From NCBI RefSeq assembly GCF_028368935.1, contig NZ_JAQNDK010000003.1, positions 1,116,001 through 1,180,000 on the forward strand: DNA of 64,000 bases, written 5' to 3'. The position numbers and the translations under genes were made by a program. Origin of the DNA: Sorangium aterium (lineage in GTDB: Bacteria > Myxococcota_A > Polyangia > Polyangiales > Polyangiaceae). Below are positions 1 to 64,000 of the stretch, piece by piece. The notes beneath the pieces were generated by a model. That model ran no database searches. It was not told where the DNA came from and saw only the letters and a program-made list of their open reading frames with translations. Each line of letters starts with the position of its first letter. The stretch's first letter is position 1.

Positions 1-1
1 C

Positions 2-121
2 GCCATGTCGGAGCCGTTCCTGATTCGTGCAATCCGACCGTACGAGCTCACTGACAGAACTGGCCCTATGCGATCAGGCAGGTCTTCCACGCCCGAAACG
101 CCTGGGATCACCGCGACGTAG
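2..121 (+). other. Open frame running in from the window edge, unidentified
   Basis: A frame open from the first bases ends at TAG 119-121 and would encode about 39 residues. It could be the 3' end of a gene that starts before the window, but it shows no recognisable motif and may be chance. The bases from 122 to the end of the next gene at 190 hold nothing I recognise. Confidence 0.15.
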
Positions 122-189
122 CACCAGGCGGAAGGCATCCTACCGTAGAGCTGTGCGCTAGTGGCTTCGGGCTCCCTGGCGGTTCTTTT

Positions 190-1188
190 TTACGGGATCT
201 CGCGAGGCCGTCGGCCATCTCGACGTGGGGCCCCGGCAGGAACGCGGCCAGCGCCTCCTCGCCGCTCGCGTCCACCGGAACCATGGATGCTCCACCACGC
301 GCCGGCGAGCACGACGCACACGCCGACCATCTCCAGGCCCGAGGGACGCTCGCTCGTCAGCAGGATGGCCAGAAAGAGCGCTCCTACCGTTTCACCTGGG
401 GATACCAGCGCGATCAACGAGGGCTTCACGTGGGGGGTCGCCCACTGCACGATCGTGTGCCCGCCGAGGGTCGGGACAAGACCGAGTCCCAGAATGGCGA
501 GCGCCGCCCCGCCGGACAGATGGAAGCTCGCGCCCCGAAAGAAGGCCGCGACGCCCAGCAGGATGGCCGCGGCGAAGAAGACGATCGCGCCGAGCGCGCT
601 CGGCCGCTCGACATGGCCGTTCGCCCGCACCGCGGCGAGGTAAAAACCCCAGAGAAAGACGGACACGAGCACCAGCAAGTCCCCCGATACGCGGTGATCG
701 CCCGTGCCGCCGCCGCCCATGACCAGCAGGGTCAGGGTCCCCGCGACCGCGACGCCGAGCCCAACCCACTCGTGCCGCTTGGGCGTGCACGACGACAGCA
801 GCCACGCAGTCAGGACCACGCCGAACGGCTCGAGCGACACCAGCGTCACAGCTGCGGCGATGGACGTCTTCGCCAGGCCCATCAGGAAAAAACCGAAATG
901 GGCCGCGAGCAAGAGCCCCGCCCCTGCCATGAGGGCGATCTGCCTCGCCGTTGCCCGCGTGAGGAGCCTAAGGACCTCCAGCGGGCTCGCGAGGAGCAGG
1001 ACTGCGGAGGCGATCGCGCACCTCGCCGCTGCGACGAGCACCGGATCCGTCGAGGAGGCGAGCCGGGCCAGCGGGGCCCCTGCGCCCAGGCAAAGCGAGG
1101 CCATGAGGATGAGCGCGACCCCTCGCGACCGTGTCCATGGCCGCCCGTCCGACGCCCGAGCAGCGCGTGACATTGGTTGCTCTTCCAT
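190..1188 (-). CDS. DMT superfamily (EamA) inner-membrane transporter
   Basis: This 332-residue protein has about ten hydrophobic segments arranged as two similar halves, the usual layout and length of EamA/RhaT-type drug/metabolite exporters. The small-residue-rich first helix (SLCLGAGAPLARL) and the motif SLEPFGVVLTAWLL at the end of the first half are typical of the family. The substrate cannot be read from sequence. The last 30 residues are Arg/Gly-rich and lie outside the fold. A second ATG five codons in is possible, but an AGGAAG element lies just upstream of the chosen ATG. It is transcribed away from the diiron-protein gene at 1609, so the two share a 420-bp intergenic region. Confidence 0.85.
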   Translation of the reverse strand: MEEQPMSRAARASDGRPWTRSRGVALILMASLCLGAGAPLARLASSTDPVLVAAARCAIASAVLLLASPLEVLRLLTRATARQIALMAGAGLLLAAHFGFFLMGLAKTSIAAAVTLVSLEPFGVVLTAWLLSSCTPKRHEWVGLGVAVAGTLTLLVMGGGGTGDHRVSGDLLVLVSVFLWGFYLAAVRANGHVERPSALGAIVFFAAAILLGVAAFFRGASFHLSGGAALAILGLGLVPTLGGHTIVQWATPHVKPSLIALVSPGETVGALFLAILLTSERPSGLEMVGVCVVLAGAWWSIHGSGGRERRGGAGRVPAGAPRRDGRRPREIP

Positions 1189-1504
1189 GTGCTTCCTGCC
1201 CGGTGCCCTGCAGCCCCTGTGCCGGTACGCGGGGTTTTATCGTCGCGACGAGGTCCGAAGTCCGTTCGCGCCTCAGCGCCCCGGCGATCCCATGAGGCCC
1301 ATTTGCATGAGCGCGCAAGGACTTGCGCGCAACACAGCGCCGAAAGCGAGCGGCTTGGGCCCTTGCGCGTCATGGATCGCAGCCCTGTGGTTTGCCCTCC
1401 CTCGGCGCCGCCCGTGGCGCGGTGGTTGCTATTGGATGTCGGAAAGAAGGAGGACGACGATGGACATCATCAAATAATCATCGCTCATCAAATGGTTCGT
1501 GACG

Positions 1505-1544
1505 GCGGAGGTACGGCGGGCGCTCGACGCCCGGGTACCTCCGC
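1505..1544. promoter_or_regulatory. Strong inverted repeat in the 1189-1608 intergenic leader
   Basis: A perfect 10-bp inverted repeat (GCGGAGGTAC ... GTACCTCCGC) closes an inner GC-rich stem, giving an almost continuous 40-nt hairpin about 65 bp before the gene at 1609. No T-run follows it, so it looks more like a leader element or operator than a terminator. The rest of the 420-bp gap is locally AT-rich after the hairpin, then carries a GGAGGG ribosome-binding site before ATG 1609. I see no other gene in the gap. Confidence 0.5.
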
Positions 1545-1608
1545 GTTCTGCGACGACACGCACAGAAATAATCAATAGATAGAAAGCCAGCAGCGGAGGG
1601 ACGATCCC

Positions 1609-2340
1609 ATGGCGATTCCAGGTGATTTCAAGCGCCGCGTCGAGGACGCGATGCGGCTCGAGGTGGACGCGTTTTTTCGTACGGTTCACTATGCGTCTCA
1701 CCTCGCCGAAGGCGAGGAGGCGCTCGATGAGGCGTACTATATCCGCCACCGGGTCGAGACCGTGCGGCGTATCCGCATGACGAGCCGCACGGACGCGCTC
1801 GCGCTCGCGGCGATGATCGGTGAGGATTACGACGCCGCCCGCGCGTGGGCGCGGTATACGGCGCAGGAGCTCAACCACGATCTCCTCTATCTACAGGACC
1901 TGCGGCGGCATGGCTTCACGGGCGAGCAGGTCATCGCGACGCCACCGCTGCCGGCGACCGTAGCGCTGCTCGACTATCTTGAGCGCGGCATCGCGCGCGT
2001 CGGGTCGCTCGCGGCCGTCGCCTACTCGCTGTTCGTCGAGTGGAACTCCGCCCAGTACTCGGCCAAGGTCGTCGCCAAGGCCGAGGCGCAGTTTTCCCCG
2101 AGCCACGTGAAGGGGTCCAAGGCCCACCTTACCATCGACGAGGACCAGGATCATTATGCGATGATGCTCGACGTCGCATGGCGGCTCACCGCGCGGCAGG
2201 GCGACGAGCGCCCCCTGTTCGGGCTGATCCACGATATCGCTGGCCTGCTATCGGAGTACTTCCGCGAGCTCCACGCGCAGACGGTCGGCCAGCAGGCGGA
2301 CAGATCCTGGCGGGCCTGCGACGAAGCGGTGGCGAGCTGA
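1609..2340 (+). CDS. Haem-oxygenase-like diiron protein (iron-containing redox enzyme family)
   Basis: The 243-residue, probably all-helical cytoplasmic protein carries the ligand pattern of haem-oxygenase-like diiron oxidases/oxygenases. Glu87 and His90 lie in QELNHDLLYLQD, Glu144 in LFVEWNS, and His173, Asp177/Asp181 and His182 in AHLTIDEDQDHY. Members of this family carry out oxidative N-oxygenation, decarboxylation or C-C cleavage on amino-acid or fatty-acid-like substrates. The TenA/PqqC fold is the alternative, but the second histidine cluster favours a metal site. No biosynthetic partner lies next to it, so the substrate is unknown. The ATG follows GGAGGG at good spacing. The family call is an inference from motif spacing. 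Confidence 0.6.
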   Translation: MAIPGDFKRRVEDAMRLEVDAFFRTVHYASHLAEGEEALDEAYYIRHRVETVRRIRMTSRTDALALAAMIGEDYDAARAWARYTAQELNHDLLYLQDLRRHGFTGEQVIATPPLPATVALLDYLERGIARVGSLAAVAYSLFVEWNSAQYSAKVVAKAEAQFSPSHVKGSKAHLTIDEDQDHYAMMLDVAWRLTARQGDERPLFGLIHDIAGLLSEYFRELHAQTVGQQADRSWRACDEAVAS

Positions 2341-2420
2341 CCAGCTGCGATGTCGGGAGCGCCGGAGGTTGCCGCAGGGATGGCGCTTCGTCACGCGGCG
2401 TGATCCTGCGCCCGATGCCC

Positions 2421-2540
2421 GCGCTGGGGACCGTGTGCTGCCGGCTCATCACCCGCCGCGGCGTCGATCTGACCCCGGCCGCCGAGCGGCTGGCGGCGCG
2501 GATCGTGGAGGTCGGCAAGAGCGCGGAGGCTGACGGCTCA
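2421..2540 (+). pseudogene. Possible LysR-type helix-turn-helix remnant
   Basis: Within the 2341-2677 gap one frame reads RRGVDLTPAAERLAARI. This resembles the second half of a LysR-family winged helix-turn-helix (pattern RG-V-LT-A-E-L). No start codon, recognition helix or effector domain accompanies it. A further short frame (AVKLARKEFALERSLE, near 2600-2650) looks protein-like but is unplaced. I read the gap as decayed coding sequence. This is weak evidence and could be chance. Confidence 0.25.
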
Positions 2541-2677
2541 GCGAGGCGCCCACCAGGTGGGGCGGTCGCCGAGGGGCGGGCCAGGGGCCGGCGGCGGAGG
2601 CCGTCAAGCTGGCCCGCAAGGAGTTCGCCCTGGAGCGGTCGCTAGAAAATCGCTCGCCTTGATGCGACGCTCACTTC

Positions 2678-5557
2678 ATGCAGAGACTCCATTGCCAGCT
2701 CCCTGTTCAGCTCAATCGTTCTCCCACAACATACCATCATGTGCTCGCCATCTCCCTCGTGACCCTCTTCGGGTTCCAGGGTGGATGCACGCCGTCTGGC
2801 GACGTGACCGGCGACCTGGATCTCGAGGTCCCGAGAGGCGCCCTCGACGGCCCCTCTCCGGGAGGGCTCCAGCCGCCCATCTCGTCGGAGAGCGGGTTGA
2901 TCGATCCGATCCTGAGCAAGAGCCCGGGGAACGAGCCCGCCGTGGCGTGCGGAGACGACGTCTGCCTCGTGGCCTGGCGTGACGACCGCGACAGGCGATC
3001 TCGGATCTACGGCGCCCGTGTCGCGCTCGACGGCACCGTCCTGGACCCCTTGGGCATTCCCCTCCTGGCGGCCGGATACCCCGCTGTCGCCGCCCAGGGG
3101 GACGGTTTCCTCGTCGTCGGCGTGGGCGCGGCGGAGGACGGCAGCGGCGCCCAGGTGCGCGGCGCGCGCGTCAGCGCTGCGGGCGCCGTGCTCGACCCGG
3201 GCGGCTTCGCGCTCTCGCCCTCGTCGCCGAGGATCTTCGGCGGCCCAGCGATCGCCTTTGACGGCACGAGCCACCTGGTCGCGTGGGTGCGCCGCAGCGG
3301 CGCGGGGATGTGCGACGGCGTGATCGAGGCGACGCGGGTCTCGACGGCGGGCGTCGCGCTCGACCCACCGGGGACGATCGCGCTGTCAACCACGGTCTGG
3401 GGCCATGTCCATCTCGCCTCGGGCGGCGCGAGCTCCTTGCTCGCCTGGGTCGAATGCCCAGGAGAGGGGCTGGCTCGGGTGCGCGGCGCGCGCGTCAGCC
3501 CCGAGGGCGCGCTGCTCGACGCCGCGGGGTTCGCGATCAGCCCCACGTACCCTTTCAACAATAACTCCTGGTTGCCCTCCGCGGCGCTTGCCTTTGACGG
3601 CACCAACTACGCGGTCGCCTGGCATCGCTGGGACGATGGCTCGCTGTCGCAGATCGAGGCCGCGCGGGTGACGCCGGCGGGCGCGGTGCTCGACCCGGGT
3701 GGGCTCACGGTCGCGACGCTGCCGCCGTACGTCTCGACCAACCGGCTCGCCGCGGCGTTCGATGGCGCCGCCACCGTGCTCGCCTGGGACACCTTCCCGA
3801 CGGACGACCCAGACTTCCCGACGGAGACCGCCCGAGTGAGCCCTGCGGGGGGCGTGATCACGCCTCCGGCACCGGCGTTGAGCACCGGTCTGAACATCGC
3901 CTTGGCCTCGAGCGAGGCGGGCGTGCTCGCCGCCTGGGTGAACCTCGGCGCGGGGACAACGCACGTGGCAGGCGCGCGGCTGAGCGCTCTGGGAGCGAGC
4001 CTCGACGGTCCGGCCGGATTCCCGATCTCCAGGCACGCAGACGAGCAGCGGGTGCGCGCGGCCGCGTCCGACGGCGAGAATTTGCTCGTGCTCTGGAGCG
4101 ACGATCGGGACGAGCTGAGCGGCAACCCCGGGCTCATCGCCGCGCGCGTCACGCCGACGGGCGCCGTGCTCGACCCCACCGGCATTCCGATCGCGAATGA
4201 GCCGGGCGGCATCGCGCGCGCGGTCTTCGACGGATCGAGCTTCCTCGCTGTGTGGTGGTCCCCCGACGCCAGCGCCCTCCGCGCGGCGCGCGTGAGCCCG
4301 AGCGGGGTCGTCCTCGACGCGAGGCCGTTCGATCTCCCCCTCTACTTCGAGGGGATCCCCTACGGCATGGCCGCGGCCTCGAATGGCGAGGGCACGCTCG
4401 TTGTCGCGCCTGACGAATCGCTTGGCACCGGCTTCCTGAGAGCGGTGCTGGTGGATCAGGCGGGCGCGGTCACCCTGCAGCCCGAGCCGCTCAGCTTCCC
4501 CTCGTTCAACCGCGTTTGGGTCGACGCCGTCGCCGGCGGGTCGGGCTATCTCGTCGTGTGGCACGACGGTTCGACGCTGTGGGGTCAGCGCCTCGATGGC
4601 GGAGCCGCGCCCATCGACGCCGCGCCGTTCATCGTTGCCGTCAACCCCGATAGCAGCTCCAGCCCTGAGAGCGCCATGCGAGGGCTGAGCGTCGGCTTCG
4701 ACGGCGGCGGCTTCCTGGTGGTGTGGGAGCAGGGCGCGTGGCTCCATGGCGCGCGCGTGAGCCCCGACGGCTCTATCCTGGATCCCGACGGTTTTCCCAT
4801 TGCGCCTGTCGACATCGGCGCTGCTTCCTGGCCCAACTGCGAGTGGTCCGCGGCGGGCCCCGGCTGCCCGGCGCTCGCGTTCGACGGAAAGCGCTTCGTC
4901 CTGGCCTGGAAGTCTCGCTCTGTTCCAGGCGACGACGGCTCCCTGGATCTCTTTGGCGCCGAGCTGAGCTCGGAAGGCGCTGTCCTGTCGAGCTTCCCGC
5001 TCTCCACGGAGCCAGGCGTCGAGGGGCCGGCCGTGCTCGCGTCCGCGGGCGACAGCAAGACCCTCCTTGCTTATACGCGTTTCCTTCCGGAGGCACCGTT
5101 CAGCGCCGGGCGCGCGCGGGTGCGCCTGCTCGACAGCTCCGGCAGCGGCGGCGGCGCTGGTGCAGGCGGCGAGGGCGGCGCTGGTGCAGGCGGCGAGGGC
5201 GGCGCTCGTGCGGGCGGCGAGGGCGGCGCTGGTGCGGGCGGCGGCGGTGCGGGTGGCGGCACTGGTGCGGGCGGCAGCGGCTCAGGTGGCGGCGCTACCT
5301 CGGGTAGCAGCAGCGCGGCAAGCAGCAGCTCGAGTAGCGGCGCTACCTCGGGTAGCAGCAGCGCGGTAAGCAGTAGCTCGGCAAGCAGCAGCTCGGGTAG
5401 CGGCGCTGGCGCGAGCAGCAGCGGCTCCGGTGGTGGCGGCTCATCAGGAGGCGGGTGCCAGATGGCGGCCGCGTCCTCCTTCACGACGCCGGCATTCCTT
5501 CTGGTGCTTGCCGGCTTGTTCCTCCAGCGCCGAAGACGCCCTCGTAGAGTGGGTTGA
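2678..5557 (+). CDS. Large repeat-rich surface protein with MYXO-CTERM-like tail
   Basis: The 959-residue protein starts with a hydrophobic export signal ending in a poor lipobox (QGGC, about residue 37). A long array of roughly 60-residue repeats follows, each of the form FDG..YLVAW ... ARVSPAGAVLDP; this alternation of short hydrophobic strands and loops suggests a beta-propeller or related all-beta fold. After about residue 825 comes a Gly/Ala stretch of GAGGEG units, then a Ser-rich linker. It ends in Gly-Gly-Gly-Cys, a hydrophobic helix (FLLVLAGLFLQ) and an arginine cluster, the layout of MYXO-CTERM sorting tails that are cleaved for surface anchoring. I see no catalytic motif, so a structural, adhesive or binding role is most likely. 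The start ATG lacks an obvious ribosome-binding site. Confidence 0.75.
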   Translation: MQRLHCQLPVQLNRSPTTYHHVLAISLVTLFGFQGGCTPSGDVTGDLDLEVPRGALDGPSPGGLQPPISSESGLIDPILSKSPGNEPAVACGDDVCLVAWRDDRDRRSRIYGARVALDGTVLDPLGIPLLAAGYPAVAAQGDGFLVVGVGAAEDGSGAQVRGARVSAAGAVLDPGGFALSPSSPRIFGGPAIAFDGTSHLVAWVRRSGAGMCDGVIEATRVSTAGVALDPPGTIALSTTVWGHVHLASGGASSLLAWVECPGEGLARVRGARVSPEGALLDAAGFAISPTYPFNNNSWLPSAALAFDGTNYAVAWHRWDDGSLSQIEAARVTPAGAVLDPGGLTVATLPPYVSTNRLAAAFDGAATVLAWDTFPTDDPDFPTETARVSPAGGVITPPAPALSTGLNIALASSEAGVLAAWVNLGAGTTHVAGARLSALGASLDGPAGFPISRHADEQRVRAAASDGENLLVLWSDDRDELSGNPGLIAARVTPTGAVLDPTGIPIANEPGGIARAVFDGSSFLAVWWSPDASALRAARVSPSGVVLDARPFDLPLYFEGIPYGMAAASNGEGTLVVAPDESLGTGFLRAVLVDQAGAVTLQPEPLSFPSFNRVWVDAVAGGSGYLVVWHDGSTLWGQRLDGGAAPIDAAPFIVAVNPDSSSSPESAMRGLSVGFDGGGFLVVWEQGAWLHGARVSPDGSILDPDGFPIAPVDIGAASWPNCEWSAAGPGCPALAFDGKRFVLAWKSRSVPGDDGSLDLFGAELSSEGAVLSSFPLSTEPGVEGPAVLASAGDSKTLLAYTRFLPEAPFSAGRARVRLLDSSGSGGGAGAGGEGGAGAGGEGGARAGGEGGAGAGGGGAGGGTGAGGSGSGGGATSGSSSAASSSSSSGATSGSSSAVSSSSASSSSGSGAGASSSGSGGGGSSGGGCQMAAASSFTTPAFLLVLAGLFLQRRRRPRRVG

Positions 5558-5632
5558 GTGCGTGTCCTGCTCTTCTGGATGAGTTCATTTTTCTTTTGAA
5601 GGATTCTGAGTACTCTCTCACCTCAAAGCCTG

Positions 5633-5885
5633 TGTTGCATAGGACACAGAAAGGGGCGCGTAGGAGGGGCGGTGGGCTTCGCAGGAGGGGCGGTGGGCTT
5701 CGCAGGAGGGGCGACACGGCCGCGCAGGAGGGGCGGTGGGCTGCGCAGGGGGGGCGACACGGCCGCGCAGGAGCCGCGCGATTGTGGCACAGGATACAAA
5801 AAGTGGCGCGCGGGAGGGGGGCGGGGCGGCGCAGGAGGGGCGACACGGCCGCGCAGGAGGGCGGCGGGGCGGCGCAGGATGCACG
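5633..5885. repeat. Degenerate GC-rich tandem repeats in the 5558-6049 gap
   Basis: The stretch is built from about 20-bp units of the type GCAGGAGGGGCGGTGGGCTTC and GCAGGAGGGGCGACACGGCC, repeated and mixed. A longer order is also visible: two related blocks each begin with a TGT-GCA-AGGA-ACA-AAA-GTGG-GCGCG-like segment, at about 5630 and 5783. All reading frames across it are low-complexity, so it is probably non-coding. The remaining bases up to 6049 hold nothing recognisable. Confidence 0.7.
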
Positions 5886-6049
5886 AGCGGCGCCCTGGTA
5901 ACACCTCTGACCGAGAGCTGCGGTGACACTTCCTTTGGGCTACGGCCCCATGCTCCGGGAGGACTGGAAACAGCGACCGGATCCTCGTCGACGCGACACG
6001 CTCACCGCACTTCCTCAGACCGCCAGGATCTAACCACGAGCCGCTCCCC

Positions 6050-6561
6050 GTGGTCGCAGTACACAGCAAGACCTACCGTGAGAGTCGCGTGCGGCAGTTC
6101 GAGAGCCGCGAGGAGCAGGAGCGGCTGGATCGCTGGATCATCGAGACCCAGGGCGACCGGCGGATGATCCGCGAGCAATACGGCGTCTCGCTGGCCGGCC
6201 TGGGGATCCTCGCGTTCGTCGCCCCGTGCTGCCGTTCTTCGCGCTGTACGCGCTCTTCCTCCCGGCGGCGGTGGTCGTCGGCGCCCTGCTACCGCTCGTG
6301 ATCTACCCGCTGTCGTCGCTCGTCCTCCACCCGTACATGCACATGCCGCGGGCCGAGGCCATGGCCCGCGCGTCCCGGCCGATGCGGTGGCTGCTCGGCA
6401 CGAGCTACGTGCGCTTTATCTCGCGGCACCACTACGTGCATCAGCGGTACATGCACTGCAATTACAACCTCCTCTGGCTCGGCGATCTGCTCGTCGGGCG
6501 GCACCGCCGGCCGAGCGACGAGGATCTCGCCGAGATGCGCGGCCAGGGGATGATCTGCTAA
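6050..6561 (+). pseudogene. Fatty-acid-hydroxylase-like membrane protein, frameshifted
   Basis: Two overlapping frames together encode one protein of about 170 residues. The first (GTG 6050 onward) gives a charged N-terminus and reads into FVAP. The second (from about 6226) continues with VLPFFALYALF, further membrane segments and a histidine cluster (HPYMHM, then SRHHYVHQRYMHCNYN). Such clusters resemble the metal-binding boxes of the fatty-acid hydroxylase/sterol-desaturase family, though this protein is shorter than usual. Adding one C to the CCCC run near 6224 restores a single frame, so this is either a recent mutation or a sequence error. It converges on the desaturase gene with a 4-bp overlap of stop codons, hinting at a shared lipid pathway. 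Confidence 0.6.
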
Positions 6562-7589
6562 TTCCGCGGGTCAGCGCTCCTGCCAGAAAAGCCGGTCGAT
6601 ACCTGGCCGTCGCTGGCGCCAACCTGGATCGACCGCCTCACGGCGCCATCATGGACGGCGCGGGAGCGCACGATGCGGGAATGCGGGCCCAGGGCTGGGT
6701 CCATGATGAAGTGCCACAGCACCCACGTCCACGAGCGGTGCGAGACCAGCGTGTCGTAGTGGCGCTTGGCGATGCGGTGCAGCGCGGGCAGGCGCCAGCC
6801 GGGCACGTTCATGAAGTCGTGGTGCTCGACGTGGTAACCCACGTTGAACGTCACGTGGTTGAGCGGCCCGTAGTAGCTGTAGGTCTCCTGGTCGGGCGCG
6901 TACACGTAGTGCTCGTGCACGAAGTGGGCGGCCACCGGGTGCAGGCTGTGGCCGATCAAGGTCGACAGCAGCAAGTAGGCGAAGCCGGGCGCGCCGAGCA
7001 GGCGCCACGAGAGCCACGCGGCGGGCAGCTGGATGGCCAGGTTGATCCACTCGTCGCGGCTCGGCGGCTTGGCGAAGCGCGCGGCGCGGCCCAGGTAGGC
7101 CACGAAGTAGAAGAACAGCCACAGGAACTTGCGCACGCGGCCGGTGCCGATCAGCCGCACCTCGAGCGAGCGCGGCAGATCGGTGTCCTCGCCGGCCACG
7201 CCGAGCAGCGCGTGGTGCGCGAGGTGGTAACGGCGGAAGCTCATCGCCGCCGGCAGCACCATCGGCAGGTTGGCGAACAGCGCCAGCAGCTTGTTCGAGC
7301 GCGCGCGGCGCGCGGCCAGATCGTGCGCCGCCTCGTGGATGGCCATCGCGCACCAGTGCGAGAGCACCGCGCCGAGCGTCGCCGCCGCCAGCGTGACCAC
7401 CCACCAGGGCGCGGCGAACACGCCGAGCGACCAGGCGACGGCGAACTGCGCGAGCACCACCGCCAGCGTGACCGCGATGGTGCGCCGGTCGTAGCCGAAC
7501 AGCGCGCGGATCTCGGGGTGCTCGCGCAGGATGCGGCGCCGGCGGGCGCGGTGCGGCTCGGCGCGCGTGACCCATTCGAAGGAACGCAT
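6558..7589 (-). CDS. Sphingolipid delta-4 desaturase-like (DES1/DEGS-type) membrane enzyme
   Basis: This 343-residue diiron membrane desaturase matches the dihydroceramide delta-4 desaturase family along its length. The N-terminus has the family's FEWV ... PH..RRR.IL..HPEI signature. The three histidine boxes are HEAAHD (His85/89), YHLAHH (His122/125/126) and YHVEHHDF (His254/257/258), and the downstream MNVPGWRLP and FIMDPALGPHSR segments are also family-typical. The eukaryotic third box is usually YHNEHHDFP; Val255 replaces Asn here. The family introduces the 4,5-trans double bond into dihydroceramide. A ceramide substrate is an inference, supported by the fact that sorangial myxobacteria make sphingolipids. 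About 35 extra C-terminal residues lie outside the fold. A TetR gene lies 76 bp upstream on the same strand. Confidence 0.8.
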   Translation of the reverse strand: MRSFEWVTRAEPHRARRRRILREHPEIRALFGYDRRTIAVTLAVVLAQFAVAWSLGVFAAPWWVVTLAAATLGAVLSHWCAMAIHEAAHDLAARRARSNKLLALFANLPMVLPAAMSFRRYHLAHHALLGVAGEDTDLPRSLEVRLIGTGRVRKFLWLFFYFVAYLGRAARFAKPPSRDEWINLAIQLPAAWLSWRLLGAPGFAYLLLSTLIGHSLHPVAAHFVHEHYVYAPDQETYSYYGPLNHVTFNVGYHVEHHDFMNVPGWRLPALHRIAKRHYDTLVSHRSWTWVLWHFIMDPALGPHSRIVRSRAVHDGAVRRSIQVGASDGQVSTGFSGRSADPRN

Positions 7590-7665
7590 GCGCCTCGATC
7601 TAGGCAGCGCGACCGGCGCCGCCCATTCGCATTCCCGGCGCCGCGCCCGCGCGCGCCGGCGGCCG

Positions 7666-8301
7666 TCAGTCGGGCCGTAAATAGCCGTACAAAAGCCGGG
7701 TGAGCTCGGCCTGCGCGGCCGGCGCGCGCAGCATGTCGCCCTCGCGGAAGGCCGCCATGCCCAAGGTGTTTCGCATTGCGTGGAACAGGAAGAAGCCGCC
7801 GAGCTGCGGATCCACCGCGCGGGTCTTGGGCCGGATGCGCACCAGGAGCTCGGCCAGCGCGGCCTCGGCCTCGCGATCGGCGTCGGCGATCAGATCGAAG
7901 TCGCCCACCCGCACGAACCACTTCATGAGCGCCCTCATCACGCGCGCGTGGGCCAGCTCGAGCTCGATCAGCCGGCCGGCCAGCCGGTGCAACGCCGCCT
8001 CCAGCGGGAGCGGCTCGACCTCGTCGAGCACCCGGCGGATCTCGGCGAAGCGTTTTTGCACGAAGCGGCGCAAGAGCGCCGCGACCAGCGCCTCGCGGTT
8101 GGGGAAGTACTGATACAGCGAGCCCACGCTGACGCCGGCGCGCTCGGCGATGTGCGTGGTCGATACACGGCCCTGCTTCGCCTCCTCTTCGCGCTCGATC
8201 AGCTGACCGGCGGCCTCGAGGATGGCGTCGACCGTGCTGCGCGAGCGCTCCTGGCGCGGATCCTTGCGCGGCTTCTGCGGCGACGTGCTCACGCCGCACA
8301 T
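7666..8301 (-). CDS. TetR/AcrR family transcriptional regulator
   Basis: The N-terminal helix-turn-helix is classic TetR: an arginine-rich start, TVDAILEAAGQLI, then AERAGVSVGSLYQYFPNREAL with the conserved YQYF-N-E. The C-terminal ligand domain is helical and divergent, as usual. I chose ATG 8301, 48 codons inside the longest open frame, because upstream codons are Arg/Ala-rich and unlike the family. The gene precedes the desaturase at 6558-7589 in the same direction with a 76-bp gap, so control of lipid modification is a reasonable guess; the ligand is unknown. Confidence 0.85.
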   Translation of the reverse strand: MCGVSTSPQKPRKDPRQERSRSTVDAILEAAGQLIEREEEAKQGRVSTTHIAERAGVSVGSLYQYFPNREALVAALLRRFVQKRFAEIRRVLDEVEPLPLEAALHRLAGRLIELELAHARVMRALMKWFVRVGDFDLIADADREAEAALAELLVRIRPKTRAVDPQLGGFFLFHAMRNTLGMAAFREGDMLRAPAAQAELTRLLYGYLRPD

Positions 8302-8491
8302 CCTCGCACGGCCGCCGCTGGCCGCGTGAGGCCGACGTGCCAACGCTCGCAGGCGCAAGCGGGGCGGCCGCCGGCCATGGGCGATTCTCGCGAACGCAAT
8401 TGGGCGAGGAGCGAGATTCCCTGTCGCCAGGGGCCTCGTGACCACTCACCTGTCCAGAGACGGCAGCGGGCTGTCCACGAACGGCAAGATA

Positions 8492-8711
8492 AGCAGCCCG
8501 ACGCGCGCCGCCTTGCTGACTGGCCGCAACCCCCACTCCGTCGGCATGGGCTGTATCACCGAGCTGTATACCGCCGTTGTGCCCCGACTTCGCAGGTAGC
8601 GGGGACAACCGCTTTACAGGCAAGGTGCACTGGGCGGAGATCGAGCTGACGGGCGAACCCGCCGAGGTGAGCCCCGAGCACGAGTTGCACGCGCTGGAGG
8701 CGATCCAGTGA
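8492..8711 (+). pseudogene. Arylsulfatase remnant (two short pieces, internal deletion)
   Basis: In one frame (8492-8599) the sequence reads SSPTRAALLTGRNPHSVGMG, which is the active-site signature region of arylsulfatases. The residue that becomes formylglycine would be a Ser in place of the usual Cys of CSPTR. A stop follows after 35 codons. Immediately afterwards, in a different frame (about 8603-8711), comes FTGKVHWAEIEL and a short acidic tail ending in TGA, matching the extreme C-terminus of the same family. The several-hundred-residue core is missing. This is a decayed gene filling most of the 8302-8862 gap. Nothing is recognisable in 8712-8862. Confidence 0.65.
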
Positions 8712-8862
8712 CACCTTGACCCGGCCGGACGGGCGGCCCGCTTCCGCGCTCAGCTCTGGTACTACAGTCGTACTTCGATGAGGCAGGCGACCCCGTCCTG
8801 CCGCCGCAGGCGCCTTTTGGGTGGTCGCGGCCGGCGAGGGGGCTCTCGTAGCCGGGCGGTGG

Positions 8863-10431
8863 CTACACCGCGCCGTCGCGGAGCCACTCGCCGAACCGCT
8901 CGCCGATCATCAGCGCTGTCAGGTTCGTGTTCACGCTCGGGATGGTCGGCATGATGCTCGCGTCCGCGACGACGAGGCCCTCGACGCCGCGGACCCGCCC
9001 GCGCCCGTCGACCGCCGCCGAGACGTCCCCCTCGGGCCCCATCGGGGCCGTCCCGCACGGGTGGTAGCCCGAGCCGCAGCTCCTGTAGATCCACCGCTCC
9101 AGCGCCTCGCGCCGCCTCAGCGTGCGCTCCATCGGCCAGACGAACCAGCCGAGCTCGCGCATCGGCGCGGTGCGGGCGATCTCGTACGCGAGCTCCAGCG
9201 CGTCGACCGCGCGCGACAGGTCGTCGCGGTCGACGAGCAGGTTCGAGACGATGCGGGGCCGCGCGTGCGGATCGGCGCTCAGGTGCTCGATGCGGCCGAC
9301 GCCGCGCGGCTTGCCGATGCAGCACGCGATCGCGAACGCCGGTATCGTGAGGCGCGGGTGCAGCGGGAAGAACGAGCCCGGCTGGAGCATCACGTCGTTC
9401 GGGTACTGGCTGCCGCGCGACGTGTAGCGGAGCATCGTCTGGACGAGCGGCTGGCGAAGGACGTCGATCAGGCCGCGGCGGCGCGGCCACAGGCCGATGG
9501 CGGCCCCCGGATGATCGAGCAGCCGCGCCCCCACGGCGGGCACGTCGGACACGAGCGCGACCCCGAGGCGCGCGAGCTCGGCCCGCGGCCCGATCCCGCT
9601 GCGCAGGAGGATCCCCGGCGTCGCGATCGCGCCGGCGCTCAGCACCACCTTCCGCGTCGCGACGACCTCGACGCGCCCGTCGGTCTCGATCTCGACCCCC
9701 TCGACGCGGCGGTTCCGCACGAGCACCCGCCGCACCGTCGTGCGCGGCCGGAGCCGAAGGTTCTCGCGCCGGCGCACCTCGGCGGTCAGGTAGCAGCGCG
9801 CCGCGCTCATGCGCTGTCCGTCGATCTTGTTCATCGCGTGCGGCCCGACGCCGCCGGGCGCGCGCGGATCGTTGGTGTCCGCGCACTCGGGGTGGCCGAG
9901 CGCCCTGCACCCGTCGACGAACGCCGCCTGCCACGGCACGAGCTCCTCGCGCCGGGCGCGGCGGATCGGCACCGGGCCGCCCTTGCCGTGCCAGGGCTCG
10001 CCGAAGTCGAGATCGTCCTCGAGGCGCTTGAAATAGGGCAGGCAGGCGTCGAAGCCCCACTCGGGAAGGCCGAGCGCCGCCCACTCGTCGTAGTCGTAAG
10101 GCTGGCCGCGGACCGCGATGCACGTGTTCACGGCCGACGAGCCGCCGACCACCTTGCCGCGCGGGAAGAGGAACATGATCTGCCCGGGCGTCGGCCGGTG
10201 GCGATAGCCCCAGTCGTGCGCGAGCCACGAGTTGCGGGTGCCGTCCCGCAGATCGGCGGGCAGGCCCTCCGGGTCCGGGTAGTCCGGGCCAGCCTCGAGC
10301 AGCAGGACCTCGCGATCCGCGCGCTCCGTGACGCGCGCCGCGATCACGGCGCCCGCCGAGCCGGCCCCGACGACGACGAGCTCGGCGGCGCCGGCCGGGC
10401 GGGGCGAAGAGGACAGTGACGATCGAAACAC
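8863..10431 (-). CDS. GMC family FAD-dependent oxidoreductase (choline dehydrogenase-like)
   Basis: About 522 residues, the normal size for glucose-methanol-choline oxidoreductases. The N-terminal dinucleotide fold reads VVVGAGSAGAVIA. The GMC signature follows in GKVVGGSSAVNTCIAVRG, and the C-terminal segment has YHPCGTAPMG with the catalytic His, then VNTNLTALMIGERFGEWL. It should oxidise an alcohol using FAD, substrate unknown. The long open frame continues far upstream, but that part is only antisense to nirB. I chose GTG 10431 because it sits just before the FAD fold; the ribosome-binding site is weak, so the start is uncertain. It is divergent from the nitrite reductase operon. Confidence 0.85.
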   Translation of the reverse strand: MFRSSLSSSPRPAGAAELVVVGAGSAGAVIAARVTERADREVLLLEAGPDYPDPEGLPADLRDGTRNSWLAHDWGYRHRPTPGQIMFLFPRGKVVGGSSAVNTCIAVRGQPYDYDEWAALGLPEWGFDACLPYFKRLEDDLDFGEPWHGKGGPVPIRRARREELVPWQAAFVDGCRALGHPECADTNDPRAPGGVGPHAMNKIDGQRMSAARCYLTAEVRRRENLRLRPRTTVRRVLVRNRRVEGVEIETDGRVEVVATRKVVLSAGAIATPGILLRSGIGPRAELARLGVALVSDVPAVGARLLDHPGAAIGLWPRRRGLIDVLRQPLVQTMLRYTSRGSQYPNDVMLQPGSFFPLHPRLTIPAFAIACCIGKPRGVGRIEHLSADPHARPRIVSNLLVDRDDLSRAVDALELAYEIARTAPMRELGWFVWPMERTLRRREALERWIYRSCGSGYHPCGTAPMGPEGDVSAAVDGRGRVRGVEGLVVADASIMPTIPSVNTNLTALMIGERFGEWLRDGAV

Positions 10432-10593
10432 CTTGGAAACTCGACCTACACGGGATCGCGCCGCCGGGCAACGAACCCTCGAAACTGTCCTCGCTGTATG
10501 ACGGTGGTGCGGCGCCAGAGCGCCGCGGCGCGCGCCGGGCGGCGTACGGCGCGCCCCCGTCCGATGGTCCGATGATCCGCCCGGGAGGCCACA

Positions 10594-10938
10594 TTGGAAA
10601 CACCGAGGTTCATACAGGGTGTCTACTCGTTCGAGGGGCAGGGCCTGGAGCAGCCGGTGCCCCTTCGTCCTGCGGTCGGGTACACCGTCCCGCGGGACAA
10701 GCGCGCTCAGCTCATCTACCTGCGCGCGGGCAACTCCACGTCCGAGCTCATCTACCTGCTCCTCAAGCGCGACGGGCACCCGATGCGCTATTTCCCGATC
10801 GGCGCCAAGGGGGCGATCCACGTGCCCCTCGTGATCGTGGAGGACATCCACCCGGAGAGCGTGATCGAGCTGTGCGTGGGCGCGCCCGAAGGCGCGCGCG
10901 GGCTCGCGACGATCGACATCGGCCTGGCGGAGATCTGA
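10594..10938 (+). CDS. Small conserved-looking protein at the head of the nirBD operon
   Basis: A 114-residue soluble protein starting at TTG 10594 and ending 3 bp before nirB, so almost certainly co-transcribed and possibly translationally coupled with it. It contains a run of beta-type segments (YTVPRDKRAQLIYLRAG, HPMRYFPIGAKGAIHVPLVIVE) and no cysteines for a metal centre apart from one near the C-terminus. I do not recognise the family. Its position suggests an accessory or regulatory role in nitrite reduction. An ATG start is not available in frame at this point. Confidence 0.65.
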   Translation: METPRFIQGVYSFEGQGLEQPVPLRPAVGYTVPRDKRAQLIYLRAGNSTSELIYLLLKRDGHPMRYFPIGAKGAIHVPLVIVEDIHPESVIELCVGAPEGARGLATIDIGLAEI

Positions 10939-10941
10939 GCC

Positions 10942-13386
10942 ATGCAGAAGAAGCGAAAGCTCGTGTTGATAGGCAACGGGATGGCCGGCGTCCGCACGGT
11001 CGAGGAGATCCTCGCGCGGGGCGGCGCCGATCAGTTCGAGATCACCATCTTCGGCGACGAGCCCTATGGCAATTACAACCGCATCCTGCTCTCGGAGGTG
11101 CTGAACGGCTCCCAGGACCCGAGCGAGATCTTCCTGAATCCCCTGGCCTGGTACCGGGAGAACGGCGTCCAGCTCCACGCGGGCGTGCGCGCGCGGGCCA
11201 TCCACCGGCACTCGCGCCAGGTGACCGGCGATCACGGGGTCGTCGCGCCCTATGACAACCTGATCATCGCGACGGGCAGCTCTCCGTACATCCCGCCGAT
11301 CCAGGGGGTGCGGCTGGAGGGCGGCAGGGAGAAGCCCGGTGTGTTCGTGTTCCGCAGCCTGGACGACTGCCACAAGATCGCCCAGTACGCGCGGGGCAAG
11401 CGGAGCGCCGCGGTCATCGGCGGCGGGCTCCTCGGGCTCGAGGCCGCGCGCGGGCTGCAGAACTTCGGCCTCGACGTCCACGTCGTCCACATCAGCGGTC
11501 ACCTGATGGGGCAGCAGCTCGACGCCACGGCGGGCGGCATCCTGAGGACCACGCTGGAGCAGCTCGGCGTGACGGTGCACCTCAACAAGAGCACGAAGGA
11601 GGTGCTCGGAGACGACCGCGTGACGGGGCTCCGCTTCGCCGACGACGAGACGCTCGCCTGCGATCTCGTGGTGATCTCCGCGGGCATCCGGCCGAACGTG
11701 GAGATCGCCCTGCGCGCCGGCCTGACCGTCGAGCGCGGGATCGTGGTGGACAACCACATGCGCTCGCCCGACGACCCGAGGGTCTACGCCGTCGGCGAGT
11801 GCGCGCAGCACCGGGGGCAGGTCTACGGGCTCGTGGCGCCGCTCTGGGAGCAGGGCAAGGTGCTGGCCGACCACATCACGAAGCGCAACGAGAAGGCCTC
11901 CTACGCCGGCTCGAAGGTCTCCACGAAGCTGAAGGTCATGGGCATCCAGCTCGCCTCGATGGGCATCACCGAGCCCGCCGACGATCGCGACGAGATCGTG
12001 CAGTTCCTCGAGCCGAAGAAGGGCACGTACAAGAAGCTCATCATCCGCGACGGCAGGCTGCTCGGCGGCATCCTCCTCGGCGACGTCAGCAAGGCCGCGT
12101 ACCTGATGCAGGCGTTCGACAAGAGCACGCCGCTCCCGGAAGAGCGGCTGTCGCTGCTGTTCGATATCGGCGCGCCCTCGCCGCAGGCGACGATCGAGGA
12201 GATGCCGCAGGGGATGCAGGTCTGCAACTGCAACGGCGTCACCAAGGAGGGCCTCGTCGCGTGTGTGCGCTCCGGCAAGCGGACGCTCCGGACCGTCATG
12301 GACGCGACGCGGGCTGGCATGGGCTGCGGCGCCTGCAAGCAGCTCGTCTCGGAGGTCGTGGCGTGGGCGTGCGGGGGCGCGGCGGAGCAGGACCCCGCGG
12401 CCAGCTACTACGTGCCTGGCGTTCCGCTGAGCAAGCCCGAGCTGGTCCAGGCGATCCGCGAGAGGAGGCTACGGTCGGTGTCCGCCGTGTTCCGCGAGCT
12501 CGCCGGCGGGAACGAGGACCCGGGGAGCAAGCCGGGGCTCGCGTCGCTGCTCCGCACGTTATGGCACCACGAATACGACGACGAGCGCGACGCCCGCTTC
12601 ATCAACGACCGAGTTCACGCCAACATCCAGAAGGACGGCACCTTCAGCGTGATCCCGCAGATCGCCGGGGGCATCACGTCGGCCGCGCAGCTGCGGCGGA
12701 TCGCGGACGTCGTCGACAAGTACCGCGTGCCGCTCGTGAAGCTCACCGGCGGCCAGCGCATCGACCTGCTCGGCGTGAAGAAGGAGGACCTGCCGGCGGT
12801 GTGGCGCGACCTCGAGATGCCCTCGGGGTTCGCTTACGGAAAGTCGTACCGCACGTGCAAGAGCTGCGTGGGGAGCGATTTCTGCCGGTACGGGCTCGGC
12901 GACAGCATCGCGCTCGCCGTGAAGATCGAGGACCGCTTCCAGGGCATGGACACGCCGGCCAAGCTGAAGCTCGCGACGGCGGGCTGTCCACGCAACTGCT
13001 CCGAGGCGATGGTGAAGGACGTCGGGGCCGTCGCGGTGGAGGGCGGCAAGTGGGAGATCTACGTGGGCGGCGCGGCCGGCGCCCACGTGCGCAAGGGCGA
13101 CGTGCTGTGCACGGTCGACGCGCACGAGGACGTGCTCCGGCTCATGGGCCGCTTCATCCAGTATTACCGCGAGAACGCCAGGTACCTGGAGCGGACGTAC
13201 GGCTTCGTGGAGCGCGTCGGCATCCAGAAGATCCGCGCCGTGGTCGTGGACGACAGCGAGGGCATCGCGGCGCGCCTCGACGAGGAGATGCGGAAGACGG
13301 TTGAGGCGTACCGCGATCCGTGGAGAGAGGCGTACGCCCCGGCGACGCCGAACCAGTTCCGATCGGTGCTGCCGATCGTGCAATGA
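10942..13386 (+). CDS. nirB: Assimilatory nitrite reductase [NAD(P)H], large subunit
   Basis: The 814-residue enzyme reduces nitrite to ammonium in the cytoplasm with NAD(P)H. In order it shows an FAD-binding N-terminus (GNGMAG, residues 12-17), an NAD fold (IGGGLLGLEAARGL), a BFD-type [2Fe-2S] region (VCNCNG near 430, GCGACKQ near 460) and a sirohaem/[4Fe-4S] C-terminal half. That half contains FINDRVHANIQKDGTFSV, CVGSDFC (about 641) and CPRNC (about 682), which together supply the cluster cysteines. Length and domain order fit the family. A 183-bp piece of this gene (12391-12573) is repeated downstream at 15285-15467. nirD follows after 10 bp. Confidence 0.95.
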   Translation: MQKKRKLVLIGNGMAGVRTVEEILARGGADQFEITIFGDEPYGNYNRILLSEVLNGSQDPSEIFLNPLAWYRENGVQLHAGVRARAIHRHSRQVTGDHGVVAPYDNLIIATGSSPYIPPIQGVRLEGGREKPGVFVFRSLDDCHKIAQYARGKRSAAVIGGGLLGLEAARGLQNFGLDVHVVHISGHLMGQQLDATAGGILRTTLEQLGVTVHLNKSTKEVLGDDRVTGLRFADDETLACDLVVISAGIRPNVEIALRAGLTVERGIVVDNHMRSPDDPRVYAVGECAQHRGQVYGLVAPLWEQGKVLADHITKRNEKASYAGSKVSTKLKVMGIQLASMGITEPADDRDEIVQFLEPKKGTYKKLIIRDGRLLGGILLGDVSKAAYLMQAFDKSTPLPEERLSLLFDIGAPSPQATIEEMPQGMQVCNCNGVTKEGLVACVRSGKRTLRTVMDATRAGMGCGACKQLVSEVVAWACGGAAEQDPAASYYVPGVPLSKPELVQAIRERRLRSVSAVFRELAGGNEDPGSKPGLASLLRTLWHHEYDDERDARFINDRVHANIQKDGTFSVIPQIAGGITSAAQLRRIADVVDKYRVPLVKLTGGQRIDLLGVKKEDLPAVWRDLEMPSGFAYGKSYRTCKSCVGSDFCRYGLGDSIALAVKIEDRFQGMDTPAKLKLATAGCPRNCSEAMVKDVGAVAVEGGKWEIYVGGAAGAHVRKGDVLCTVDAHEDVLRLMGRFIQYYRENARYLERTYGFVERVGIQKIRAVVVDDSEGIAARLDEEMRKTVEAYRDPWREAYAPATPNQFRSVLPIVQ

Positions 13387-13396
13387 GGGGTGCGAC

Positions 13397-13714
13397 ATGG
13401 AGATCACGATTGGACCCCTGTCGGCGATCCCGCCGGGCGAGGGGCGCGCGTTCGAGGTCGGATCGGAGCGCATCGCGGTGTTCGTGACGCGCGAAGGCCG
13501 CGTGTTCGCCACGCAGGCGAGCTGTCCGCACCGCGGCGGCCCGCTGGTCGACGGGCTGCTCGGCGGCTGCACGCTCATCTGCCCGCTGCACGCCCAGAAG
13601 TTCAACCTGGAGACGGGAGAGGCCCTGAGCGGCGGGGAGGGGCTCAAGACCTATCCCGTCCGCCTGAGCGCGACGAACCAGATCCTGGTGCGGATCGAGG
13701 GCGGCGTGGGCTGA
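13397..13714 (+). CDS. nirD: Nitrite reductase small subunit, Rieske-type
   Basis: A 105-residue protein of the NirD family, which adopts a Rieske fold. CPHRGGP and CPLHAQKF supply the Cys-X-His and Cys-X2-His ligands, so this version should bind a [2Fe-2S] cluster, unlike some enterobacterial NirD proteins that lack the ligands. It partners with NirB for NAD(P)H-dependent nitrite reduction. The ATG at 13397 lies 10 bp after nirB; the longer open frame upstream overlaps nirB in another frame and is rejected. Confidence 0.93.
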   Translation: MEITIGPLSAIPPGEGRAFEVGSERIAVFVTREGRVFATQASCPHRGGPLVDGLLGGCTLICPLHAQKFNLETGEALSGGEGLKTYPVRLSATNQILVRIEGGVG

Positions 13715-13747
13715 GCGCCACCTTCCCCGCCGGGGGGCTCTGCGATA

Positions 13748-13938
13748 GCGCGTCTTTGGGTACGCTACCGGAGCGCGTCGCGCGTCACGCGACGTTGCCT
13801 GGAGGGTTCCCGTTCGTCATGGTCGACCCCACGACAGCCGCACCGCTCGCCCCCGGCACCGTCCTCGGGGGCGATCTCCGCATCGTCCGCCCCCTGAGCC
13901 AGGGAGGCGTCATGACCCATGGCGCCCCCTCTGCCTGA
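13748..13938 (+). pseudogene. Truncated duplicate of the Ser/Thr kinase 5' end
   Basis: Bases 13748-13908 match 15490-15650 with only about three differences by eye, including the ribosome-binding region and the start codon (ATG 13819 here, 15561 in the intact gene). The copy encodes MVDPTTAAPL through the start of the glycine-rich loop (LSQGG). It then runs into unrelated sequence and stops at 13938, giving 39 residues with no kinase domain. It therefore marks a duplication breakpoint, with the lipase cassette inserted immediately after it. Confidence 0.85.
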
Positions 13939-14012
13939 ATTCGGTATTCATGGAAAGCCGCGTGTGGCCGGAATCAACTTTGATCCCACAAAGTAAGAAT
14001 TGGAACAGGTGG

Positions 14013-14031
14013 ACCCGCCTTGCGGGTTTTT
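14013..14031 (+). terminator. Rho-independent terminator before the lipase gene
   Basis: A perfect ACCCGC-CTT-GCGGGT hairpin is followed at once by TTTT. It lies after the truncated kinase copy and 24 bp before the lipase start, so it could insulate the lipase from nirBD read-through or act as an attenuator. Confidence 0.7.
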
Positions 14032-14054
14032 GAGCTGGGTTCTAGGAGCAGGGA

Positions 14055-15215
14055 ATGAGGATCGAGGCGGTTCGTGTCCGCAAAGATGTGCGTTCCAGCG
14101 CGAGCATCGCCTTCGCGCGTCCGGTCAGCGAAAACATCGATTACATGGTGAACAAGCCAGAGGGGGCGCACGACGACCTCATCGCCGGCCTCCTCGCCGT
14201 CGCGTCGGTGTATGCATACTCGGACATCTACACGTTCGCCGAGACGATGGTTGAAACCGGCTTGGGCGGCGGGGCCGAGATCGTCGGCATCGCCAACGCT
14301 ATCCCGGAGATGTTCGTAGATACGAACGCCTACCTCATCCAGACCGCGGACAAGCGGCTGGCGGTCCTCTCCATCCGGGGGACGAGGATGACGAACATCA
14401 GCAATTGGTTCGGGGACGCTAGCATCGCCTCGGTCATGTACACGACGAGCTCGTTCGTCGAGACCTTCGCAGGGCGTATCCATGGCGGCTTCCTTCAAAT
14501 CGCTTCGGTGATGATGCCCTCAATCTATCGCATGCTCAAATACGCCTTGAAGGGCTATTCCATCTGCGCCGGCGCGGTCCGGGAAAATGCCAAATTCCAG
14601 GATTGTGTGACGGAGGCATCGTGGCGTGGCGAGATGAACCGACCGGGCACCGAGAGAGAAGAGGAACCGGGCGTCGCGGGTCATCTCCCGCCGCTGCCCC
14701 CGGAGAACGCCCCGAACAAGCTGGAAGCGCTCTACATCACCGGTCACAGCCTAGGCGGCGCGCTCGCCGTCTTGATGGCGGCGACGCTTCGGTGGCCCCT
14801 CAGCGAAAAGCTGCGCGGCATTTACACCTACGGGCAACCGATGGTCGGCGACAAGCGCACGGCCGAGAGGTACCAGCCAAAATTCGGCCACAAACTCTAC
14901 CGCCACATCTATGGTGTGGACGTGATTCCGCGCCTGCCCCCGCTCACGATGGGGAGGTTCGTGCATTTCGGCAAGGAGTTCGCATCGAGCCATCGAGGGT
15001 GGGTGCCCCGCAGCGGGGCCGTGACCCCGGTGTGCACGGGTACGGGGGCGGCTGTTCTTGGTCTCTTCGGCCTCCTTCAGGAACAGCTGATCGGCGTCCC
15101 GTCACTTCAGCGGTTGCCCCTGCCTTACTCCTTGGCCGATCACAAGCCGCTTAACTACCTGTACATGTCATGGGCGGATTTCGTCGTGGGCGCCGCTGTC
15201 CCGATGATCGGGTGA
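14055..15215 (+). CDS. Class 3 (Fungal_lipase-type) lipase-like hydrolase
   Basis: The 386-residue protein shows LAVLSIRGT, the nucleophile elbow ITGHSLGGAL with Ser232, and after it YTYGQPMVGD and HIYGVDVIPRLPP, the usual Asp region of class 3 lipases. A His near the C-terminus (ADHKPLNYL) would complete the triad. No signal peptide is evident. AGGAG precedes the ATG at good spacing. Base composition is noticeably less GC-rich than neighbouring genes, and the gene sits exactly between a truncated kinase copy and a displaced nirB fragment, so it looks like an insertion. Confidence 0.8.
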   Translation: MRIEAVRVRKDVRSSASIAFARPVSENIDYMVNKPEGAHDDLIAGLLAVASVYAYSDIYTFAETMVETGLGGGAEIVGIANAIPEMFVDTNAYLIQTADKRLAVLSIRGTRMTNISNWFGDASIASVMYTTSSFVETFAGRIHGGFLQIASVMMPSIYRMLKYALKGYSICAGAVRENAKFQDCVTEASWRGEMNRPGTEREEEPGVAGHLPPLPPENAPNKLEALYITGHSLGGALAVLMAATLRWPLSEKLRGIYTYGQPMVGDKRTAERYQPKFGHKLYRHIYGVDVIPRLPPLTMGRFVHFGKEFASSHRGWVPRSGAVTPVCTGTGAAVLGLFGLLQEQLIGVPSLQRLPLPYSLADHKPLNYLYMSWADFVVGAAVPMIG

Positions 15216-15246
15216 GCGGGAAAGATCGCGCATTCTTCCTCATCCG

Positions 15247-15269
15247 CCATTGAACACCCTCTTCAATGG
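15247..15269. repeat. Perfect inverted repeat between the lipase and the nirB fragment
   Basis: CCATTGAA and TTCAATGG surround a 7-nt spacer. There is no T-run, so it is not a standard terminator. It lies about 15 bp before the displaced nirB sequence begins and may be a junction relic of the cassette or a weak transcript end for the lipase. Confidence 0.5.
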
Positions 15270-15284
15270 ACCGAAGTGGAGGAC

Positions 15285-15467
15285 TACCCCGCGGCGAGCG
15301 ACTACGTGCCCGGCGTTCCGCTGAGCAAGCCCGAGCTCGTCCAGGCGATCCGCGAGCGCAGGCTCAGGTCGGTGTCCGCCGTCTTCCGCGAGCTCGCCGG
15401 CGGGAACGAGGAGCCGGGGAGCAAGCCGGGGCTCGCGTTGCCGCTCCGCACGCTATGGCACCACGAA
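15285..15467 (+). pseudogene. Displaced nirB fragment fused in frame upstream of the kinase
   Basis: These 183 bp correspond to 12391-12573 inside nirB, with roughly 14 differences by eye, many of them synonymous. The encoded segment YVPGVPLSKPELVQAIRERR is shared with NirB. It lacks both the redox and the sirohaem domains, so it cannot function as reductase. The frame stays open from GTG 15276 through into the kinase, so a 95-residue NirB-derived extension of the kinase is formally possible. Confidence 0.85.
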
Positions 15468-15560
15468 GACGAGGCGGAGCCCCTCGATCGCGCGTCTTTG
15501 GGTACGCTACCGGAGCGCGTCGCGCGTCACGCGACGTTGCCTGGAGGGTTCCCGTTCGTC

Positions 15561-17435
15561 ATGGTCGACCCCACGACAGCCGCACCGCTCGCCCCCGGCA
15601 CCGTCCTCGGGGGCGATTTCCGCATCGTTCGCCCCCTGAGCCAGGGGGGCATGGGCGCCGTGTTCGTCGCCGAGCAGCTCTCGACGGGCAAGCCGCGCGC
15701 GGTGAAGCTGATGCACGCGCAGCTCGCGCAGGACCCGCGCTTCCGCGAGCGCTTCGAGCAGGAGGCGAGGGTAGGGGCGCGGATCGACAGCGATCACGTC
15801 GTCGAGGTCGTCGCCGCGGGGGTCGAGCCCGCGACGCAGACGCCCTGGCTGGCGATGGAGCTGCTCGACGGGGCCGACCTTTCGGCCGTGATGGCGCAGC
15901 GCGGCGCGCTGCCGCCCGACGAGGTGCGCGAGCTGATGGGGCAGCTGTGCCACGCGCTCGGCGCGGCGCACCGCGCGGGCGTCGTCCACCGCGATCTCAA
16001 GCCCGAGAACATCTTCATCGCGCGGCCGCGGCAGCAGAACGTCCGCTTCAAGGTGAAGGTGCTCGACTTCGGCGTCGCGAAGATCGTGGCCGAGGCGCGG
16101 GCGACGACGTCGGTCACCGCGTCGGTCGGGACGCCGCTCTGGATGGCGCCCGAGCAGACCGAGCTCGCTGCGCAGGTCGTCCCGGCGTCGGACGTCTGGG
16201 CGCTCGGGCTGCTCGCGTTCTACCTGCTCACCGCGCGCGTCTACTGGATGGAGCCGAGCCGTGGGCCCGGCGCCTCGGTCATGTCGCTCATGCGCGAGGT
16301 GCTGTTCGGCCCGCTGGATCCGCCGTCCGCCCGCGCCGCGCAGCTCGGCTGCGCGCACCTGATCCCCCCCGGCTTCGACGCTTGGTTCGCCCGGTGCCTC
16401 GCCCGCGACGTCCGCGCTCGCTTCGCCGACGCGGCGCAGGCCATGGCGGCGCTCGATCCCGTGCTCGCCGCGGCCGCCCACAGGTCCGCGCCGCTGCAGG
16501 CCGTGCCCTCCATGCCCACACCCCCGGTCTATTCCGGCCATTCCGGGCCGATCACCGCGCCGACCCAGCCGGGGGTCTCCCGCACCGACGTCGGCGGCAT
16601 GACCGGCGGCACGCTCGTCCCGGTGCCGGCGTTGCCTCCGCGCAGGGCGCCCTGGGGCCTGCTGCTTGCGATCGCCGGGGGCGGGCTGGTCGCCGTTGCC
16701 GCGCTCCTGGTCGGCGGCTTCGTGGCCTTCCAGCGGCTCCGCGCGGCGGACCGCGCCGACGGCGCGCCGACAGCGCCGCTGTACGGCGGGGGCGATGCGC
16801 CCACGGGTGGGGCGCCGACGCCGCCGGCCAGGCCGTCGAGCGCCGCGGCGAGCAGCGACGTCGATCTGGCCGGCACCTACGACATCGTGTCGTCGCGCAA
16901 CCCGGGAGGGCAGGGCAGCTACACGGGCAACGTCCTCCTCTCCCGGAGCGGCGACACGTACCGCATCGCCTGGATCATCACGAAGGGCGCGGGCTACGAG
17001 GGGATCGCGTTCGTGCAGGGGCAGACGCTCGCCGTGGGATGGGCGAGCGGCGGGCCCTACGGCGCGGCCGCCTACCGCATCGACGGCGGCCGCCTCCACG
17101 GGCAGTGGATCGCCACGGACCGGCCAGGCCAGGTGACGACCGAGGAGCTGGAGGGCCCTGAAGGGCTGGTCGGCAGCTACCGGATCGTCGACGGCGCTCG
17201 CAAGGGCACGGTCGTCATCGTGCCCACGGGCGAGACGTACGCCGTCACGTGGGCGCTGAGCACCGGCGCGCTGAAGGGGGTAGGCATCCGCTCGGGCGAT
17301 CAGCTCGTCGTGGGCTGGTCGCCGAGCCAGCAGGTCGGGGTGGTCAGCTATGCGATCGCGGGCCGGCAGCTCGCGGGGCGATGGGGGACCCTGGGCGGCA
17401 CGCTGGCGGGGAGCGAGGCGCTGGTGCGCCGCTGA
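15561..17435 (+). CDS. Membrane-anchored Ser/Thr protein kinase with C-terminal beta-repeat domain
   Basis: The 624-residue protein has an N-terminal Hanks-type kinase domain: glycine loop SQGGMGAVF, Lys49 in AVKLM, HRDLKPEN with Asp145, DFG at 169-171, and MAPEQ. A proline-rich linker leads to one membrane helix near residues 362-385. The C-terminal part (from about 430) contains two or three similar beta-rich repeats (GTYDIVSSRNPGG, GSYRIVDGARKG, with TYRIAW/TYAVTW cores) and would lie outside the cytoplasmic membrane as a sensor. ATG 15561 follows GGAGGG and is favoured over GTG 15276, which would add the NirB-derived sequence. Targets are unknown. Confidence 0.88.
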   Translation: MVDPTTAAPLAPGTVLGGDFRIVRPLSQGGMGAVFVAEQLSTGKPRAVKLMHAQLAQDPRFRERFEQEARVGARIDSDHVVEVVAAGVEPATQTPWLAMELLDGADLSAVMAQRGALPPDEVRELMGQLCHALGAAHRAGVVHRDLKPENIFIARPRQQNVRFKVKVLDFGVAKIVAEARATTSVTASVGTPLWMAPEQTELAAQVVPASDVWALGLLAFYLLTARVYWMEPSRGPGASVMSLMREVLFGPLDPPSARAAQLGCAHLIPPGFDAWFARCLARDVRARFADAAQAMAALDPVLAAAAHRSAPLQAVPSMPTPPVYSGHSGPITAPTQPGVSRTDVGGMTGGTLVPVPALPPRRAPWGLLLAIAGGGLVAVAALLVGGFVAFQRLRAADRADGAPTAPLYGGGDAPTGGAPTPPARPSSAAASSDVDLAGTYDIVSSRNPGGQGSYTGNVLLSRSGDTYRIAWIITKGAGYEGIAFVQGQTLAVGWASGGPYGAAAYRIDGGRLHGQWIATDRPGQVTTEELEGPEGLVGSYRIVDGARKGTVVIVPTGETYAVTWALSTGALKGVGIRSGDQLVVGWSPSQQVGVVSYAIAGRQLAGRWGTLGGTLAGSEALVRR

Positions 17436-17543
17436 CGAGCGGACATTCCCCGATCCAGCGTGCGGGGCAGAGGTCCTGCCACGATGTCATCGACAGGGCG
17501 GCCCCGGTGTGGGGCGCGGCGCGCTGGAGTTCGCGGAGGACGG

Positions 17544-20500
17544 ATGAGGGCCGTCGCGTCGCCCGCTCAAAGCGCTGGCGACCCGCGCCGACCATGGCAG
17601 CATGTGTCGCACATCACCCGCATCAGGGCTCCCGTGGGCACCAATCCCGTCTCGTCCGATCACGGGTCTTCGTCCCGTTACGCCATCATCGAGACCCTCT
17701 ACGAGGGCTCAGACACCCTTCTCTACCGGGGTGTACGCGAGGACGACGGCCATCCCGTGGTGCTCAAGGTCCTCCGGCGCGATCACGCGAGCCCTCGCGC
17801 CCCCGAGCGGCTTCGCCACGAATACGAGATCGCTCGGGCGCTCGACACCACGGCCATCGTCAAGCCCTATGCGCTCGAGATGCTCGGCGATCAGCCGGCG
17901 CTGGTCCTGGAGGATTTCGGCGGCGTGTCGCTCGATCGGCTCCAGAACGGGCCGACGCCGCTCGAGCGCTTCTTCCCCCTCGCCATCCGCGTTGTCGAGG
18001 CGCTCGCCGGGCTGCATCGGCACGACGTCGTCCACAAGGACATCAAGCCTCAGAACGTGCTCCTCAACCCCGCCACCGGCGAGGTGAAGATCACCGACCT
18101 GGGGATTGCGTCCCGGATACCCCGCGAGCTCCAGCACCTCGAGCACGTCGGGCTCATCGAGGGGACCCTGGCCTACATGGCCCCGGAACAGACGGGCCGA
18201 ATGAACCGCTGGATCGACCAGCGGACCGATCTCTACTCCCTGGGCGTCGTCTTCTACGAGATGCTGACGGGCGCTCTGCCGTTCCAGGCCGGCGATCCCG
18301 TCGCGTGGGTCTATTGCCACATTGCCCAGGCGCCGCAGCCGCCGCACGCGGTCGTCCCCTCGATTCCCCCGCAGCTCTCCGCGGTGGTGCTCAAGCTGCT
18401 CTCCAAGGCCGCCGAGGAGCGTTATCAGAGCGCGGCGGGCCTGCGGCACGACCTCGACGAGTGCTTCGCCACATGGCGGGCGAGCGGCTCCATTCCGCCC
18501 TTCGCGCTCGGGGGGCGCGATCTCTCTGACCGGTTCCAGGTCCCGCAGCGGCTGTACGGGCGTGAGCGCGAGGTGGAGGCGCTGCTCGCCGTGTTCGAGC
18601 GCGTGGTCGCGAGCGGCCGGCCAGAGCTCGTGCTCGTGTCGGGCTACTCGGGCATCGGCAAATCGTCGCTCGTCGCCGAGCTGCACCGGCCGGTGGTGAG
18701 GGAGCGCGGCTTCTTCCTGTCCGGCAAGTTCGAGCAAGCCGCGAGGGACGTCCCCTACAGCGCTTTCCATCAGGCGTTCCGGGCGCTCTTTCAGGAGATC
18801 CTCTGCGCGAGCGAGGAGCAGGTCGAGCGCTGGAGACAGCGTTTCCGGGAGGCCCTCGGCGAGAGCGGCAGGTTGCTCGCCGACGTGCTCCCCGAGCTCA
18901 CGCTGCTCCTCGGGCCTCAGCCGCCCGTGCCCGAGCTGCCGCCCGCCGAGGCCCAGAGCCGGCTGCACGCGACGCTCCAGCGCTTCGTCTCGGCGTGCGC
19001 CCGGAAGGACCACCCCGTGGCGCTCTTCGTCGACGATCTGCAGTGGGCCGACGCGGGAAGCCTCCAGTTGCTCGATCAGCTCGCCACCTACGCCGGGTCC
19101 GAGCACCTCCTGCTGATCGGCGCGTACCGCGACAACGAGGTCGGCCCCGCGCACCCGCTGCGGCTCACGCTGGCCGAGGCGCGGAAGCGCGGCGCCGCTG
19201 TCTCCGAGCTCGTCCTCGAGCCGCTCTCGGCCACCCATGTCGGGGCGCTCGTCGCCGAGGCGGTCCACGCGACGCACGCGCCGCACACGCCTGCAGAGCA
19301 GGCCGAGCCGCTCTCGCGGCTTGTCTACGAGAAGACCGGCGGCAACCCGTTCTTCGTGCTCCAGTTCCTGATCGCCCTGCATCAGGAGAGGCTCATCACC
19401 TTCGACGCGGAGGAGGGCAGGTGGCGGTGGGACATCGCCGCGATCCGGGACAAGGAGTTCACCGACAACGTCGTCGAGCTGATGGCGGGCAAGCTGAAGC
19501 GGCTCTCCGGCCCGACGCGGGACGCGCTCATGCTCGCCGCGTGCCTCGGCAGCAGCCTGGAGCTCGACACGCTCGCGGTGATCGCGGGCCGTCCGGCGGC
19601 GGAGCTCCGCGACGCGCTCGAGGAGGCCGTGCGGGAGGGGCTGCTCCTCCGCCGGGACGGCGCCTATCGATTCCTCCATGACCGGGTGCAGCAAGCCGCC
19701 TACTCGCTCATCCCGGCGGGACAGCTCGCCGAGATGCACCTCCGGATCGGGCAGCTGCTCCTCTCGGCACAACGCGCCGAGGAGCGCGACGACGCGCTCT
19801 TCGACGTCGTCGGCCACCTCAACCGCGGCGCCGCGCTTCTGCGTTCCCAGGCGGAGCGGGATGAGGTCGCCGCGCTGAACCTCCGCGCCGGCAGGAAGGC
19901 CAAGGCGGCCGCGGCCTTCCAATCCGCCGCCGCGCTCTTCGCGGCTGGCCTTTCCCTGCTCGCGCCGGCCTCGTGGGAGACAGGTCACGAGCTGACCTAC
20001 GGCCTGACCTTCGAGCGCGCGCACATCGCGTACATCACCGGCAGCTTCGAGGAAGCCGAGCGGCGCCTGGAAGAGCTCATGGATCGCGCGAGGACCCGGC
20101 ACGAGACGGCCGCCGTCGTCGAGCTCGTCTCCGCGCTGAATGTCACCCGCGGGCAATACTGCCGCGCGGTGGAGATCGGGCTCTCGTGCCTCCGCGCGTG
20201 CGACGTTGATCTGCCGCTCCACCCCACCGACGCACAGATCGAGAAGGAGACCGAGCGCGTCTGGCAGGCCCTGGGCGATCGGGCCATCGAGGACCTGATC
20301 CATCTGCCCCCCATGACGCACCCGGAGATCAAGATCACGATGGGCGTGCTGCAGAGCGTGTCCCTCCCTGCGTTCTTCGTGGACCCGAACCTGTACAACC
20401 TCGTCGTCATGCGCATGGTCAAGCTCTGCCTGCGCCACGGCAACACCGAGCACTCCGCTTTCGCGTACGCCGCCTTCGCGATGGTGATCAGCTCGAGGTT

Positions 20501-23500
20501 CGGGCGATATCAGGAGGCTTACCTGTTCGGCCGGCTCGGCCACGACCTGGCGGACCGGAGCGGCCTCCTCACCACGAAATCCTTGGTGGTCATCCTCTTC
20601 GGACACTATGTCGTCTTCTGGACACGCCACTACAGAGAGACGTATCCATACACGCGCGACGGCTTCAGCGCCGCGGTCGAGTCCGGTAATCTGAACAACG
20701 CGTGCCTCATCTGCATCTGGGCCGCGCTGTTCCCGCTGCTCTCTGGCGAGCCGCTGGAGGACGTGCTCCACGAGGTCAAAGAGCGCCTCGGCTTCGTGCG
20801 CAGGGTCGGTTACGCGTTCCCGCACAACGCCCTCCTCGGCGGCCACGCCATGATCCAGACGCTGCGCGGGAGGCCGGTCCGCTCCTTGATGCGGGACGGG
20901 TCCGAGCTGGATCCGCCGGGCTTCGAGGCGCAGCTGGAGGAGGCTGGGCATCTGGAGGCCGCTCGCGACTTCTATTACGGCTTGAAGGCGCAGGCGCTCT
21001 TCGTGCTCGGCTCTCCCCGAGAGGCGCTCGCGGCGGCGACCCGCGCGATTGCCGAGCACCCCCCCGGGGTCCGGCCGCACGCGCTCATCGCCGAGAGCTT
21101 CTATTATCGCGCGCTCGCGCTCGCGGCCCTCTCTGACGGCGCGCACGAGGCGCAGCCATCCCCGCTGTGGGTGCTCCCCGAGGGGCTCCTCGAGTGCGAG
21201 CGGCAGCTCGGCGCGTGGGCCAGGAGCGGCCCCGACAACTTTCTCCACAAACACGCCTTGGTCCGCGCCGAGATCGCCCGGATCCTGGGGCGCGAGCCGG
21301 AGGCCAGCCGGCTTTACGAGCAGGCCATCGCGGCGGCGCGCGAGGGCGGCTTCGTCCAGCATGAGGCCATCGCCTGCGAGCTTGCCGCGGAGTTCTACCG
21401 CGCGCGCGGCCTCTCGACGCCCGCCGACAGCTACCTGCGGAGCGCCCGCGCCGGCTATTTCCGCTGGGGCGCCCGCGCCAAGGTGGAGCAGCTCGATCAG
21501 CGCTACCCTCACCTCGTCGAGCGCAAGCCGATCGCCCCCACCGTCACCTTCGCCGTACGGGCCGAGCAGTTCGACGTCCTGTCGGTGGTGAAGGCCGCGC
21601 AGAGCATCTCTGGCGAGCTCAAGCTCTCGCGGCTGCTCGAGATGCTGCTGCGCATCGTGGTCGAGCACGCGGGCGCCGAGGAGGGCTGTGTCCTCCTGGT
21701 CCGGGATGAGCAGCTGTGGATCGCGGCGATCGAGACGCCGGGAGGCGCGGTACGGCAGCTCCATGTGGGGGAGGCGCCTTCGGCTGTGCTGCCGCAGTCC
21801 GTCCTCAACTATGTTCGCCGGAGCCACGAGCTCGTGCTGCTCGACGACGCCGCCGCCCGGCACCCCTTCATGGAGGACGAGTATTTCCGGCGCAAGCGCC
21901 CGAGATCGGTGCTGTGCCTCCCGATCGTGCGCCAGGCACGGCTCATCGGCCTGCTCTACCTGGAAAACAACCTCGCCACCGGGGCGTTCACCCCTGGGCG
22001 GCTCAGCGTCGTCGAGCTGCTCGCCTCGCAGTCGGCGATCTCGCTGGAGAACGCGATGCTCTATGCCGAGGTGGAGCAGGAGAACGCCGAGCGGCGGCGG
22101 GCGGAACAGGCGCTCAAGGCCAATCAGAAGATGCTCCAGGCCATCGTCGACAACTCGGCGGCGAGCGTCTACGTCAAGGATCACGAGGGCCGATTCCTGC
22201 TCGCCAACCGGCAGGTAGGCGCCCTCCTGGGCGTGCCCAGCGAGCAGCTCCTTGGGAGGACCGATGCGGACCTCTTCCCTGCTCCCTTCGCCGAGACGGT
22301 CCGCGAGCACGAGCGGAAGGTGCTCGAGACCGGTGCGCCGATGGAGTGGGAGGAGACTGTGCCGCTGGAGGACGGGCTGCACACGTTCCTGTCGATCAAA
22401 TTCCCACTCGATGAGGGGGTCATGCCCGGCGTGCTCTGCGGCATCTCCACCGACATCACCGAGCGCAAGCGGGCCGAGCAGGCCGAGCGGTTCCTGGCCG
22501 AGGCGAGCCGCAAGCTGATGACGCTGGGTTACAGCGCGACCTTCGAGAGCGTGGCGCAGCTCCCGGTGCCCGAGCTCTCGGATCGGTGCGTCGTCGAGGT
22601 GCTCTCCGAGGACAGGGCGCCGGGCCCGACGGCCGTCGCAGGGGTGCCCGGCGAGCAGCTGGAAGCGCTGAAGGACGCGCTGCGCGCTCTGGCAGGAGCG
22701 TCGCCGGCCGGAGTCGACGGGGAAGAGGGTCGCGCCACGCCGCTGGTCCAGCAGGTGCATTCGCTCGACCCGCGGCTCAGGCCGCTCTGGGAGCGGCTCG
22801 GCGTCCACGCGTTCCTGAGGGTTCCGCTGCTCGCGCGCGACCGGTACTTCGGCGTCATGACCCTGCTGGCGACCGCGGCCGAGCGCCGTTGTGGCGCCGC
22901 CGACCTGCGGCTGGCCGAGGAGCTGGGGCGCCGCGCGGCGCTCGTGCTCGACAATGCGCGCCTGTACACCGAGGCTCAGGAGGCGATCCAGCGGCGGGAC
23001 GAGTTCCTCGTCGTCGCCTCTCACGAGCTCAAGACCCCGCTGACCTCGCTGCAGATGCAGGCGCAGAGCATCGAGCGGCTGCTGCGCCGCCGCTCGCTCG
23101 CGGACGTCCCCGCGGCGCGGATCGAGGCGATGCTCCAGATCCTCGGCCGCCAGACGTCGCGGCTCGGGCGACTTGTGGACGAATTGCTCGACGTCACGAG
23201 GCTGCACGCCGGGCGGCTTTCGCTCGCGCGGGCGCCGGTCGATCTGGCGGCGCTGGCGGGCGAGGTCGTCGACCGGATGCGCCAGCAGCTCGCGGCGTCC
23301 CGCTGCCCGACGCAGCTGGATCTGGGGGCGCCCGTGGTCGGGTACTGGGATCCGGATCGCCTGGAGCAGGTCGTCGTCAACCTCCTGTCGAACGCGATGA
23401 AGTACGGCGCAGGCAGGCCTATCCTTATCGGCGTGCGGCGGCAGGCCGATCGCGCGCTGCTCGTCGTCCGGATGAGGGGATCGGGATCGCGGAGGCCGAT

Positions 23501-23713
23501 CAGGGCAGGATCTTCGAGCGCTTCGAGCGCGCGGTGTCGGTGCGCAACTTCGGCGGCCTCGGCCTCGGGCTCTACGTCGCACGCGCGATCGTGGCGTCGC
23601 ACGGCGGCTCCATCCGGGTGGAGAGCAAGCCGGGCGCGGGCGCGACGTTCGTGGTGGAGCTCCCGGTGAGCCCACCGGAGAGCGCCGTGCCGGCCGGATC
23701 CGTCGCAGAATAG
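17544..23713 (+). CDS. Giant hybrid: Ser/Thr kinase - AAA ATPase - GAF/PAS - histidine kinase (frameshifted near end)
   Basis: About 2,056 residues. The order is a Ser/Thr kinase (HKDIKPQNVL, ITDLGIAS, MAPEQTGRMN), an AAA-type ATPase (Walker A GYSGIGKSS near 367, Walker B ALFVDDLQWAD), a long TPR-like helical region, a GAF domain (about 1350-1500), a PAS domain (about 1530-1640), a second GAF, HisKA (VASHELKTPLTS near 1823) and HATPase (NLLSNAMKYG). This matches the trifunctional kinase/ATPase/sensor proteins common in myxobacteria and cyanobacteria. The frame breaks at about 23470: one extra base restores VVRDEGIGIAEAD and the G-box GGLGLGLYVARAI to TGA 23713. As written, the reading ends at 23669 without the ATP-lid. 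ATG 17544 has a GGAGG site. Cytoplasmic; no membrane helix seen. Confidence 0.85.
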
Positions 23714-23737
23714 GGCGCGCGGTTCGCCGAAGCCCCG

Positions 23738-23770
23738 CGCGCTCCGGGCACGCAGCTCGCAGCCGCGATT
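23738..23770. repeat. 33-bp dispersed repeat, copy 1 (gap 23714-23943)
   Basis: The sequence beginning CGCGCTCCGGGCACGC recurs at 32036-32068 with two differences by eye. The rest of this 230-bp gap contains a short open frame ending at 23880 (rich in Glu/Ala) that I cannot identify, probably decayed coding sequence. Confidence 0.45.
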
Positions 23771-23943
23771 CGGAGGCGCTGGCGGTCACCACCGCGCAAG
23801 CCGTCGAGGAGGCGCTGGAGGAGGAGCCGGAGGCGATCGCGAAGGACGCGATGGGGGAGAGAGAGGGCGAGGCGCCCTGAGCCCCGCGCCGCGACCGGCC
23901 TGAGCGAGAGCGACAAGGCGAGCGGCGTTCCTGGCGCGACCGA

Positions 23944-24666
23944 TCAGAGCTGCCCATACTCACGGATCCGGTCGCGCTCTTCTCCCTTGTCTCCCTCGTC
24001 GGGCTCCAGATCGACGACGATCCCGAGGCGCGACTCGACGTAGGCCACCCAGAGGGTTCCATGCGGTGGAACGCTGGTCCAAGCGTTCATTTCCGTGATA
24101 GACAGGAGCCCATCCATGCTTCGATCGAAGATTCTTATGTCCCTGAACCGTAATCCGCACGTGAAGCCGAGCTGGGCGTTCAGGTTACGGGAATAGACAT
24201 CTCCGCCGAGGAACAGATCGACGTGCGTGGTCCGGACAAGGGTCGCTTGCGGCCTCAAGGTCGTGGTGAACATGGGAAGAACGGCTCCGATCACTTGGTA
24301 GAGTTGAAAGCTCGTGGCCGCGCTCGCCCGGAACGGTCCGGCCTCGTACGTGGCGTGGATCCCCAGCTTCTTGTCTTCTATCGTCGACATGTTCTCCTTG
24401 CCCACTCCAACGCCGATGAAGTATCCGATGTTGAGCTCCTGGGTGGGGCTCGCGGTCTGTCCGAAGCTCACCATGACTGTATGGACAGCCCCCGGAGCCG
24501 TTCCGCCGTCATATGTGGATCCGAGTCTCGCAAGATGGGGGAGCTTTGTCTGAACAATGCCGCTGAAGTAGAGGCCGTCCCAGTAGAACTTCTCTGGGGG
24601 CCGTTGCTCTTGCGCTGATGTCAGAGCAGTAACGGAGAACACTACAAGCCCTGATAGCGCGCGCAT
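23944..24666 (-). CDS. Exported protein, possible outer-membrane barrel, unidentified
   Basis: Starting at ATG 24666, the 240-residue product opens with a signal peptide (MRALSGLVVFSVTALTSAQEQ) and is then rich in alternating hydrophobic/polar strands with aromatic girdle residues (YFSGIVQTKL, LNIGYFIGVGVG, VDLFLGGDVYSR, LNAQLGFTCGLRF). That pattern suggests an outer-membrane beta-barrel or a periplasmic all-beta protein. The C-terminus is acidic (DLEPDEGDKGEERDR) rather than a terminal aromatic, which argues against a classic barrel. I do not recognise a family. Its GC content is below that of the signalling genes. The longer open frame upstream (to 24771) is rejected because the signal peptide would be internal. 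Confidence 0.65.
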   Translation of the reverse strand: MRALSGLVVFSVTALTSAQEQRPPEKFYWDGLYFSGIVQTKLPHLARLGSTYDGGTAPGAVHTVMVSFGQTASPTQELNIGYFIGVGVGKENMSTIEDKKLGIHATYEAGPFRASAATSFQLYQVIGAVLPMFTTTLRPQATLVRTTHVDLFLGGDVYSRNLNAQLGFTCGLRFRDIRIFDRSMDGLLSITEMNAWTSVPPHGTLWVAYVESRLGIVVDLEPDEGDKGEERDRIREYGQL

Positions 24667-24743
24667 GAATAGCTGCCATGGCGTGCTCGAACAGCGGGTC
24701 GATGGCGCCCGCGAGATGAACGGCGGTGCGAAGTTGGCACGAT

Positions 24744-25385
24744 TCATTCGGTCTGCATGCGGGCTATACACTCAGGATTCTTCACCAACCCGTCGACATC
24801 GACGTCTCCGAAGTCGCTCCTGAACATATAGGCACTTTCCATCGCATCGAGACCGAGAATGTTGTTCGTGATATCCGGCTGCGACGCATCCTCGAAGGAT
24901 CTTGCAACGGCGATACAGTTCGAGTGTTGCGCCTGGGCCAAATCTCGAATGCTCAAGATGGTCTCGCAGTCGATCGTGTTGCTGCCCAGTATTTCCTCGT
25001 ACGCGTTGAATTGCCACCTGAAGTTCCTGCAGTTTGTTGCCATCGTATGCAATTCTTTCACCAGCGACCTGATGACGCATTGCTCCGAAGGCTCTTGTTC
25101 GGGTGATGGAGTGGATTCATCTTCGTTGGCACGAGGCGCCTTCTCTCTCTTCTGAAGTTGTGGATCGCGACGCTGGAGCGACTTTTCGCAGCTGGCCAAC
25201 CGCTTCCGTGCGACGCTCAGGGTCGCCTGAAGATAGGGTTCGTTCTTGCTCGCAGCGTCCTGGCGTGCTTGAGTCTTTTTGTCGCTCTCGGCCGAGATTC
25301 TTCCCAGATGGAATGCCGCCGCCAGGGTCGCGACCGCGATGGTCCCAAATCCAATCCATGTTGTCGGCTTCGGTGATGTTCCCAT
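24744..25385 (-). CDS. Small membrane-anchored protein, tandem paralogue A
   Basis: A 213-residue protein with one N-terminal membrane helix (TWIGFGTIAVATLAAAF), a charged coiled-coil-like stretch (RLASCEKSLQRRDPQLQKRE) and a C-terminal domain with several conserved cysteines ending NPECIARMQTE. It is a clear paralogue of the next gene upstream (25503-26144): the same length, the same helix, and identical blocks such as RLASCEK and NPECIARMQT. The 50 bp after both stop codons are also similar, so the unit was duplicated as a whole. Base composition is strikingly low in GC for this genome, which suggests acquisition. The function is unknown. Confidence 0.75.
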   Translation of the reverse strand: MGTSPKPTTWIGFGTIAVATLAAAFHLGRISAESDKKTQARQDAASKNEPYLQATLSVARKRLASCEKSLQRRDPQLQKREKAPRANEDESTPSPEQEPSEQCVIRSLVKELHTMATNCRNFRWQFNAYEEILGSNTIDCETILSIRDLAQAQHSNCIAVARSFEDASQPDITNNILGLDAMESAYMFRSDFGDVDVDGLVKNPECIARMQTE

Positions 25386-25502
25386 GTGTCGAACGTTGCG
25401 GGTTGAAGTCCTGGTGCGTGCGCGAGAACGGCGGCCCTGGCCCGTTCTAACAGCGGGTCGATGGCTCCCGCGAGATGGACGGCCGCGTGAAGTATGGTCG
25501 AG

Positions 25503-26144
25503 TCATCTGGTCTGCATGCGGGCTATGCACTCTGGGTTTTTCACAAGCGCATCAATGCCGTCGACATCGCCGTGCTTGCTCTTGGTTGCATAGGCATCCT
25601 CCACCGCGTCGATGGCGATGGGGCCGTTTGTCGCATATTGCTCGCTAATTTCCTCGTTGACATTTATAATGAGAATGCAAATCTGGTATTGCATCCGGGC
25701 AAGGTCTCGAATGCTCAATACGGATTCGCAGCCAATCGAATTGCTGCCCAAGATTGCCTTGTATGCATCAAAATGTGTTCTGAAGTCCCTGCAATTCGCG
25801 GCCGCCATATTCTGCTCCTTTGCTTGCATTGCGATGATGCATTGCTTCGGAAGCTTTGGCTCAGGTGGAGGTGTGGGGTTGTCTTCGTTGGCGTAGGGCT
25901 CTTTCTCTCTCTTCTGAAGATGTGGATCACGACGCTGGAGGGTCTTCTCGCAGCTGGCCAACCTTTTCTGGGTGGCGCTCACGGCTGACCGAAGATCGGG
26001 ATCGCCCTCGCTGCCGGCGTCCTGGTGCGATTGAAGCCGATTGTCGTTCGCCACCGACATTCTTCCCAGATTGTATGCTATCAAGGCGACGACTGAGATG
26101 GATCCCAATGCAATCCATGTTTTCGGCTTCGGCGATGTTTCCAT
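25503..26144 (-). CDS. Small membrane-anchored protein, tandem paralogue B
   Basis: This is the 213-residue partner of 24744-25385. The order is the same: membrane helix (TWIALGSISVVALIAYNLG), RLASCEKTLQRRDPHLQKRE, a proline/acidic linker, then a cysteine-containing domain (QCIIAMQAKEQ, NCRDFRTHFDAYKAILGSNS, NPECIARMQTR). The cysteine positions are kept, which suggests disulfides in an exported domain. The two copies differ enough in mid-region to be more than a very recent duplication. No family is recognised. The low GC content matches its neighbour. Confidence 0.75.
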   Translation of the reverse strand: METSPKPKTWIALGSISVVALIAYNLGRMSVANDNRLQSHQDAGSEGDPDLRSAVSATQKRLASCEKTLQRRDPHLQKREKEPYANEDNPTPPPEPKLPKQCIIAMQAKEQNMAAANCRDFRTHFDAYKAILGSNSIGCESVLSIRDLARMQYQICILIINVNEEISEQYATNGPIAIDAVEDAYATKSKHGDVDGIDALVKNPECIARMQTR

Positions 26145-26243
26145 GTGTCCAATTTCGCGGAGCGTGGCGATTGCAATCGCTTATTGAATGTTAGTTGACA
26201 TGGCGGGAACGGGTCACTGAATGACTCTCTAGGGTGGTGTTGG

Positions 26244-26594
26244 CTAGTAGTAGCAGGGTTCCTTCTTGGTCGGCGTTATTCCAACCATTTGAGGGGTGAT
26301 GTTCAGAGGGGTACCACTGCTGGGCTGCAGTTCTTCGCGCCATTGATTGCACGTCTTCGCGTTTACCGTGTTCACGAATTGGTTCTGTAGCGGCGTCGTT
26401 CTCATGCAGTTGATTAGCTGAGGGCGTCGGTCTTCTGATGCACACAGCGCTTGGCACTCGGGGGATGGATCCATGCACGTTTGTACTGGTTTTTCGTCGA
26501 AGATCGTGCATCCGGCCTGGGATAGTACCGTCGCGGAAATGATCTGGGCGAGGCTGGGACGGATTGTCCTCGAACGACGACGTGCTGCGGTCAT
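26244..26594 (-). CDS. Small cysteine-rich putative lipoprotein
   Basis: The ATG at 26594 gives 116 residues with a basic start, a hydrophobic stretch and a lipobox-like SQAGC (Cys at about residue 29). Cysteine pairs follow in a compact domain (PVQTCMDPSPECQALCASEDR, split by short loops). ATG 26615, seven codons further up, is equally open. The product is unidentified. It lies upstream of paralogue B in the same direction and may belong to the same acquired low-GC group. Confidence 0.5.
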   Translation of the reverse strand: MTAARRRSRTIRPSLAQIISATVLSQAGCTIFDEKPVQTCMDPSPECQALCASEDRRPQLINCMRTTPLQNQFVNTVNAKTCNQWREELQPSSGTPLNITPQMVGITPTKKEPCYY

Positions 26595-26615
26595 AGGCTC
26601 TTGCTCCGAGGGCAT

Positions 26616-27138
26616 CTGGTGGTGGCTCGCGTTTGCCTATAACGGGAGGCAGGAGGATACAGGGAAGGCTGTCGTTCTTCGATGAATCCGTGGACATGGC
26701 CATGGCCAGACGTCGCGAGCGAGTCGCGATCCGCGCGGCATGCGCGAGATGTCCAGGACGTCCGGAGCAAGCGATGACTCGCGCGGCCGGTCGCGGACAA
26801 TCTCGCTTCGCTTTCAGGGGATCGACGGGGGGCAATCGGTTCGCGCGGTCCACGCCGCGAACGCTCGTTGGCAGCGGACCCATTCCCTGGAGCGCAGCCG
26901 CCCCTCGGACGTCCGGGCCTACGCGGCCAGGTAGCGGCTTCGGGCCGAGGGACGCGGCGCGCTCGCGGGGTCGATCATGGTGTTCTGAGTGCGTGAGCCG
27001 GTCGGGCCGATGGTCGGCTCGGGGCCGCTCGCAGGCGCCCTGGTCGCGGCCCTCCGTGACGAGGAGCGCGGAGGGCTCGCGGATCGGGTGGAGCTGCTGC
27101 TGAGCGCGAGGCGATGATCGCCTGTTCTTCTCGCGGGC
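26616..27138. other. 523-bp gap without a recognised gene
   Basis: Several short open frames exist, but none has a good start, ribosome-binding site or known motif. One frame ending at TGA 27116-27118 reads GPLAGALVAALRDEERGGLADRVELLLSAR. It looks protein-like and may be the C-terminal remnant of a lost plus-strand gene. GC rises sharply within this gap, marking the end of the low-GC block. Confidence 0.4.
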
Positions 27139-28278
27139 CTATGCCTGGCAGCAGAACGTCGACGGTTCGGCCGGCAGCAACTCGCCGGTGGGCTCACCGC
27201 CGCTCGGGGCGCAGCCGCCTGGGTCCACGGCCACGACCTCCGCCGACTTGCTGCCGAGCGCGACGCCGGGCGGCGTGACCCCGCAGAACGGCGTCGTCGA
27301 GCTCACGACGATCGACGCGAGCGCCTCCCCGCACGTGCCGTCGCTGTAGACGGAGGCCTTGATGGTGCACGACGCGCCCTCCGGCTCCCCGCAGCCGCAC
27401 TCGGAGCAGCCGCGCGTGTCCTCGGCGCCGCCGTAGAAGACGTGCCGGTCGAGGTAGGGCTCCTCGCACGTCACGTCGCCCTCGTGGAAGATGCACGTCA
27501 GGTAGCCACCGGGCGGCGGGACTCCGGGCTGCTCCGGCGAGGGCATGCAGGTGCTCCGGTCGCCCATGCACTCCGTGTAGGCGCCGGGCACGCAGGCGAG
27601 CGCCCGGGTCTGCCACGGATCGAGGAGCGCCGGCGGCGGCGGTTCGTCCACCCTGGGCGTGCACGCGCCGGTAGCCGTCACGATCGGCGCCTCGATGGAG
27701 ACCGACTGCACGCACGGCTTCCCGCCGCAGTCCTGGCCGGCTGGGATCGCGTTCGCGGCGGTGCAGGCGCCGTCCCAGCCGTCGGGCGCCGCGAAGGGGG
27801 TTGTGACGCCGCCGAGGTCGCCGGGACACGCCGAAGAAGCGTGCGCCGACCAGCCCAGCGGGAGCTGACACGAGGCGGTGGCCGCGTCAGGCGGATCGCA
27901 CAGGCAGGCTGCGCAGGCGAGCGGTGCGGGCGCCAGGTCGGCGAACCCCTCGTAGCCGATGTTCGGCGCGGCGGCGGGGCAGTCCGGCACCTGGTCCCGC
28001 GCGCCGAACCAGAGGAGCGCCGGGCCGAACCAGCCGAGCGGCGCCGGCGGGACGCAATCGCCGGCGCAGGCGGTCTCGTCACCGCCGCCAGCCCCGCCGC
28101 CGCCGGCCCCCCCTCCGCCCCCATCCCCTCCATCGCCCGCATCCCCGGTGCCCGCCTCGGGGTATGGGCATGCTGGAGAGCCGTATTCACTGGGCTGACA
28201 AGGTCCGTAGACGGTCGGATCTCCGGCGCAGCCCGGCAACAGGAGAAGCCCTGCCATCAATAAGGGACAGATCCGCAT
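27139..28278 (-). CDS. Cysteine-rich exported lipoprotein
   Basis: From ATG 28278 the 379-residue product has a lipoprotein signal (MRICPLLMAGLLLLPGC), so it should be lipidated at about Cys17. A Gly/Asp low-complexity spacer follows, then a region with about 25 cysteines in patterns such as CAACLCDPPDAATASC and CSECGCGEPEGASC, implying many disulfides. This type of protein is common in sorangial genomes and has no assigned function. The longer frame to 28374 is rejected because it would bury the signal. There is no obvious operon partner. Confidence 0.75.
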   Translation of the reverse strand: MRICPLLMAGLLLLPGCAGDPTVYGPCQPSEYGSPACPYPEAGTGDAGDGGDGGGGGAGGGGAGGGDETACAGDCVPPAPLGWFGPALLWFGARDQVPDCPAAAPNIGYEGFADLAPAPLACAACLCDPPDAATASCQLPLGWSAHASSACPGDLGGVTTPFAAPDGWDGACTAANAIPAGQDCGGKPCVQSVSIEAPIVTATGACTPRVDEPPPPALLDPWQTRALACVPGAYTECMGDRSTCMPSPEQPGVPPPGGYLTCIFHEGDVTCEEPYLDRHVFYGGAEDTRGCSECGCGEPEGASCTIKASVYSDGTCGEALASIVVSSTTPFCGVTPPGVALGSKSAEVVAVDPGGCAPSGGEPTGELLPAEPSTFCCQA

Positions 28279-28422
28279 GCCGGGCAAGCTACACGATGCT
28301 GCTCCACGCAGACAACGACCATCTTCCGTGACGGCCGCAGTCGCCAGCGAGCTCACCATTTCGAATTCAGCCATGTACTCTCACCATTCCTCGCGGCGTT
28401 GGATTCCGTTTCGCATGTCCGC

Positions 28423-29511
28423 TCAGTAGGTGGCCGTAACGCCCAGTCCGAAGGCTGCTCCAAGCGGCGGCGACGTCCAATAGAGCGGCGCTGGCGTTAC
28501 GGCATGGTCCACCTGGCGCCTGAGCAACGCGTCTTCCACGATCCAGATCGCTTCCGCGTAGCCGTGCACAGACCATCTGTCGGAGAGTCGCCACGCGCTG
28601 CCAAACCGCGCCCCTATTCCGAACAGGGCCGTGCTGCGTACACGCATGTTCCACGGATCTTCTGGGACGAACCGGACAGCGCCGAGCGTCGCAAGTCCGC
28701 AGCCGAACAGGTGGCGGCCGCGAAGGCAGGTCACGGTGGCTGCCGTGAAGGCCGTCGTCCCCAAGCGCATGCCCTCGACCTCCTTCGCCAGTGAGACCAG
28801 CCCCCGTCCTTCCACCGCGACCGACCAGTCGGGCCGGCGAACGCCGACGGACATGGTCATGCCAGCCGCGGCCCCCGGTGTGATCCCCAGGCCGAGCGTC
28901 GCCCCGAGCCCCGCCTCCAGCCGCCAGCGCTCTGTCGGCGCTGGCATCGCCTCATGCAGCGGTGGTTCCGGCGCGGTCCGGCGCGCCTGCGGAAGCGGCG
29001 TTGAAGGCGGCAGCGAGCGCTCGGAGGGCGATGGCGCCCGCTCCGGCGCGTTCAGGATCTGCGCCACGATCGCGAGGGCCACACCGGAGATCAGCTCCGC
29101 GCAGCCGCGCCGGGTGCTGAACCCCTCGGCCCAGGCTGTATCGCCCGCATCCTCACTCTCGCGCAGGGCCATTAAGGCGGTGAGCTCCGGCCCCTCCTGC
29201 GCGATGCTGACCGTGAGCACCCGCGACGCGTCGTCCTCGAACGGATCGCCGCCGAGCCCGCGCGCCACCTCGGCGCGCAGGAGCGCCTCGTCGGCGCAGC
29301 CCTCGGCGCCGGGGCCCCGCACGACCTCCAGCCGCATCGCAGCCTGCGGCAGATCCGGCGCGGCGCGCGCCGCGGCGACGCACAGCAGGACCGTGGCCGC
29401 CGTGGCCGCGGCGACGGCAGCGCGCGCCAGCCACCTCGCGCCCCCGCGCGGACCGATGCCGCACCGGGCCAGGCGCGCGCCGAGCCTCGGTCTGGCGCAG
29501 GGCCCGCTCAT
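28423..29511 (-). CDS. Exported envelope protein co-transcribed with the sigma factor
   Basis: The 362-residue product carries an Arg-rich start and a long hydrophobic export signal ending AARA (about residue 50). An N-terminal domain with a conserved Cys pair (AEGCADEALL, RRGCAEL) follows, then a proline-rich linker and a C-terminal half rich in beta strands (LEAGLGATLGLGITPG, DWSVAVEGRGLVSL, SVHGYAEAIWIV, AAFGLGVTATY). The final aromatic and strand pattern fits an outer-membrane barrel. The start overlaps the sigma-factor stop by 4 bp (ATGA), so the two are translationally coupled. The function is not known, but envelope sensing linked to the sigma factor is plausible. Confidence 0.7.
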   Translation of the reverse strand: MSGPCARPRLGARLARCGIGPRGGARWLARAAVAAATAATVLLCVAAARAAPDLPQAAMRLEVVRGPGAEGCADEALLRAEVARGLGGDPFEDDASRVLTVSIAQEGPELTALMALRESEDAGDTAWAEGFSTRRGCAELISGVALAIVAQILNAPERAPSPSERSLPPSTPLPQARRTAPEPPLHEAMPAPTERWRLEAGLGATLGLGITPGAAAGMTMSVGVRRPDWSVAVEGRGLVSLAKEVEGMRLGTTAFTAATVTCLRGRHLFGCGLATLGAVRFVPEDPWNMRVRSTALFGIGARFGSAWRLSDRWSVHGYAEAIWIVEDALLRRQVDHAVTPAPLYWTSPPLGAAFGLGVTATY

Positions 29512-30890
29512 CGCGACGGCTCGCTCCCCGGCGCGCCCTGCTTCGGAGCGGCGAGGCGCGCCAGGGCGACCGTGCGAAGCCGCTCCCGCACGTTCTTCAG
29601 CTGGCCCCCGGGAAACCGCTGCTCGTGCGCGGTGATCTGCCGGAGCGCCCCCGCCGCATCACCGGCGGTGAGGCGCTCTCGCGCCGCGCTGAGCAGCCGC
29701 AGTTCCTCCGCGAACGAGTCATCGCGCTCGCTGGCCTCGATGGCCCGTGGCGCCGCCCGCGGAGCAGCAGGGCACGGGCGGTGGGGCGCCTCGGGCGCGC
29801 GAGCGACGGGCCCCGGCTCGGGCGCCTGCTGCGGCGGGGGCGCTGCGAGGCAGGCGCCGCCCGCGGGCCGCAACTCGGGCAGCACCGGCCCGAAGCGGCG
29901 AGCCCAGAGGGCCGGCGGCGGCGCGAGGGCGGTCAGCACGGCGACCGTTCCGGCGACGCCCGCCGCAGCCGACCCGAGGGCGACGCCGATCCGGCCAGGC
30001 CTCCGTGGCAGGGCCGAGGTGGCAGGCGAACGCGGCGGCGGTGCCGGCGGTCCGGGCGGAGCTGGCGGCACAGGCGCTGCCGGCGGCGGTGCGGGTGCCG
30101 CAGGCGGCGCAGGCGCCGGCGGTGCGGATGCCGCAGGCGGCGCAGGCGCCGGCGGCGGTGCCGCCTGCGCCATGGTGCTCGCGCCGCCATCGCGCGCCAG
30201 GAACTCCGACGCCAGCGGGAACGGGAGCCAGCACGCGCGCAGCGCCTCCCGCTGGTCCGGGCGGAGCCGCGCGACGGCGGCGCGGTAGTCCTCACGGGCC
30301 AGGCGCAGCCGGTTGGCGGCGGTGTTGTAGTTGATGCCGAGCTCGCGCGCGATCTCGACGATCGGCACCTCGCAGGCCTCGTGCAGGACGAGCAGGACCC
30401 TCCGCTCGGGGGCGATCGTGCTCAACACGTCGATCGCGAGCTCCAGCCGCTCTCGCTCGACGACGCGCTGCTCGCTGCTCGGCGCGGGATCGACGGCGTG
30501 GCCGCGCGGCGCGGGGTGCAAGCCGTCCGGCACCTCGCGGCGGCGGTAGGCGCGTTCCAGGTGCTTGCTGACCTTCCGCCACGCGATCCCGAAGAGCCAT
30601 CGGGCTTCCGCGCTGCCGCGCGGGCGCCGGCCATCCCGCTGCGGCGGCTCGCCGGCCGCGTCCGCCTCGCGCGGAGGCGACGACGAGGCGGAGGCCGGGT
30701 AGTCGGGATCGAACCGATCCAGGCTCTCGTACGCCGCAAGGAGGACGTCCTGGACCAGGTCCTCCACGTCGGGCGCGGCGACCCCCAGGAGCCGGAGCGA
30801 GCGCGGGAGGGTTTCGAGCGCTGCGGCGTGGACGGAATTCCATGTAGCGGTGCGGGAGGCGTCAGCGGCGGGAGGAACGTGGGTGCTCAT
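29508..30890 (-). CDS. ECF-like sigma-70 factor fused to a membrane-anchored C-terminal domain
   Basis: From ATG 30890 the protein has 460 residues. Residues 20-210 form an ECF-type sigma factor: region 2 (DVEDLVQDVLLAAYESLDRF ... ARWLFGIAWRKVSKHLE) and region 4 (IAPERRVLLVLHEACEVPIVEIARELGI, NYNTAANRLRLARE). A Pro/Ala-rich linker then leads to a membrane helix (GVALGSAAAGVAGTVAVLTAL, about 315-335) and a C-terminal helical segment (AEELRLLSAARERLTAGDAAGALRQI, in short blocks) that resembles a TPR-like module. Normally the anchored regulator is a separate anti-sigma protein; here sigma and anchor are one chain. The gene is coupled to the envelope-protein gene at 28423. Confidence 0.8.
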   Translation of the reverse strand: MSTHVPPAADASRTATWNSVHAAALETLPRSLRLLGVAAPDVEDLVQDVLLAAYESLDRFDPDYPASASSSPPREADAAGEPPQRDGRRPRGSAEARWLFGIAWRKVSKHLERAYRRREVPDGLHPAPRGHAVDPAPSSEQRVVERERLELAIDVLSTIAPERRVLLVLHEACEVPIVEIARELGINYNTAANRLRLAREDYRAAVARLRPDQREALRACWLPFPLASEFLARDGGASTMAQAAPPPAPAPPAASAPPAPAPPAAPAPPPAAPVPPAPPGPPAPPPRSPATSALPRRPGRIGVALGSAAAGVAGTVAVLTALAPPPALWARRFGPVLPELRPAGGACLAAPPPQQAPEPGPVARAPEAPHRPCPAAPRAAPRAIEASERDDSFAEELRLLSAARERLTAGDAAGALRQITAHEQRFPGGQLKNVRERLRTVALARLAAPKQGAPGSEPSR

Positions 30891-30980
30891 ACCCAGAATT
30901 GCGGGGAGCTCTTCGGGTCTGTTTGGAAAACGCACGGCCCGGCGCACGGGACGGAGGCGCTCCTGCGGCGAGCGTCGCGC

Positions 30981-31742
30981 TCATGACAGGCTGCGGCTCT
31001 CCGGCGGGATCCGCGCCGAGTGGGGCGAGATCGTCTCCATGTGGGCCAGCACCTCGGCCTGACCCCAGCGGTCGAGCGCGTCCATTTCCGCCGGGCCGAG
31101 CAGCCGGCGGATCGCCCCCCAGGTGCGCTCGAACTCGAGCGCGGACAGGTGCTGCGACAGCGCGGTGAGGGGGCTCAGGTCGGAGTCGTCGCCGCGGTAC
31201 GCCGCGTAGGCCTCGGCGTCCCATCCTTCCAGCGGGAGCGCTTCCGCCTCGTCGATGCGCCGCTCCAGCGCGTCCTCGGTCTCCGCCCAGGCTCGGGCGA
31301 TCTGGAGGAGCTTCGCGATCTTGTCGAGCGGCAGGCCGAAGCGCGCGACGCGGTGCTCCTTGCGGCGCGATAGCCACACGACGAGCACCTGCCACATGGT
31401 CCGCCAGTCCGGCAGCCGGTCGAGGACGAAGTAGCGCTCCTCGATCCACGCGCGGATCTGCGCCGCAGCCGCCGTGCCCTGGGAGCGCTCCACCTCGGCG
31501 AGGAACGCCGCGATGTGCACCGCGATCATGCCCTCGTAGTCCCGCTCCTCGTCGTCCAGCGCCTCGATCGCGATCTCCGCCCGGACGCAGCGGCGCGCGG
31601 CCGTCTTCACCGCCTCGACGTCGTCGATGCGGAGCCCGAGATCGGGCCAGAAAGGCGTTGCCCTGTCCAGGCTGAGGAGCCGGACAGCGCTCGTGTAAGC
31701 GTAGGATACATCGAGGTCGAGGAGATCGAGGGTGGTGTTCAT
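30981..31742 (-). CDS. Hypothetical cytoplasmic helical protein
   Basis: The 253-residue product from ATG 31742 is soluble and probably helical, with many Trp and charged residues (PDWRTMWQVLVVWLSRRKEHR, in a run typical of amphipathic helices). No known motif, signal or membrane helix is seen. The upstream open frame to 31865 is Arg/Gly-rich and discarded. It lies 90 bp before the sigma-factor gene on the same strand, so it may be the first gene of that operon. It is divergent from the AraC regulator across a long inverted repeat. Confidence 0.65.
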   Translation of the reverse strand: MNTTLDLLDLDVSYAYTSAVRLLSLDRATPFWPDLGLRIDDVEAVKTAARRCVRAEIAIEALDDEERDYEGMIAVHIAAFLAEVERSQGTAAAAQIRAWIEERYFVLDRLPDWRTMWQVLVVWLSRRKEHRVARFGLPLDKIAKLLQIARAWAETEDALERRIDEAEALPLEGWDAEAYAAYRGDDSDLSPLTALSQHLSALEFERTWGAIRRLLGPAEMDALDRWGQAEVLAHMETISPHSARIPPESRSLS

Positions 31743-31882
31743 CGGCAGCGCAGCCCGGCGTGGTCTGGAGCGGCCAGCGTAGCCGCGCCGGGGGTGAACA
31801 GGTAGGTCGCCCTGACCTCGGATCGCCTCTCCGGCCGGAGCCGTTCCACAGCGGTCTCCGCCCACCTCTGCACCGGAGCAGA

Positions 31883-32003
31883 GCGGCGGTCACCCGCACA
31901 GGAGACGGGCCCAGATCGGCGTTTTCGGCGCGCAAGCGCGCTCCGGTGCGCTGAGCACCGAAGACGCCGAGGTGGGCCCGTATCCGAAGCGGGTGACCGC
32001 CGC
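31883..32003. repeat. Long imperfect inverted repeat in the divergent promoter region
   Basis: Arms of about 46 nt (31883-31928 and 31958-32003) pair with few mismatches: GCGGCGGTCACCCGC, CGGGCCCA and CGGCGT-TTCGG on one side have their complements on the other. The 29-nt centre itself contains GCGCGC-AA-GCGCGC. The element fills the 345-bp gap between the minus-strand gene ending its start at 31742 and the AraC gene at 32089. It could be an operator, an extruding cruciform or a mobile-element relic. Confidence 0.75.
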
Positions 32004-32035
32004 GCTAGACTGCGGGCATGCGATTCGAAGGCCCA

Positions 32036-32068
32036 CGCGCTCCGGGCACGCCGCTCGCGGCCGCGATT
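32036..32068. repeat. 33-bp dispersed repeat, copy 2
   Basis: This is the partner of 23738-23770. It lies just upstream of the AraC start, inside a short open frame beginning ATG 32018 that stops after about 24 codons. Both copies retain the same reading (RAPGT-LAAAI), suggesting a shared decayed coding segment. Confidence 0.4.
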
Positions 32069-32088
32069 GCCGCCTCGCGGAGGTCGTC

Positions 32089-33021
32089 GTGACCGAGTCC
32101 GCCCACCGGCCCGAGATCGAGCGCGCGCTCCGCTTCATCGCCGCGAACCTCGAGAGGCCCATCACGGTCGCAGACGTCGCGCGCGCGGCGCGCCTCAGCG
32201 AGTTCCACTTCCACCGGGTGTTCCACGCGGCGGTCGGCGAGCCGATCGGGCGGTTCATCACCCGGAGGCGGCTCGAGCAGTCGGCGCTGCGGCTCGCGTA
32301 CGAGCCGGACCGCAGCATCACGGATGTGGCGCTCTCGTCCGGGTACTCCTCCGCGTCGAACTTCTCCAAGGCGTTTGCGGCGCACTTCGGCTGCAGCCCG
32401 TCGCAGGTGCGGAGCCCGGAGCGCGGCCTCCCCGTCGCGATCGGGAAGCTCACGTCGCTCTACGGAAAGGACTTTCGGCCGGAAGAGCTCTACACGCTCC
32501 CGCCCGAGCGCGGGGTCGACGAGCGGCGCCGCGAGGCGGCGGCGTGGAGCGCGCGGGTCCGCTTCGAGACCACGAGCGGGCTCGATTTCGCATGCCTCGC
32601 CAGCCCGGGCGGGTACGACCTCTCGGCCCTCGAGCGCCTCTGGTCGGACCTCATCGCCGCCGCCCGGCAGCTCGGGCTCTGCGAAAACGCCGTGGATGCC
32701 TGGGGCGTGCCGCACGACAGTCCGCAGATCACGGCCCCCGAGCTGTGTCGATACCACGCTTGCGTGCCCTGTCCGAAGGCCATCCCGCTGCCGCCCCCGC
32801 TCTTCCGCGGCCGGATGAGCGAGGGCCGCTACGCCGTCTTCCGCTATGCCGGCGAGGTGTCCGGGATTCCAGAGGTGTATCGCAGCATCTATTCGTGCTG
32901 GTTCAGGGAGAGCAGCCTCGCGCCCGACGACTTCACCTCCCACGAGCGCTACGTCACGGACGCGCCGGAGGGCGGCCGCGTGGACCTCGAGCTCTGGTTC
33001 AAGGTGAGGCCGCGCCGCTGA
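32089..33021 (+). CDS. AraC family regulator with GyrI-like ligand domain
   Basis: GTG 32089 follows GGAGG and gives 310 residues. The N-terminal AraC DNA-binding pair of helix-turn-helices is clear (TVADVARAARLSEFHFHRVFHAAVGEPIG, and ITDVALSSGYSSASNFSKAF, with the conserved P-x-x-R). The C-terminal 150 residues (DFACLASPGGYD, EGRYAVFRYAGE, VDLELWFKV) match the GyrI-like effector-binding domain found in SoxS/Rob-type regulators. It should be a small-molecule-responsive activator. The longest open frame begins inside the inverted repeat and is rejected for lack of a ribosome-binding site. Confidence 0.88.
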   Translation: MTESAHRPEIERALRFIAANLERPITVADVARAARLSEFHFHRVFHAAVGEPIGRFITRRRLEQSALRLAYEPDRSITDVALSSGYSSASNFSKAFAAHFGCSPSQVRSPERGLPVAIGKLTSLYGKDFRPEELYTLPPERGVDERRREAAAWSARVRFETTSGLDFACLASPGGYDLSALERLWSDLIAAARQLGLCENAVDAWGVPHDSPQITAPELCRYHACVPCPKAIPLPPPLFRGRMSEGRYAVFRYAGEVSGIPEVYRSIYSCWFRESSLAPDDFTSHERYVTDAPEGGRVDLELWFKVRPRR

Positions 33022-33141
33022 CCGCAGCAATCCAGGAGAACTCCTCCGCAGCCCCGGAGATGCGACGCCGGCGCCCCCGGCCGTACGGTGTCTCGTGACC
33101 GGATGGCCCGGTCCACCATGGAAAGGGTTGCGGGAGGCGCG

Positions 33142-33978
33142 ATGGGAACGCTGAGCACTTCGAAACGAATCCTTGTCACCGGCGCGTCGCGCGGGATCGG
33201 ACGCGCGACCGCGCTCGCTCTCGCCAGGCAGGGGCACACGGTGGCCCTCGCCGCCCGCGACGAGGGCGCGCTGAGGGAGCTCGCCGGCGAGATCGCGCGC
33301 GCGGGCGGGAAGGCCGAGGTCGCCCCGATGGATGTGACGGACGACGCGAGCGTCGAGCGAGGGATCGCGCGGCTCCTCGAGGCGGGGCCGTGCGACGTCG
33401 TGATCAACAACGCGGGATCCTGCGACCAGGCGGACTTCCTGGTACAGAAAATGGAGACCCAGCGCTCCGAGATGGATCTCAATTACTGGGGCGCGGTGCG
33501 GGTGACGCGCGCGCTCCTGCCGTCGATGCTCGCGCGCCGCTCGGGCGTCGTCGTGAACGTCTCCTCGATGCTCGGGATCGTCGCGTCGCCGACGACGGCC
33601 AATTATTCGGCGACAAAGGCCGCGCTCAACGCATGGTCGCACGCGCTCCGGGGCGAGGTCGGTCGCTTCGGCGTTCAGGTCGTCGTGTTCGTGGCGCCCC
33701 ACACCGACACGGCGTCTGGCCGCCGCGTCCGCTTCGATGGCGTGGTGAGCCTGCCTGTCGAGTACACGGTCGAGGCGCTGCTCCGGGCCGTCGATCGGGC
33801 ACCCCGGCAGGCGGCGGCGAGCCCCGTCTACCGGCTCCTCCTGCGGCTCGCAGGGCTCTTTCCGGCCTTCATCGAGTCGCGGGTCGCCGCGTCGGCACGG
33901 CCGCACCTGCTGCCGAGCTACGGGGCTGGGGCGCGCGAAAGTCCGGCGCTGCCGACGGGTCCTATCCAGGGAGCTTGA
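33142..33978 (+). CDS. Short-chain dehydrogenase/reductase (classical SDR)
   Basis: From ATG 33142, after GGGAGG, the 278-residue protein has the NAD(P)-binding TGASRGIG, the structural NNAG, Ser in VVNVSS, and the catalytic YSATK. The residues after TGASRGIG (LAARDEGAL) place an Arg where NADPH-preferring SDRs usually have one. A basic, hydrophobic C-terminal segment (VYRLLLRLAGLFPAF) recalls membrane-associated SDRs that act on long-chain lipids, but the substrate cannot be assigned. It follows the AraC gene by 120 bp in the same direction and could be its target. Confidence 0.85.
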   Translation: MGTLSTSKRILVTGASRGIGRATALALARQGHTVALAARDEGALRELAGEIARAGGKAEVAPMDVTDDASVERGIARLLEAGPCDVVINNAGSCDQADFLVQKMETQRSEMDLNYWGAVRVTRALLPSMLARRSGVVVNVSSMLGIVASPTTANYSATKAALNAWSHALRGEVGRFGVQVVVFVAPHTDTASGRRVRFDGVVSLPVEYTVEALLRAVDRAPRQAAASPVYRLLLRLAGLFPAFIESRVAASARPHLLPSYGAGARESPALPTGPIQGA

Positions 33979-34191
33979 GCAACAGCCCCTGAGCCTGGCC
34001 AGGTCAAGCCGACGAGTCGGGGGCACGGCGCAGAGGGCGCGACGACCGCCCCACAGGCGCCCGCCTCGACGCCGGCCCCGATCGGTTGTCCATCGCACCA
34101 ACATCGCATCATGGCGCGAGCGCGGCTTCCCAACCGCGATGCGCTTCTGATACAGCCATCTTATTGCGGGGGGAACTACGGGAGGGAAACG

Positions 34192-35364
34192 ATGGCGAAC
34201 GAAATGGACGCCACTTCGGGGCTGCTGCATACATTTCTTGCATCCTGTCCAGAGATGCTCTTCATCGCGGGCGTCGATGGGGATGTGCTGCAATCGAGCC
34301 GCGCGCTCCGTCAGGCGCTGGGGGCCGGGATAGAGCATGGCAATTCGCTCACGGCGCTCGTCCATGAGGAGGATCGAGCCGACTTCGCCGCTGCCTGGAC
34401 CCGGCTGAAGGAGCAAATAGAGCCGGTGCAGGTCGATGTGCGCCTGATGGACGCCCAGGGGGCGTACCGGCGCCTGACGTGCAACGCGAGCCGGGCGCCC
34501 GAAGGGGGCACGATCCACGGGTCGTTGCGGCAGGTCGACGCCGACCGCGAGAGCAGCCGGGCCGAGCCGAGCCTCAAGGAGCGGCTCCTCGACGGTCTGG
34601 CGGACAACCTCCAGGTCGCCATCTGGGCCATCGATACCCAGGGGACCGTCATCTACCACGACGGGAAGGGGCTCGACGCCGCCGGGCTCGCGAGGGGCGA
34701 GCTCCTCGGGAAGAACCTGCTCGAGCTCTATCCCGAGAAAGACCGCATCATCTTGCGGGGAGCGCTCGCCGGCGCGATGGCCCATGACCACAACACGGCG
34801 CACGGCGTCCATTGGGAGAGCTGGGTCGTCCCCGTGCTCAACAGGCGCGGCGAGGTCGACTCGGTGCTCGGGTTCTCGCTCGACATCACCACGGTGAGGC
34901 GCGCGCAGGACGAGCTGCGGGCCAGGATCACCCAGATCGAGAAGCAGCAGGAGGTGATTCGCAACCTCTCCACGCCGATCATCGAGGTGTGGAACGGGGT
35001 GCTGACGCTCCCCATGATCGGCGTGGTCGACAGCGTGCGGACGGCCGAGGTGATGGACGCGCTGCTCGCGCGCATCATGGAGAAACAAGCCCATTTCGCG
35101 ATCCTCGATCTGACCGGGGTCGAAGTGGTGGACACGAAGGTGGCCAGCCATCTCATCGAGCTCGTGGCGGCGATCCGCCTGCTCGGCGCCGAAGGCATCG
35201 TGGCCGGCATCAAGCCGAACGTGGCGCAGACGATGGTCGCGCTGGGGCTCGATCTCTCGACGATCGCGACGCAGCGCGATCTGCGGGCTGCCCTGAGCTA
35301 CTGTATCCGGCGCATGGCGCCGCAGCCGCCGCAGGAGAACCGCGCCGGCGTGACCGCGAGCTGA
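34192..35364 (+). CDS. RsbR-type stressosome protein: PAS-PAS-STAS
   Basis: ATG 34192 lies after GGGAGG and gives 390 residues. Two PAS-like domains (about 10-120, and 135-260 with DNLQVAIWAIDTQGTVIYHDG) precede a short coiled coil and a C-terminal STAS domain (about 280-375). The STAS domain contains TPIIEVWNGVLTLPMIGVVD, LDLTGVEVVDTKVASHLIEL and AGIKPNVAQTMVALGLDL. These hold the threonines that RsbT-type kinases phosphorylate in RsbR proteins (DTKVASHL and AQT). It is a likely sensor subunit of a stressosome; the N-terminal PAS domains replace the globin-like sensor of Bacillus RsbR. No RsbS or RsbT gene lies in the window. Confidence 0.85.
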   Translation: MANEMDATSGLLHTFLASCPEMLFIAGVDGDVLQSSRALRQALGAGIEHGNSLTALVHEEDRADFAAAWTRLKEQIEPVQVDVRLMDAQGAYRRLTCNASRAPEGGTIHGSLRQVDADRESSRAEPSLKERLLDGLADNLQVAIWAIDTQGTVIYHDGKGLDAAGLARGELLGKNLLELYPEKDRIILRGALAGAMAHDHNTAHGVHWESWVVPVLNRRGEVDSVLGFSLDITTVRRAQDELRARITQIEKQQEVIRNLSTPIIEVWNGVLTLPMIGVVDSVRTAEVMDALLARIMEKQAHFAILDLTGVEVVDTKVASHLIELVAAIRLLGAEGIVAGIKPNVAQTMVALGLDLSTIATQRDLRAALSYCIRRMAPQPPQENRAGVTAS

Positions 35365-35410
35365 CGGGGCCCCACGCGCGGCGGCCCCAGCGAAGGTCGA
35401 GCTCGCTGCG

Positions 35411-35452
35411 GCGCCGGAGAGCGCCTCCGGCGCGCCGCCGTCTCCCTTTTTT
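35411..35452 (+). terminator. Hairpin with delayed T-run after the RsbR-type gene
   Basis: GCGCCGGAG and CTCCGGCGC pair perfectly around a 5-nt loop, and a TTTTTT run follows 13 bases later. The spacing is longer than in a textbook terminator, so this is a tentative call. It separates the two STAS genes transcriptionally. Confidence 0.4.
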
Positions 35453-35562
35453 CGGCGAATGCGGCGCACCGGGAGGGTGCAGAAGCGCGGCAACGGAGCG
35501 ATGATGCGCCGGTTGCAGCGAGGGCCGCGCTCGGCCTCGCATCGGGCTCACGGGGTGGGTGC

Positions 35563-37170
35563 GTGCACACGACAGCCGAAGACAGAGCAGAGACTCTCCG
35601 CATCGATCCGCGCCTCCTGATCGAGGCCCTGGACGACCCCGCGCTCGTCATCGACGCGCAGGGCGCTGTCCTGTGCAAGAACGAGCAGCTCGATCTCCTC
35701 CTGGCGGGGCTCGGGGCCCCGAGCCTGCCGCTGTCGCCGGAGGGCGATCGCGTGCTGCTGTCGCTGGCGCCCGCGGCCGCCGACGTCGCCCGGATCCAGG
35801 CGCTCCTCTCGGGCGAGGTCGATCGAGCCGACATCGACCTGCCGGACCAGGGCCCCGGCGCGCCGCGGTGGGTGCTCCGCGGGCTCGCCTGCACGATCGG
35901 CGGCGGCCGCGGCGCGCTGCTCCGCCTCGTCGATGAGGGCGAGCGCCGCGTCCGGGAGCACCAGCGCCGGTGCGCGCAGGTGGTCGAGGCGGTGCACCTC
36001 GGCTGCACCTTCCTCTCCCTCGAGGCCCCGGCGGACGACCGGTCGCTCCGGTACGTCTACATGAACCGTGCTGCCGAGCGGATCGCCAGCAGGCCCACCG
36101 CGGCGATGCTCGGCCGGACCATGGACGAGAGCGTCCCCAGCCTTCGGCAGCTCGGCATTCCTCAGCGCCTGGCGGAGCTGATCCGCAGCGGCGGGACCGA
36201 CGAGAGCGAGCTGGTCCTCCCCCAGGAAGCGGGCACGCGCGTCATGACGACGTGGTCGTTCCCCGTCGGAGATCAGTGCGTCGCCGTGGTCTACGACGAC
36301 GTCACAGAGCGCAGGGCGACCGAAGCGTCGCTCGACAGCACGCGCGTCCTCCTCGACGGCATCATCGAGCACCTCCCGCTCCTGCTCTTCGTCAAGGACG
36401 CTGCGGATCTCCGCTACGTGCGGGTGAACAGGAGGTTCGAGGAGTTCCACGGGCACGCGCCGGGAGAGCTGATCGGCAAGCGCCTCGTCGACTATTTGCC
36501 GCAGGCGCTGGCCGCGAAGATCGATGCCGAGAGCCGCGCCGTGCTTGCGGGGGGCGTGCCGGTCGAGGTGCCGGAGATACGCATCCCGTCGAAGCTCCTC
36601 GGGGACCGCATCGGCCACGCCCGGTGGATCCCCATGGAGGACGCCAAGGGCAAGGGCCGTTATCTCCTCGGGCTCATCGAGGACATCACCGAGCGCAAGA
36701 AGATCGAGGACGCGAAGCGTCAGGAGTCGATCCTCCTGGAGACGCAGCGGCGGCTGCTCGAGCTCATCCAGGAGCTCTCGACGCCGAGCATCCCCATCCA
36801 CCCGGGCATCCTCGTCGTCCCGCTCGTCGGCCAGATGGACAGCTCGCGCGGCGCCCAGCTCGTCGAATCGCTCGTCGCCGCGGTCGAGCGGCACCACGCC
36901 GAGTTCGTCATCATCGACATCACCGGCGTCACGTCGGTCGACAGCGCGGTGGCCAACCACCTGCTCCAGGCCACGCGCGCCGCGGGGCTGCTCGGGGCCG
37001 AGTGCAGCGTAGTCGGCGCCTCGCCCAGCATCGCCCGGACCGTGATCGAGCTCGGCATCGAGTTCGACGAGCTGGCGACGCACCGGGACCTGCAAGCCGG
37101 GTTCCGGCACGCGCTGGCGCGGAAGGGGTATGTGATCACCCCCCGTGCGCGCGTCGATCGACAGGCCTGA
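35563..37170 (+). CDS. RsbR-like protein: PAS-PAS-PAS-STAS
   Basis: A 535-residue relative of the preceding gene, starting at GTG 35563. A degenerate PAS (about 20-130), a second PAS-like domain (about 140-250) and a clear third PAS (DGIIEHLPLLLFVKDAADLRYV, about 265-385) lead into a STAS domain (about 415-520) with TPSIPIHPGILVVPLVG, IDITGVTSVDSAVANHLL and GASPSIARTVIELG. The first phospho-site is Ser rather than Thr (VDSAV), while the second Thr (ART) is kept. The two adjacent copies probably form mixed stressosome shells. The GTG start has only a weak ribosome-binding site, so a slightly different start is possible. Confidence 0.82.
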   Translation: MHTTAEDRAETLRIDPRLLIEALDDPALVIDAQGAVLCKNEQLDLLLAGLGAPSLPLSPEGDRVLLSLAPAAADVARIQALLSGEVDRADIDLPDQGPGAPRWVLRGLACTIGGGRGALLRLVDEGERRVREHQRRCAQVVEAVHLGCTFLSLEAPADDRSLRYVYMNRAAERIASRPTAAMLGRTMDESVPSLRQLGIPQRLAELIRSGGTDESELVLPQEAGTRVMTTWSFPVGDQCVAVVYDDVTERRATEASLDSTRVLLDGIIEHLPLLLFVKDAADLRYVRVNRRFEEFHGHAPGELIGKRLVDYLPQALAAKIDAESRAVLAGGVPVEVPEIRIPSKLLGDRIGHARWIPMEDAKGKGRYLLGLIEDITERKKIEDAKRQESILLETQRRLLELIQELSTPSIPIHPGILVVPLVGQMDSSRGAQLVESLVAAVERHHAEFVIIDITGVTSVDSAVANHLLQATRAAGLLGAECSVVGASPSIARTVIELGIEFDELATHRDLQAGFRHALARKGYVITPRARVDRQA

Positions 37171-37226
37171 GCGCGGCGGAGCCGTCCGCGCAGCGCGAGA
37201 CGGCCGCTCGCGCTACCGCGCCGGCG

Positions 37227-38477
37227 TCACGAGCTCGGCGAGAACATGATGGGATACACCACGGTGACGACGCCGCCCTCGGGCGCCGAAAACGTGAACT
37301 TCTCGAACTCGCGCAGCACGCAGCTCACGACCGCGCGATCCGGCATGGGCGCGCTCGCGGGCGAGGGCGGGGGGCTGTTCGGCAAATCGCCCTCGGCGAC
37401 AGCGGTCACCTTGCCGTCCCTGCCGATGACGAAGCGCACCGAGATCCGGCCAGCGAGGTTGGGATCGCGACGCAGCCCGGCTTCGTAGCATTTGCGCAGC
37501 TCACCGAACCGCGCGCGCACGACGCTCCGGATCTCCTCGGGGGCCAGCCGGCCCGAGACCTCCATCGACAACGCGCGAAACGAGGGCGGCGCCCCTGGCG
37601 GCCCGGTGAACTTGCCTTCGCGGGGGAGGGCTCGGAGCATGAGGATCTCCGGCGTCGAGGCCGGCTGTCGCCCCTTCCATTGCCGGGCGCGGCTGAGCGT
37701 GGTCGACACGACCTCCTTGACGTCGGCGAGGCTCGCTCCTGGCACGGCGCGCAGGCCGATGCGGTCGAGGCAGGTCCGCGGCGCCTTGGCGCACGCGGCT
37801 TCTGCGAGCTCCGCGAGCGCGGCGGAGGCGCGTTCCCGCTGCGGGCCCACCGCCTCGCGCTTCACGAGCGTCCGGACGAACCCGCCGCCCTCCGAGGCGC
37901 TCGGCGGGGAGACGGTCAGCTCGAAGAGGCTCACCTCCACGTCGCGTTCGCGGACATCGACGGCGATCTCGATCCACGGCGGCTCCGAGGCGTCCTCACC
38001 GGGAGATCCGGGCACGGGCGTGCGGAAACGGAGCCCGCCCGGGCCGGTGCGAAGCAGCGCCACGGGGTAGCCCGCGAAGGCCGCCGTGCGGGAGACGCTC
38101 TCGACGACGATCCAGGCGACCGATTCGTCCGCGGCGACGGCGATCTCGCCCTGCGCGGGCGCGCCGCGGTCGCTCTCGCGGGCCCGCCGCGCCTGGAGCT
38201 GCTCGAAGAGCTCATCGACCTTGGTCAGCTGGCCGAGCTCGGCGATGCTCTTCGCGTCGCCGACGAGCCGGCCGTCCAGGAGGATCTGGTGGCCTCGGAT
38301 CTCGACCTCCGGCGGCGAGGCCGCGTCGGGCGGGGCCTCTGGAGCGACGGGCGGCGCCGCGGGCGCGATGGGTACGGCGATCGGACGCTCGGTCGGGGCG
38401 CGCGGGGGAGCAGGCGCGGCGCACGCGCAGAGCGACGCTGCCAGCAGGACGGCGGGGCACCAGGTCGGGTGAGGCAT
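37227..38477 (-). CDS. Lipoprotein with AgmX/PglI-type C-terminal domain
   Basis: From ATG 38477, 416 residues with a lipoprotein signal (MPHPTWCPAVLLAASLCAC) followed by an Ala/Pro linker. The last 100 residues (RARFGELRKCYEAGLRRDPNLAG, VRFVIGRDGKVTAV, VVSCVLREFEKFTF, GVVTVVYPIMF) match the AgmX/PglI C-terminal domain. That domain is confined largely to myxobacteria and related to TonB C-terminal folds. The two cysteines (KCYEAG and SCVLREF) are the family's disulfide pair. Proteins with this tail occur in gliding-motility and envelope complexes. The central region has no recognised motif. The longer frame upstream to 38852 is rejected because the lipobox would be internal. Confidence 0.82.
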   Translation of the reverse strand: MPHPTWCPAVLLAASLCACAAPAPPRAPTERPIAVPIAPAAPPVAPEAPPDAASPPEVEIRGHQILLDGRLVGDAKSIAELGQLTKVDELFEQLQARRARESDRGAPAQGEIAVAADESVAWIVVESVSRTAAFAGYPVALLRTGPGGLRFRTPVPGSPGEDASEPPWIEIAVDVRERDVEVSLFELTVSPPSASEGGGFVRTLVKREAVGPQRERASAALAELAEAACAKAPRTCLDRIGLRAVPGASLADVKEVVSTTLSRARQWKGRQPASTPEILMLRALPREGKFTGPPGAPPSFRALSMEVSGRLAPEEIRSVVRARFGELRKCYEAGLRRDPNLAGRISVRFVIGRDGKVTAVAEGDLPNSPPPSPASAPMPDRAVVSCVLREFEKFTFSAPEGGVVTVVYPIMFSPSS

Positions 38478-38646
38478 CGAGAGGCTCTCTCCAGGGGCGC
38501 GACGCTGAACCGCCGCGATTCGAGGATGCGAGCATACCTGTTCAGGCGAGCGCGAAGCGAGGCTGGCGATGCGGTGAGGGCCTGACTCTTCCGCTCGTGC
38601 CCCTTGCGATCCGGCCGGTCCGTACCAGAGCCTCCGGACACCGCTC

Positions 38647-39522
38647 ATGCCTGAAGGCGACACCCTCTTCCGCATCGCCGCCGCCCTCGGCCCCGCGCTC
38701 ACGGGCGCGCGCGTCGTCGCGCTGGAGCTGCCCCGGAGCGACCAGCCGTGCCGTCGGCTCGTCGGCCGCCGCGTCGAGCGCGTGGAGGCGCGCGGCAAGA
38801 ACCTCCTCATCTTCTTCGACGAGGGGACCGTCCTCCACACGCACCTGCGCATGAGCGGGGCCTGGCACCTCTACCGCGATGGCGAGCGCTGGAAGCGGTC
38901 CGAGGCGACGGCGTCGGCCATCCTCGCGGTCCCGGGCTACGTCGCCGTCTGCTTCCGCGCGCCCGTCGCGCGCTTGCTCCGCGCGAGCGCATTGCGCGGC
39001 GATCGCCTCCTCGGCGGCCTCGGCCCGGATCTGCTCGGCGGCGCCTTCGATGCCGCCGAGGCGCTCCGCCGCCTCCGCGCCCTCGACGAGGTGCCCCTCG
39101 GCGTCGCCGTCATGGACCAGCGCGTCGTCGCCGGCATCGGCAACATCTACAAGAGCGAGCTCCTCTTCCGGACGCGGCTCGACCCCTTCGCCCCGGTCCG
39201 GGCGTACTCCGACGAGGAGCTCTCCGCGATGCTCGACGTCGGCCGCCGCCTCCTGCAAAGCAATGTCGAGCCGCGAGATCCCCCCGGCATGTACCGTGGG
39301 TCGACCGCGCATTACGCGGCCACACGCACGACGCGCGCCGGCGGAGACCGCAGGAAGCCGGTCAGCGTGTACGGCCGCGAGGGGCGCGCCTGCTACGACT
39401 GCGGCGCTGCGGTCCAGATGCGCCGGCAGGGGACGATGATGCGATCGACCTACTTCTGTCCCCATTGCCAGCCGACCCGTGCCGCGCCGCCGCCGTCCGG
39501 GCCTGCTCCGTCCGCGCCATGA
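38647..39522 (+). CDS. nei: Endonuclease VIII-like DNA glycosylase/AP lyase (Nei family)
   Basis: A 291-residue base-excision repair enzyme. It begins MPEGD (Pro2 nucleophile after Met removal, Glu3), the form typical of Nei rather than Fpg (MPELPEV). A conserved Lys lies in VEARGKNLLIFF, the helix-two-turn-helix in DQRVVAGIGNIYKSELLF, and the C-terminal zinc finger in CYDCG ... CPHC. It should remove oxidised pyrimidines and cleave the resulting abasic site. About 20 Pro/Ala residues extend past the zinc finger. It is divergent from the AgmX-type lipoprotein gene. Confidence 0.9.
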   Translation: MPEGDTLFRIAAALGPALTGARVVALELPRSDQPCRRLVGRRVERVEARGKNLLIFFDEGTVLHTHLRMSGAWHLYRDGERWKRSEATASAILAVPGYVAVCFRAPVARLLRASALRGDRLLGGLGPDLLGGAFDAAEALRRLRALDEVPLGVAVMDQRVVAGIGNIYKSELLFRTRLDPFAPVRAYSDEELSAMLDVGRRLLQSNVEPRDPPGMYRGSTAHYAATRTTRAGGDRRKPVSVYGREGRACYDCGAAVQMRRQGTMMRSTYFCPHCQPTRAAPPPSGPAPSAP

Positions 39523-39646
39523 ACTCGGCCGCCGGCGGGCGCGCTGCGGCGCGCGCAAGAACACCAGCGTTCCGGGCGATCCCGTGTCGCGCGCAACCGT
39601 GCTGCCCGGCAGACCTTTCCGGCGCTCTGAGCGTACGATCCGCTCC

Positions 39647-40405
39647 ATGCGCCTCACCCTGCTCCTGATCCTCGCGCTCGCGCCCGGGTGCAGCAACACC
39701 CTGGACGAGCCCATCACCCCGGACAACGCCGGGAGCGCAACGCCCCCTCCGGCCCCCGTCTCCTCCTCCTCGGCAGATGCGCCGGGCTCACCGCCGGAGA
39801 CCGGCACCGCCGAGGCCGAGATCGACCCCCGCCTCGCCCCGCTCATCGCCGCCGCCTTCCGCGACTACAAGCCCTGGGGGCGCGTCGACGACGAGCTCCG
39901 CTGGGCGCCCTGGCTGTGCCGGATGCCGCTGCCCGGCCGCGTCCGCATGAGCGCCGCCGAGGACGGCGGCCACGCCCGCAAGCTCTACTCGGTGTTCGCC
40001 AAGCACCGCGATCGCTATCCGCTCGTCGAGGGACAGGCGCCCGTCGCCCAGCCGGTCGGGCAGGTCCTGATCAAGGAGAGCTATGTCCCCGAGCTGGTGG
40101 AGGACGGCGCGGCGGCCGCCCTCCCGGGCGCCGGCGCCACCCCGCCGGACGCCATGGATCATTTCGATCCCATCCTGCGCGACGGCGATCGCGTCTACCG
40201 CGCGTCGCGCCTCGCCGGCGCCTACGTGGTGCTCAAGGTCGCGCCGGACACCCCCGGCACCGACGCGGGCTGGGTCTACGGCACGGTCACGCCCGCGGGC
40301 GAGGTGACCTCCGCCGGCCGCGTCGCCTCGTGCATGGGGTGCCACGTGAGCGCCCGTCACGAGCGCGTCTTCGGGCTCGCGCCGGCGCCGTCCGCGGCGC
40401 CTTGA
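39647..40405 (+). CDS. Cytochrome P460-like haem lipoprotein
   Basis: From ATG 39647, 252 residues with a lipoprotein signal (MRLTLLLILALAPGC; lipidation near Cys15). The mature part contains HARKLYSVFAKHRDRYPLVEGQAPVG-like sequence, VLIKESYVPE, and near the C-terminus CMGCHVSARHERVFGL. A CXXCH haem-attachment site followed by R-VFGL is the hallmark of the cytochrome P460 family, whose characterised members oxidise hydroxylamine or hydrazine-like compounds. The crosslinking Lys of P460 cannot be confirmed by eye. Its 3' end overlaps the convergent hybrid kinase gene by 49 bp. Confidence 0.7.
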   Translation: MRLTLLLILALAPGCSNTLDEPITPDNAGSATPPPAPVSSSSADAPGSPPETGTAEAEIDPRLAPLIAAAFRDYKPWGRVDDELRWAPWLCRMPLPGRVRMSAAEDGGHARKLYSVFAKHRDRYPLVEGQAPVAQPVGQVLIKESYVPELVEDGAAAALPGAGATPPDAMDHFDPILRDGDRVYRASRLAGAYVVLKVAPDTPGTDAGWVYGTVTPAGEVTSAGRVASCMGCHVSARHERVFGLAPAPSAAP

Positions 40406-43400
40406 CGGGCTCCGGGCGCCGCGGCAGCGTCGACGACCCCGGCGAGCGCGTCCAGCGACATCGGCTTGACGAAGTGGGCGTCGAACCCTGCCGCCTCGGC
40501 CCGGCGGCGGTCCGACGCCTGCCCATACCCCGTGAGCGCGACGAGCGCGCCCGAGCACAGCCCAGCCTCCCGCAGGCGACGCGCCACCTCGTAGCCGTCC
40601 ATCCCAGGGAGCCCGATGTCGAGAAGCACGAGATCGGGCCGATGCTCGGCCGCGGCCCTCAGCGCGCGCGGGCCGTCACCGGCGATCCACACCTCTTGCC
40701 CTAGGGCCAGCAAGGCGTCGGCGAGGGTGCTGGCCGCGTCCACGTTGTCCTCGACGACGAGGACGCGGAGCTTCCTCGCCGCGGGAGACGGCTGCTCTCC
40801 GTTCTTCGAGGGCGCGGACGTCGCCCCGACGGCCGCCGCGGGGAGGCGCTCGTCCGCCGCCGCGGGGAGGCGCTCGTCCGCCGCGACGGGCAGGCGCTCG
40901 TCCGCCGCGACGGGCAGGCGCACGATGAACTCGCTGCCTTGACCGAGCCCCGGGCTCGTCGCTTCGATGCTCCCGCCGTGGAGGGCGACCAGATCGCGGA
41001 CGATGGTCAGCCCGATCCCGAGGCCGCCGGGCGCCCGATCGAGGCTGCGATCCGCCTGATGGAACAGCTCGAAGACCTGGGGCAGCACCTCCCTGGCGAT
41101 CCCGATCCCGTCGTCACGGACGCGCAGCTCCACCTGGTCCCCGCGCTGCTCGACCGTCACCCCGATGTGGCCCCCGACGTCGGTGTATTTGCACGCGTTG
41201 GTGAGCAGGTTGACGAGGATCTGCTCGAGGCGGACTGGGTCCGCGAGGACGTGGACGGCGGCCCTCGGCAGCGCGAGCCGGAGCTGGTGCCGCCGCGCCT
41301 CGATCTGCTCGCGCGTCGACTCCACGGCGCGCGCCACGGCGGCGTTGACGTCGATCCGATCCTTGCGGAGCTCGATCTTCCTCCGGGTGATGCGCGACAC
41401 GTCGAGCAGATCGTCCACGAGGCGCATCAAGGTCTTCGTTTGCCGCGCGATCACCTCGACGTGCGGGTCCGGCGGCCCGCCGCGGCACCTCCGCCGGATG
41501 AGCTCCACGGCCACGCAGATCGGCGCCATGGGGTTGCGCAGCTCGTGCGCGAGCATGGCCAGGAACTCGTCCTTCCGGCGATCCGCGTCGGCCAGCGCGT
41601 CCTCGACGCGCTTTCGCTCGGTGATGTCCAGGGACGAGCCGACGAACCCCAGGAACGCTCCGGCCGCGCCGAAGCGCGGGGCGCCCTGCGTCACGACCCA
41701 CCGGCTCTCGCCGTCCCGGCGGAGCATCTGGCACTCCAGCATGAACGGCTCGCGCGTCTCGATCGATTCGGCGCACGCGCTCGCGACGAGCGGGCGCTCG
41801 TCCGCGTGGATCGCGTCGAGCCAGCCGTCGCCTAGCTCCTCTTCGAGGGAGCGCCCCGTGAAGCGCAGCCACGTCGTGTTGACGTACTCGCACCTGCCGG
41901 AAGGCCCGGACATCCAGATCATCATGGGGGCGCAGTCGGCGAGGGAGCGGAAGCGCTGCTCGCTCTCGCGGAGGCGCTCGACGTCCTCGGCGACCTGGCG
42001 GCGGAGCCTCGCGATCTCGATGCGCCCGCCGATGCGCGCGAGCAGCTCGCGGACCGAGAACGGCTTGACGAGGTAATCGTCCGCGCCCGCCTCGGCGCCG
42101 TGCACGCGCGACGCTTCCCCGGATCGGGCCGAGAGCAGCACCACGGGGACGAGCTGTGTCCTCGGATCGGCGCGCAGCGCCTCGAGGAGCCCGAACCCGT
42201 CGAGCCCGGGCATCATGACGTCGGTGAGCACGAGATCGGGCACGCGCGCCCGCGCGGCGCAGAGCGCCATGTCGCCGTTCTCGACGGCCTCCACGGTCCA
42301 CCGCGTCGCGAGGACGTCCCGGAGGTAGCTCCGCATGTCGGGGTTGTCCTCGACGAGCAGCACGTGGCCAGCGGGGCCCTCCGCCGGGCGCGCGTGTCCT
42401 GCGCTTGCGGCGGGGCCCTCCGCCGGGCGCGCGTGTCCTGCGCTTGCGGCGGGGCCCTCCGCCGGGCGCGCGTGTCCTGCGCTTGCCGGTGACCCCAGCG
42501 GCAGCTCCGCCGACGGCGCGGCCTCGGCGCCCCACTGCGACGCTTCCTCGACGAACGCCTGGACCGTCACCGCCGTCATGCCGAGCTCCCGATCGACGCC
42601 GGCGCGCTCCGCAGGCACGTGCGCGGATCCGGCGGGGATGCGGACGGTGAACGTGCTGCCCCGGCCGACCTCGCTCGTCGCGTGGACGTCGCCCGCGTGG
42701 AACCGGACCAGCTCCCGCACCAGCGCGAGGCCGATGCCGGAGCCCTCGTGGCTCCGCCCGGGCGCCCCCTGAATCCGGTGGAAGCGCTCGAAGATCCGGG
42801 GGAGCTCGTCGGCGGGGATCCCCGTCCCCGTATCGCGGACCTCGAGGAGCACGTGGTCGCCGCCCCACCGCAGCGAGACCGCGATCTCGCCCTCGAACGT
42901 GAACTTGAACGCGTTCGAGACCAGGTTGAGGACGATCTTCTCCCACATCTCGCGATCGACGTAGATGCGCTCCGGAAGCGGCGGGCAGTCCACTACGAGC
43001 CGGAGCCCCGCCCGCTGCATGGTCGCGCGGAACGAGTTCGCCACCTCCGCGGTCAGCGCCGAGAGGTCGAGCGCCTCGTAGACCATCCGCATAGGGGCCG
43101 TCTCGATCCGGGCGAAGTCGAGCAGGCTGTTCACGAGCTTGAGGAGCCGCCGCGCATTGCGGCGCGCGAGCTCGACGAGCTCGCGTTGCCTGCCGGTGAG
43201 GCCGCCGGGCGCGCCGGTCAGGAGCTCGTCGATCGGGCAGAGCATGAGCGTGAGCGGCGTCCGGAACTCGTGGCTCACGTTCGAGAAGAACCTGGTCTTG
43301 AGCTCGTCGAGCCGGCTGAGCTGCTCGTTCGCCACGCGGAGCTGCTCGTTCGCGCGCTGGATCTCCTGTGCCCGCAGGAAGACCTCGGCCTCGACCCGCT

Positions 43401-43926
43401 CCGCCCGCGTCTTCAGCTCCTCCGTGCGCCGGGCCTGCTCGATCCCGCGCTGCTTCAGCCGGACGAACTCGGTCACGTCCTCGACGCGGTGGATGATGTA
43501 CGCGACCTTGCCGTCCGGCCCCAGGAGGGGCGAGTTCAAGGGGCTCCAGTACCGTTCCTCGAAGCCGCCTCCCTCCGCTTCGGGGCGCGGGATATCGTAC
43601 TTTTGCACGGCCATGCTGTCCGGGGCGCCCGTCTGGATCACACGCTCGAACGAGGCGCGCAGGTTCCTTGTCCCGGTCGCGTGCAGATCGTCCGGATTGT
43701 CAGGGAAGGCATCGAAGGCGTTGCGACCCAGGAGCTCCTCGCGCCGGGTGTTCGCGACCCGGAGAAAGGCATCGCTCGCGGCGATGATGGTGAAGTCCGG
43801 ACGGAGCACGACATAGTTTCCCGGGAGCCCCTCGAAAATGGCGCGGAAGTCGGCGCTCGCGGGCAGCGCCTGCTCGCCCTCCGATCGCTGATGCAGCTTC
43901 GTGCTCGTCATGGCGCTCGTGGACAT
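40357..43926 (-). CDS. Double hybrid histidine kinase: PAS-HK-REC-PAS-HK-REC
   Basis: From ATG 43926, about 1,189 residues. PAS (25-140), coiled coil, HisKA (SNVSHEFRTPLTLM, His near 221), HATPase (IVLNLVSNAFKFT, SGIGLALVREL), a linker of three 13-residue repeats, REC (LVLTDVMMPGLDG, Asp near 566), PAS with a PAC (GSSLDITERKRVE), a second HisKA (MLAHELRNPMAP, His near 793), a second HATPase (ILVNLLTNACKYT, GLGIGLTIVRDL), a linker of 8-residue repeats, and a final REC (LVLLDIGLPGMDG, Asp near 1101). No membrane helix is seen, so it is cytoplasmic. It appears to be two hybrid kinases joined head to tail. No output regulator is adjacent. Confidence 0.92.
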   Translation of the reverse strand: MSTSAMTSTKLHQRSEGEQALPASADFRAIFEGLPGNYVVLRPDFTIIAASDAFLRVANTRREELLGRNAFDAFPDNPDDLHATGTRNLRASFERVIQTGAPDSMAVQKYDIPRPEAEGGGFEERYWSPLNSPLLGPDGKVAYIIHRVEDVTEFVRLKQRGIEQARRTEELKTRAERVEAEVFLRAQEIQRANEQLRVANEQLSRLDELKTRFFSNVSHEFRTPLTLMLCPIDELLTGAPGGLTGRQRELVELARRNARRLLKLVNSLLDFARIETAPMRMVYEALDLSALTAEVANSFRATMQRAGLRLVVDCPPLPERIYVDREMWEKIVLNLVSNAFKFTFEGEIAVSLRWGGDHVLLEVRDTGTGIPADELPRIFERFHRIQGAPGRSHEGSGIGLALVRELVRFHAGDVHATSEVGRGSTFTVRIPAGSAHVPAERAGVDRELGMTAVTVQAFVEEASQWGAEAAPSAELPLGSPASAGHARPAEGPAASAGHARPAEGPAASAGHARPAEGPAGHVLLVEDNPDMRSYLRDVLATRWTVEAVENGDMALCAARARVPDLVLTDVMMPGLDGFGLLEALRADPRTQLVPVVLLSARSGEASRVHGAEAGADDYLVKPFSVRELLARIGGRIEIARLRRQVAEDVERLRESEQRFRSLADCAPMMIWMSGPSGRCEYVNTTWLRFTGRSLEEELGDGWLDAIHADERPLVASACAESIETREPFMLECQMLRRDGESRWVVTQGAPRFGAAGAFLGFVGSSLDITERKRVEDALADADRRKDEFLAMLAHELRNPMAPICVAVELIRRRCRGGPPDPHVEVIARQTKTLMRLVDDLLDVSRITRRKIELRKDRIDVNAAVARAVESTREQIEARRHQLRLALPRAAVHVLADPVRLEQILVNLLTNACKYTDVGGHIGVTVEQRGDQVELRVRDDGIGIAREVLPQVFELFHQADRSLDRAPGGLGIGLTIVRDLVALHGGSIEATSPGLGQGSEFIVRLPVAADERLPVAADERLPAAADERLPAAAVGATSAPSKNGEQPSPAARKLRVLVVEDNVDAASTLADALLALGQEVWIAGDGPRALRAAAEHRPDLVLLDIGLPGMDGYEVARRLREAGLCSGALVALTGYGQASDRRRAEAAGFDAHFVKPMSLDALAGVVDAAAAPGARQGAADGAGASPKTRS
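40840..40922 (-). repeat. 24-bp tandem repeats in a kinase linker
   Basis: About three and a half units encode RLP(V/A)AADE and lie between the second HATPase and the last receiver domain. Units keep frame, so copy-number change would only alter linker length. Confidence 0.8.
42373..42489 (-). repeat. 39-bp tandem repeats in a kinase linker
   Basis: Three essentially identical 39-bp units encode ASAGHARPAEGPA between the first HATPase and the first receiver domain. The near-identity implies recent expansion. Confidence 0.9.
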
Positions 43927-43971
43927 GTGCAGATCTTTGAGAGAAGACCTGGTGCACGAGACCACCCACCG

Positions 43972-45090
43972 CTACCCGGATCTCCGCGCCCCCGCGACGC
44001 TCGGCCGCAGCAGCGAGCTCGGCGCCGGCTCGCCGCTGGCGGGCGCCGTCTCTGGCTCCTCGGGCGCGGGCTCCATGATGCGCGCGACCCACGACAGTCC
44101 CTCCACGTTCTCCAGCGTGATCTTCGCGACCATCATGATGGGCACCGACAGCAGCGCTCCCGCCGGCCCCCAGAGCCAGCCCCAGAAGAGCATGCCGATC
44201 AGGACGGCGAGCGGCGACAGTCCCAGGGTCCGCCCCAGCACCCGCGGCTCCAGCACGTTGCCCACCAGCAGGTTGATCAGCAGGTACCCGACCGCCACGA
44301 GGGCCGCGGTGCCGGGGCCCTGGCTGGCGAGCGCGGCGAGCACGGCCGGGATCGTCGCCACCGCGGCGCCGATGTTGGGGATGAAGTGCAGGACGAACAG
44401 GCTCGACGCCAGGAGGAGCGCCAGGTCCACGCCCAGGAGGACCAGGAGCACATAGGCGAGGACGGCGACGAGCAGGCTCGTCAGCGTCTTCACCACGAGA
44501 TACTTCTTCACCTCCCGCACGATGCGATCGACGTGCTCGAGCCCTCGCGCAGGGGTCGAGAGCAGCCGCCGCACCTTCGCGCCCGCGCCGGCGCCCTCGC
44601 AGAGCGCGAAGAACACGACGAGGAGCACCACCCCCAGGCTCGACGCCGCGCTGGCGACCGTGACCGCGGCCCCGCCGAGGAGCGGGACCAGGGACGCCGT
44701 GTGCAGCGTGCGCGACAGGAACTCCGGGTTCACCGGGAAGCCGCGCTCCGTGAGCGTCATGGCGAGCGCGCCGGTCATCGAGGACATCCGGACCAGGTAG
44801 GCCGGCACCTTCTCCTCCAGCTCCACCCCGGCGATGGTGACGACCGCCCCGACGAAGACCAGGATCGCCAGGTCGACCACGAGCGCGGCCAGCGCCCCGA
44901 GGGCCGCGGGCAGCCCGCGGCGGGTCACCCAGGTCGCGATGGGCGACGAGATCGCCGCGAGCGCCACGCCGAACAGCACCGGCACGAGGAACGGCTCTGC
45001 GTAGCGCAGCCCCACGATGACGACGACCGCCGCCGCCGCGACCACGACCATCTGAGCTCGACGAGACATCGTGAAGATCCCCATGGCCAA
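43972..45090 (-). CDS. AI-2E family (TqsA/PerM-type) membrane transporter
   Basis: A 372-residue protein with about eight membrane helices and the family's motifs in order: an N-terminal YAEPFLVPVLFGVALA, a long middle segment (residues 75-230), then FIPNIGAAVATIPAVL and LLGNVLEP-like (INLLVGNVLEPRVLG) with GLSPLAVLIGMLFWGWLWGPAG near the end. AI-2E proteins move small molecules; assignment to AI-2 is not implied. The C-terminal 30 residues are polar. The start may also be ATG 45069, six codons in. An 86-bp piece (44929-45014) is repeated at 56292-56377. Confidence 0.88.
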   Translation of the reverse strand: MAMGIFTMSRRAQMVVVAAAAVVVIVGLRYAEPFLVPVLFGVALAAISSPIATWVTRRGLPAALGALAALVVDLAILVFVGAVVTIAGVELEEKVPAYLVRMSSMTGALAMTLTERGFPVNPEFLSRTLHTASLVPLLGGAAVTVASAASSLGVVLLVVFFALCEGAGAGAKVRRLLSTPARGLEHVDRIVREVKKYLVVKTLTSLLVAVLAYVLLVLLGVDLALLLASSLFVLHFIPNIGAAVATIPAVLAALASQGPGTAALVAVGYLLINLLVGNVLEPRVLGRTLGLSPLAVLIGMLFWGWLWGPAGALLSVPIMMVAKITLENVEGLSWVARIMEPAPEEPETAPASGEPAPSSLLRPSVAGARRSG

Positions 45091-45256
45091 CCTCGCTGCT
45101 GACGGGTTCTCGCGTCACCCCCGCTCCGGTGGAGCGGAGCGCTGCGCAGTCCCGAGAGGAGCAAGGGCTGCGCCACGCTCCGTCCACCCGATCCACGGCG
45201 CCGGCGAGCCGCGCCGCGGATCGGCGCATCGATCCGCGGCGCGACGACGTGGATCG

Positions 45257-45787
45257 CTATCGCGCGGACACCCGGGCATTGCCGGGTTGCCCGCCGTTCA
45301 GCGGCACCGCGCCGTGCTGGGCGGCGTCGGTCTTCGGGGTCGTCCCGGTGACGTACGCCTTGACCGCCTCGACAAGGAACCTGAGCCCGGCCGCGCCGTC
45401 GTTGTCCCAGTACTCGCCCTCGCGCGGGCTCACGTGGATGAGCGCGAGGGAGGGATCGTCCTTGCCCTGCGGGAAGAACACCTTCGCCTCCTCCGACCAC
45501 AGCGCCTCGATCTTCGTCCGACTCCGCACGATCGAGGCAGAGCCCGACAGCGACAGGAAGCGGCGCCCCTCCTGGAGCGTCACATTCACCTCGGGGTGCG
45601 ACTCGATCTCATCGACCTTGCCCGAGTCGATGCTGGTCATGAACCAGACGTCCCCGGTGTCGCTGTCGACCTTCATGAGCGCCATCGGGCGCGCCCGCAG
45701 CGCCCCCTGGCTGGCTTGCGTGACGAGCATGGCAGTCCGAAACTTCTTGAGGATCTCCAGCAGCTTCTCCCGCGATCCGGTTTCCAT
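45257..45787 (-). CDS. Pyridoxamine 5'-phosphate oxidase-like general stress protein
   Basis: The 176-residue protein from ATG 45787 (ribosome-binding GAGGAAA overlaps an earlier ATG at 45799) has the split-barrel flavin-binding pattern of general stress protein 26. This reads as FRTAMLVTQ, RARPMALMKVD, VWFMTSIDSGKVDEI, NVTLQEGRRFLSLSGSASIV and EYWD near the end. Such proteins bind FMN/FAD or F420 and occur in stress regulons. The C-terminal 30 residues are low-complexity. The upstream open frame is antisense shadow of neighbours. It does not overlap the AI-2E gene and is separated from it by a 166-bp gap. Confidence 0.85.
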   Translation of the reverse strand: METGSREKLLEILKKFRTAMLVTQASQGALRARPMALMKVDSDTGDVWFMTSIDSGKVDEIESHPEVNVTLQEGRRFLSLSGSASIVRSRTKIEALWSEEAKVFFPQGKDDPSLALIHVSPREGEYWDNDGAAGLRFLVEAVKAYVTGTTPKTDAAQHGAVPLNGGQPGNARVSAR

Positions 45788-45978
45788 GGTTTCCTCCATT
45801 GAGATCGGGCGGTCGGTGCGAGATCCGGACCATGGCCCGAGCGCGCGGCAGAAGCCGCGGAACAGGGCTCTGCTATGCCGCACCGAGCGTGCGCTAGAGG
45901 CATTCCGCCACAGCGGCCGGCGCGGCCTGCCGCGCGCACGGAGCGACGGAGCCGGGGAGGGGACCGCGGCGGGCGAAG

Positions 45979-46995
45979 CTACGCTGCGCGGGCGAGCACG
46001 AGCGCCCCGATCACGAGCACGACGAGCGCGAGCGCGCCGGCGACCACCAGCGCCACCTTGCCCCACGCGATCGGCGCCGTGCCTGTGACGTGGCTCGCGT
46101 CCTGGCCGTGGACGACGGCGCGGTAGCTGCGCCCCTTGTAGCGGTAGGCGAGCACGTACGACGGCAGCGCCAGCCGGCGGGTCTCGAGCGCGTGCAGGAG
46201 CACCGCCACGTGCACGTTGCGGAACGCGGACCCCGGGATGACGCCTCGCTTCAGGGCGTCCTCCGCGCTGGCGGCGATCCGCTCGCTGACGATCTTCCGC
46301 GCCGCCGAGCGCTGCGCGTCGAACTGCTCCAGCACCGCGTCGGGCGGGCCGAGCTGCTGCTGTGTCCGGTGCGCGGCGGGCACCGCCAGGTCGAGCCGGA
46401 AGTACGGCGCGAGCTCCCGGGCCTCGTCGAGCGAGAGCCCACGCGAGGCGGACAGGAGCAGGTTGCGGAACGGCAGCTGCGTCTGTCCGGCGTGCGGGGC
46501 CCAGCTGCTCCGGTGGGCGCCCGCGTTCGAGTCCGCCGTCCAGCTCACCACGGCGTCCGCGCTGACGAGCCAGCCCGCCCACCAGATCGGGCGCAGCCCC
46601 TCGACGGTCGCCGCGCGCGAGAGATCCGACGGCCGGAAGAAGCCGAGCGTCGACATCCACTGGCGCAGCGCCTGATCGGCCTGATCGGGGGGCACCCCGA
46701 ACGGGAGAAGCCAGTCGGCCTGATCGATCGGGTCGACGGGCTGCTCGATCCGCGTGACGGCGCCGCAGAAGCGGCACTTCGGCGCCTGGGCCTCGGCCGA
46801 GTACGAGACCGCGGCGCCGCACTCGGTGCACCGCAGCACCTGCACCGCCTGCGAGGCCGGGGCGCGGCCCTGCGGCGCGGCGAGGCCGCAGACGGCGCAG
46901 CGCAGGTCTCCCGGCTCCAGCGGCCCCTGGCAGCGCGCGCAGCACGGCCCCGTGGCGCTCGTGGTGGCCGAGGCGACGTCCATGCTCACGCTCAT
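45979..46995 (-). CDS. Zinc-ribbon membrane protein B
   Basis: From ATG 46995, 338 residues. Two N-terminal zinc ribbons (CARCQGPLEPGDLRCAVCG, then CTECGAAVSYSAEAQAPKCRFCG) precede a domain with WLLPFGVPPDQADQALRQWM, WWAGWLVSADAVVSW and YVLAYRYKGRSYRAVVHG. One C-terminal membrane helix (VALVVAGALALVVLVIGALVL) ends the protein. It overlaps the upstream gene by 4 bp (ATGA) and has the same architecture. This resembles membrane-anchored zinc-ribbon proteins sometimes labelled as helicase-like, but no helicase motif is present. The function is unknown. Confidence 0.78.
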   Translation of the reverse strand: MSVSMDVASATTSATGPCCARCQGPLEPGDLRCAVCGLAAPQGRAPASQAVQVLRCTECGAAVSYSAEAQAPKCRFCGAVTRIEQPVDPIDQADWLLPFGVPPDQADQALRQWMSTLGFFRPSDLSRAATVEGLRPIWWAGWLVSADAVVSWTADSNAGAHRSSWAPHAGQTQLPFRNLLLSASRGLSLDEARELAPYFRLDLAVPAAHRTQQQLGPPDAVLEQFDAQRSAARKIVSERIAASAEDALKRGVIPGSAFRNVHVAVLLHALETRRLALPSYVLAYRYKGRSYRAVVHGQDASHVTGTAPIAWGKVALVVAGALALVVLVIGALVLARAA

Positions 46996-48119
46996 CGGGT
47001 CCCTCCGGTCGGTGCAGGCCTGCTCCCGCCCGGGCGGACGCCCTCGGTCGGCGCGGGGGCGGCGGCGGGGGTGAGCGGCCGCGCGGCGCCGCGCCGTTCG
47101 GCGGGATCGCGGCCCCGGTCGCGCGCCGCGGCGAGGACGAACGGCGCCGCGATCAGCGCGAGCACGAGCACGACGGCGAGGGCGATCTTGATCCAGGAGA
47201 GGGGGGCCTTGCCGTGGATCGCGCCGGTCTGGCCGTTGATGAGGACCCGGAAGGGCGGCTTCTGCGGGTCGTGCCGGACGGCGAGCACCCAGAGGGGCAC
47301 ATAGAGCAGCTCGAGCGTCTCGCGGTCGAGGCGCGTCTCGTGCGTCAGGCCGTGGTAGCTGTCCCCGGGCATGAAGCCCGAGAGGTCGCGGCCGATCTTC
47401 TCCAGCGCCTCCCGCCGCGCGAGGCCGTAGCACTCGGCCTGGGTCATGGTCGGCTCCTCGGCGATCCAGCCGCTGAGCACCGCGGGCGTGTAGCGCCGCA
47501 TCGTGCGGAGGTCGAACGGCTCGATCGCCTCGAGCTCGGCGTTCGGGACGGCGCGAGACGCGACGACGAGCACGTCCATGACGTAGGTCGCGTGCTGGCC
47601 TTCGAGGTGCCGGTGCTCGGTCCTGGTGACGACGCGCGTCTGGGTGACGCTGTTTCCCTTGTCGTCGGTCGTCGTGTACGTCTCGGTTTCCTGGTAGTCC
47701 TCGCCGATCTGCGCCGCGTAGCGCGTCTGCGCCATCGCGGAGTACAGGTAGGCGGGCGTGTAGACGCCGCGGATTGAGTCGACCGTCGCCGTCTTGACGC
47801 TGGACTGCGCGAAGAAGCTCCGCTTCCCCAGCCACGCCTTGACCGCGCCCTGCGCGCTCTCCCGGGTCGTTGTGAACCCGAGGACGAAGTGCGGGGACGG
47901 CCGATCGTTCGAGGGCGGCCGCTCCACGACCGACGGCGAGGCGCAGTAGGGGCACACCGCGGTCCGCTGGTCCGCTTCGACGCGCAGCGAGGCGCCGCAG
48001 GTCTCACATTCGAGTTGCACCGGCGCCCGAGAGAACCGCACCGGGGGGCGCGGCGTCAACAGGGAAGGGGGAGCGTGGCCACAATCGCACCCAGGGCACA
48101 AAGCCCGCTCCCCCACCAT
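46992..48119 (-). CDS. Zinc-ribbon membrane protein A
   Basis: Up to 375 residues. A zinc ribbon (CETCGASLRVEADQRTAVCPYC) is followed by HFVLGFTTTRESAQGAVKAWLG, IRGVYTPAYLYSAMAQTRY, LLYVPLWVLAVRH, NGQTGAIHGKAPLSW and a membrane helix (IALAVVLVLALIAAPFVLAAA). The WLGKR/WMSTLGF and NGQTG/HGQDAS regions correspond to those in protein B, so the pair arose by duplication and may form a heteromer. The start is uncertain: ATG 48119 adds a Cys-rich stretch (CPGCDCG), while GTG 48041 would begin just before the ribbon. A hairpin array (48131-48237) lies immediately upstream. Confidence 0.75.
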   Translation of the reverse strand: MVGERALCPGCDCGHAPPSLLTPRPPVRFSRAPVQLECETCGASLRVEADQRTAVCPYCASPSVVERPPSNDRPSPHFVLGFTTTRESAQGAVKAWLGKRSFFAQSSVKTATVDSIRGVYTPAYLYSAMAQTRYAAQIGEDYQETETYTTTDDKGNSVTQTRVVTRTEHRHLEGQHATYVMDVLVVASRAVPNAELEAIEPFDLRTMRRYTPAVLSGWIAEEPTMTQAECYGLARREALEKIGRDLSGFMPGDSYHGLTHETRLDRETLELLYVPLWVLAVRHDPQKPPFRVLINGQTGAIHGKAPLSWIKIALAVVLVLALIAAPFVLAAARDRGRDPAERRGAARPLTPAAAPAPTEGVRPGGSRPAPTGGTR

Positions 48120-48130
48120 TGGTCACCAAC

Positions 48131-48237
48131 GTGAACGTGAACGTGGTCGTGAACGTGGTCGTGGTCGTGGTCGTGGTCGTCAACGGTAAGCCGTGAACGA
48201 CCACGACCACGTTCACGACCACGACCACGTTCACGTT
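48131..48237. repeat. Hexanucleotide-built giant hairpin (GTGAAC/GTGGTC units)
   Basis: The left arm (48131-48180) is eight 6-bp units in the order GTGAAC twice, GTGGTC, GTGAAC, then GTGGTC four times. After about 16 nt containing a CCG-rich loop, the right arm (48197-48237) is their complement (GACCAC and GTTCAC units) in a nearly matching order. A stem of around 40 bp is predicted. It lies between the hydrolase stop at 48269 and the start of zinc-ribbon protein A at 48119, so it could stop or stabilise the hydrolase transcript. Confidence 0.85.
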
Positions 48238-48268
48238 CGGATGTCGGAGAATGCGGCGCGAGTGTTTG

Positions 48269-49351
48269 CTAGCAGGGAACCGGCGGCGGGCGGCTCCCGA
48301 GGTCGGCGGGAGATGCCGAGTCGCCGGTGTCCTGCTGCGGTGTCTGCCGCAGCGGTGACAGCGAGCTCCGCGCCCAGCGCCTGACCGCGGCGTCCGGCCA
48401 GGGCTGCCACCGCGGGCTGGCCTGCGGCGCGCGGGCCGCCGTGGCGGATGCGCGCGGGGCGCGCGCCCCGGTGCGCAGGCGCGGCGCGGGCCGCGGCTCG
48501 TCGAGGAACCGGAGGAGATCGGGGGCGAGATCGCTCACCGCTTCCCGGTGCGGGTAGTGCCCCGCCTTGGCGAAGCGGCGCACGGCCGCGCCTTCGATGT
48601 AGCGGTCGATGTCCGCCGCGTGGCGCGCCGGGATCACCTGGTCGCGCTCGCCCCAGTAGACGGCGAGCGGCGGTATCTCCGGGAGCCGATGAGCGATGTC
48701 CATGAGGTGATGGCGCTGGCCGCGCAGATCGATCGCGTGGCGGAGCGTGCGCGACAAGGCGCGCGCCGTGCCGGGCCGCGCGTTCATCCTGGCGAGGTGC
48801 CTGCGCTCTTCCGCGTTGAAATCGCCGCCGAGCACCAGCACGCCCGCGTGCGTGCCGACGCCCATGAGCAGCGGCGCGGCCAGCTCGATCAGCCCGGTCA
48901 CGGCGGCGAGGCGCAGCGGCAGCGCGACCTCGGTCCCGATGCCGCCCGCGGCGACCAGCCCGACGCGGTGGATGCGCCCTGGCCGCTCGGTGGCCACGCA
49001 CATTGCAATGCTGCCGCCGAACGAGTGCCCCACCAGATCGAAATCGCCGAGCCGGAGGGCACGGATCCATTCAGCGACCACGCCCGCATACCACGCGACC
49101 GTATAGGGCGCGTCGGGCCGCGCCGAATCGCCATGGCCGGGCAGGTCGAGCGCGACGACCCGGCGCCCTGCCGCCGCGAGCGCGGGGGCGAGGCGGTTCC
49201 AGGTCCGACAGCTATCGGACAGGCCGTGTACGAGGACCACGGGGCGCTGGTCCGCGCCGCCGTTCCGGGAGGGGGTCCACTCTTGCCAGTGGACCTCGCC
49301 AGCAGAAAGGACGCGAACATGGCTGCGACACGTGACCGACATGTTCTTCAT
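48269..49351 (-). CDS. Alpha/beta hydrolase
   Basis: From ATG 49351, 360 residues. The fold is shown by PVVLVHGLSDSCRTW (oxyanion region), VVALDLPGHGDS, the nucleophile elbow LVGHSFGGS with Ser110, YWGERDQVIP for the acid and a His in the KAGHYPHREA segment. Together these fit epoxide-hydrolase/haloperoxidase-like esterases. The C-terminal 90 residues are Arg/Ala/Pro-rich and probably disordered. An alternative start is ATG 49342. The first 110 codons and about 325 bp upstream are duplicated at 56378-57055, where the copy is broken. Confidence 0.85.
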   Translation of the reverse strand: MKNMSVTCRSHVRVLSAGEVHWQEWTPSRNGGADQRPVVLVHGLSDSCRTWNRLAPALAAAGRRVVALDLPGHGDSARPDAPYTVAWYAGVVAEWIRALRLGDFDLVGHSFGGSIAMCVATERPGRIHRVGLVAAGGIGTEVALPLRLAAVTGLIELAAPLLMGVGTHAGVLVLGGDFNAEERRHLARMNARPGTARALSRTLRHAIDLRGQRHHLMDIAHRLPEIPPLAVYWGERDQVIPARHAADIDRYIEGAAVRRFAKAGHYPHREAVSDLAPDLLRFLDEPRPAPRLRTGARAPRASATAARAPQASPRWQPWPDAAVRRWARSSLSPLRQTPQQDTGDSASPADLGSRPPPVPC

Positions 49352-49675
49352 CAAGAGTTCGCACGAAGTGCCGCGTCTGTCCAGATTGCACGGCTTCGAT
49401 GGGGAGCTCGGGGGGACGCCGCGAAGCGTGCTTCGCGCCCAGTGTAGGTTTTGCAGCGCCAGCGTACGCCGCACTGGGCACATTCGAGTGGTCCCCGGAG
49501 GGCGGCCGCCCTGCCTCCTCCCTGGCTTGGCGTGTGCTTGCCGCAGTCGGCCGCTTTGTCATCCCACCTCGGTGCTGCGTTCGATGCCCTGGCCGGGCCG
49601 CCCTGCTGACGCACGGACAGAATTAAACTTCATGGTTACTTGTTGACATCGCGCTCTACTTGAGACGAGTCTCAC
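48985..49675. repeat. Long direct repeat, copy A (hydrolase 5' part plus upstream region)
   Basis: This segment recurs in the same orientation at 56378-57055 with high similarity through the coding part and more indels upstream. It covers the first 121 hydrolase codons and the region up to a shared GACGAGTCTCACCGC / GAAGAGTCTAGCCGC motif. The rest of the 49352-50380 gap holds the broken gene at 49895 and nothing else recognised. Confidence 0.85.
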
Positions 49676-49894
49676 CGCATCGGAAGACATACGCTGGCGG
49701 GCTTGCTCTGTTGTGAGAGCGAACGCTGTTTCCACGCGCGCCGCGGGGGGGCGGTTCTGGAGGCTGAGGGAATACAGGTATGCCCTGCGCCAGATCCGAC
49801 GCGCTGGGTGACTCCGTCATATGGGCATCATTCCCCAGGAGTGGCCGAATCGACATGATGCGATCTTCCAGCCGGCGCCCCCAGGCTGCGCATC

Positions 49895-50215
49895 GTGGCG
49901 AGAAGCGCGATTGCAATTCATGGCTGCATTGTGTTCGCGCTCATTGCCGGTGTCGCTGGCGCCTTCATTGGACGTGCCGCTCCGCGCGACGCGCCGAGCG
50001 CACAGGCGGCCGCCCAGGTGCGGCTGCTCATCAACGCCGCCGTCGAACGGGCAGCAAGGCCAGCCCGCCGCGCTCCTCGGGGGCCAACCTCGCGCTCGAC
50101 CGCCGCGGCAGCGCCCCTCGTCCCAGAGGACGGGGCAAGAAGAAGAGGAGTTCCATGCAGCGCTCGACCGTCTCCCGTGCCCGAATCGGGACGAGGCGCC
50201 GCCACCGGGCGATAA
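49895..50215 (+). pseudogene. Broken paralogue of the anchored protein at 57987
   Basis: From GTG 49895 the first 35 residues (IVFALIAGVAGAFIGRAAPR) closely match the membrane-anchor start of the 57987 gene (LVFALVAGIAGAFIGRASPR). Similarity then dissolves: this frame becomes Arg/Ala-rich and stops at 50215, whereas another frame shows EEFHAALDRLPCP nearby, as if one or more frameshifts had occurred. It is probably non-functional and belongs to the same duplicated neighbourhood as the hydrolase copies. Confidence 0.6.
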
Positions 50216-50380
50216 CGAGAGACGTGGGGCCGCCGCTGTGCCAGCCTGAACCCCGCGGTGTCAGGCCGCGCAAGATCGAGCCGCGAGCGGGCGTGGAGCA
50301 CGAAGAGGCTCGCTCCGCGAGCCCTCCCGCAGCGGCATCGCGATGGACCGCGCGGCTTTTCCCCTCGCGAACTGCACGAG

Positions 50381-50746
50381 ATGACCGAGATGCGAGACCT
50401 CGAGAGAGATTCACAGGATGAGCGGGCGATGCTGCTCGAGGCGGCTGACGCGGCGACCTCCGCGCGCCGCGCCGTCCGTCACGTTCTCGAGGGGCTCGAA
50501 TCCATCATCGCGCTCCGCGCCTCCGCCGGAAGCGCGCAGGACATCCATCGCGTGCGGAAGCTGGTCGACGATCTCCGCGCCGCGCGGAGGTCGGCGGGCA
50601 TCTCGTTGCGTGCGGCGCAGCGCACCGCGGACGGCGCGCTCCACGCGCTCGGCGGGGAGTCGCCCGGCGATCGAGCGCGGACTCGAGCCCGCGACCGCGC
50701 CGAGCTGAACGGCGGGCACAGCTCGCACCGTCGACGGATCCGGTGA
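50381..50746 (+). CDS. Small helical protein upstream of the KaiC-like operon
   Basis: A 121-residue soluble product from ATG 50381 (or ATG 50390), rich in Ala, Arg, Glu and Leu and likely to form a long antiparallel helical hairpin (LLEAADAATSARRAVRHVLEGLE, IHRVRKLVDDLRAARRSAG, given here in short blocks). The C-terminus is basic. There is no recognised domain, the ribosome-binding site is poor, and codon use beyond residue 90 is Arg-heavy, so the gene may be shorter or not real. If real, it lies 150 bp ahead of the operon and could supply a small partner. Confidence 0.4.
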   Translation: MTEMRDLERDSQDERAMLLEAADAATSARRAVRHVLEGLESIIALRASAGSAQDIHRVRKLVDDLRAARRSAGISLRAAQRTADGALHALGGESPGDRARTRARDRAELNGGHSSHRRRIR

Positions 50747-50896
50747 GCGTCCCGAGCGCAAACGCCGCGAGCGTCCGGCCTGAAGCGCGAGCGCCATGGC
50801 GACGCTGCCCGCGCGCGGCGCCCAGATCGAGCGCGCGATGCGACACCGGCATGAACATTGCCCCTCCCCGGCGACTGTCGAGGCGACGTAGCGCCC

Positions 50897-51376
50897 ATGC
50901 GTGACGCGAACGAGCACAGCGCCTGCGTGGACGCCTGGATGGATCGGGCAGCGCAGGGCGCGCCGCCCGACCGCCTCGTCCAGCTCTTCGAACGAGCGTT
51001 CAACGCCCTGTGGCGGCGCGCCCACGTCACCCTCGGGGAGGTCACGCTCGGCGCCATCGTGGATCGCGTGCTCTACTATGCCTGCGAGCGATACCCGGTC
51101 CTCTCGTCGCTCAGGATGGAGTCGGCCGGGATCTGCTGCGTGGCGCTCCAGGAGCGCGCCGGGGGCGTGCGTCGCGACCAGATCGAGGAGGGGCTCCGGT
51201 TCATCCTGGTGGAGTTCCTCACGGTCCTCGGAAACCTGACGGCGGAGATCCTCACGCCGGCGCTCCACGCGGAGCTCTCGAAGGTCGCGCAGGAGGAGGC
51301 GGGCGGGATCGAGAGAGCGTCGGAGAGCGCGCCCGGGATCTCCGAGGGCGAGGACGGCGAGGAAGTGGAGACATGA
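50897..51376 (+). CDS. Small acidic protein translationally coupled to the KaiC-like gene
   Basis: From ATG 50897, 159 residues. A helical body (RLVQLFERAFNALWRRAHVTLGEV, AIVDRVLYYACERYPVLSSL, IEEGLRFILVEFLTVLGNLTAEIL) is followed by an acidic tail ending GEDGEEVET. I recognise no family; it is not KaiA or KaiB. Its TGA overlaps the ATG of the KaiC-like gene by 4 bp (ATGA), so the two are made in step and it may be a dedicated partner or adaptor. The longer open frame from 50858 adds 13 residues without a better ribosome-binding site. Confidence 0.7.
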   Translation: MRDANEHSACVDAWMDRAAQGAPPDRLVQLFERAFNALWRRAHVTLGEVTLGAIVDRVLYYACERYPVLSSLRMESAGICCVALQERAGGVRRDQIEEGLRFILVEFLTVLGNLTAEILTPALHAELSKVAQEEAGGIERASESAPGISEGEDGEEVET

Positions 51377-53544
51377 CGAAGAAGACGGCCATCGCGCGCA
51401 TCGAGACGGGGGTGCGAAACCTGGATGCGCTGTTCGGGGGGGGGCTGCCGAAGGGGTCGATCGTCGTCATCGCCGGCCCGCCGGGCGCGGGCAAGACGAT
51501 CCTCACCCAGCAGATCTGCTTCCACAACGCCTCGGCCAGGACCCGGGTCCTCTACTTCAGCACGCTCTCGGAGCCGACCGCGAAGACGCTGCGCTACCTG
51601 AATCAGTTCGACTTCTTCGACGCCGGGAAGATCGACGGGGGAATCCAGTTCGTCGACCTCGGCGCCATCCTCCGGACGAAGGGCCTCGACGGCGCCTTTC
51701 GGCTCGTCATGGATCACGTCAAGAAGGTCAAGCCGTCCATGGTCGTCATCGACAGCTTCAAGGTCTTCGACGACCTCGCCAAGTCCAAGGAAGAGCTCCG
51801 GAAGTTCGGCTACGAGCTCGCGATCAACCTCATGGCGTGGGAGACCACCACCTTCTTCCTCGGAGAGTTCGGGCAGAGCGACATCGAGACCAACCCGCTG
51901 TTCTCGATCGTCGACGGGCTGATCATGATCAACCAGCGCCAGGAGTCCGGCGAGCAGCGGCGGGTCATCCAGATCGTCAAGATGCGCGGCACCGACCACA
52001 GCCGCGAGGAGCACTCGTTCGCCATCACACGGGCCGGCATCGACGTGTTCGCGCCCCGCTTCACCATCCACCGGGCGGCTGTCGAGGGCAAGGAGCCGCG
52101 CCTCAAGACGGGCATCTCGAGGCTCGACGAGCTCCTCGGAGACGGGATCCCGCGTGGCTCCACCCTCCTCATCGCCGGCGTGGCGGGGACCGGCAAGACG
52201 GTGCTCTCGCTCGAGTTCATCTACCGCGGCGCGAAGGCCGGCGAGAAGGGGATATTCTTCTCCTTCGAGGAGAGCGAGGCGCGGCTGCGCGCCACCGCCC
52301 GTGGCCTCGGCTGGGACCTCGACGCCGAGATCGAGCGCGGGATGGTCGAGATCGTCTTCATCCCGCAGCCCGACATCCTGGTGGAGGGGCACCTGCTCAT
52401 GATCAGCGAGCGGATCCTCGGCATGAAGGCGCGGCGCGTGGTCGTCGATTCGGTCTCGGTCTTCCTGCACAAGGTCAGGGACCCGCAGGTAGACCGAGAG
52501 AAGGTCTTCCAGCTCGCCAGCGTCATCCACAACGCGCAGGCGGTCGGCTTCCTCGCCACCGACATCCCCTACGGCACCAACCAGATCAGCCGCTTCGGCG
52601 TCGAGGAGACCGTGGTCGACGGGGTCATCCTCCTCTCCTCGACGGAGGAAGGGCTCGAGCGCCAGCGCTACATCGAGATCTACAAGCTCAGGAACACCGC
52701 CCACCTCAGGGGCCGGCACAGCGTCCTCATCGGCCCGGGCGGGCTCATCGTCTATCCCCGTTACAACGCGGAGGCGGCGTTCGGCGAGCCGCCGCCCCCC
52801 CTGGACACGGCGCGGCGCCTGCCCTCCGGCGTGCCCGGGCTCGACGGGCTGCTCGGCGGAGGGCTGCTCGAGCGCAGCGTCACCCTCCTCTCCGGGAGCG
52901 CGGGCATCGGGAAGAGCACCCTGTCGATGCAGTTCCTCCTCGAAGGCTGCCGCCGCGAAGAGCCGGGGCTCTACCTCGCCCTCGAGGAGGGGCCCGCACA
53001 GCTCATCAGGACCGCGGAGGCGCTGGGGCTGCCGCTCCAAGAGGCGATCGAGAAGGGGCTCGCCGAGGTCATCTATCTCTCGCGGGAGCGCGTCCGCCCG
53101 AGCCAGTTCCTCTCGCTCCTGACCGACAAGATCCGCACGCAGAAGACGCGTCGATTCGTCCTCGACAGCGTGAGCCACCTCGCGGCCGAGGGCATCGCGG
53201 AGGACGAGCTGCGGCAGCTTCTCTACGCGCTGATCACGCGGTTCAAGGCGCTCGGCGTGACTACCGTGCTCACGCTCGAATCGAGCGCGATGTACTCCAG
53301 CGAGACCGTCACCGACCGCAGGTTCTCTCCGGTGGCCGACAACCTCGTCGTGCTCCGGTACACGCCCATGCCGGGCGAGATCCGGCCGACCCTCATGGTC
53401 GTGAAGACGCGCGGCAGCGAGCACGATTTCGGCGCCTACCACTTCATCGTGGGGAAGGGCGGCGCCCGGATCGGGCGGCGCGCTGACCTGGGTGCCCCTC
53501 TGGCGGCGAAGAACATCGAGCGCCGGAGGCGCACGAAGAAATAG
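51373..53544 (+). CDS. KaiC-like ATPase with three RecA/KaiC domains
   Basis: The 723-residue protein contains three consecutive KaiC domains, each about 235 residues, where cyanobacterial KaiC has two. Walker A motifs are GPPGAGKT (35-42), GVAGTGKT (about 269-276) and GSAGIGKS (about 508-515); Walker B strands are MVVIDS, RVVVDS and RFVLDS. The catalytic Glu pair after the second strand is present in domains 2 (FSFEES) and 3 (LALEEG) but replaced in domain 1 (FSTLSEP). KaiC-like ATPases act as ATP-driven timing or signalling switches. It is coupled to the small gene before it, and the histidine-kinase gene starts 9 bp after its stop, suggesting a signalling pair. No kaiA or kaiB is seen. Confidence 0.9.
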   Translation: MTKKTAIARIETGVRNLDALFGGGLPKGSIVVIAGPPGAGKTILTQQICFHNASARTRVLYFSTLSEPTAKTLRYLNQFDFFDAGKIDGGIQFVDLGAILRTKGLDGAFRLVMDHVKKVKPSMVVIDSFKVFDDLAKSKEELRKFGYELAINLMAWETTTFFLGEFGQSDIETNPLFSIVDGLIMINQRQESGEQRRVIQIVKMRGTDHSREEHSFAITRAGIDVFAPRFTIHRAAVEGKEPRLKTGISRLDELLGDGIPRGSTLLIAGVAGTGKTVLSLEFIYRGAKAGEKGIFFSFEESEARLRATARGLGWDLDAEIERGMVEIVFIPQPDILVEGHLLMISERILGMKARRVVVDSVSVFLHKVRDPQVDREKVFQLASVIHNAQAVGFLATDIPYGTNQISRFGVEETVVDGVILLSSTEEGLERQRYIEIYKLRNTAHLRGRHSVLIGPGGLIVYPRYNAEAAFGEPPPPLDTARRLPSGVPGLDGLLGGGLLERSVTLLSGSAGIGKSTLSMQFLLEGCRREEPGLYLALEEGPAQLIRTAEALGLPLQEAIEKGLAEVIYLSRERVRPSQFLSLLTDKIRTQKTRRFVLDSVSHLAAEGIAEDELRQLLYALITRFKALGVTTVLTLESSAMYSSETVTDRRFSPVADNLVVLRYTPMPGEIRPTLMVVKTRGSEHDFGAYHFIVGKGGARIGRRADLGAPLAAKNIERRRRTKK

Positions 53545-53553
53545 GGGGAGGGG

Positions 53554-56295
53554 ATGAGCGCTGGCCGCCGGACGAAGGAACCGCCGAGAGCGCACCAGAA
53601 AGGGGCGAGGCGCGACGACGCGCGCGGCGAGCAGGAGCCGGCGCGGCGCGGCGGCGAGGATCCGGCCGCCGGAGGCCTCGAGCGCGCGTCCCCTCGCGTC
53701 CTGTACCTCTACGAGATCAGCAAACAGCTCACGCGCTTCGAGAGCGCCGAGCGGACGGCCCCGTCGGTCCTCACGACCCTCGCGCGGGCGCTCCCCATCC
53801 GCACCGCGCTCGTCCTCCTGGAGGTCCCGGGTCGCCCCGGGGTCAAGACCATCGTCTGGAGCGCCGAAGGTGTCGGCGCCGATCGACTCCAGGCAACCAG
53901 GTCCCATGCCGCGACCTCGTACGCTTACCTCACCGGCGCGGAGGCCACGCGGCCGGCCGATCTGGACGGCGAGCCGACCGCGACGAACGCGCCCTCCGGA
54001 CAGCCTGCCGGGGCTCCGCGGGCCGAGGCAGAGGAGCGCGGGAGCTTCCTCGTCCTCCCTCTCGTCATCGACCGCGGGCCGATCTTCGGCGTTCTCCAGA
54101 TCGAGGGCGCCGCCCGTCTGGAGGAGCCGGATCTCGTGTTCATGAACGCGGTGGTCAACCAGCTCGCGATCGCGCTCGATCGCCAGGCGATCATCGACGC
54201 CAAGCAGGCGGCCGCGGAGGCGGCGCGAGCAGCGGCCCAACGGAGGCAGGCCGAAGCCGACGAGCAGCGGGCCCTCGCCGAGGCGCTGCGGCAGCGTTAC
54301 GAGGCGCTCGTGGACAACCTCGCTCGATCGTTCGTCTGGGAGGCCGACGCGCGCACGCTCCAGGTCCTCTACGTGAGCGCGCAGGCCGAGGAGCTCCTCG
54401 GCTATCCGCGCGCGCGGTGGCTCGCGGAGCCCGACTTCTGGAGCCGCTGCACCGAGCCGGACGATCGCGGCGAGCTCGATCAGGCGCTCCGGAGGACGCT
54501 GGCCGCCGAGCGGGACCAGCGCTGCGACCATCGCTGTCGGACGGCGGACGGTCGCGTGCTCTGGCTCCACAGCGGCGTGCACCTGGTGAACGACAGCGCC
54601 GGCGCGCCTCGGCTTCAAGGCGTCTCGATGGACGTCACTCCCGCGAAGGAGGTGGAGGCGAGGGTCCGTGAGCAGCTCGAGTTCACGCGGGCGGTGACCG
54701 GCAGCATCGGCGAGGGCGTGCTCGCGATGGATCGCGAAGGGCGGATCACCTTCTTCAACCCCGCGGCCGAGCGCTTGCTCGGCTGGACGACGGAGGAGGT
54801 CGTGGGGCGGCGCGTCCAGGAGGTCGTCCAGATTCGACGCGCGGATGGGACGTCCGTACCCGACGAGGATCACCCCGCGCTGCGGGCGATCCGCACGGGC
54901 GAGCCGGTCCGGAGCGACGAGGACGTGGTTTCATGTCGGGACCGAGCGCCCTTGCACGTCAGCTGCACGTTCGCCCCTCTGCAGCGAGCAGGGCAGGTCT
55001 CGGGGGCGGTGCTCGTCTTCCGGGATATCATGGATGTGAAGCGAGCCGAGCAGGTGCAGCGATTGTTCGCGGAGGTCAGCGCGGTCCTCGCCTCCTCGCT
55101 CGACTACGCGGAGACGGTCTCCTCGGTGACGCGCCTGTCGGTGCACGCCCTGGCCGATCTCTACTTCGTCGACCTGGTCGACGAGAACGGCCGTGTCGAG
55201 CGCCTCGAGCCGACGTCCGCCGATCCCGCGAAGCAACGGCTGACCGAGCGGATGGAGGATTTCGCCCAACGACCGGGCAGGGAGACCCCGCAGGCGAAGG
55301 TGATGCGGACCGGCGAACCGCTCCTCATCCCTGAAATCACCGAGTCTGCCGTGGGGGCCGCCGCCCACGATCCGGGCCATCGAGGGTCCCTCCGCGCAGG
55401 AGGCTCGGGAGCGGTGATGGTGGTGCCGCTCGTGGCCCGCGGGCGGACGCTCGGCACGCTCACGTTCGTGACGACGGAGCCGAGCCGCCGCTACTCCGCC
55501 GCTGATCTGGCGGTGGCCGAAGAGGTGGCGCGCCGGGCCGCCATGGCCGTGGAGCATGCGCGCCTGTACCAGCACGCGCAGCGCGCCATTCGCACGCGGG
55601 ACGATTTCCTCGCCATCGTCTCTCACGACCTCAAGAACCCGTTGAGCGCCATCTTGACGGCCGCGGCTCTCCTCATGCGGACATTGCCGGCCGACGAGCA
55701 GGGAGCGCACGACAGGAGGAAGGCCGAGGTCATTCTCCTCGCCGCGCAGCGGATGCTCCGGATCATCGGCGATCTGCTCGACGTCGCCGCCATCGAGGCG
55801 GGTCGGCTGTCGATGGAGAAGCGGGGGCACGCGGCGGGCGCGCTCGTCCGCGACGCGATCGAGATGGAGCAGGCGCTGGCGACGCAGAAGCACCTGGTGC
55901 TGGAGGGCGAGATCCGCGGCGGGGGCGGCTTCGAGGTGCTCTGCGATCGCGAGAGGGTCCTCCAGGTCTTCGCGAACCTGATCGGCAATGCGATCAAGTT
56001 CACCGCGGAGGGAGGGGCCATCACGGTCCGAGCGGAGCCACGTGGCGACGAGGCGCTCTTCGCCGTGGCGGACACGGGGGCGGGGATCCGCGCCGACGAG
56101 CTCCCTCACATCTTCGATCGTTTCTGGCAGGTGGCGGAGACCGCGCGTCTGGGGACCGGGCTGGGGCTCACCATCGCGAAGGGCTTCGTGGAGGCCCTCG
56201 GCGGGAGGATCTGGGCGGAGAGTCAGTTCGGCGCTGGCGCCACGTTGTTCTTCACGCTCCCCCTCGCCCGGCCGGAGGGCGCCGCTGCCGGGTGA
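53554..56295 (+). CDS. Cytoplasmic histidine kinase GAF-PAS-PAS-GAF-HK paired with the KaiC-like gene
   Basis: From ATG 53554, after GGGGAGGGG, 913 residues. The order is a GAF domain (about 50-215), a coiled coil, PAS (about 248-365; EELLGYPRARWL), PAS (about 375-490; GEGVLAMDREGRITFFNPA), GAF (about 505-670), HisKA (IVSHDLKNPLSAI, His691) and HATPase (NLIGNAIKFT, DTGAGI, GTGLGLTIAKGF). There is no membrane helix and no receiver domain. It is 9 bp after the KaiC-like gene, so certainly in one operon. The kinase fold is complete, but its stop codon (TGA 56293-56295) falls inside the repeated AI-2E fragment, so a longer C-terminal tail may have been lost. Confidence 0.9.
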   Translation: MSAGRRTKEPPRAHQKGARRDDARGEQEPARRGGEDPAAGGLERASPRVLYLYEISKQLTRFESAERTAPSVLTTLARALPIRTALVLLEVPGRPGVKTIVWSAEGVGADRLQATRSHAATSYAYLTGAEATRPADLDGEPTATNAPSGQPAGAPRAEAEERGSFLVLPLVIDRGPIFGVLQIEGAARLEEPDLVFMNAVVNQLAIALDRQAIIDAKQAAAEAARAAAQRRQAEADEQRALAEALRQRYEALVDNLARSFVWEADARTLQVLYVSAQAEELLGYPRARWLAEPDFWSRCTEPDDRGELDQALRRTLAAERDQRCDHRCRTADGRVLWLHSGVHLVNDSAGAPRLQGVSMDVTPAKEVEARVREQLEFTRAVTGSIGEGVLAMDREGRITFFNPAAERLLGWTTEEVVGRRVQEVVQIRRADGTSVPDEDHPALRAIRTGEPVRSDEDVVSCRDRAPLHVSCTFAPLQRAGQVSGAVLVFRDIMDVKRAEQVQRLFAEVSAVLASSLDYAETVSSVTRLSVHALADLYFVDLVDENGRVERLEPTSADPAKQRLTERMEDFAQRPGRETPQAKVMRTGEPLLIPEITESAVGAAAHDPGHRGSLRAGGSGAVMVVPLVARGRTLGTLTFVTTEPSRRYSAADLAVAEEVARRAAMAVEHARLYQHAQRAIRTRDDFLAIVSHDLKNPLSAILTAAALLMRTLPADEQGAHDRRKAEVILLAAQRMLRIIGDLLDVAAIEAGRLSMEKRGHAAGALVRDAIEMEQALATQKHLVLEGEIRGGGGFEVLCDRERVLQVFANLIGNAIKFTAEGGAITVRAEPRGDEALFAVADTGAGIRADELPHIFDRFWQVAETARLGTGLGLTIAKGFVEALGGRIWAESQFGAGATLFFTLPLARPEGAAAG

Positions 56296-56740
56296 CCCAG
56301 CTCGCGATCGGCGAAGAGATGGCCGCGAGCGCGACGCCGAACAGCACCGGCACGAAGAACGGCTCCGCGTAGCGCACGGTGGCCACACACATTGCAATGC
56401 TGCCGCCGAACGAGTGCCCCACCAGATCGAAATCGCCGAGCCGGAGGGCACGGATCCATTCAGCGACCACGCCCGCATACCAGGCGACCGTATAGGGAGC
56501 GTCGGGCCGGGCCGAGTCGCCATGGCCGGGCAGGTCGAGCGCGACGACCCGGCGCCCTGCCGCAGCGAGCGCGGGGGCGAGGCGGTTCCAGGTTCGACAG
56601 CTATCGGACAGGCCGTGTACCAGGACCACGGGGCGCTGGCCCTCGCCGCCGTTCCGGGAGGGGCTCCACTCTTGCCAGTGGACCTCGCCAGCAGAAAGCA
56701 CGCGAACATGGCTGCGACACGTGACCGACATGTTCTTCAT
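56252..56740 (-). pseudogene. Chimera of hydrolase 5' part and AI-2E transporter fragment
   Basis: From the equivalent of ATG 49351 (here 56740) the product follows the hydrolase for about 121 codons, including GHSFGGS. At 56378 it switches abruptly to YAEPFFVPVLFGVALA and SWVTR, which belong to the N-terminal helices of the AI-2E protein. It then runs into sequence antisense to the kinase end and stops at 56252. The hydrolase acid and His are missing, so it should be inactive. The 86-bp AI-2E piece (56292-56377) corresponds to 44929-45014. Confidence 0.85.
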
Positions 56741-57055
56741 CAAGAGTTCGCACGAAGCGCCGCATCTGTCCAGATTGCACGGCTGAGATGGGGAGTTCGG
56801 GGGAGGGGCGCCGCGAAGCGAGCGTCGCGTCCAGTGTGGGTTTTGCAGCGCCGGCGTACGCCGTGCTGGGACGTGGAGCGGACCGCTGCCAGGCATCTGC
56901 CCTGACCCGGCATGCCCCTGCCGCCCTTTGCCGCCTTGTCGCCTCGGTGATGCGCCCGATGCCCTGGCCGGCCGCCCCAACTGGCGCACGGACAGAATCC
57001 GTGCCCCTGATTACCCATTGACGCCACGCTCGACTGAGAAGAGTCTAGCCGCGCC
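56378..57055. repeat. Long direct repeat, copy B
   Basis: This is the counterpart of 48985-49675 in the same orientation. Copies A and B bracket about 6.7 kb containing the small genes, the KaiC-like gene and the histidine kinase. Between 57056 and 57142 nothing is recognised except the run-in to the next gene. Confidence 0.85.
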
Positions 57056-57142
57056 GGGGAGTGGTGCGGTTCGTCAGCGAACCTGCGGCGAGCCGCGGGG
57101 CATGAGCTTAACCGTCGGACCAGTTTTGCGACTGGAGGCGAT

Positions 57143-57589
57143 ATGAAGGCCAGCGTAGTGCTGATCTGTGGCTTCGTTGCTGCGTGCAACTACGACATGG
57201 GTGAGTGCTACCTTCGGGATGGTCGTGGCGAGGGCGTCGGCGCAGGCATCATCACCCCGAGTGGCGCCGGAGGCTTCGGAGATGCGCCACCGGATCCGCA
57301 AGACGAGATGGAGCCTTCCGAATGCAGCGAAGCCGTTGAGGCGGCAGCCCAGGTGAATTGCGCATCCCCCGGCAGCCATGCGTGCGTAGACCAGTGTGAG
57401 GCGATCGGCGCCTACTGCGTTCATCACGCTTCGCATCCTTATAGCCCCAATAGCGGAGTTGGCGATCTGTACTGGTGCAAGGGCGGCAAGCCCACGTGGA
57501 CATGTTCTTATCAGTACTCGAATGGAGACAACTGCACTATTATCAATCCAATTGGAACTTGGCTCTGTCGATATCAGCTTGACAAATGA
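57143..57589 (+). CDS. Small cysteine-rich lipoprotein
   Basis: A 148-residue exported protein with a short signal and lipobox (MKASVVLICGFVAAC; lipidation near Cys15). The mature part has about ten cysteines in the last 90 residues (ECSEAVEAAAQVNC, CVDQCEAIGAYC, YWCKGGKPTWTC, NCTIINPIGTWLC), implying a compact disulfide-bonded domain. I do not recognise the family. GC is lower than average for the window. A cytoplasmic-looking gene follows 10 bp after its stop, so the two are probably co-transcribed. Confidence 0.7.
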   Translation: MKASVVLICGFVAACNYDMGECYLRDGRGEGVGAGIITPSGAGGFGDAPPDPQDEMEPSECSEAVEAAAQVNCASPGSHACVDQCEAIGAYCVHHASHPYSPNSGVGDLYWCKGGKPTWTCSYQYSNGDNCTIINPIGTWLCRYQLDK

Positions 57590-57599
57590 GGGCGAGCGA

Positions 57600-57950
57600 A
57601 TGACGCGTGAGCGGCAAGTGGCGCAGGCGCTCTCTGAGGGGCTCAACTGTCTCTCTGCGATCGTGGAGTCCCTCGACGGCGGGGCGTCGGCGTCCGAGCT
57701 CCCGGCGAATGAATGGTTAGGGACTCTGTGCGCGATGGGAGGCGCCTTCGATGCAATTCTATCTAAAGAGGTGACGACGACGCTAGTCGTGCGGCAGGCC
57801 GACCGTGACTTCGTCCAACGGTTGATCGGCTTGGTGCTGGAGTGGACGACTACGCGCCAACCTCCACAAGAGCTGCGGACGACGATCGAGTCCATTTTGA
57901 AGATCTTCGATCGTCGCGACGCCGAATCTGCTCCTGATACGCAGAAGTGA
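57600..57950 (+). CDS. Small soluble hypothetical protein
   Basis: From ATG 57600, 116 residues, probably all-helical (QVAQALSEGLNCLSAIVESL, DFVQRLIGLVLEW, LRTTIESILKIFDRR). No signal or membrane segment. The partner upstream is an exported cysteine-rich lipoprotein and the downstream gene encodes an anchored protein. A secreted-protein/cytosolic-protein pair of this kind can indicate toxin and immunity, but nothing in either sequence proves it. The upstream open frame to 57396 is shadow of the lipoprotein gene. Confidence 0.6.
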   Translation: MTRERQVAQALSEGLNCLSAIVESLDGGASASELPANEWLGTLCAMGGAFDAILSKEVTTTLVVRQADRDFVQRLIGLVLEWTTTRQPPQELRTTIESILKIFDRRDAESAPDTQK

Positions 57951-57986
57951 CGAGGCGCCCGCCGGCGTAGGAGCTCGAGAGGCGCG

Positions 57987-58643
57987 ATGACGACTCGCAG
58001 CTGGCTTGTGTTCGCACTCGTTGCCGGTATCGCTGGCGCATTCATTGGACGCGCCTCGCCGCGCGCGCCACCGAGCGTACAAGCGGTTCCGAGCGCATCG
58101 CCCCCGAGTTCGACTGCGGCATCTCCCCGCCGCGGCTGCAAAGAAGAGCGCACCGTTCTCGCCTCGACCAGGGCACAACTGGAACTCTGCATGGCTCTTC
58201 GTTCGCGGGTTCCCGAGGCCGAGCCATCTGGCGCCGCCAAGCCATCCGAGCCCGATCCTCTGGAATCCCAACCCTTCGACCAGCGCATGTCGAAGGTCGA
58301 GGAGATCCGTCGAAATCGCCGGCTCTTGGACGGCTATTCCGAGGCCGTGATCGTCCAGCACTACGATGGGAGAACCGGTGTCTACAAACCTGACGAATGG
58401 CTGGATCACGGCGATGGTTACATCGTCGCGCGCAAGTTGCCGAGCGGACGGATCGGATATTATGCAGGGCCAGACGCCGGACCACGCTCCGATCCTGCTG
58501 CATTCCGACCAACCAAGTCCACAATCGTCCTTGCGCCCGACTTTGTGCGTGAAGCAGACGGGGCGATTAGAGTACGTCGAGGTGCTTCAACCTGGATAAA
58601 GCGCAGACTCGGCGAGAGGGTCGATGAGCCTGCGAGTCCGTAG
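57987..58643 (+). CDS. Membrane-anchored exported protein
   Basis: A 218-residue protein with one N-terminal membrane helix (LVFALVAGIAGAFIG), a Pro/Ser linker, a pair of cysteines (RRGCKEERTVLAS, QLELCMALRS), and a C-terminal domain with charged helices and beta segments (VEEIRRNRRLLDGYSEAVIV, DGYIVARKLPSGRIGYYAGP). The family is unrecognised. A truncated relative of the anchor part lies at 49895. It follows the two small genes above by 36 bp in the same direction. Confidence 0.65.
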   Translation: MTTRSWLVFALVAGIAGAFIGRASPRAPPSVQAVPSASPPSSTAASPRRGCKEERTVLASTRAQLELCMALRSRVPEAEPSGAAKPSEPDPLESQPFDQRMSKVEEIRRNRRLLDGYSEAVIVQHYDGRTGVYKPDEWLDHGDGYIVARKLPSGRIGYYAGPDAGPRSDPAAFRPTKSTIVLAPDFVREADGAIRVRRGASTWIKRRLGERVDEPASP

Positions 58644-58805
58644 CTCATCGAGATCGGCGCAGAACCTCTTTCGGTCGCGCCGAGGCGCCGCCCGAAGAGC
58701 GGTCGGGCCAGGGCGGCGTGGGCGCGGAGAACCGCGCCGGGGGCGAGCTCTGTCGCGATGGGGAAGACGGCCCGCTCCGTCGATCGAGCTGGCCCGTAAC
58801 CCGGC

Positions 58806-60356
58806 CTACTCAGGGAAGCGCAGCGTCTCCACGGCGACGCCAGCCTCTCCCGTCGTCATGGTGCCGTCATGGCTCCAGCTCGTGCCGCCTGGGCCCGGCA
58901 GGCCCAGCTCGAAGGTGACCCCCTCCAGCGTGAGCTGGTCTTCGTCGAGGTAGGCGATCCCGATCACGTCGCCGCCGCGCCCGGGGCCGCCGTAGCCGCC
59001 GTCGCCGCCGTCACCGCCGCGGCCCCCCTCGCAGGCCCGCGCTCCGTCGCGGCCGTCGCCGCCCGGCGCGCCTCGTCCAGGTTCGCCACCTTGCTGGGGC
59101 GGCCCTCCGTGGCCTCCCCGCCCGCCGGCGGGCGCCTCGATGACGCTGTCCCGGACCGTCACCCTGGCGTGCAGCACAGCGAGGCCGATCGACGGCGAGC
59201 CGTTCCCGCCGCCCCGACCCCCTCGGCCGCCACAACCCCCGGCGCCTCCAGAGCCGCCGCTGGCCCCTCCCTTGTCCGCCGCCGTGCACACGGCGAGCCC
59301 GCCGCGCCGGCCGCCGCCCCCGCCTCCACCCTGGCCCGGCGTGCCCCTGCCGCCGTCCGTCCCCTTGTCGCCCTCCCATCCCGTCTCGGTGAGGCGCCCG
59401 ATGCCCTGGCCGGCCGCCCCCACCGTTCCCGGGGACCCGGAGAGCCCGGACCGACCGTTCTCGCAGACGCTGTCCTCGCGCTCCGCGTCGCCGCCGAGGC
59501 CTGAGTACGGGTCGGACGCCGGCACCGGGTCACCGGTGTCCCCGTCCTCGGCCCGCGCGGGAAGCCCGTCACCGCCTTTGCCACCGGTGCTCGACGTTCC
59601 GTCGTCACACGGGTTCGTCACCGCCGCGCCCCCGGGGATCGTCGCGACGGAACACCCGTCCTCACCGAACAGGCCATCGGGGCCGGCCGGTGCTCGGCTC
59701 GGCCGCCACTCTTCCCCGTCGTGACCCGCCCTGCCGCCGTAGAGCGCCCTGATCTGGCTATGGACGATCTCCACCGCGGTGTTGGACTGAACGAGCACCC
59801 CGATTTGGACCCCGCTCTGGATCCACAGGTGATCGAGCGTCGAGACCCCGTCCGCGGCCCCCGTGTCGCCGGGGCGTGCCGGCTCGACGATCACCGCGAT
59901 CCGCGCATCGGTCTCCGAGTTGATGTGGCCGTGGCTGTCGCTGCTCCGGCGCCGCCATTCGAGGAAGTCGAAGCCGGCATGGATGTCCACGCCGGAAGGA
60001 AGCCTGATCGCCCCCACGAAGTTATCGGTGGGCATGAACACGCGACCGCGCGCGGTGCGAGCGAGCTCGATCGCCCGCTGGACCGAGCGAACCGGCCGGC
60101 CCTTCGTGCCGGGGTTCGCGTCGTTTCCGTCGAGGATCTCGCTGTTGACGAACACCCCGCAGCCGTCCATCGCGCGATCCGCGGCGAGTTCCTCGAGGCA
60201 CGCCGACTCCGGGACGGCATCGCCCGGACAGGCGGACGGAGCGTCGCACGGCGGTGCGCCGCCCGGCCCGTTCACCTCCGGAGAGTTCCCGCAACCGGCC
60301 ATGGCGAGCGCTAGGACGACGAACGGAAGGAACACGGACTTCGCGCGCATGGGCAT
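58806..60356 (-). CDS. Glycine-rich (PGRS-like) lipoprotein with beta-helix features
   Basis: A 516-residue lipoprotein (signal MRAKSVFLPFVVLALAMAGC when read from the second ATG, 60350). After a DANPGTKGRPVRSVQRAI segment, the form seen at the start of DUF1565/parallel beta-helix proteins, come strand pieces such as VQSNTAVEIVHSQI, LHARVTVRDSVIE and YLDEDQLTLEGVTF. These alternate with long Gly-rich stretches (GGSGGAGGCGGRGGRGGG and similar). A right-handed beta-helix with glycine-rich loops is the best guess. It is followed closely by a similar gene on the same strand. Confidence 0.75.
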   Translation of the reverse strand: MPMRAKSVFLPFVVLALAMAGCGNSPEVNGPGGAPPCDAPSACPGDAVPESACLEELAADRAMDGCGVFVNSEILDGNDANPGTKGRPVRSVQRAIELARTARGRVFMPTDNFVGAIRLPSGVDIHAGFDFLEWRRRSSDSHGHINSETDARIAVIVEPARPGDTGAADGVSTLDHLWIQSGVQIGVLVQSNTAVEIVHSQIRALYGGRAGHDGEEWRPSRAPAGPDGLFGEDGCSVATIPGGAAVTNPCDDGTSSTGGKGGDGLPARAEDGDTGDPVPASDPYSGLGGDAEREDSVCENGRSGLSGSPGTVGAAGQGIGRLTETGWEGDKGTDGGRGTPGQGGGGGGGRRGGLAVCTAADKGGASGGSGGAGGCGGRGGRGGGNGSPSIGLAVLHARVTVRDSVIEAPAGGRGGHGGPPQQGGEPGRGAPGGDGRDGARACEGGRGGDGGDGGYGGPGRGGDVIGIAYLDEDQLTLEGVTFELGLPGPGGTSWSHDGTMTTGEAGVAVETLRFPE

Positions 60357-60399
60357 GCCTCACCGGAAGCGTCCCTGGGGACGCACGCTATCCAAGGCG

Positions 60400-61527
60400 C
60401 TAACGGGGCAGCTCGCTCGGCCCGCTGAACGCCTGGGTCTCCGCCGAAGGACCGGAACCGCCTTTGCCAGCCACATCCAGCGTGGCGGCGTTCCCCGCGA
60501 GGCCGCCCTCGCCAGCCGGTCCGACCTTGATCACGGCGCCGGGCCGGAGGGCCAGGTTGGGGACCACGTACGCGACGCCGACGGACGGGCCGCCGAGCCC
60601 GCCGCCGGCGTCTCCTCCGCGGCCGCCATTGCCTCCATAGCCGCCATGGCAGGCGTCCCACATCCCGGCCACGAACCCCTTGCCACCGTACCCGCCGTGC
60701 TTGCCGAAGCCGCCCGGTTGGCCCGTTCCGCCGGTTCCCCCGTTCCCGCCGCGGCCCGTGAACACGTCGGTGGCCTCGAGCGTGAGCTCCGTGCCCTCGA
60801 GCGCCACGATGCCGATGCTCGCGCCGCCGTACCCGCCGCCCTTGCCGCCCAAGCCACCGCAGCCGCCGCCGCCCCCCGAGCCGCCGGCCGCCCCGGTCTG
60901 GGGTCCGGAGGCCGGGCACACGGGGGGACTCACACCGTCGCGCGACTTGCTTCCGCCCCCGCCGCCCCCGGCCTGGCCGACGCCGCCCCGGTCCCCGTCG
61001 TCACCGCGGACGCCGATCCACCCATCGTCGGTGAGATAGCCAATGCCGGCTGCTCCGCCGGCGCGGCCACGGTCCGCGCCGGGCGCGCCATCTTTCCCGT
61101 CGCTGCACGCCATGCTGCCGGCGCCGGCTCCTCCGAGGCCCTTGCCGTCGGGGTTCGGTGCGGGCTCGGGCTGCCCCGAAGCGCCGTCGCCGCCCTGCTC
61201 GATCCCGCCGTCGCCCCCGTACCCGCCCGTCGACTCGATGCCCTCGCCGCACGCGGTCACGACCGGGAGGGCGCCCGTCGCGGCGCCCTCCGTGCAGGCG
61301 TCCGCCCCGTCGTTCCCGAACTGCCCGCTCTGCGCGCGGGCGCTCGACGCGTCCTCGCCGGGCTCTCCCTCGCACGGTCCGGGCGGCGGCTCCGGATCCG
61401 GAGCGCACGTGCGCGTCTCCCAGCAGGCATCGGAGTACGTGCACGCGGTCGATGTGGTTGCGCACCACGCGCAGAGCGCAACAGCCACGACGGACGCTCC
61501 CCTGGTGGCTTTGTCCCCGTCCCTCAT
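60400..61527 (-). CDS. Second glycine-rich (PGRS-like) lipoprotein
   Basis: From ATG 61527, 375 residues. The signal ends in a lipobox-like CATTSTAC. Cysteine-containing segments near the start (YSDACWETRTC) give way to a long glycine-rich body with periodic strand-like pieces (GIGYLTDDGWIGV, SIGIVALEGTELTLEATDVF, SVGVAYVVPNLALRPGAVI) comparable to those in the downstream gene. The two are probably paralogues, 43 bp apart, and form an operon of surface lipoproteins. The role is unknown; an adhesion or matrix role is a guess. Confidence 0.72.
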   Translation of the reverse strand: MRDGDKATRGASVVAVALCAWCATTSTACTYSDACWETRTCAPDPEPPPGPCEGEPGEDASSARAQSGQFGNDGADACTEGAATGALPVVTACGEGIESTGGYGGDGGIEQGGDGASGQPEPAPNPDGKGLGGAGAGSMACSDGKDGAPGADRGRAGGAAGIGYLTDDGWIGVRGDDGDRGGVGQAGGGGGGSKSRDGVSPPVCPASGPQTGAAGGSGGGGGCGGLGGKGGGYGGASIGIVALEGTELTLEATDVFTGRGGNGGTGGTGQPGGFGKHGGYGGKGFVAGMWDACHGGYGGNGGRGGDAGGGLGGPSVGVAYVVPNLALRPGAVIKVGPAGEGGLAGNAATLDVAGKGGSGPSAETQAFSGPSELPR

Positions 61528-61722
61528 TCCGCGTGCACGGTAGTTGCGCGTGCCGCGCGGCGTCAACCAGCAGGAACGGCATCAAGGATGCAATTGCCCG
61601 TGGAAAATGTCTCTCGATAACGCAATGCGGCCCGCCGGTCAGTGGTGTGTGCGGGCCTTTCGCTTCCGGCGGGCGCTCGATCCTTCCACTGCAGCGGAGC
61701 GACACCGCGCCGTGACGCGTGC

Positions 61723-62736
61723 TCACTCCAGCAGGAAATAGCGTGCGTCTCGCTTGATATCGAAATGGAAGTGGTCCGCGTGCGCCTCGTTCGCGTTGGG
61801 CGTGAGGACGACGTTGAACAGCCCGCTCGTGGAAATGGAACAGAGGATCTCCCGCAGCTCGAGGGCGTGGGGGCTGGGCGCCTTCGGCTCCGAGCCGGGG
61901 CCGCACGGCGGCGCGCCGATGGCGCCGAGCCAGTCGGCCTTCACGTCGAGCCGAGTCCCGTCGGCCTTCACGAGGGCGGCCACGTCGATGGCGAGCCCGA
62001 GGGCGTGCTGGTTGGGGCGCCCGGGCGCCGCCGCCGGCTTCTTCGCGGCGCGCTCACCCGGTTTCGCGGCTTTGCCGGCGCCGTGCGGGATCTTCTTGCC
62101 TGCCGGCGGCTTCGCGGGCGCCTTCGTCGGCGCCACAGCGCCGGCGGGACCGGGCCGGTGCATGCTGAAGTGCACCACCTCGACGATCCCGCGCGTCGCC
62201 AGGAAGGCGGCGAGATCGTCGAGCGCGAGGACCAGCCGGCAATCGGCGATGTCGAACGGGGAGGCCGACCTGGGCTTCGCCACGCCGTCGCCGCGGAACG
62301 TGACCCCGCGCAGCGGGCCGGTGATCCTGATCGGCCGGTCGACCAGCGGGGCGCCGCGCGCCGGGGCGTGCGGGATCCCCCGGCGCTTCATCTCCCTGTC
62401 GCAAGCGTCGGCCGAGAGCGCCCCGTAGGTGGCCGCGCGCGATGAGGCGGACCACGCGGGCAGCTCGAACCGCGCGCCGCCCGCGTCCCAGCCGCCGTCC
62501 AGGAGGCCGGCGCCGCCGGCTGCAGGCGCGCCGGCGTCGTCGTCCAGAGGGCCGTCTCCGCCATCCACGAGCGCCGTCGCTGCACCGGGCGGCGCGGGCG
62601 CCGTTGCTGTGGGGGCATCGACCCGCTCCTCCGAAGCGTGGCGTAGCGAGGCGATGCCGAGCGGCGTGAGGAGCGCCGCGGCGCCGATCAGGGCCGCGCC
62701 CAGGGACAGCGCACGGCGGGAAGGAAGCACGCTCAT
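61723..62736 (-). CDS. Extensin-like protein (peptidase M15-type fold), exported
   Basis: A 337-residue protein with an N-terminal membrane/signal segment (LSLGAALIGAAALLTPLGIA), a Gly/Asp/Ala-rich spacer, and a C-terminal extensin-like domain. That domain has CDREMKRRGIPHAP, ISFSMH-like (VVHFSMHRPG), NQHALGLAIDVAALV (His and Asp of the zinc site), CSISTSGLFNVVLTP and HADHFHFDI (second His cluster). Domains of this type are related to VanX/D,D-carboxypeptidase folds and probably act on the cell wall. The domain is interrupted by a Lys/Ala/Pro insertion before NQHALG. A tandem array of 42-43 bp units lies 48 bp upstream of its start. Confidence 0.82.
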   Translation of the reverse strand: MSVLPSRRALSLGAALIGAAALLTPLGIASLRHASEERVDAPTATAPAPPGAATALVDGGDGPLDDDAGAPAAGGAGLLDGGWDAGGARFELPAWSASSRAATYGALSADACDREMKRRGIPHAPARGAPLVDRPIRITGPLRGVTFRGDGVAKPRSASPFDIADCRLVLALDDLAAFLATRGIVEVVHFSMHRPGPAGAVAPTKAPAKPPAGKKIPHGAGKAAKPGERAAKKPAAAPGRPNQHALGLAIDVAALVKADGTRLDVKADWLGAIGAPPCGPGSEPKAPSPHALELREILCSISTSGLFNVVLTPNANEAHADHFHFDIKRDARYFLLE

Positions 62737-62783
62737 CTCTGGCGGAGCTTAGGAGAAACCGGGCGGCCTGGCAGCCTTCGTGG

Positions 62784-63097
62784 CACCGGACACGGTCCGG
62801 GGGAGGCTCCCCGCAGCTTTCGTGGCACCGGACACGGTCCGGGAGAGGCTGCCGGCAGCGTTCATCGCACCGGACACGGTCCGGGGGGAGGCTCCCCGCA
62901 GCCTTCGTGGCACCGGACACGGTCCGGGAGAGGCTGCCGGCAGCGTTCATCGCACCGGACACGGTCCGGGAGGAGGCTCCCGGCAGCCTTCATGGCACCG
63001 GACACGGTCCGGGGGGAGGCTCCCCGCAGCCTTCGTGGCACCGGACACGGTCCGGGGGAGGCTCCCCGCAGCTTTCGTGGCACGGGAGACGATGGCC
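62784..63097. repeat. 42-43 bp tandem array with internal dyads
   Basis: Seven full units and one partial begin at 62784, 62826, 62868, 62911, 62953, 62996, 63039 and 63081, so the period is 42 or 43 bp. Every full unit carries CCGGAC-ACG-GTCCGG, a 6-bp inverted repeat with a 3-nt centre, followed by a G-rich box and a GCAGC(C/T/G)TTC(A/G)T element. Frame shifts between units make it non-coding. It occupies the space between the start of the extensin-like gene and the plus-strand gene at 63477. The remainder of that 740-bp gap (63098-63476) holds nothing recognised. Confidence 0.9.
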
Positions 63098-63476
63098 CGA
63101 AACGGTGCTCGCCGGTTCATGGCACAGCACGTGCTGTCCAACCATCGCCACATTCAGCGCGCCTGTCACGGAGCGAGCAGCACCGGAGCCATTGGCTCGC
63201 GCTCCGCAAGGGCCGGGCTCCCTTCTGGCAGGGCGACGTCGCTATCCAGCCCCGCGCGGGCCCGAGCGCCATGGCGCAAGATTACGACGTTCGGCAGCAC
63301 GCCGTCAGAAAATCAGCCGGGAGGTCGATTGACGGCTTGGTGAGGGTGATTATCCCTGCCCGGAACGTCCGGTGTGCGCCTGACGTTCTCAACACGTCCA
63401 GCGCGCGGGGGTGAGGAGCACACCGTACCTGTTCTCCGCCGCTCCGCGACGACGAACAACGAGAGGTCATTCCCTC

Positions 63477-64000
63477 ATGACGAAGCCTTCTCCGCTCAAG
63501 AAGAAGCCCGCTCCCAAGAAGCCCGCGGCCCCGCCCCAGGCGGCGGCGGCGTTCGACGAGACCCTGCCCGAGATCGAGGCGCTCAGCCCCGATCGGCTCA
63601 TCGCCATCAACCTCGATATTCCCCGTGTGGTCTCCCAGGTGCTGGGCGTATTGCCCGGTCTCCTCGCGCTGCGCTCCGCCATCGCGGAGCGCCTGCCGAC
63701 GCACGAGCTCGCGTCGCTCGACCGGCTCGAGACCTACGCGCTCGCGGCCTGGTACGCGCACCTCGCGTGGCTGTCGAGCGGAGGCGCCGAGAACGCGCTG
63801 AAGCCGCTGCTCGCGGAGGCGGCCCCGCTGCGCGAGAACCTGCTGAGCGACGCCGAGGCGCTGGCCCGCCGCGGCCTGCTCGACGCGGAGACGGTCGCGG
63901 AGATCCGCGCCGGACAAGGGTACATCGACACGGCCAATGACCTCGTCGCCCTCTCGGCGCTCTTCACCGCGAGCTGGTCGGAGGTCACCGGCAAGACGGC
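63477..64000 (+). CDS. Unidentified protein, 3' end beyond the window
   Basis: From ATG 63477 (GAGAGG about 12 bp upstream) the frame is open to the window end, giving at least 174 residues. A Lys/Pro/Ala-rich start (KPSPLKKKPAPKKPAAPP) leads to a helical, Leu/Ala-rich region (DRLIAINLDIPRVVSQVLGVLPGL, DRLETYALAAWYAHLAWLSS). No motif is recognised. The basic tail could contact nucleic acid or simply be disordered. The protein is incomplete, so nothing more can be said. Confidence 0.65.
   Translation, partial: MTKPSPLKKKPAPKKPAAPPQAAAAFDETLPEIEALSPDRLIAINLDIPRVVSQVLGVLPGLLALRSAIAERLPTHELASLDRLETYALAAWYAHLAWLSSGGAENALKPLLAEAAPLRENLLSDAEALARRGLLDAETVAEIRAGQGYIDTANDLVALSALFTASWSEVTGKT

What the first reader, a model, noticed from the sequence alone, without database searches (positions are those of the whole stretch)
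50381..56295. Three-domain KaiC-like ATPase with a coupled small protein and a GAF/PAS histidine kinase: candidate undescribed signalling module
An acidic 159-residue orphan overlaps the start of a KaiC-like gene by 4 bp, and a 913-residue cytoplasmic histidine kinase starts 9 bp after it. KaiC normally has two RecA-type domains; this one has three. KaiA and KaiB are absent, so the classical oscillator is not present. KaiC is established to signal through a partner histidine kinase (SasA) in cyanobacteria, so the pairing suggests an alternative ATPase-to-kinase switch with the small protein as adaptor. The role is inference.
Basis: partly seen in the sequence, partly recalled or inferred. Interest (0 to 1): 0.8.

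Follow-up and report, generated by a model that had tools for sequence, protein, structure and literature searches.

The report
Three-domain KaiC operon with partner protein
A three-gene signalling operon, made of a small partner protein, an unusual three-part version of a clock-type ATPase and a sensor kinase, is kept together in a scattered set of myxobacteria, which makes it a testable new variant of a known way for cells to couple ATP use to signalling.

Summary
A 159-aa protein (50897-51376), a 723-aa KaiC-family protein with three ATPase domains (51373-53544) and a 913-aa cytoplasmic GAF/PAS histidine kinase (53554-56295) form a tight operon. The "orphan" is no orphan: divergent relatives sit directly upstream of two-domain KaiC genes in other Myxococcota and in Caballeronia; no Pfam or NCBIfam family matched them. 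The triple KaiC is a hybrid: an N-terminal domain of the type found with the small protein, then a canonical clock-like CI-CII pair. Upstream of related KaiCs the same slot can hold KaiB or a receiver protein, so the small protein is probably a KaiC regulator. KaiB is absent genome-wide. KaiC beside a histidine kinase was described in 2011 (Ramlibacter), and kinases lie near many KaiCs, so this is a new variant of a known kind; the searches made found no description of the three-domain form with this partner. Protein contacts, ATPase activity and kinase control are inferred, not shown.

The parts
50897..51376 (+). Small KaiC-partner protein (SP), 159 aa; helical core about residues 4-138, acidic variable tail 139-159
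   Evidence: homologues upstream of KaiC
51373..53544 (+). Three-domain KaiC-family ATPase, 723 aa
51379..52080 (+). Domain D1 (about residues 3-236): CI of the type found in SP-associated KaiCs; Walker A and B kept, first catalytic Glu replaced (TLSE)
52099..52776 (+). Domain D2 (about residues 243-468): canonical clock-like CI, both catalytic Glu kept
52813..53487 (+). Domain D3 (about residues 481-705): CII type, both catalytic Glu kept; Ser652 = S431 equivalent, Pro653 = T432 equivalent
53554..56295 (+). Cytoplasmic histidine kinase, 913 aa (GAF-PAS-PAS-GAF-HisKA-HATPase_c)
53749..54177 (+). N-terminal GAF domain of the kinase, preceded by a conserved LYEISK-type helix; conserved in the module, not found by tblastn in the 43 other KaiC loci searched
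55597..56268 (+). HisKA and HATPase_c core of the kinase

Best explanation
The three genes encode a KaiB-independent, KaiC-centred signalling unit. Shown by sequence: the operon is inherited as a unit in Myxococcota; the KaiC combines an SP-type CI domain (D1) with a clock-type CI-CII pair (D2-D3); D2 and D3 keep their catalytic residues, D1 has lost one; the slot upstream of KaiC is occupied by SP, KaiB or a receiver protein in different KaiC lineages. Inferred: the protein assembles as a three-tier hexamer (KaiC is an established double-ring hexamer); D2 and D3 run the ATPase and perhaps autophosphorylation at Ser652; D1 is mainly an ATP-binding docking ring; the coupled SP binds D1 and, as KaiB does in clocks, regulates KaiC or reports its state; the kinase senses the KaiC-SP complex through its constant N-terminal GAF region, adds its own PAS/GAF inputs, and phosphorylates an unlinked response regulator.
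For: Conservation: in a class sample of 289 genomes SP matches 11 (own genome and one weak match included); triple KaiC was seen in 9, all 9 SP-positive. Over 18 compared loci only the SP, KaiC and kinase clusters recur in more than 3 loci. Stop/start overlap in KaiC's frame in 15 of 17 module loci and 13 of 20 two-domain SP genes. SP-KaiC link: with an SP profile built from module members only, the 5 best non-module hits among 3202 ORFs are all ORFs just upstream of a KaiC, and 13 of 19 overall (59 such ORFs in all; hypergeometric p 2e-9 and 2e-19); profile-profile comparison E 1.9e-7, probability 93.7. D1 link: D1 falls in a 39-row set with 18 SP-associated CI domains and 12 others (SH-aLRT 98) and shares their one-residue insertion and changed catalytic pair. 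Slot logic: KaiB upstream of clock-type KaiCs L089 and L090, receiver proteins upstream of L098, L100, L101, L102 and L109. Output: same-strand kinase core downstream in 14 of 17 two-domain SP loci, diguanylate cyclase in two Caballeronia plasmids. It is the only multi-domain KaiC in the genome, and KaiB was not found.
Against: No interaction, complex model or activity was tested. The SP fold has no convincing PDB match, so no binding mode can be read off. The kinase N-terminus is not KaiB/SasA-like. T432-equivalent is Pro in 13 of 13, so the two-site cycle of clock KaiC is unlikely. A kinase near KaiC is not special to SP loci: 10 of 23 surveyed loci without recognised SP also have a same-strand kinase core downstream. 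No gene fusion of SP with KaiC or kinase was found; apparent long frames were not conserved. The kinase core is missing from the third gene's frame in L018 and L057, and most of KaiC is missing in L057. The 39-row set that holds D1 also holds 12 CI domains without recognised SP, so SP is not obligatory for that domain type. SP of Caballeronia found no plasmid relatives outside that genus.
Confidence: 0.5

Rival explanations
1. A KaiA/KaiB-free timer (hourglass): triple KaiC slowly hydrolyses ATP and autophosphorylates at Ser652, and the kinase reads that phosphorylation state; SP only tunes it.
For: D2 and D3 keep both catalytic Glu and the S431-equivalent Ser is present in 13 of 13. A KaiC-HK hourglass was proposed for Ramlibacter, with kaiC and HK cotranscribed (PMC3164672, passages). 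Full-length CI-CII KaiCs had kinase activity even without kaiA or kaiB (PMC5520375, passage).
Against: T432-equivalent is Pro in 13 of 13, KaiB was not found, and no timing phenotype is known to me.
Confidence: 0.2
2. SP and KaiC form the functional pair, and the kinase is a cotranscribed passenger or one of several interchangeable outputs with no direct contact.
For: SP-KaiC adjacency is broader than the kinase: diguanylate cyclase in two Caballeronia plasmids, no kinase core found in L058, kinase not same-strand downstream in 3 of 17 two-domain loci; the kinase middle region varies between loci.
Against: The kinase N-terminal region recurs in the 16 module loci whose contig reaches it, split by the inversion in L020.
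Confidence: 0.2
3. The genes sit together only because of shared transfer in a genomic island and do not form one pathway.
For: The module is patchy (11 of 289 genomes with SP) and here lies in a ~12 kb stretch without alignable counterpart at the syntenic site of three same-genus genomes.
Against: No other neighbouring family recurs in more than 3 of the 18 loci compared; order, strand and overlap are conserved over large divergence.
Confidence: 0.1

Closest known systems
KaiC-histidine kinase operons without KaiB (Ramlibacter tataouinensis Rta_04330/04340 type; PMC3164672, passages seen)
   Same: KaiC followed directly by a histidine kinase, no KaiB; there shown to be cotranscribed. A figure legend there also lists KaiCs with an S-P pair at the phosphorylation site
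   Different: Their kinase N-terminus is reported to resemble KaiB/SasA; here it is GAF. The passages seen name neither a third KaiC domain nor a small partner gene upstream (supplementary figures not seen)
Cyanobacterial KaiABC-SasA clock
   Same: D2-D3 align end to end with solved KaiCs; a histidine kinase output
   Different: Extra N-terminal domain, no KaiB found in the genome, T432 replaced by Pro, kinase without recognised KaiB-like domain
Archaeal KaiC-family signalling hubs with small 'death domain-like' proteins (Makarova et al. 2017, not held; cited in PMC5847659, passages seen)
   Same: Small protein gene beside KaiC (Thermococcus plasmid: NitrOD5 protein overlapping KaiC)
   Different: No similarity of SP to that one NitrOD5 protein; SP lies upstream, NitrOD5 downstream
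Two-domain SP-KaiC loci of Myxococcota (this work, L071-L087)
   Same: SP upstream of KaiC; same-strand kinase core downstream in 14 of 17
   Different: Two domains only (CI of D1 type plus CII); this module's kinase N-terminal region was not found there

Membership tests
KaiC family ATPases (PF06745) | RecA-type KaiC domain with Walker A and B | tested here: met
   Three PF06745 stretches, whole-protein E 4.2e-132; Walker A and B kept in all three domains of 13 of 13 sequences
Circadian clock KaiC (TIGR02655 equivalog) | Score above the curated cut-off | tested here: not met
   374 bits against a cut-off of 546.25. The broader NCBIfam model NF006799, also named circadian clock protein KaiC, is passed (514.4 against 408)
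Circadian clock KaiC | Two phosphorylation sites S431 and T432 | tested here: not met
   Ser kept, Thr replaced by Pro in 13 of 13
Circadian clock KaiC | KaiB partner in the genome | tested here: not met
   No PF07689 match in the genome; Synechococcus control rings
SasA-type output kinase | N-terminal KaiB-like domain | tested here: not met
   N-terminal 240 aa give only GAF families at E <= 0.01
KaiC-HK operon (Ramlibacter type) | kaiC directly followed by a histidine kinase gene, no kaiB | tested here: met
   9-bp gap; KaiB not found
KaiC-HK operon (Ramlibacter type) | Kinase N-terminus resembling KaiB/SasA | tested here: not met
   GAF only
KaiC-HK operon (Ramlibacter type) | Cotranscription | not testable with these tools
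   Inferred only from overlap and spacing
Archaeal death domain-like KaiC partners (NitrOD5 type) | Homology of the small protein | tested here: inconclusive
   hhalign probability 0.5 against a single NitrOD5 sequence; only one sequence tried; PF11537 did not appear in the Pfam scans

The most novel reading that the evidence does not exclude
SP founds an unnamed family of KaiC regulators that takes the place of KaiB in a separate bacterial KaiC lineage, and the triple KaiC is a three-ring machine made by fusing that lineage's SP-binding ring onto a clock-type KaiC, giving a third way, independent of KaiA, KaiB and SasA, to couple a slow ATPase to a phosphorelay.
Probability: 0.35. Interest if true: 0.75.

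Novelty: new variant of a known kind. Interest (0 to 1): 0.58.

Why it matters
How KaiC signals outside cyanobacteria is largely open. A conserved operon that gives KaiC, a candidate regulator and a kinase together makes the question testable with three soluble proteins. The hybrid origin of the three domains also predicts which domain the small protein should bind, and a three-tier ring; the solved KaiCs listed were matched over D2-D3 only.

Tried and rejected
Fold of SP: two AlphaFold models (single sequence, mean pLDDT 82.1; with 11 sequences, 84.5) gave no Foldseek match at E <= 0.001. The best VIA-align row (an apolipoprotein, Z 7.0) is in the range common for helical bundles, so no family is claimed or excluded.

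Gene fusions of SP with other domains: three long frames (L078, L081, L084) looked like fusions, but the upstream parts of L081 and L084 are not conserved between them; L078 was judged by eye.

Anti-phage defence: PADLOC matched only P-loop stretches of KaiC (best mad8, E 5.4e-17 over residues 258-314) and nothing in SP or the kinase. Plasmid search with SP of the window: no match; with SP of Caballeronia: 3 records, all Caballeronia. A profile search in a phylum sample matched 4 of 377 genomes, all known. Pfam's EccA1 match of SP (E 0.035, below cut-off) is chance-level.

Distance correlation between SP and the KaiC domains (r 0.93-0.95, 11 loci) fits common inheritance but does not single out D1, so it is not used as evidence for contact. 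The overlap count (16 of 17, 30 of 37) did not check the frame; one search did and replaces it.

Limits of the counts: one search scored at most 3 candidates a genome and its list is cut, so 9 is the number of triple KaiCs seen. The 40 other KaiC loci were picked from the ranked list, not at random. SP was recognised by iterated profile in 16 of these 40, in a search of the upstream ORFs only (59 sequences), plus L074 (first-round E 0.044 in the full ORF set; outside the 60-nt window used later; then seen by eye). The domain tree left out six module loci and all single-domain fragments; it has SH-aLRT support only, no bootstrap. The gene finder was trained on the window's own three genes and missed at least the L012 kinase, which tblastn found. 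The kinase cluster also holds unrelated kinases by single linkage; kinase adjacency rests.
Full report
WHAT IS THERE. Three genes lie on the + strand: SP (50897-51376, 159 aa), a KaiC-family ATPase (51373-53544, 723 aa) and a histidine kinase (53554-56295, 913 aa), with a 4-bp ATGA overlap and a 9-bp gap. Pfam finds three KaiC domains in the ATPase and GAF, PAS, PAS, GAF, HisKA and HATPase_c in the kinase. The ORF at 50381-50746, where the finding begins, has no family and no match in the related loci. In the own genome PF06745 gave five matches: the three domains of this protein and two partial ones (26.9 and 25 bits, about 75 positions) elsewhere, which I did not identify further. KaiB was not found in the genome.

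IS THE UNIT CONSERVED. SP matched 11 of 289 genomes of the class sample, counting the own genome and one weak match (G249, 23% identity). Triple KaiC was seen in 9 of the 289: 6 as full-length matches of at least 57% identity, 3 split or cut (G165, G170, G234); all 9 carry SP (one search scored at most 3 candidates a genome and its list is cut). The tenth strong SP genome, G158, keeps only a remnant of KaiC beside SP. A scan of public genomes for SP gave 10 loci, among them Myxococcus and Corallococcus species. Three of these (L012, L013, L020) appear, from matching hits, to be the same genomes as G146, G170 and G165, so I count 17 module loci with the window. KaiC is one three-domain frame in 13, frameshifted in L013, broken and internally inverted in L020, cut by a contig end in L055 and mostly missing in L057. 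The third gene's N-terminal region follows in the 16 loci where the contig reaches it, split by the inversion in L020. The kinase core is present in 12 of those 16, cut by contig ends in L021 and L056, and absent from the reading frame in L018 and L057. Clustering the predicted neighbours over 18 loci (the 17 plus L058) found only the SP, KaiC and kinase clusters in more than 3 loci; the kinase cluster also holds unrelated kinases. The SP stop overlaps a start codon in KaiC's own frame in 15 of 17 module loci and in 13 of 20 other SP genes.

THE SMALL PROTEIN IS A FAMILY. Module SPs share a conserved core with many invariant positions. A profile built from module SPs only was run against the ORFs of the surveyed KaiC loci. 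The five best non-module hits were all the ORF just upstream of a KaiC, and 13 of 19 overall, although such ORFs are 59 of 3202. Iteration over the upstream ORFs recovered SP upstream of KaiC in 16 of the 40 surveyed Myxococcota loci, in both SP positions of L058 and in a Caballeronia plasmid (L069); L074 is a weaker seventeenth. The other 23 of the 40 gave no recognised SP. Profile-profile comparison of module SPs with SPs of the two-domain loci gives E 1.9e-7 and probability 93.7. No member of either group matched a Pfam family above its cut-off (11 and 18 members); the 18 and the window SP matched no NCBIfam family. Of seven plasmid KaiC loci fetched (L068-L070, L144-L147), three, all Caballeronia, have SP; in two of these SP is annotated as a hypothetical protein, overlaps KaiC by 4 bp and is followed by a diguanylate cyclase, and in the third KaiC is split over two frames. 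L070 and L146 show no small gene annotated just upstream; L145 carries no annotation and was not examined. AlphaFold models SP as a helical domain with a small beta hairpin and a low-confidence acidic tail.

THE TRIPLE KaiC IS A HYBRID. A tree of 115 single domains puts D2 with canonical and cyanobacterial CI domains, D3 with CII domains, and D1 with the CI domains of SP-associated and related two-domain KaiCs (SH-aLRT only). An independent sign agrees: D1-type CI domains mostly carry a one-residue insertion and S, G, A or V before the second Glu of the E-E catalytic pair, while D2 and D3 keep E-E. All three domains keep Walker A and B in 13 of 13 sequences. In D3 the S431-equivalent Ser is kept and the T432-equivalent is Pro in 13 of 13. 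In each of the 40 surveyed Myxococcota loci the KaiC frame gave two domains; L098 has a further single-domain frame. In L058 a KaiC with SP has D1- and D2-type domains only, followed by a separate single-domain KaiC-like gene. [quoted passage not shown]

THE PARTNER SLOT. Immediately upstream of KaiC lies SP in the SP lineage, KaiB in two clock-type loci (L089, L090) and a receiver-domain protein in five D1-type loci (L098, L100, L101, L102, L109). Other surveyed loci have none of these recognised. Since KaiB is an established KaiC regulator, the position suggests the same for SP. This is an argument from position, not a demonstration.

THE KINASE. The constant parts are an N-terminal GAF region with a conserved LYEISK-type helix and the kinase core; the middle varies from nothing to PAS-PAS-GAF. 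This N-terminal region was not found by tblastn in the 43 other KaiC loci. A same-strand kinase core downstream of KaiC is seen in 14 of 17 two-domain SP loci and, as comparison, in 10 of 23 surveyed Myxococcota loci without recognised SP (my count), so a kinase near KaiC is common in itself. The region downstream of the kinase was not scanned for a response regulator, so the output is unknown.

HISTORY. The operon lies in a stretch of about 12 kb with no alignable counterpart at the syntenic site in three same-genus genomes: their alignments run to 49.4-49.5 kb, resume at 61721, and hold 1.9, 4.0 and 2.0 kb in between. A copy of the neighbouring hydrolase-like gene's 5' part (48984-49678) recurs after the operon (56373-57052, 86%), about as diverged as copies from other species, which suggests recombination with a relative (inference).

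WHAT IS KNOWN. KaiC genes beside kinases, including a cotranscribed pair proposed as an hourglass, were described in 2011 (PMC3164672, passages seen); that paper states that almost all non-cyanobacterial kaiC genes lie near signalling genes. A 2024 census of myxobacterial KaiCs (PMC11832031, abstract, outline and passages seen) reports 1-7 kaiC genes per genome, most with one or no phosphorylation site, and in the passages seen no three-domain KaiC or small partner. Searches for three-domain or tandem KaiC descriptions (listings only) and for KaiC with myxobacteria showed no title or abstract start naming this unit; most subscription papers and the 2017 archaeal KaiC survey are not held. In archaea small helical proteins are linked with KaiC (PMC5847659, passages), so the theme of a small partner is known there; SP showed no similarity to the one archaeal example tested.

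VERDICT. A real, conserved operon and a new variant of the known KaiC-kinase kind, with an unnamed partner family and a hybrid three-domain KaiC. Mechanism is inferred; confidence 0.5.

Noticed in passing
window 48984-49678 and 56373-57052: Direct repeat (86%) of the 5' part of an alpha/beta-hydrolase-like gene on both sides of the operon; the ~12 kb between 49.5 and 61.7 kb has no alignable counterpart in three same-genus genomes.
   Followed up: partly
L058 6480-11328: Tandem of two SP-KaiC pairs plus a single-domain KaiC-like gene; the second KaiC has D1- and D2-type domains only, a possible step towards or away from the triple form.
   Followed up: partly
L020 7143-9015: About 1.9 kb inverted between KaiC D1 and the kinase N-terminus; real rearrangement or assembly error.
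   Followed up: no
L018 8606-11230: Third gene keeps about 140 residues of the kinase N-terminus, then runs into unrelated sequence; assembly join or insertion.
   Followed up: partly
L098, L100-L102, L109 upstream of KaiC: A receiver-domain protein stands where SP would be upstream of D1-type KaiCs.
   Followed up: partly
L144, L147 (Caballeronia plasmids): SP-KaiC followed by a diguanylate cyclase: a different output enzyme beside the same pair.
   Followed up: partly
window 58806-60356 and about 60460-61371: Glycine-rich proteins of a family with dozens of copies in this genus (51 matches in the own genome).
   Followed up: no
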